Below are positions 1-7,413 of a stretch of DNA of 7,413 nucleotides, piece by piece. The stretch covers positions 1 through 7,413 of the forward strand of contig JAGUYV010000191.1 in the NCBI GenBank assembly GCA_020061125.1, in the 5' to 3' direction. Position numbers and translations under genes: made by a program. Position 1 is the first letter of the stretch; each line of letters starts with the position of its first letter. Origin of the DNA: a bacterium (lineage in GTDB: Bacteria > UBP15 > UBA6099 > DSWB01). A model generated the notes under the pieces. The model was not told where the DNA came from and made no database searches. It saw only the letters and a list, made by a program, of their open reading frames with translations.

Positions 1-414
1 GCGCACAACCCGGAGTTCGCGGGCTTTGTCGAAGACTGCGGCCTGGATGTGGTGTTCGAGGACATGTGCACGGGCAGCCGGTTTTTCGATGTGTCCGTGG
101 GCAACGCCGCGGATCCGCTGCTCGACCTGGCCCGGGGCTACCTCCAGAAGCCGCCCTGCGCACGCATGATGACCATGGACAAACGCGCCGAAGCCATGAT
201 TGACCGCGCCCGCGCCATGGGCGCTCGCGGCGTGGTGCACCACGCGCTCAAGTTCTGCGACACCGTGCTGTACGACGCGCCCGAACTCAAGCGCCGCCTC
301 GAAGCCGCGGGCCTGCGCACCCTGTTCCTCGAAGGCGACGGAACCCTCGGCTCCATGGGCCAGCTAAAAACGCGCATTCAGGCGTTCGCCGAAGTGCTCG
401 GCGACGATTTGTGA
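1..414 (+). CDS. 2-hydroxyacyl-CoA dehydratase family subunit, C-terminal part (5' end outside window)
   Basis: The reading frame is open from base 1, so the start lies upstream; 137 residues are visible. They match the C-terminal end of the HgdB/FldC/BcrC-type subunits, which carry a [4Fe-4S] cluster and eliminate water from 2-hydroxyacyl-CoA by a ketyl-radical route after ATP-driven one-electron activation, or in the benzoyl-CoA reductase branch reduce the ring. Visible marks are a KFCD motif (Cys86 of the visible part, the usual third cluster cysteine) and the family ending E-x-D-x-x-x-x-x-x-GQ-x-x-TRI-x-AF. Cys23 (DMCTGSR) and Cys53 (PPCAR) may also be structural. The next family member starts 16 bases downstream, so the two probably form the heterodimer. 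The substrate cannot be read from this fragment. Family assignment is strong; dehydratase versus reductase is open. Confidence 0.88.
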   Translation, partial: AHNPEFAGFVEDCGLDVVFEDMCTGSRFFDVSVGNAADPLLDLARGYLQKPPCARMMTMDKRAEAMIDRARAMGARGVVHHALKFCDTVLYDAPELKRRLEAAGLRTLFLEGDGTLGSMGQLKTRIQAFAEVLGDDL

Positions 415-430
415 AAGGACCGGAGAAACC

Positions 431-1636
431 ATGTCCATGCTCGAAAAATATTTCGCGGATCTCGAAGCCGCGCTCAAGAACAAGCTCGATGAAAAAACCA
501 CGGCGCGCCGCCGGTTCATCTACGAGATCGCGCGCATCGGCGGCCGCATGTTCGATCGCGAATGGGCCTCGGCGTGGACCACGGTGTTCGTGCCGTTTGA
601 AATCCTGTACGCCATGGGCGTGGCCGGGAATTTCATCGAGTTCGTGGGCGCCATGCTCGCGGGCAACGGCATGAGCCGCCCGTTCTTCGAGAAAGCCGAA
701 GCCGAGGGCTTCTCCACCGACAGTTGCTCGTATCACCGCACCATCATCGGCGCCGCGCGCCAGGGCATGTTCCCGAAACCGGACTTGCTCATCGGCTCCA
801 GCTTCCCCTGCGACGGCGGGGTCAAGGCCCTGCTGCGTGTGGGCGAAATTTACGACAAACCCGTGTTTCTGCTGCATACGCCCTACGAGCAAACCCCGGA
901 ATCCCTGGACTATCTGGTGAAGCAGTACCGCGCCATGATCGCGCACATCACGGAACAAACCGGCCGCACTCTGGACCCGGACAAACTGCGCCGCGCCGTG
1001 CACAACAACAATGTGGCGCGCGAACACATCGTGCAGGCGCTGGACCTGTGCAAAAACGCGCCCAGCCCCGCGCGCAGCGACGACTGGAAAAACTTCATCA
1101 TCTATGTGCTGCTCGGCGGTGACGACGCCGCGGTGGATGTCGCCAGAATATTTCACGAGGAATTCCGGCACAAGCACGAACACGGAATCCCCGGCCTGCC
1201 GGGCGAGAAATACCGCCTGCTCTGGATTCAGAACCGCATCCAGTTCAAGAACAACCTGATCCGGAAACTCGAGGAAGACTACAAGGCCAATGTGGTCATA
1301 GACGAGTTGAACTACATTTTCTGGGAACCGATGGACGAGTCCGCGGACCCGCTCGAGGAGCTTGCCAGGCGGCAACTCGCGCACCCGCTCATCGGGCCGG
1401 TGGAGCGCCGCCTGGACCTGTTGAAGAAGATGGCCGTGGAGTTCGGCTGCCACGGCGCGGTCAACCCCTCGCACTGGGGCTGCCGCCAGAGCGGCGGCGC
1501 GCGCAACATGTTCAAGGAAACCCTGGCCCAGGCGGGCGTGCCCGTAATCCACCTCGATGTGGATTGCGTGGACGAGCGCAATTTCTCCGAGGGCCAGTTG
1601 CTCACGCGCCTGGAAGCGTTCATGGAAATGCTGTGA
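431..1636 (+). CDS. 2-hydroxyacyl-CoA dehydratase family subunit (HgdA/HgdB/BcrB-like)
   Basis: A complete 401-residue protein with the expected length for the family. A GGAG box at 422-425 sits 5 bases before the ATG, which supports this start. Family marks in order: PFEILYAMG near residues 55-63 (the conserved P-x-E-I-x-x-A-x-G segment), Cys99 (DSCSYHR), Cys127 (SFPCDGG), and the C-terminal HWGCRQ with Cys351, followed by EGQLLTRLEAF. Cys99, Cys127 and Cys351 are the likely three cysteine ligands of a [4Fe-4S] cluster with one open site, as known for 2-hydroxyisocaproyl-CoA dehydratase; Cys340 lies nearby. It probably pairs with the preceding subunit and receives an electron from the activase encoded downstream. 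Because the cluster cysteines are retained it should be catalytic rather than degenerate. Substrate unknown; an atypical benzoyl-CoA-reductase-like function cannot be excluded. Confidence 0.9.
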   Translation: MSMLEKYFADLEAALKNKLDEKTTARRRFIYEIARIGGRMFDREWASAWTTVFVPFEILYAMGVAGNFIEFVGAMLAGNGMSRPFFEKAEAEGFSTDSCSYHRTIIGAARQGMFPKPDLLIGSSFPCDGGVKALLRVGEIYDKPVFLLHTPYEQTPESLDYLVKQYRAMIAHITEQTGRTLDPDKLRRAVHNNNVAREHIVQALDLCKNAPSPARSDDWKNFIIYVLLGGDDAAVDVARIFHEEFRHKHEHGIPGLPGEKYRLLWIQNRIQFKNNLIRKLEEDYKANVVIDELNYIFWEPMDESADPLEELARRQLAHPLIGPVERRLDLLKKMAVEFGCHGAVNPSHWGCRQSGGARNMFKETLAQAGVPVIHLDVDCVDERNFSEGQLLTRLEAFMEML

Positions 1637-1644
1637 GGAAGGAA

Positions 1645-1759
1645 AAAGCGGAACACGAATTAGCACGGATGAAAACAGGATTCACACGAATTCCAAATGA
1701 CATCATTGATTGAATTCGTGCCAATTCGCATGTATTCGTGTCCATTCGTGATCCGCTTT
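1645..1759. repeat. Long imperfect inverted repeat of ATTCGTG type
   Basis: The two arms are 1645-1693 and 1712-1759. They start AAAGCGGA and end TCCGCTTT, and the inner ends are GAATTC on both sides. Most of the roughly 48 positions pair, with scattered mismatches and one length difference. Each arm contains several CACGAAT/ATTCGTG units (for example 1655-1661, 1686-1691, 1715-1720, 1735-1740, 1745-1750). A smaller hairpin, AATGA/TCATT, sits in the loop (1696-1707). From memory, palindromic ATTCGTG repeats of this kind are dispersed in intergenic regions of several bacterial phyla. The element occupies most of the 160-base gap between the dehydratase subunit and the activase, so it would be part of the transcript and could form a large RNA hairpin. 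There is no U tract after the stem, so it does not look like an ordinary intrinsic terminator. Confidence 0.85.
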
Positions 1760-1782
1760 AAGAATCGCCAATCTCTTTCTGC

Positions 1783-1790
1783 AAGGGAGA
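1783..1790 (+). promoter_or_regulatory. Ribosome binding site deciding a TTG start
   Basis: AAGGGAGA lies 6 bases before the TTG at 1797. It selects this non-ATG codon as the start of the activase. The resulting N-terminus (HYAGIDIGS) is exactly where the family normally begins. Confidence 0.7.
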
Positions 1791-1796
1791 CGGACT

Positions 1797-2585
1797 TTGC
1801 ACTACGCGGGAATTGACATCGGATCATTGAGCGCGGACACGGTCATCGTGGACGAACAGGGCAAAATGGTTGCGTATTCCATTCTGCCCACGGGCGCGAA
1901 CAGCATGGTATCCGGCGAGAAATGCTTTAACGAAACTCTTGAAAAAGCGGGCCTCGCAAAACAGGACATCGCGTACATCGTGGCCACGGGCTACGGCCGC
2001 ATCAGCGTGCCGTTCGCGGACAAGGCCATCACCGAGATCACCTGCCACGGCCGCGGCGCATACGCCCTGTTCCCGAACACGCGCACCATCATTGACATCG
2101 GCGGGCAGGACAGCAAGGTCATCAAGCTCGAAAACGGCGGCAAGGTCATAGACTTCGCCATGAACGACAAGTGCGCGGCCGGCACGGGCCGCTTCCTCGA
2201 AGTCATGGCCCGCGCCATGGAAGTCAAACTTCAGGACATGGGGCCGCTCTCGTTCCAGGCAAAAAACAAGATCGAGATCAGCAGCATGTGCACGGTGTTC
2301 GCCGAGAGCGAGGTCATCTCCCTGGTGGCCCAGGCGCAGCCCAAGGAGGACATCATCGCAGGGATTCACGCGGCCATCTGCAGCCGTGTCGGCGGCATGA
2401 TAGACCGCGTGGGCCTTGTGCCCGAGGTCACCATGACCGGCGGCGTGGCCAAGAACACCGGCATGGTGGCCAGCCTGGAAAAACGCACGGGCGTGAAAAT
2501 CAACATCCCCGAAGAGCCGCAAATCGCAGGCGCACTGGGCGCCGCGCTCATCGCGCGCGAACGCGCGCAACAGGAAAAGGAGTGA
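1797..2585 (+). CDS. ATP-dependent activase of 2-hydroxyacyl-CoA dehydratase (HgdC / BadF-BadG-BcrA-BcrD family)
   Basis: A 262-residue member of the ASKHA-fold activases that use ATP hydrolysis to push one low-potential electron into the dehydratase. Start is TTG, supported by the AAGGGAGA box and by family alignment. Visible motifs: GIDIGS near residue 5 (first phosphate loop), DIGGQDSKVI at 100-109 (second phosphate loop), NDKCAAGTGRFLE at 123-135 with Cys126, SSMCTVFAESEV at 162-173 with Cys165, and TGGVAKN at 214-220 (adenosine motif). Cys126 and Cys165 should bridge a single [4Fe-4S] cluster across a homodimer, as the equivalent cysteines do in Acidaminococcus HgdC. Only one activase gene is present, as in 2-hydroxyacyl-CoA dehydratase systems rather than the Thauera-type benzoyl-CoA reductase with two. 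Here it follows the dehydratase subunits instead of preceding them. It ends 6 bases before the next gene. Confidence 0.95.
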   Translation: MHYAGIDIGSLSADTVIVDEQGKMVAYSILPTGANSMVSGEKCFNETLEKAGLAKQDIAYIVATGYGRISVPFADKAITEITCHGRGAYALFPNTRTIIDIGGQDSKVIKLENGGKVIDFAMNDKCAAGTGRFLEVMARAMEVKLQDMGPLSFQAKNKIEISSMCTVFAESEVISLVAQAQPKEDIIAGIHAAICSRVGGMIDRVGLVPEVTMTGGVAKNTGMVASLEKRTGVKINIPEEPQIAGALGAALIARERAQQEKE

Positions 2586-2591
2586 TGCGCA

Positions 2592-3017
2592 ATGACGGTC
2601 CCCGAAAACACTTGGATCATGATGCAGCGGCACATGGGCTACACGGATGATGAAATGGCGCTGTTCCGCAACAACCCCAAAAACGCAGTGGTCATGGAGA
2701 AAGCCTCGGAACTCATGGGCAAGACCCTGGTGTTCGAGGTCGTGGAATCGAGCAACTGCAACAGCGGCCACAAGGTGGGCGATCGCATCGTGTTTGACGG
2801 CGCGGGCAACCTCATCACGAAACTGAACCCCAGGCGCGTGTGCATCTACGCGCTCACCAGCCTGGAGAAACTCATCTTCGCGGCCAATGAACTGATCTAC
2901 GCGGGCGCGGACCCCAACGGCATGTGCTTCAAGGAAACGGGCTGCTTCGATGTGGGCGTGAAATGCGGCGGCTGGGGCCATATCGTGCTGCGCCTCAAGG
3001 TCGAGGACAGGAAATAA
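2592..3017 (+). CDS. Small cysteine-rich protein of unknown function in the dehydratase operon (TIGR04076-like?)
   Basis: A 141-residue soluble protein without signal peptide or membrane segment. The ATG is preceded by AGGAG at 2578-2582, inside the end of the activase gene, so it is co-translated with that operon. It has five cysteines: Cys56 in a CNSGHKVGD segment, Cys84, Cys112, Cys118 and Cys125, the last two in the conserved-looking GCFDVGVKCGGWG stretch. The GHKVGD plus late-cysteine layout reminds me of the small TIGR04076 proteins, but I would not insist on that. A role as an accessory or cluster-handling protein of the dehydratase is inferred only from position. The last 13 codons before the final Lys lie in a 40-bp direct repeat whose other copy is 1.6 kb downstream. 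The present Lys-stop end (AAA TAA) appears to be supplied by an inserted AT-rich segment; the earlier end was probably Ala-stop (GCC TGA). Confidence 0.8.
   Translation: MTVPENTWIMMQRHMGYTDDEMALFRNNPKNAVVMEKASELMGKTLVFEVVESSNCNSGHKVGDRIVFDGAGNLITKLNPRRVCIYALTSLEKLIFAANELIYAGADPNGMCFKETGCFDVGVKCGGWGHIVLRLKVEDRK
2972..3011. repeat. Left copy of perfect 40-bp direct repeat
   Basis: This 40-base stretch starts CTGGGGCCATATCG and ends GAGGACAGG. It is identical base for base to 4581-4620. The bases just outside differ on both sides (G versus T before, A versus G after), so 40 bp is the exact length. It encodes the C-terminal WGHIVLRLKVEDR of the small cysteine-rich protein. It marks the left border of the AT-rich insert, like an attachment site placed in a gene's 3' end. 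Confidence 0.95.
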
Positions 3018-3023
3018 CCGTTC

Positions 3024-3533
3024 TTATCTCTGCTGAAAAAGTCGTTTCTCGATGCTTTCCGGCATTACAAGCTCTCTTCTTTCGACATATGTCGCGAGAT
3101 TCAATAGAATCATATTGCTGACGATGATCCCATAGATAAGAGGATATAGGGCATATCGCAGCGAGGCAAGAAACTCACCGGGCGCAACAATAAACGTTTT
3201 GTTGTACAGTAAATAATTCAATGCAGCGCCCAGCAGCGCGAACGCCCATGCAATTTTGGACATTGTTACAAAAACACTCCGGCTTTTCAGCATTAGTGCA
3301 TGGTCATATACTTCTTTGGAAGAAACATTGGAAAATGCGTCTCTGACTTGAGGAAATCCACATTTGGCCGCTCCCACAAAAACCCCCAACCCTATGATGC
3401 ATAATGAAGGCCAATGAAAAAAGACGCTGAAAAGCGCAATAGGTTGATACTGCACATGGGAGAAACAACGGAACAGCATGAAAAGGCATGACATAATGAT
3501 TCCGGTAATCCTGAACATCCGGCCAACCTGCAT
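3024..3533 (-). CDS. Short MotA/TolQ/ExbB-like membrane protein
   Basis: The chosen start is the ATG at 3533 (169 residues), which has a weak GTGAG box 7 bases upstream. A TTG at 3557 would add eight residues and overlap the previous gene by 8 bases, but has no ribosome binding site. About four hydrophobic segments are visible, near residues 9-22, 42-59, 93-111 and 125-148. The stretch around 39-67 (WPSLCIIGLG ... GFPQVRDAF) resembles the MotA pattern of a P-S-L-hydrophobic helix ending in FP-x-x-x-x-x-x-F. The last helix (ALYPLIYGIIVSNMILLNLA) resembles the final helix of MotA/ExbB channel proteins, where Gly and small residues line the stator. The cytoplasmic loop is much shorter than in real MotA. 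It follows the GYF_2 gene closely and probably makes a complex with it. No MotB or ExbD partner is present. Codon use is AT-rich, as in the rest of the insert. Confidence 0.65.
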   Translation of the reverse strand: MQVGRMFRITGIIMSCLFMLFRCFSHVQYQPIALFSVFFHWPSLCIIGLGVFVGAAKCGFPQVRDAFSNVSSKEVYDHALMLKSRSVFVTMSKIAWAFALLGAALNYLLYNKTFIVAPGEFLASLRYALYPLIYGIIVSNMILLNLATYVERRELVMPESIEKRLFQQR

Positions 3534-3549
3534 GATTCGGCTCACTTTC

Positions 3550-4377
3550 TCAATCAATATTCAACAAGACAAGAAGAAACAAAAGAACAATCGGCACAAG
3601 CGTGTATAATTCTCCGTAAATGTGATGAGTACTTGCCGTATACTTGTCTTTGACGATTTTTGACTGGACGAACAAAAGCAACAGTACAATCGTGGCAATG
3701 ATAAGTCCATAAACGAGATCGATGCTGTTGACCAGGTAAAACAATATGGTGGCTTTTGAAGTTGGTTTGTCCTGGCATATCACAGCAGCAAGTCCAAGAA
3801 GAAAACCCAATGCGCCAACTGACACAGCATTGATGCCAACCGTGCTCATCAGCATCCTGAATAAGCGGCTTTCCTCCGCTGAAGATTGTCTATCCCTAAA
3901 CAAAACGCTTTGAATCATTGGTACTATTCCAAGGAACATACGATCGAAAACGATCAAAGAAATGCTGATGCAGATCCCAATGGTAAAATTTATTGCGGGT
4001 GGATTAAAAATAAAAACTGATATGAATCGGGAAACGCAGTTGATTGGAAAATAGACAAATATACACAATGTGACGATAGACAGGACGCTAAAACAAAAAA
4101 ACAGCCGGAGTATCGTATGCCGGACATATAATCGCGAAGCATTGGCGTCTTCGAATGGATTTGTAGACACAGCATTATTGGCGGCCGCGTATTTGCTGGT
4201 TTTTTGATTTGAGAACTGTTCAATGGAATTTATCTGTTGCCATTCTCCCATGCCATCTCGCCAGATAAGCGTACTCTCGTCAATCCGCCCTCGATTCATA
4301 AGATTCATTATTGCATCAGCGGTCAGCGGGCCGTGACGGTTGCCGTCAATGATAACAAACCAGATCATTTCAGACAT
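3550..4377 (-). CDS. GYF_2 domain protein with MotA/ExbB-like membrane region
   Basis: 275 residues. Residues 5-55 form a GYF_2 domain (WFVIIDGNRHGPLTADAI ... TLIWRDGMGEWQQI), with the usual GP-L, LIWRDGM and EW positions; such domains are thought to bind peptides or act as cytoplasmic adaptors. A polar linker (56-85) follows, then hydrophobic segments near 88-110, 128-150, 183-201, 216-238 and 258-273. The segment 183-240 (NAVSVGALGFLLGLAAVI ... LVYGLIIATIVLLLLF) resembles the two-helix core of MotA/TolQ/ExbB proton channels (G-x-L-G-x-x-x-G-L, then an A/S-x-x-x-x-YGLIIA helix). There is no signal peptide, so the GYF_2 domain should be cytoplasmic. A GGTGA box lies about 7 bases before the ATG. 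The second membrane gene follows within 16 bases. Function is unknown; an ion channel, a transport motor subunit or a defence-type stator are only guesses. Confidence 0.78.
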   Translation of the reverse strand: MSEMIWFVIIDGNRHGPLTADAIMNLMNRGRIDESTLIWRDGMGEWQQINSIEQFSNQKTSKYAAANNAVSTNPFEDANASRLYVRHTILRLFFCFSVLSIVTLCIFVYFPINCVSRFISVFIFNPPAINFTIGICISISLIVFDRMFLGIVPMIQSVLFRDRQSSAEESRLFRMLMSTVGINAVSVGALGFLLGLAAVICQDKPTSKATILFYLVNSIDLVYGLIIATIVLLLLFVQSKIVKDKYTASTHHIYGELYTLVPIVLLFLLVLLNID

Positions 4378-4575
4378 GAAATTGTCACCAAAACGAATAG
4401 TCAGAACATGTTAGATCGAAATTGTATCATAGGGCAAAGACACTGTACAGCACTTTTTACACATTGGGACTGTGACATTAGCAGACGGCGATTCGATCAT
4501 TTGTTTGCCGCGAATCAAGCGCCGTTGCATGCGTGATAATGGGATTAATCATTCGAGGCTAACGGGAGAGGCTGA
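4378..4575. other. AT-rich non-coding lead region of the insert
   Basis: About 200 bases lie between the start of the GYF_2 gene and the orphan gene end. I see no convincing gene here; the open frames on the + strand lack ribosome binding sites and are antisense extensions of neighbouring genes. It probably holds the promoter for the two reverse-strand genes. A short GATTCG/CGAATC inverted pair occurs at about 4490-4516, and no terminal inverted repeat matches the other end of the insert. Confidence 0.5.
4421..4449 (-). promoter_or_regulatory. Possible sigma-70-type promoter for the GYF_2/MotA-like pair
   Basis: On the - strand TGTACA (4449-4444) and TACAAT (4426-4421) are 17 bases apart. 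They match 4 of 6 and 5 of 6 consensus positions. Transcription would start about 35 bases before the ATG at 4377. In AT-rich DNA such matches arise by chance, so this is a weak call. Confidence 0.25.
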
Positions 4576-4626
4576 ATGTTCTGGGGCCATATCGTGCTGC
4601 GCCTCAAGGTCGAGGACAGGGCCTGA
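4576..4626 (+). pseudogene. Orphan 3' end of the small cysteine-rich gene
   Basis: The frame of the duplicated segment reads WGHIVLRLKVEDRA then TGA at 4624-4626, the same C-terminus as the protein encoded at 2592-3017 except for the last residue. An ATG at 4576 is in frame and a purine-rich GGGAGAGG lies just before it, so a 16-residue peptide could in principle be made. Most likely it is simply the displaced original gene end left behind by the insertion. Confidence 0.7.
4581..4620. repeat. Right copy of perfect 40-bp direct repeat
   Basis: Identical to 2972-3011 over all 40 bases. Downstream of this copy the sequence returns to the GC-rich composition of the flanks, and GCC TGA follows in the reading frame of the small cysteine-rich gene. 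This suggests that the right side is the original gene end and that the copy at 2972 was joined to new sequence by the insertion. Confidence 0.95.
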
Positions 4627-4636
4627 CTTACTGGCG

Positions 4637-5812
4637 CTACGGGTTGCGGATAGTGAACAAATCGGCCATGCCGGCTTCGTCCTGCATAAGGGTCTGGATG
4701 CGCTGCTCGTAGGCGCTTGCGGAGAATTGCTCCAGGGGCGCGGGATTCTGGTTGTGAATCGAATACGAATAAATATCCTCGGTGAGCAGGCATTCGAGGC
4801 CGTCGAGGGTTATCGCGTTTTTGCGGGTTGTGATGTTCCAGTTGCTGCATTTGGCGCAGGTGGGATGCTCTGAAAAGTCTCCTTCGAGCAGAGCCTTGCG
4901 CAGCTTCATGTATTTTTCGCCGAGCCAGATGGATTTGAGGGATTGTGTGGCGAGATTGCCCATGTTCATGGTCACGAACCCGTCGGCGCAGCAGGGGTAA
5001 ACATTGCCCTCGACATCAATGTGCATGTGCATCCAGGGATACAGGCAGGGATACCGGGCCGGGGCCGGGAATTTCTTGTTGAGCACCGCGCTGCTGTGAG
5101 GCGAATCCTTGTCCGTGCCCCACTTGAGCAGGCAGACCCTGTGAACGAGCGGCGCCCAGTAGCGCAGAAAGGCGACGGCTTCCGCGGCGTTTGTGTCCTG
5201 AAGAACAAAGTTGAGAATGATCGTGATGCGATCGTGCGGCTCTCGCGCCGCGTTGTATTTGTTGAAGCAGAGAATCGCCTCGATAACTTCGTAGAGCTTG
5301 TCCCTGCTTCTGATGGCGGCGTAAGTGTCTCGCGTGGCGCCGTCAATGCTGATGCGCACCTCCCGGGTTCCGATTTCAAACAGCTCCCGGATTTTTTCCT
5401 CGTTCAGCAAAGTGGCGTTTGTGATGAAGCAAAGCGGATACTTCGCGGCCCTCACGGCGCGGCAGATATCCATGGCGCGCGGGTGGCAGAACAGCTCTCC
5501 GCGCGGCGTGAGGCTCACGGTGGCGTGCGGCGCTTCCCTCGACATAATGTCCAGAATGCGCTCGAACAGCTCAAAATCCATAAGCCCGCCGTGAATGTCC
5601 TGCTTGCGCTGTTCGCTCCACAGGGGGCACATGATGCATTTGAGATTGCAGCGGGACGCGGTGTCTATGTTGATCTGACCCAGCGGCCGCGGCGTGAGAT
5701 GTCCAAATGTTTTCAGTATGATCTCGTCCGGAATCCGAGGAACGCCGGAAATGCCATACTGGAGGAACGGCAACAGATCGAAGCCTCTGGGCGATATATG
5801 GATTTCAGGCAT
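4637..5812 (-). CDS. Radical SAM protein with SPASM-like C-terminal cysteines
   Basis: 391 residues. The radical SAM motif CNLKCIMC (Cys55, Cys59, Cys62) binds the [4Fe-4S] cluster that cleaves S-adenosylmethionine; GE at 105-106 and ISIDG at 154-158 are further core-barrel marks. The C-terminal part has the SPASM-like pattern YPCLYPWMHMHIDVEGNVYPCC (Cys256, Cys274, Cys275), then GNLATQSLKSIW and CAKC (Cys319, Cys322), enough for one auxiliary cluster. Such enzymes often modify peptides, proteins or small precursors; nothing here names the substrate. The ATG at 5812 has no clear ribosome binding site, but there is no better in-frame start before the cluster motif. It lies 41 bases after the hydrolase gene on the same strand, so it is probably in the same operon, and it ends 10 bases from the orphan gene end on the other strand. 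No short precursor peptide gene is visible nearby. Confidence 0.92.
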   Translation of the reverse strand: MPEIHISPRGFDLLPFLQYGISGVPRIPDEIILKTFGHLTPRPLGQINIDTASRCNLKCIMCPLWSEQRKQDIHGGLMDFELFERILDIMSREAPHATVSLTPRGELFCHPRAMDICRAVRAAKYPLCFITNATLLNEEKIRELFEIGTREVRISIDGATRDTYAAIRSRDKLYEVIEAILCFNKYNAAREPHDRITIILNFVLQDTNAAEAVAFLRYWAPLVHRVCLLKWGTDKDSPHSSAVLNKKFPAPARYPCLYPWMHMHIDVEGNVYPCCADGFVTMNMGNLATQSLKSIWLGEKYMKLRKALLEGDFSEHPTCAKCSNWNITTRKNAITLDGLECLLTEDIYSYSIHNQNPAPLEQFSASAYEQRIQTLMQDEAGMADLFTIRNP

Positions 5813-5853
5813 TGGGAGAAAAACCGGATTTCCGCGCCGCGGCGACGCATGCG

Positions 5854-6774
5854 CTATTTGAGATATTTACGCAAAAACGCGAGCATTTCATCCCACCCCT
5901 GCTGGGCCATGGCGCGCTCGGCCTTGGGTTTGCCGGACTCGAAGCGGAACAGGAACCCGTGGGTTGCGCCCTTGATGATTTTCATCTTCACGGGCTTTTT
6001 GAGTTTTTCGAGCGCGGTTTTCATTTCCAGGCCCTGGCTCACGGGCACGATCTCATCCTTGTCGCCATAGAGCAACAGCACGGGGGAGTTGATCTTGTCC
6101 GCGTCCAGGGCCGGGGCGCGCTTGCGGAACGCCTCGGGCTTGAGTCCGTCCGGATATTTTCCGTACACCTTCACGCTCAAGGGATCGGACACATCCATGC
6201 CCTTTGCGATCAGATGGTTGTGGTACCAGGTGTGGGTGTTGGTGACGCCGTAGATGCAGGCCACGGCCTTGAAATTCATGCGCGTTGCGGCGAGCAGGGA
6301 CACGATGCCGCCATGGCTGGTGCCCACCATGGCGATGCGGCTTTTGTTCACGCCGGGCCAGCCCATGAGCAGGATGGCGGCGCTGATGGCGTCGTCCACC
6401 TCGCCGTCGGCCACCTCGATTTCACCCTCGGATCCGTCCTCGCCGCGGAAGCTGGGCGCGAAGACCACGAAGCCCTGCGCGGCGAGCTGCTTGCAGCGCT
6501 CTTTGGTGAGGCGCGGCACGCCGTCCACGCCCCCGTGGTTGAACACCACGCCGGGCAGCGCTTTGTTCGCTTTGCGCGGGTCCTGGAACAGAAACCCCTT
6601 GACGCGCAGGCCCGTGCTCCAGTAGGTGATTTCAAACACGGACATGGAGTTGGACTGCGAGACAACGGTCTTTTTGATGATGTCGCCGTCCTGTCTCTGC
6701 GCCATGGCCGGGACGCACAGAGCGCAGAGCAGGAGCGCGCCCAGCAGGGCGCGCGCGGTTCGCGCATGGGTCAT
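5854..6774 (-). CDS. Exported alpha/beta hydrolase (dienelactone hydrolase / prolyl oligopeptidase-like)
   Basis: 306 residues. Residues 1-25 form a signal peptide: basic start, a hydrophobic LLGALLLCALCVP core, then AMA before Gln26 as the likely cleavage site, so the enzyme should act in the periplasm or outside. The mature part has an oxyanion-hole HGG at 80-82, the nucleophile elbow GTSHGG with Ser153, an acid in GDKDEIVP (Asp240) and the base in GATHGF (His272): a complete Ser-Asp-His triad. It should hydrolyse an ester, lactone or peptide bond; the substrate is unknown. Its ATG overlaps the stop of the upstream gene (ATGA), and a GAGGTGA box lies at 6784-6778, which points to translational coupling. 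Dienelactone hydrolase and acyl-peptidase members share these motifs, so the subfamily is uncertain. Confidence 0.92.
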   Translation of the reverse strand: MTHARTARALLGALLLCALCVPAMAQRQDGDIIKKTVVSQSNSMSVFEITYWSTGLRVKGFLFQDPRKANKALPGVVFNHGGVDGVPRLTKERCKQLAAQGFVVFAPSFRGEDGSEGEIEVADGEVDDAISAAILLMGWPGVNKSRIAMVGTSHGGIVSLLAATRMNFKAVACIYGVTNTHTWYHNHLIAKGMDVSDPLSVKVYGKYPDGLKPEAFRKRAPALDADKINSPVLLLYGDKDEIVPVSQGLEMKTALEKLKKPVKMKIIKGATHGFLFRFESGKPKAERAMAQQGWDEMLAFLRKYLK

Positions 6775-7413
6775 GATTCACCTCGGAGCACGCGGGACAC
6801 GCCCGCGGTGAGTTCGAGCATATTGCGGTTTTCGTCCAGTGACAGCGAGCCGCCGCCGCAGCTCGGAGTGATGAGCGCGCGGTCCAGGAGCAGGCTTTCC
6901 CTGATCCCCTTCTTCATGAGGCGCGCGAACCCGTTTTTCAATATCCCGATGAGGCCGTCCAGATCCACGCTGTTGATCGCGGACGAACTCGGCACCACGC
7001 CCCAGGCCAGCGCGCCGCCGCGCTCCAGAAAATCACCGATCTCGCGGAAATACAGGGACACGGCTTCGGCGTATTCGAAGGCGTCGAAATTGATGATTTG
7101 CGTTCTGGTGCGCGCAATCATGCCCCAGTCCGTGTTGCCGCACACATGAATGCCCGGGATCGCGCCGCCCAGCAGCGCGCCTTCCATGACCTCGTTCAGC
7201 GCAGCCACGGTTTCGGTTTCGTTCAGCGGCACCGTGGCCGAGCCGTAACTTTGCAGGTAAGGCTCGTCCACGAAAAGGATTACGCACTCGTTTACGGCCT
7301 TGAGCTGTTGCGCCTGCCACTGGGCCTTGCGCGCCAGGCCCTTGACCACGCCGTCGCGCAGCATGTCGTTGTGCCAGGCCGCGCGCCCGTCCGGGCCGGA
7401 CACGGTGAGGCCC
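6771..7413 (-). CDS. UROD/MetE-like family protein, C-terminal part (5' end outside window)
   Basis: The frame is open to the window end, so the true start is beyond it; a GTG at 7403 is internal, since the sequence before it (ALTVSGPDG) fits the family. Numbered from that GTG, the visible 210 residues have DEPYL at 46-50, GIHVCGNTDW with His86 and Cys88, INFDAFEY with Glu110, a GGALAWGVVP stretch at 129-138, and TPSCGGG with Cys182. His-x-Cys, then Glu 22 residues later, then a late Cys is the zinc ligand order of cobalamin-independent methionine synthase. The protein is therefore probably a zinc-dependent methyl-transfer protein of the broad UROD/MetE superfamily rather than true uroporphyrinogen decarboxylase. 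Whether it is real MetE cannot be decided from a fragment, but the short spacing and divergent motifs suggest a related methyltransferase. It is the first visible gene of the reverse operon. Confidence 0.85.
   Translation of the reverse strand, partial: GLTVSGPDGRAAWHNDMLRDGVVKGLARKAQWQAQQLKAVNECVILFVDEPYLQSYGSATVPLNETETVAALNEVMEGALLGGAIPGIHVCGNTDWGMIARTRTQIINFDAFEYAEAVSLYFREIGDFLERGGALAWGVVPSSSAINSVDLDGLIGILKNGFARLMKKGIRESLLLDRALITPSCGGGSLSLDENRNMLELTAGVSRVLRGES
6778..6784 (-). promoter_or_regulatory. Ribosome binding site of the hydrolase inside the upstream gene
   Basis: GAGGTGA on the - strand lies 3 bases before the ATG at 6774 and inside the last codons of the UROD/MetE-like gene. Together with the ATGA stop/start overlap it fixes the hydrolase start and supports coupled translation. 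Confidence 0.65.

Follow-up and report, generated by a model that had tools for sequence, protein, structure and literature searches.

A probable insertion of a 1.57-kb AT-rich two-gene segment, bracketed by a 40-bp direct repeat, at the 3' end of a TIGR04076-like gene

At the 3' end of a small TIGR04076-related gene in a bacterium of the lineage UBP15, an AT-rich segment with two genes of its own is bracketed by a perfect 40-bp direct repeat. That a single insertion took place at this gene end is, in our judgement, very probable. As the likeliest course we tentatively propose that a foreign 1.57-kb two-gene segment was inserted once by site-specific recombination at the gene-end sequence. The insert resembles ordinary small genomic insertions that lack an integrase, and we see no evidence for a new type of element. 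The analysed sequence (the window, 7,413 nucleotides) is a whole contig of an assembly with 513 contigs, a size of 4.12 Mb and a completeness of 79%. About 100 contig stretches, with 870 kb of readable sequence, served as a sample of the same genome.

The insertion would be a clean case of foreign genes gained at a gene end with the host genes undamaged. If integrase-less insertions were common in uncultured anaerobes, they would show membrane-protein cargo spreading without recognisable mobility genes; a single case without relatives adds little beyond the known integrase-less islands.

The repeat pair and its borders

Positions 2972-3011 and 4581-4620 are identical in 40 of 40 bases, in direct orientation, and the adjoining bases differ on both sides (GGCGG before and AAATAA after the left copy, ATGTT before and GCCTGA after the right copy), as the first-pass annotation had noted. 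The left copy (plus strand) consists of one base plus the codons for WGHIVLRLKVEDR and is the coding end of the gene. The right copy (plus strand), which we regard as the displaced end of the target gene, runs on to GCC TGA, again in agreement with that annotation, and is at present either non-coding or contained in a 16-codon ORF beginning at ATG 4576.

For a 7.4-kb sequence of the same composition the chance expectation of such a 40-bp pair is about 5e-17. With up to three mismatches allowed, the 4.12-Mb assembly contains exactly two copies of the 40-mer. No other isolated perfect direct repeat of at least 40 bp with a spacing above 1 kb was found in the sample of about 870 kb, where all remaining repeats of at least 40 bp are short-spaced tandem or intragenic ones. 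Within the 40-mer, the best inverted repeat has 4-bp arms around 6 bp, and the inverted-repeat search found no convincing recombinase core. A Xer-dependent element (IMEX/pdif cassette) would be flanked by a dif-like site, which consists of two 11-bp half-sites and a 6-bp spacer; no resemblance to the dif motif was apparent in the 40-mer. No tRNA or RNA family was found at the insertion site.

The displaced gene end (4576-4626) also has an in-frame ATG TTC before the right copy and a purine-rich stretch, GGGAGAGG. The 16-codon ORF from ATG 4576, MFWGHIVLRLKVEDRA, is probably a chance product. Elsewhere in the window, a lower-GC intergenic stretch at 1650-1760 is rich in 'attcgtg' variants such as ATTCGTGCCAATTCGCATGTATTCGTGTCCATTCGTG, and a related string, ATTCGTGTCCTTGGTGTCC, is present in L133 near 17160. 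In the same genome, perfect short tandem repeats with 7-bp and 6-bp units (L095, 6062-6160, and L142, 13448-13546, respectively) run to the ends of two contigs, and these ends are likely assembly breaks.

The target gene and its neighbours

The target gene (2592..3017, plus strand) encodes a 141-aa TIGR04076-related protein ending in VEDRK*. Its final codon and stop are the first six bases of the insert (AAA TAA), and it ends 6 bp from the stop of the nearest insert gene, orfA. The match to TIGR04076 (E 1.9e-5) scores 25.1 bits, which is below the cut-off of 33. The gene is part of a host cluster in which the small TIGR04076-related protein is encoded together with two D-type subunits of 2-hydroxyglutaryl-CoA dehydratase and a BadF/BcrA-type activase. 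On the other side of the insert lies a convergent, intact radical SAM/SPASM gene (4637..5812, minus strand) of host composition.

When one repeat unit (1609 bp) is removed, a 141-codon gene ending in VEDRA* results, and the earlier statement that the removal restores a gene of the same length holds, with 141 codons for either end. The last codon and stop of this presumed pre-insertion gene, GCC TGA (4621..4626, plus strand), lie 10 bp from the stop of the radical SAM gene, giving a compact and uniformly GC-rich layout. Since the C-terminus of the family varies, with K, A, no residue or a longer extension after VEDR, homologues cannot prove which of AAA TAA and GCC TGA was the original end.

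The TIGR04076-like gene stands beside 2-hydroxyacyl-CoA dehydratase and activase genes, and its homologues, at most 66% identical and sharing invariant Cys, His and Asp positions, were found in Chloroflexota, deltaproteobacteria, spirochaetes, Bathyarchaeota and Lokiarchaeota (window 1-3017; L024-L087). This suggests a widely shared accessory protein.

The AT-rich insert and its genes

The inserted segment (3012..4580, 1569 bp) has a GC content of 42.8%, as against 60.7% in the left and 60.5% in the right flank, which confirms the lower GC content noted earlier between the repeats. The genome mean is 59.9% with a standard deviation of 4.0% (1.5-kb windows of the 870-kb sample), and just 1.1% of these windows are equally AT-rich. 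Likewise, the GC3 values are 46-49% for the insert genes versus 75-86% for the flanking genes. Segmentation that was blind to the repeats delimited an AT-rich island at 3012-4553, which starts directly behind the left copy; the natural end of the gene is also close to that point. At least nine other strongly AT-rich islands are present in the sampled genome, all with edges that lack such a repeat; AT-rich islands are thus common in this genome and a repeat-bracketed border is not.

The insert DNA is apparently foreign. The first-pass annotation had called for a search for other copies of it, and none was found in its own genome, in plasmids, in phages or in viral contigs. The segment has no recognisable terminal inverted repeats: for its terminal 40 and 100 bp, shuffled sequence did equally well (p 0.93 and 0.40).

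Two overlapping minus-strand genes are encoded in the insert. The first, orfA (3024..3557, minus strand), has its stop 12 bp inside the left border and encodes a 177-aa membrane protein. The C-terminal half of this protein is similar to TM3-TM4 of proton-channel proteins of the MotA type; hhalign with two MotA-like proteins gave E 1.2e-6 and a probability of 91%. The other (3550..4377, minus strand) encodes a 275-aa protein with an N-terminal GYF_2 domain (PF14237, E 1.2e-14) followed by transmembrane helices; its membrane part may also be MotA-like, the alignments (E 0.73 and E 0.015) being suggestive. As the GYF gene and orfA overlap by 8 bases, they probably form one operon. No MotB/ExbD-type partner was found within the insert, and single-sequence structure models of both proteins were of low confidence (mean pLDDT 53 and 55).

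Upstream of the GYF gene the insert ends in a non-coding part (4378..4580) in which no phage-type or recombinase remnant was detected. Searches of the insert for recombination, conjugation or mobilisation genes gave no matches in Pfam, PHROGs, NCBIfam or PADLOC; neither insert gene points to mobility. No recombinase, integrase or transposase was found in the window either, in keeping with the earlier observation that the segment has no integrase or transposase.

Polarity and age of the insertion

The target gene is complete after the insertion. The composition of the right flank favours a polarity in which the old end was displaced rightwards; the reverse polarity is compatible with the protein alone, because C-termini vary widely among related loci.

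Full identity of the two copies had been taken to imply a recent event. However, 40 identical bases bound the divergence merely below 7.2% (95%), so that identity alone is no proof of recency. A fairly recent arrival is weakly supported, in agreement with the unadapted codon usage, which gives no date. The nearest genomes belong to other families of the same order, where the target gene is absent and the radical SAM neighbour has distant homologues only. For this reason we infer the empty site from the sequence rather than see it, and it would read GGCGGCTGGGG...GAGGACAGGGCCTGAC.

Possible routes of insertion

In the mechanism that we tentatively prefer, a small circular element would have carried a 40-bp gene-end sequence matching that of the target gene. 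The circle junction of such an element would read GAATGTT, the 40-mer and then AAATAACCG. Site-specific recombination would join the 40-bp copy of the element with that of the gene, AAA TAA, with which the gene now ends, would come from the element, and the old end (the repeat plus GCC TGA) would be shifted to the right border. Because an integrase is absent now, the element would be either an integrase-less, CIME-like remnant (CIME, cis-mobilizable element) or a segment moved by the enzyme of a helper.

Integration is favoured by the presence of the repeats at both edges of the AT-rich island and by the restriction of the 40-mer to these two places. In arbitrary DNA, the chance of an in-frame stop among the first two codons of the insert would be about 10%; such a stop is expected if the element carried a copy of the gene end. 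The size of the insert and its position at the 3' end of a protein gene would also match described CIMEs, albeit the positional argument is weakened by the gap of 10 bp between the two convergent genes, which makes almost any tolerated insertion look like one at a gene end.

That an integrase carried out the insertion we infer only weakly. Just two tyrosine recombinases, which match XerD and XerC best or nearly best, and no serine recombinase were found in the 79%-complete genome. An integron gene cassette would go with an integron integrase and an attC site; both tyrosine recombinases score higher as XerC/XerD than as integron integrase. The search for a helper or relative of the element was negative, and a comparable duplication, which would mark the gene end as a recurrent attachment site, is absent from all related loci examined. 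The 16-bp repeat at one of these loci (L043) lies between the two gene copies of that locus. Of the earlier proposal of an integrative element that rebuilds the gene end, the insertion leaving a complete gene is supported and the enzymology is not. The further suggestion that this is a mobile cassette or a small insertion of a new type finds no support, given the lack of a second copy in its own genome, plasmids or viral contigs, the lack of a comparable duplication at the related gene ends examined and the existence of described CIMEs; we regard an unrecognised class of tiny cargo-only cassettes, carrying a host gene 3' end and inserting via an enzyme acting in trans, as highly improbable.

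The same final structure would result from homology-driven capture without an integrase, in which donor DNA has the same gene end followed by the cassette. A circular donor would enter through a RecA single crossover within the 40 identical bp and a linear one through homology-facilitated illegitimate recombination; either way the old gene end of the recipient would be displaced downstream. No integrase, inverted repeats or recurrent site are needed for this, and none was observed. On the other hand, the donor must have had the identical 40-bp gene end already adjoining AT-rich DNA, and 40 bp is short for a RecA crossover. Both processes are documented (PMC3240628). Reports describe homology-facilitated illegitimate recombination as rare (PMC5361080; PMC3240628), and at T6SS and Rhs loci such events have been named as the source of displaced orphan gene ends (PMC5361080). 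The same genome also has a low-GC island (L193 3863-8091, contig C235) with two short ORFs, each with an Rhs core-domain end near its start followed by a tail, which looks like an array of displaced Rhs tips. The fit of a RecA single crossover, or of displacement facilitated by homology, is almost as good as that of a CIME-like remnant, and we consider capture by homology a possible, if somewhat unlikely, origin. If instead a foreign fragment was captured at a staggered double-strand break, or entered by some transposition of unknown kind, fill-in would have produced the 40 bp as a target duplication, the insert would have brought no copy of the gene end and AAA TAA would be fortuitous. Homology is not required, which makes an AT-rich foreign source easy; a stop within 10 codons has a probability of about 40%, and the C-terminus of the family tolerates extension. 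Usual target duplications are shorter than 40 bp, terminal inverted repeats are absent, and no Ku protein was found in the 79%-complete genome; break capture is less likely on account of the missing Ku and the length of the duplication, and we think this whole reading improbable.

Two further readings dispense with an insertion of this kind. An assembly artefact, in which the AT-rich segment or the right junction was wrongly joined during metagenomic assembly, has to be considered for a genome in 513 contigs that is 79% complete and for a window that is a whole contig. For a false join, however, the AT-rich piece would have to be flanked by the 40-mer at either end, and the 40-mer is found nowhere else in the assembly; moreover, the right junction coincides with the change in composition, and the absence of similar long isolated repeats from 0.87 Mb speaks against a systematic artefact. 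We therefore hold an artefact to be unlikely. Far less plausible is a remnant of a tandem gene duplication, with the right copy as the end of a second, later deleted gene copy. Some genomes do have two adjacent copies of the target-gene family (L040, L043), and an ATG preceded by a purine-rich stretch stands just before the right copy, but tblastn and blastn found no further gene trace upstream of 4581, and a paralogue would hardly keep 40 identical bases while differing sharply on both sides.

Comparison with known systems

Among casposons, some insert at the 3' end of a protein gene, aEF-2, with duplication of the target site (PMC4046053). The present insertion resembles them in both respects, but the insert is far smaller and has no inverted repeats, Cas1 or PolB. 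For a DDE- or casposon-type element, terminal inverted repeats inside the duplication were not found, nor was a transposase or Cas1 in the element, although the latter is compatible with a non-autonomous copy. The T6SS effector/immunity arrays and Rhs tips (PMC5361080) are similar in that a new 3' end with cargo displaces the old end, which is kept downstream. In contrast to those loci, just 40 bp of the old end remains here, the protein is practically unchanged and the gene encodes no effector.

The closest likeness is to CIMEs, integrase-less remnants of ICEs or IMEs with a classical size of 1.2-13 kb, which show that small integrase-less elements at the 3' ends of protein genes have already been described; rpmG, rpsI, fda and rplL have composite islands with CIMEs at their 3' ends (PMC7563491). 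Like a CIME, the insert is a cargo-only segment within this size range that has a direct repeat at each border, and the protein gene at whose 3' end it lies is kept intact; the repeat copies are candidate att sites only. Its sole genes, those for the GYF_2 membrane protein and orfA, include none for recombination, conjugation or mobilisation. It differs in that no related ICE or IME, integrase or tandem element was seen, and its host is remote from the streptococci studied there (PMC7563491). The insert is probably a small integrated segment that has no integrase and works in the manner of a CIME, and it is a candidate member of that class.
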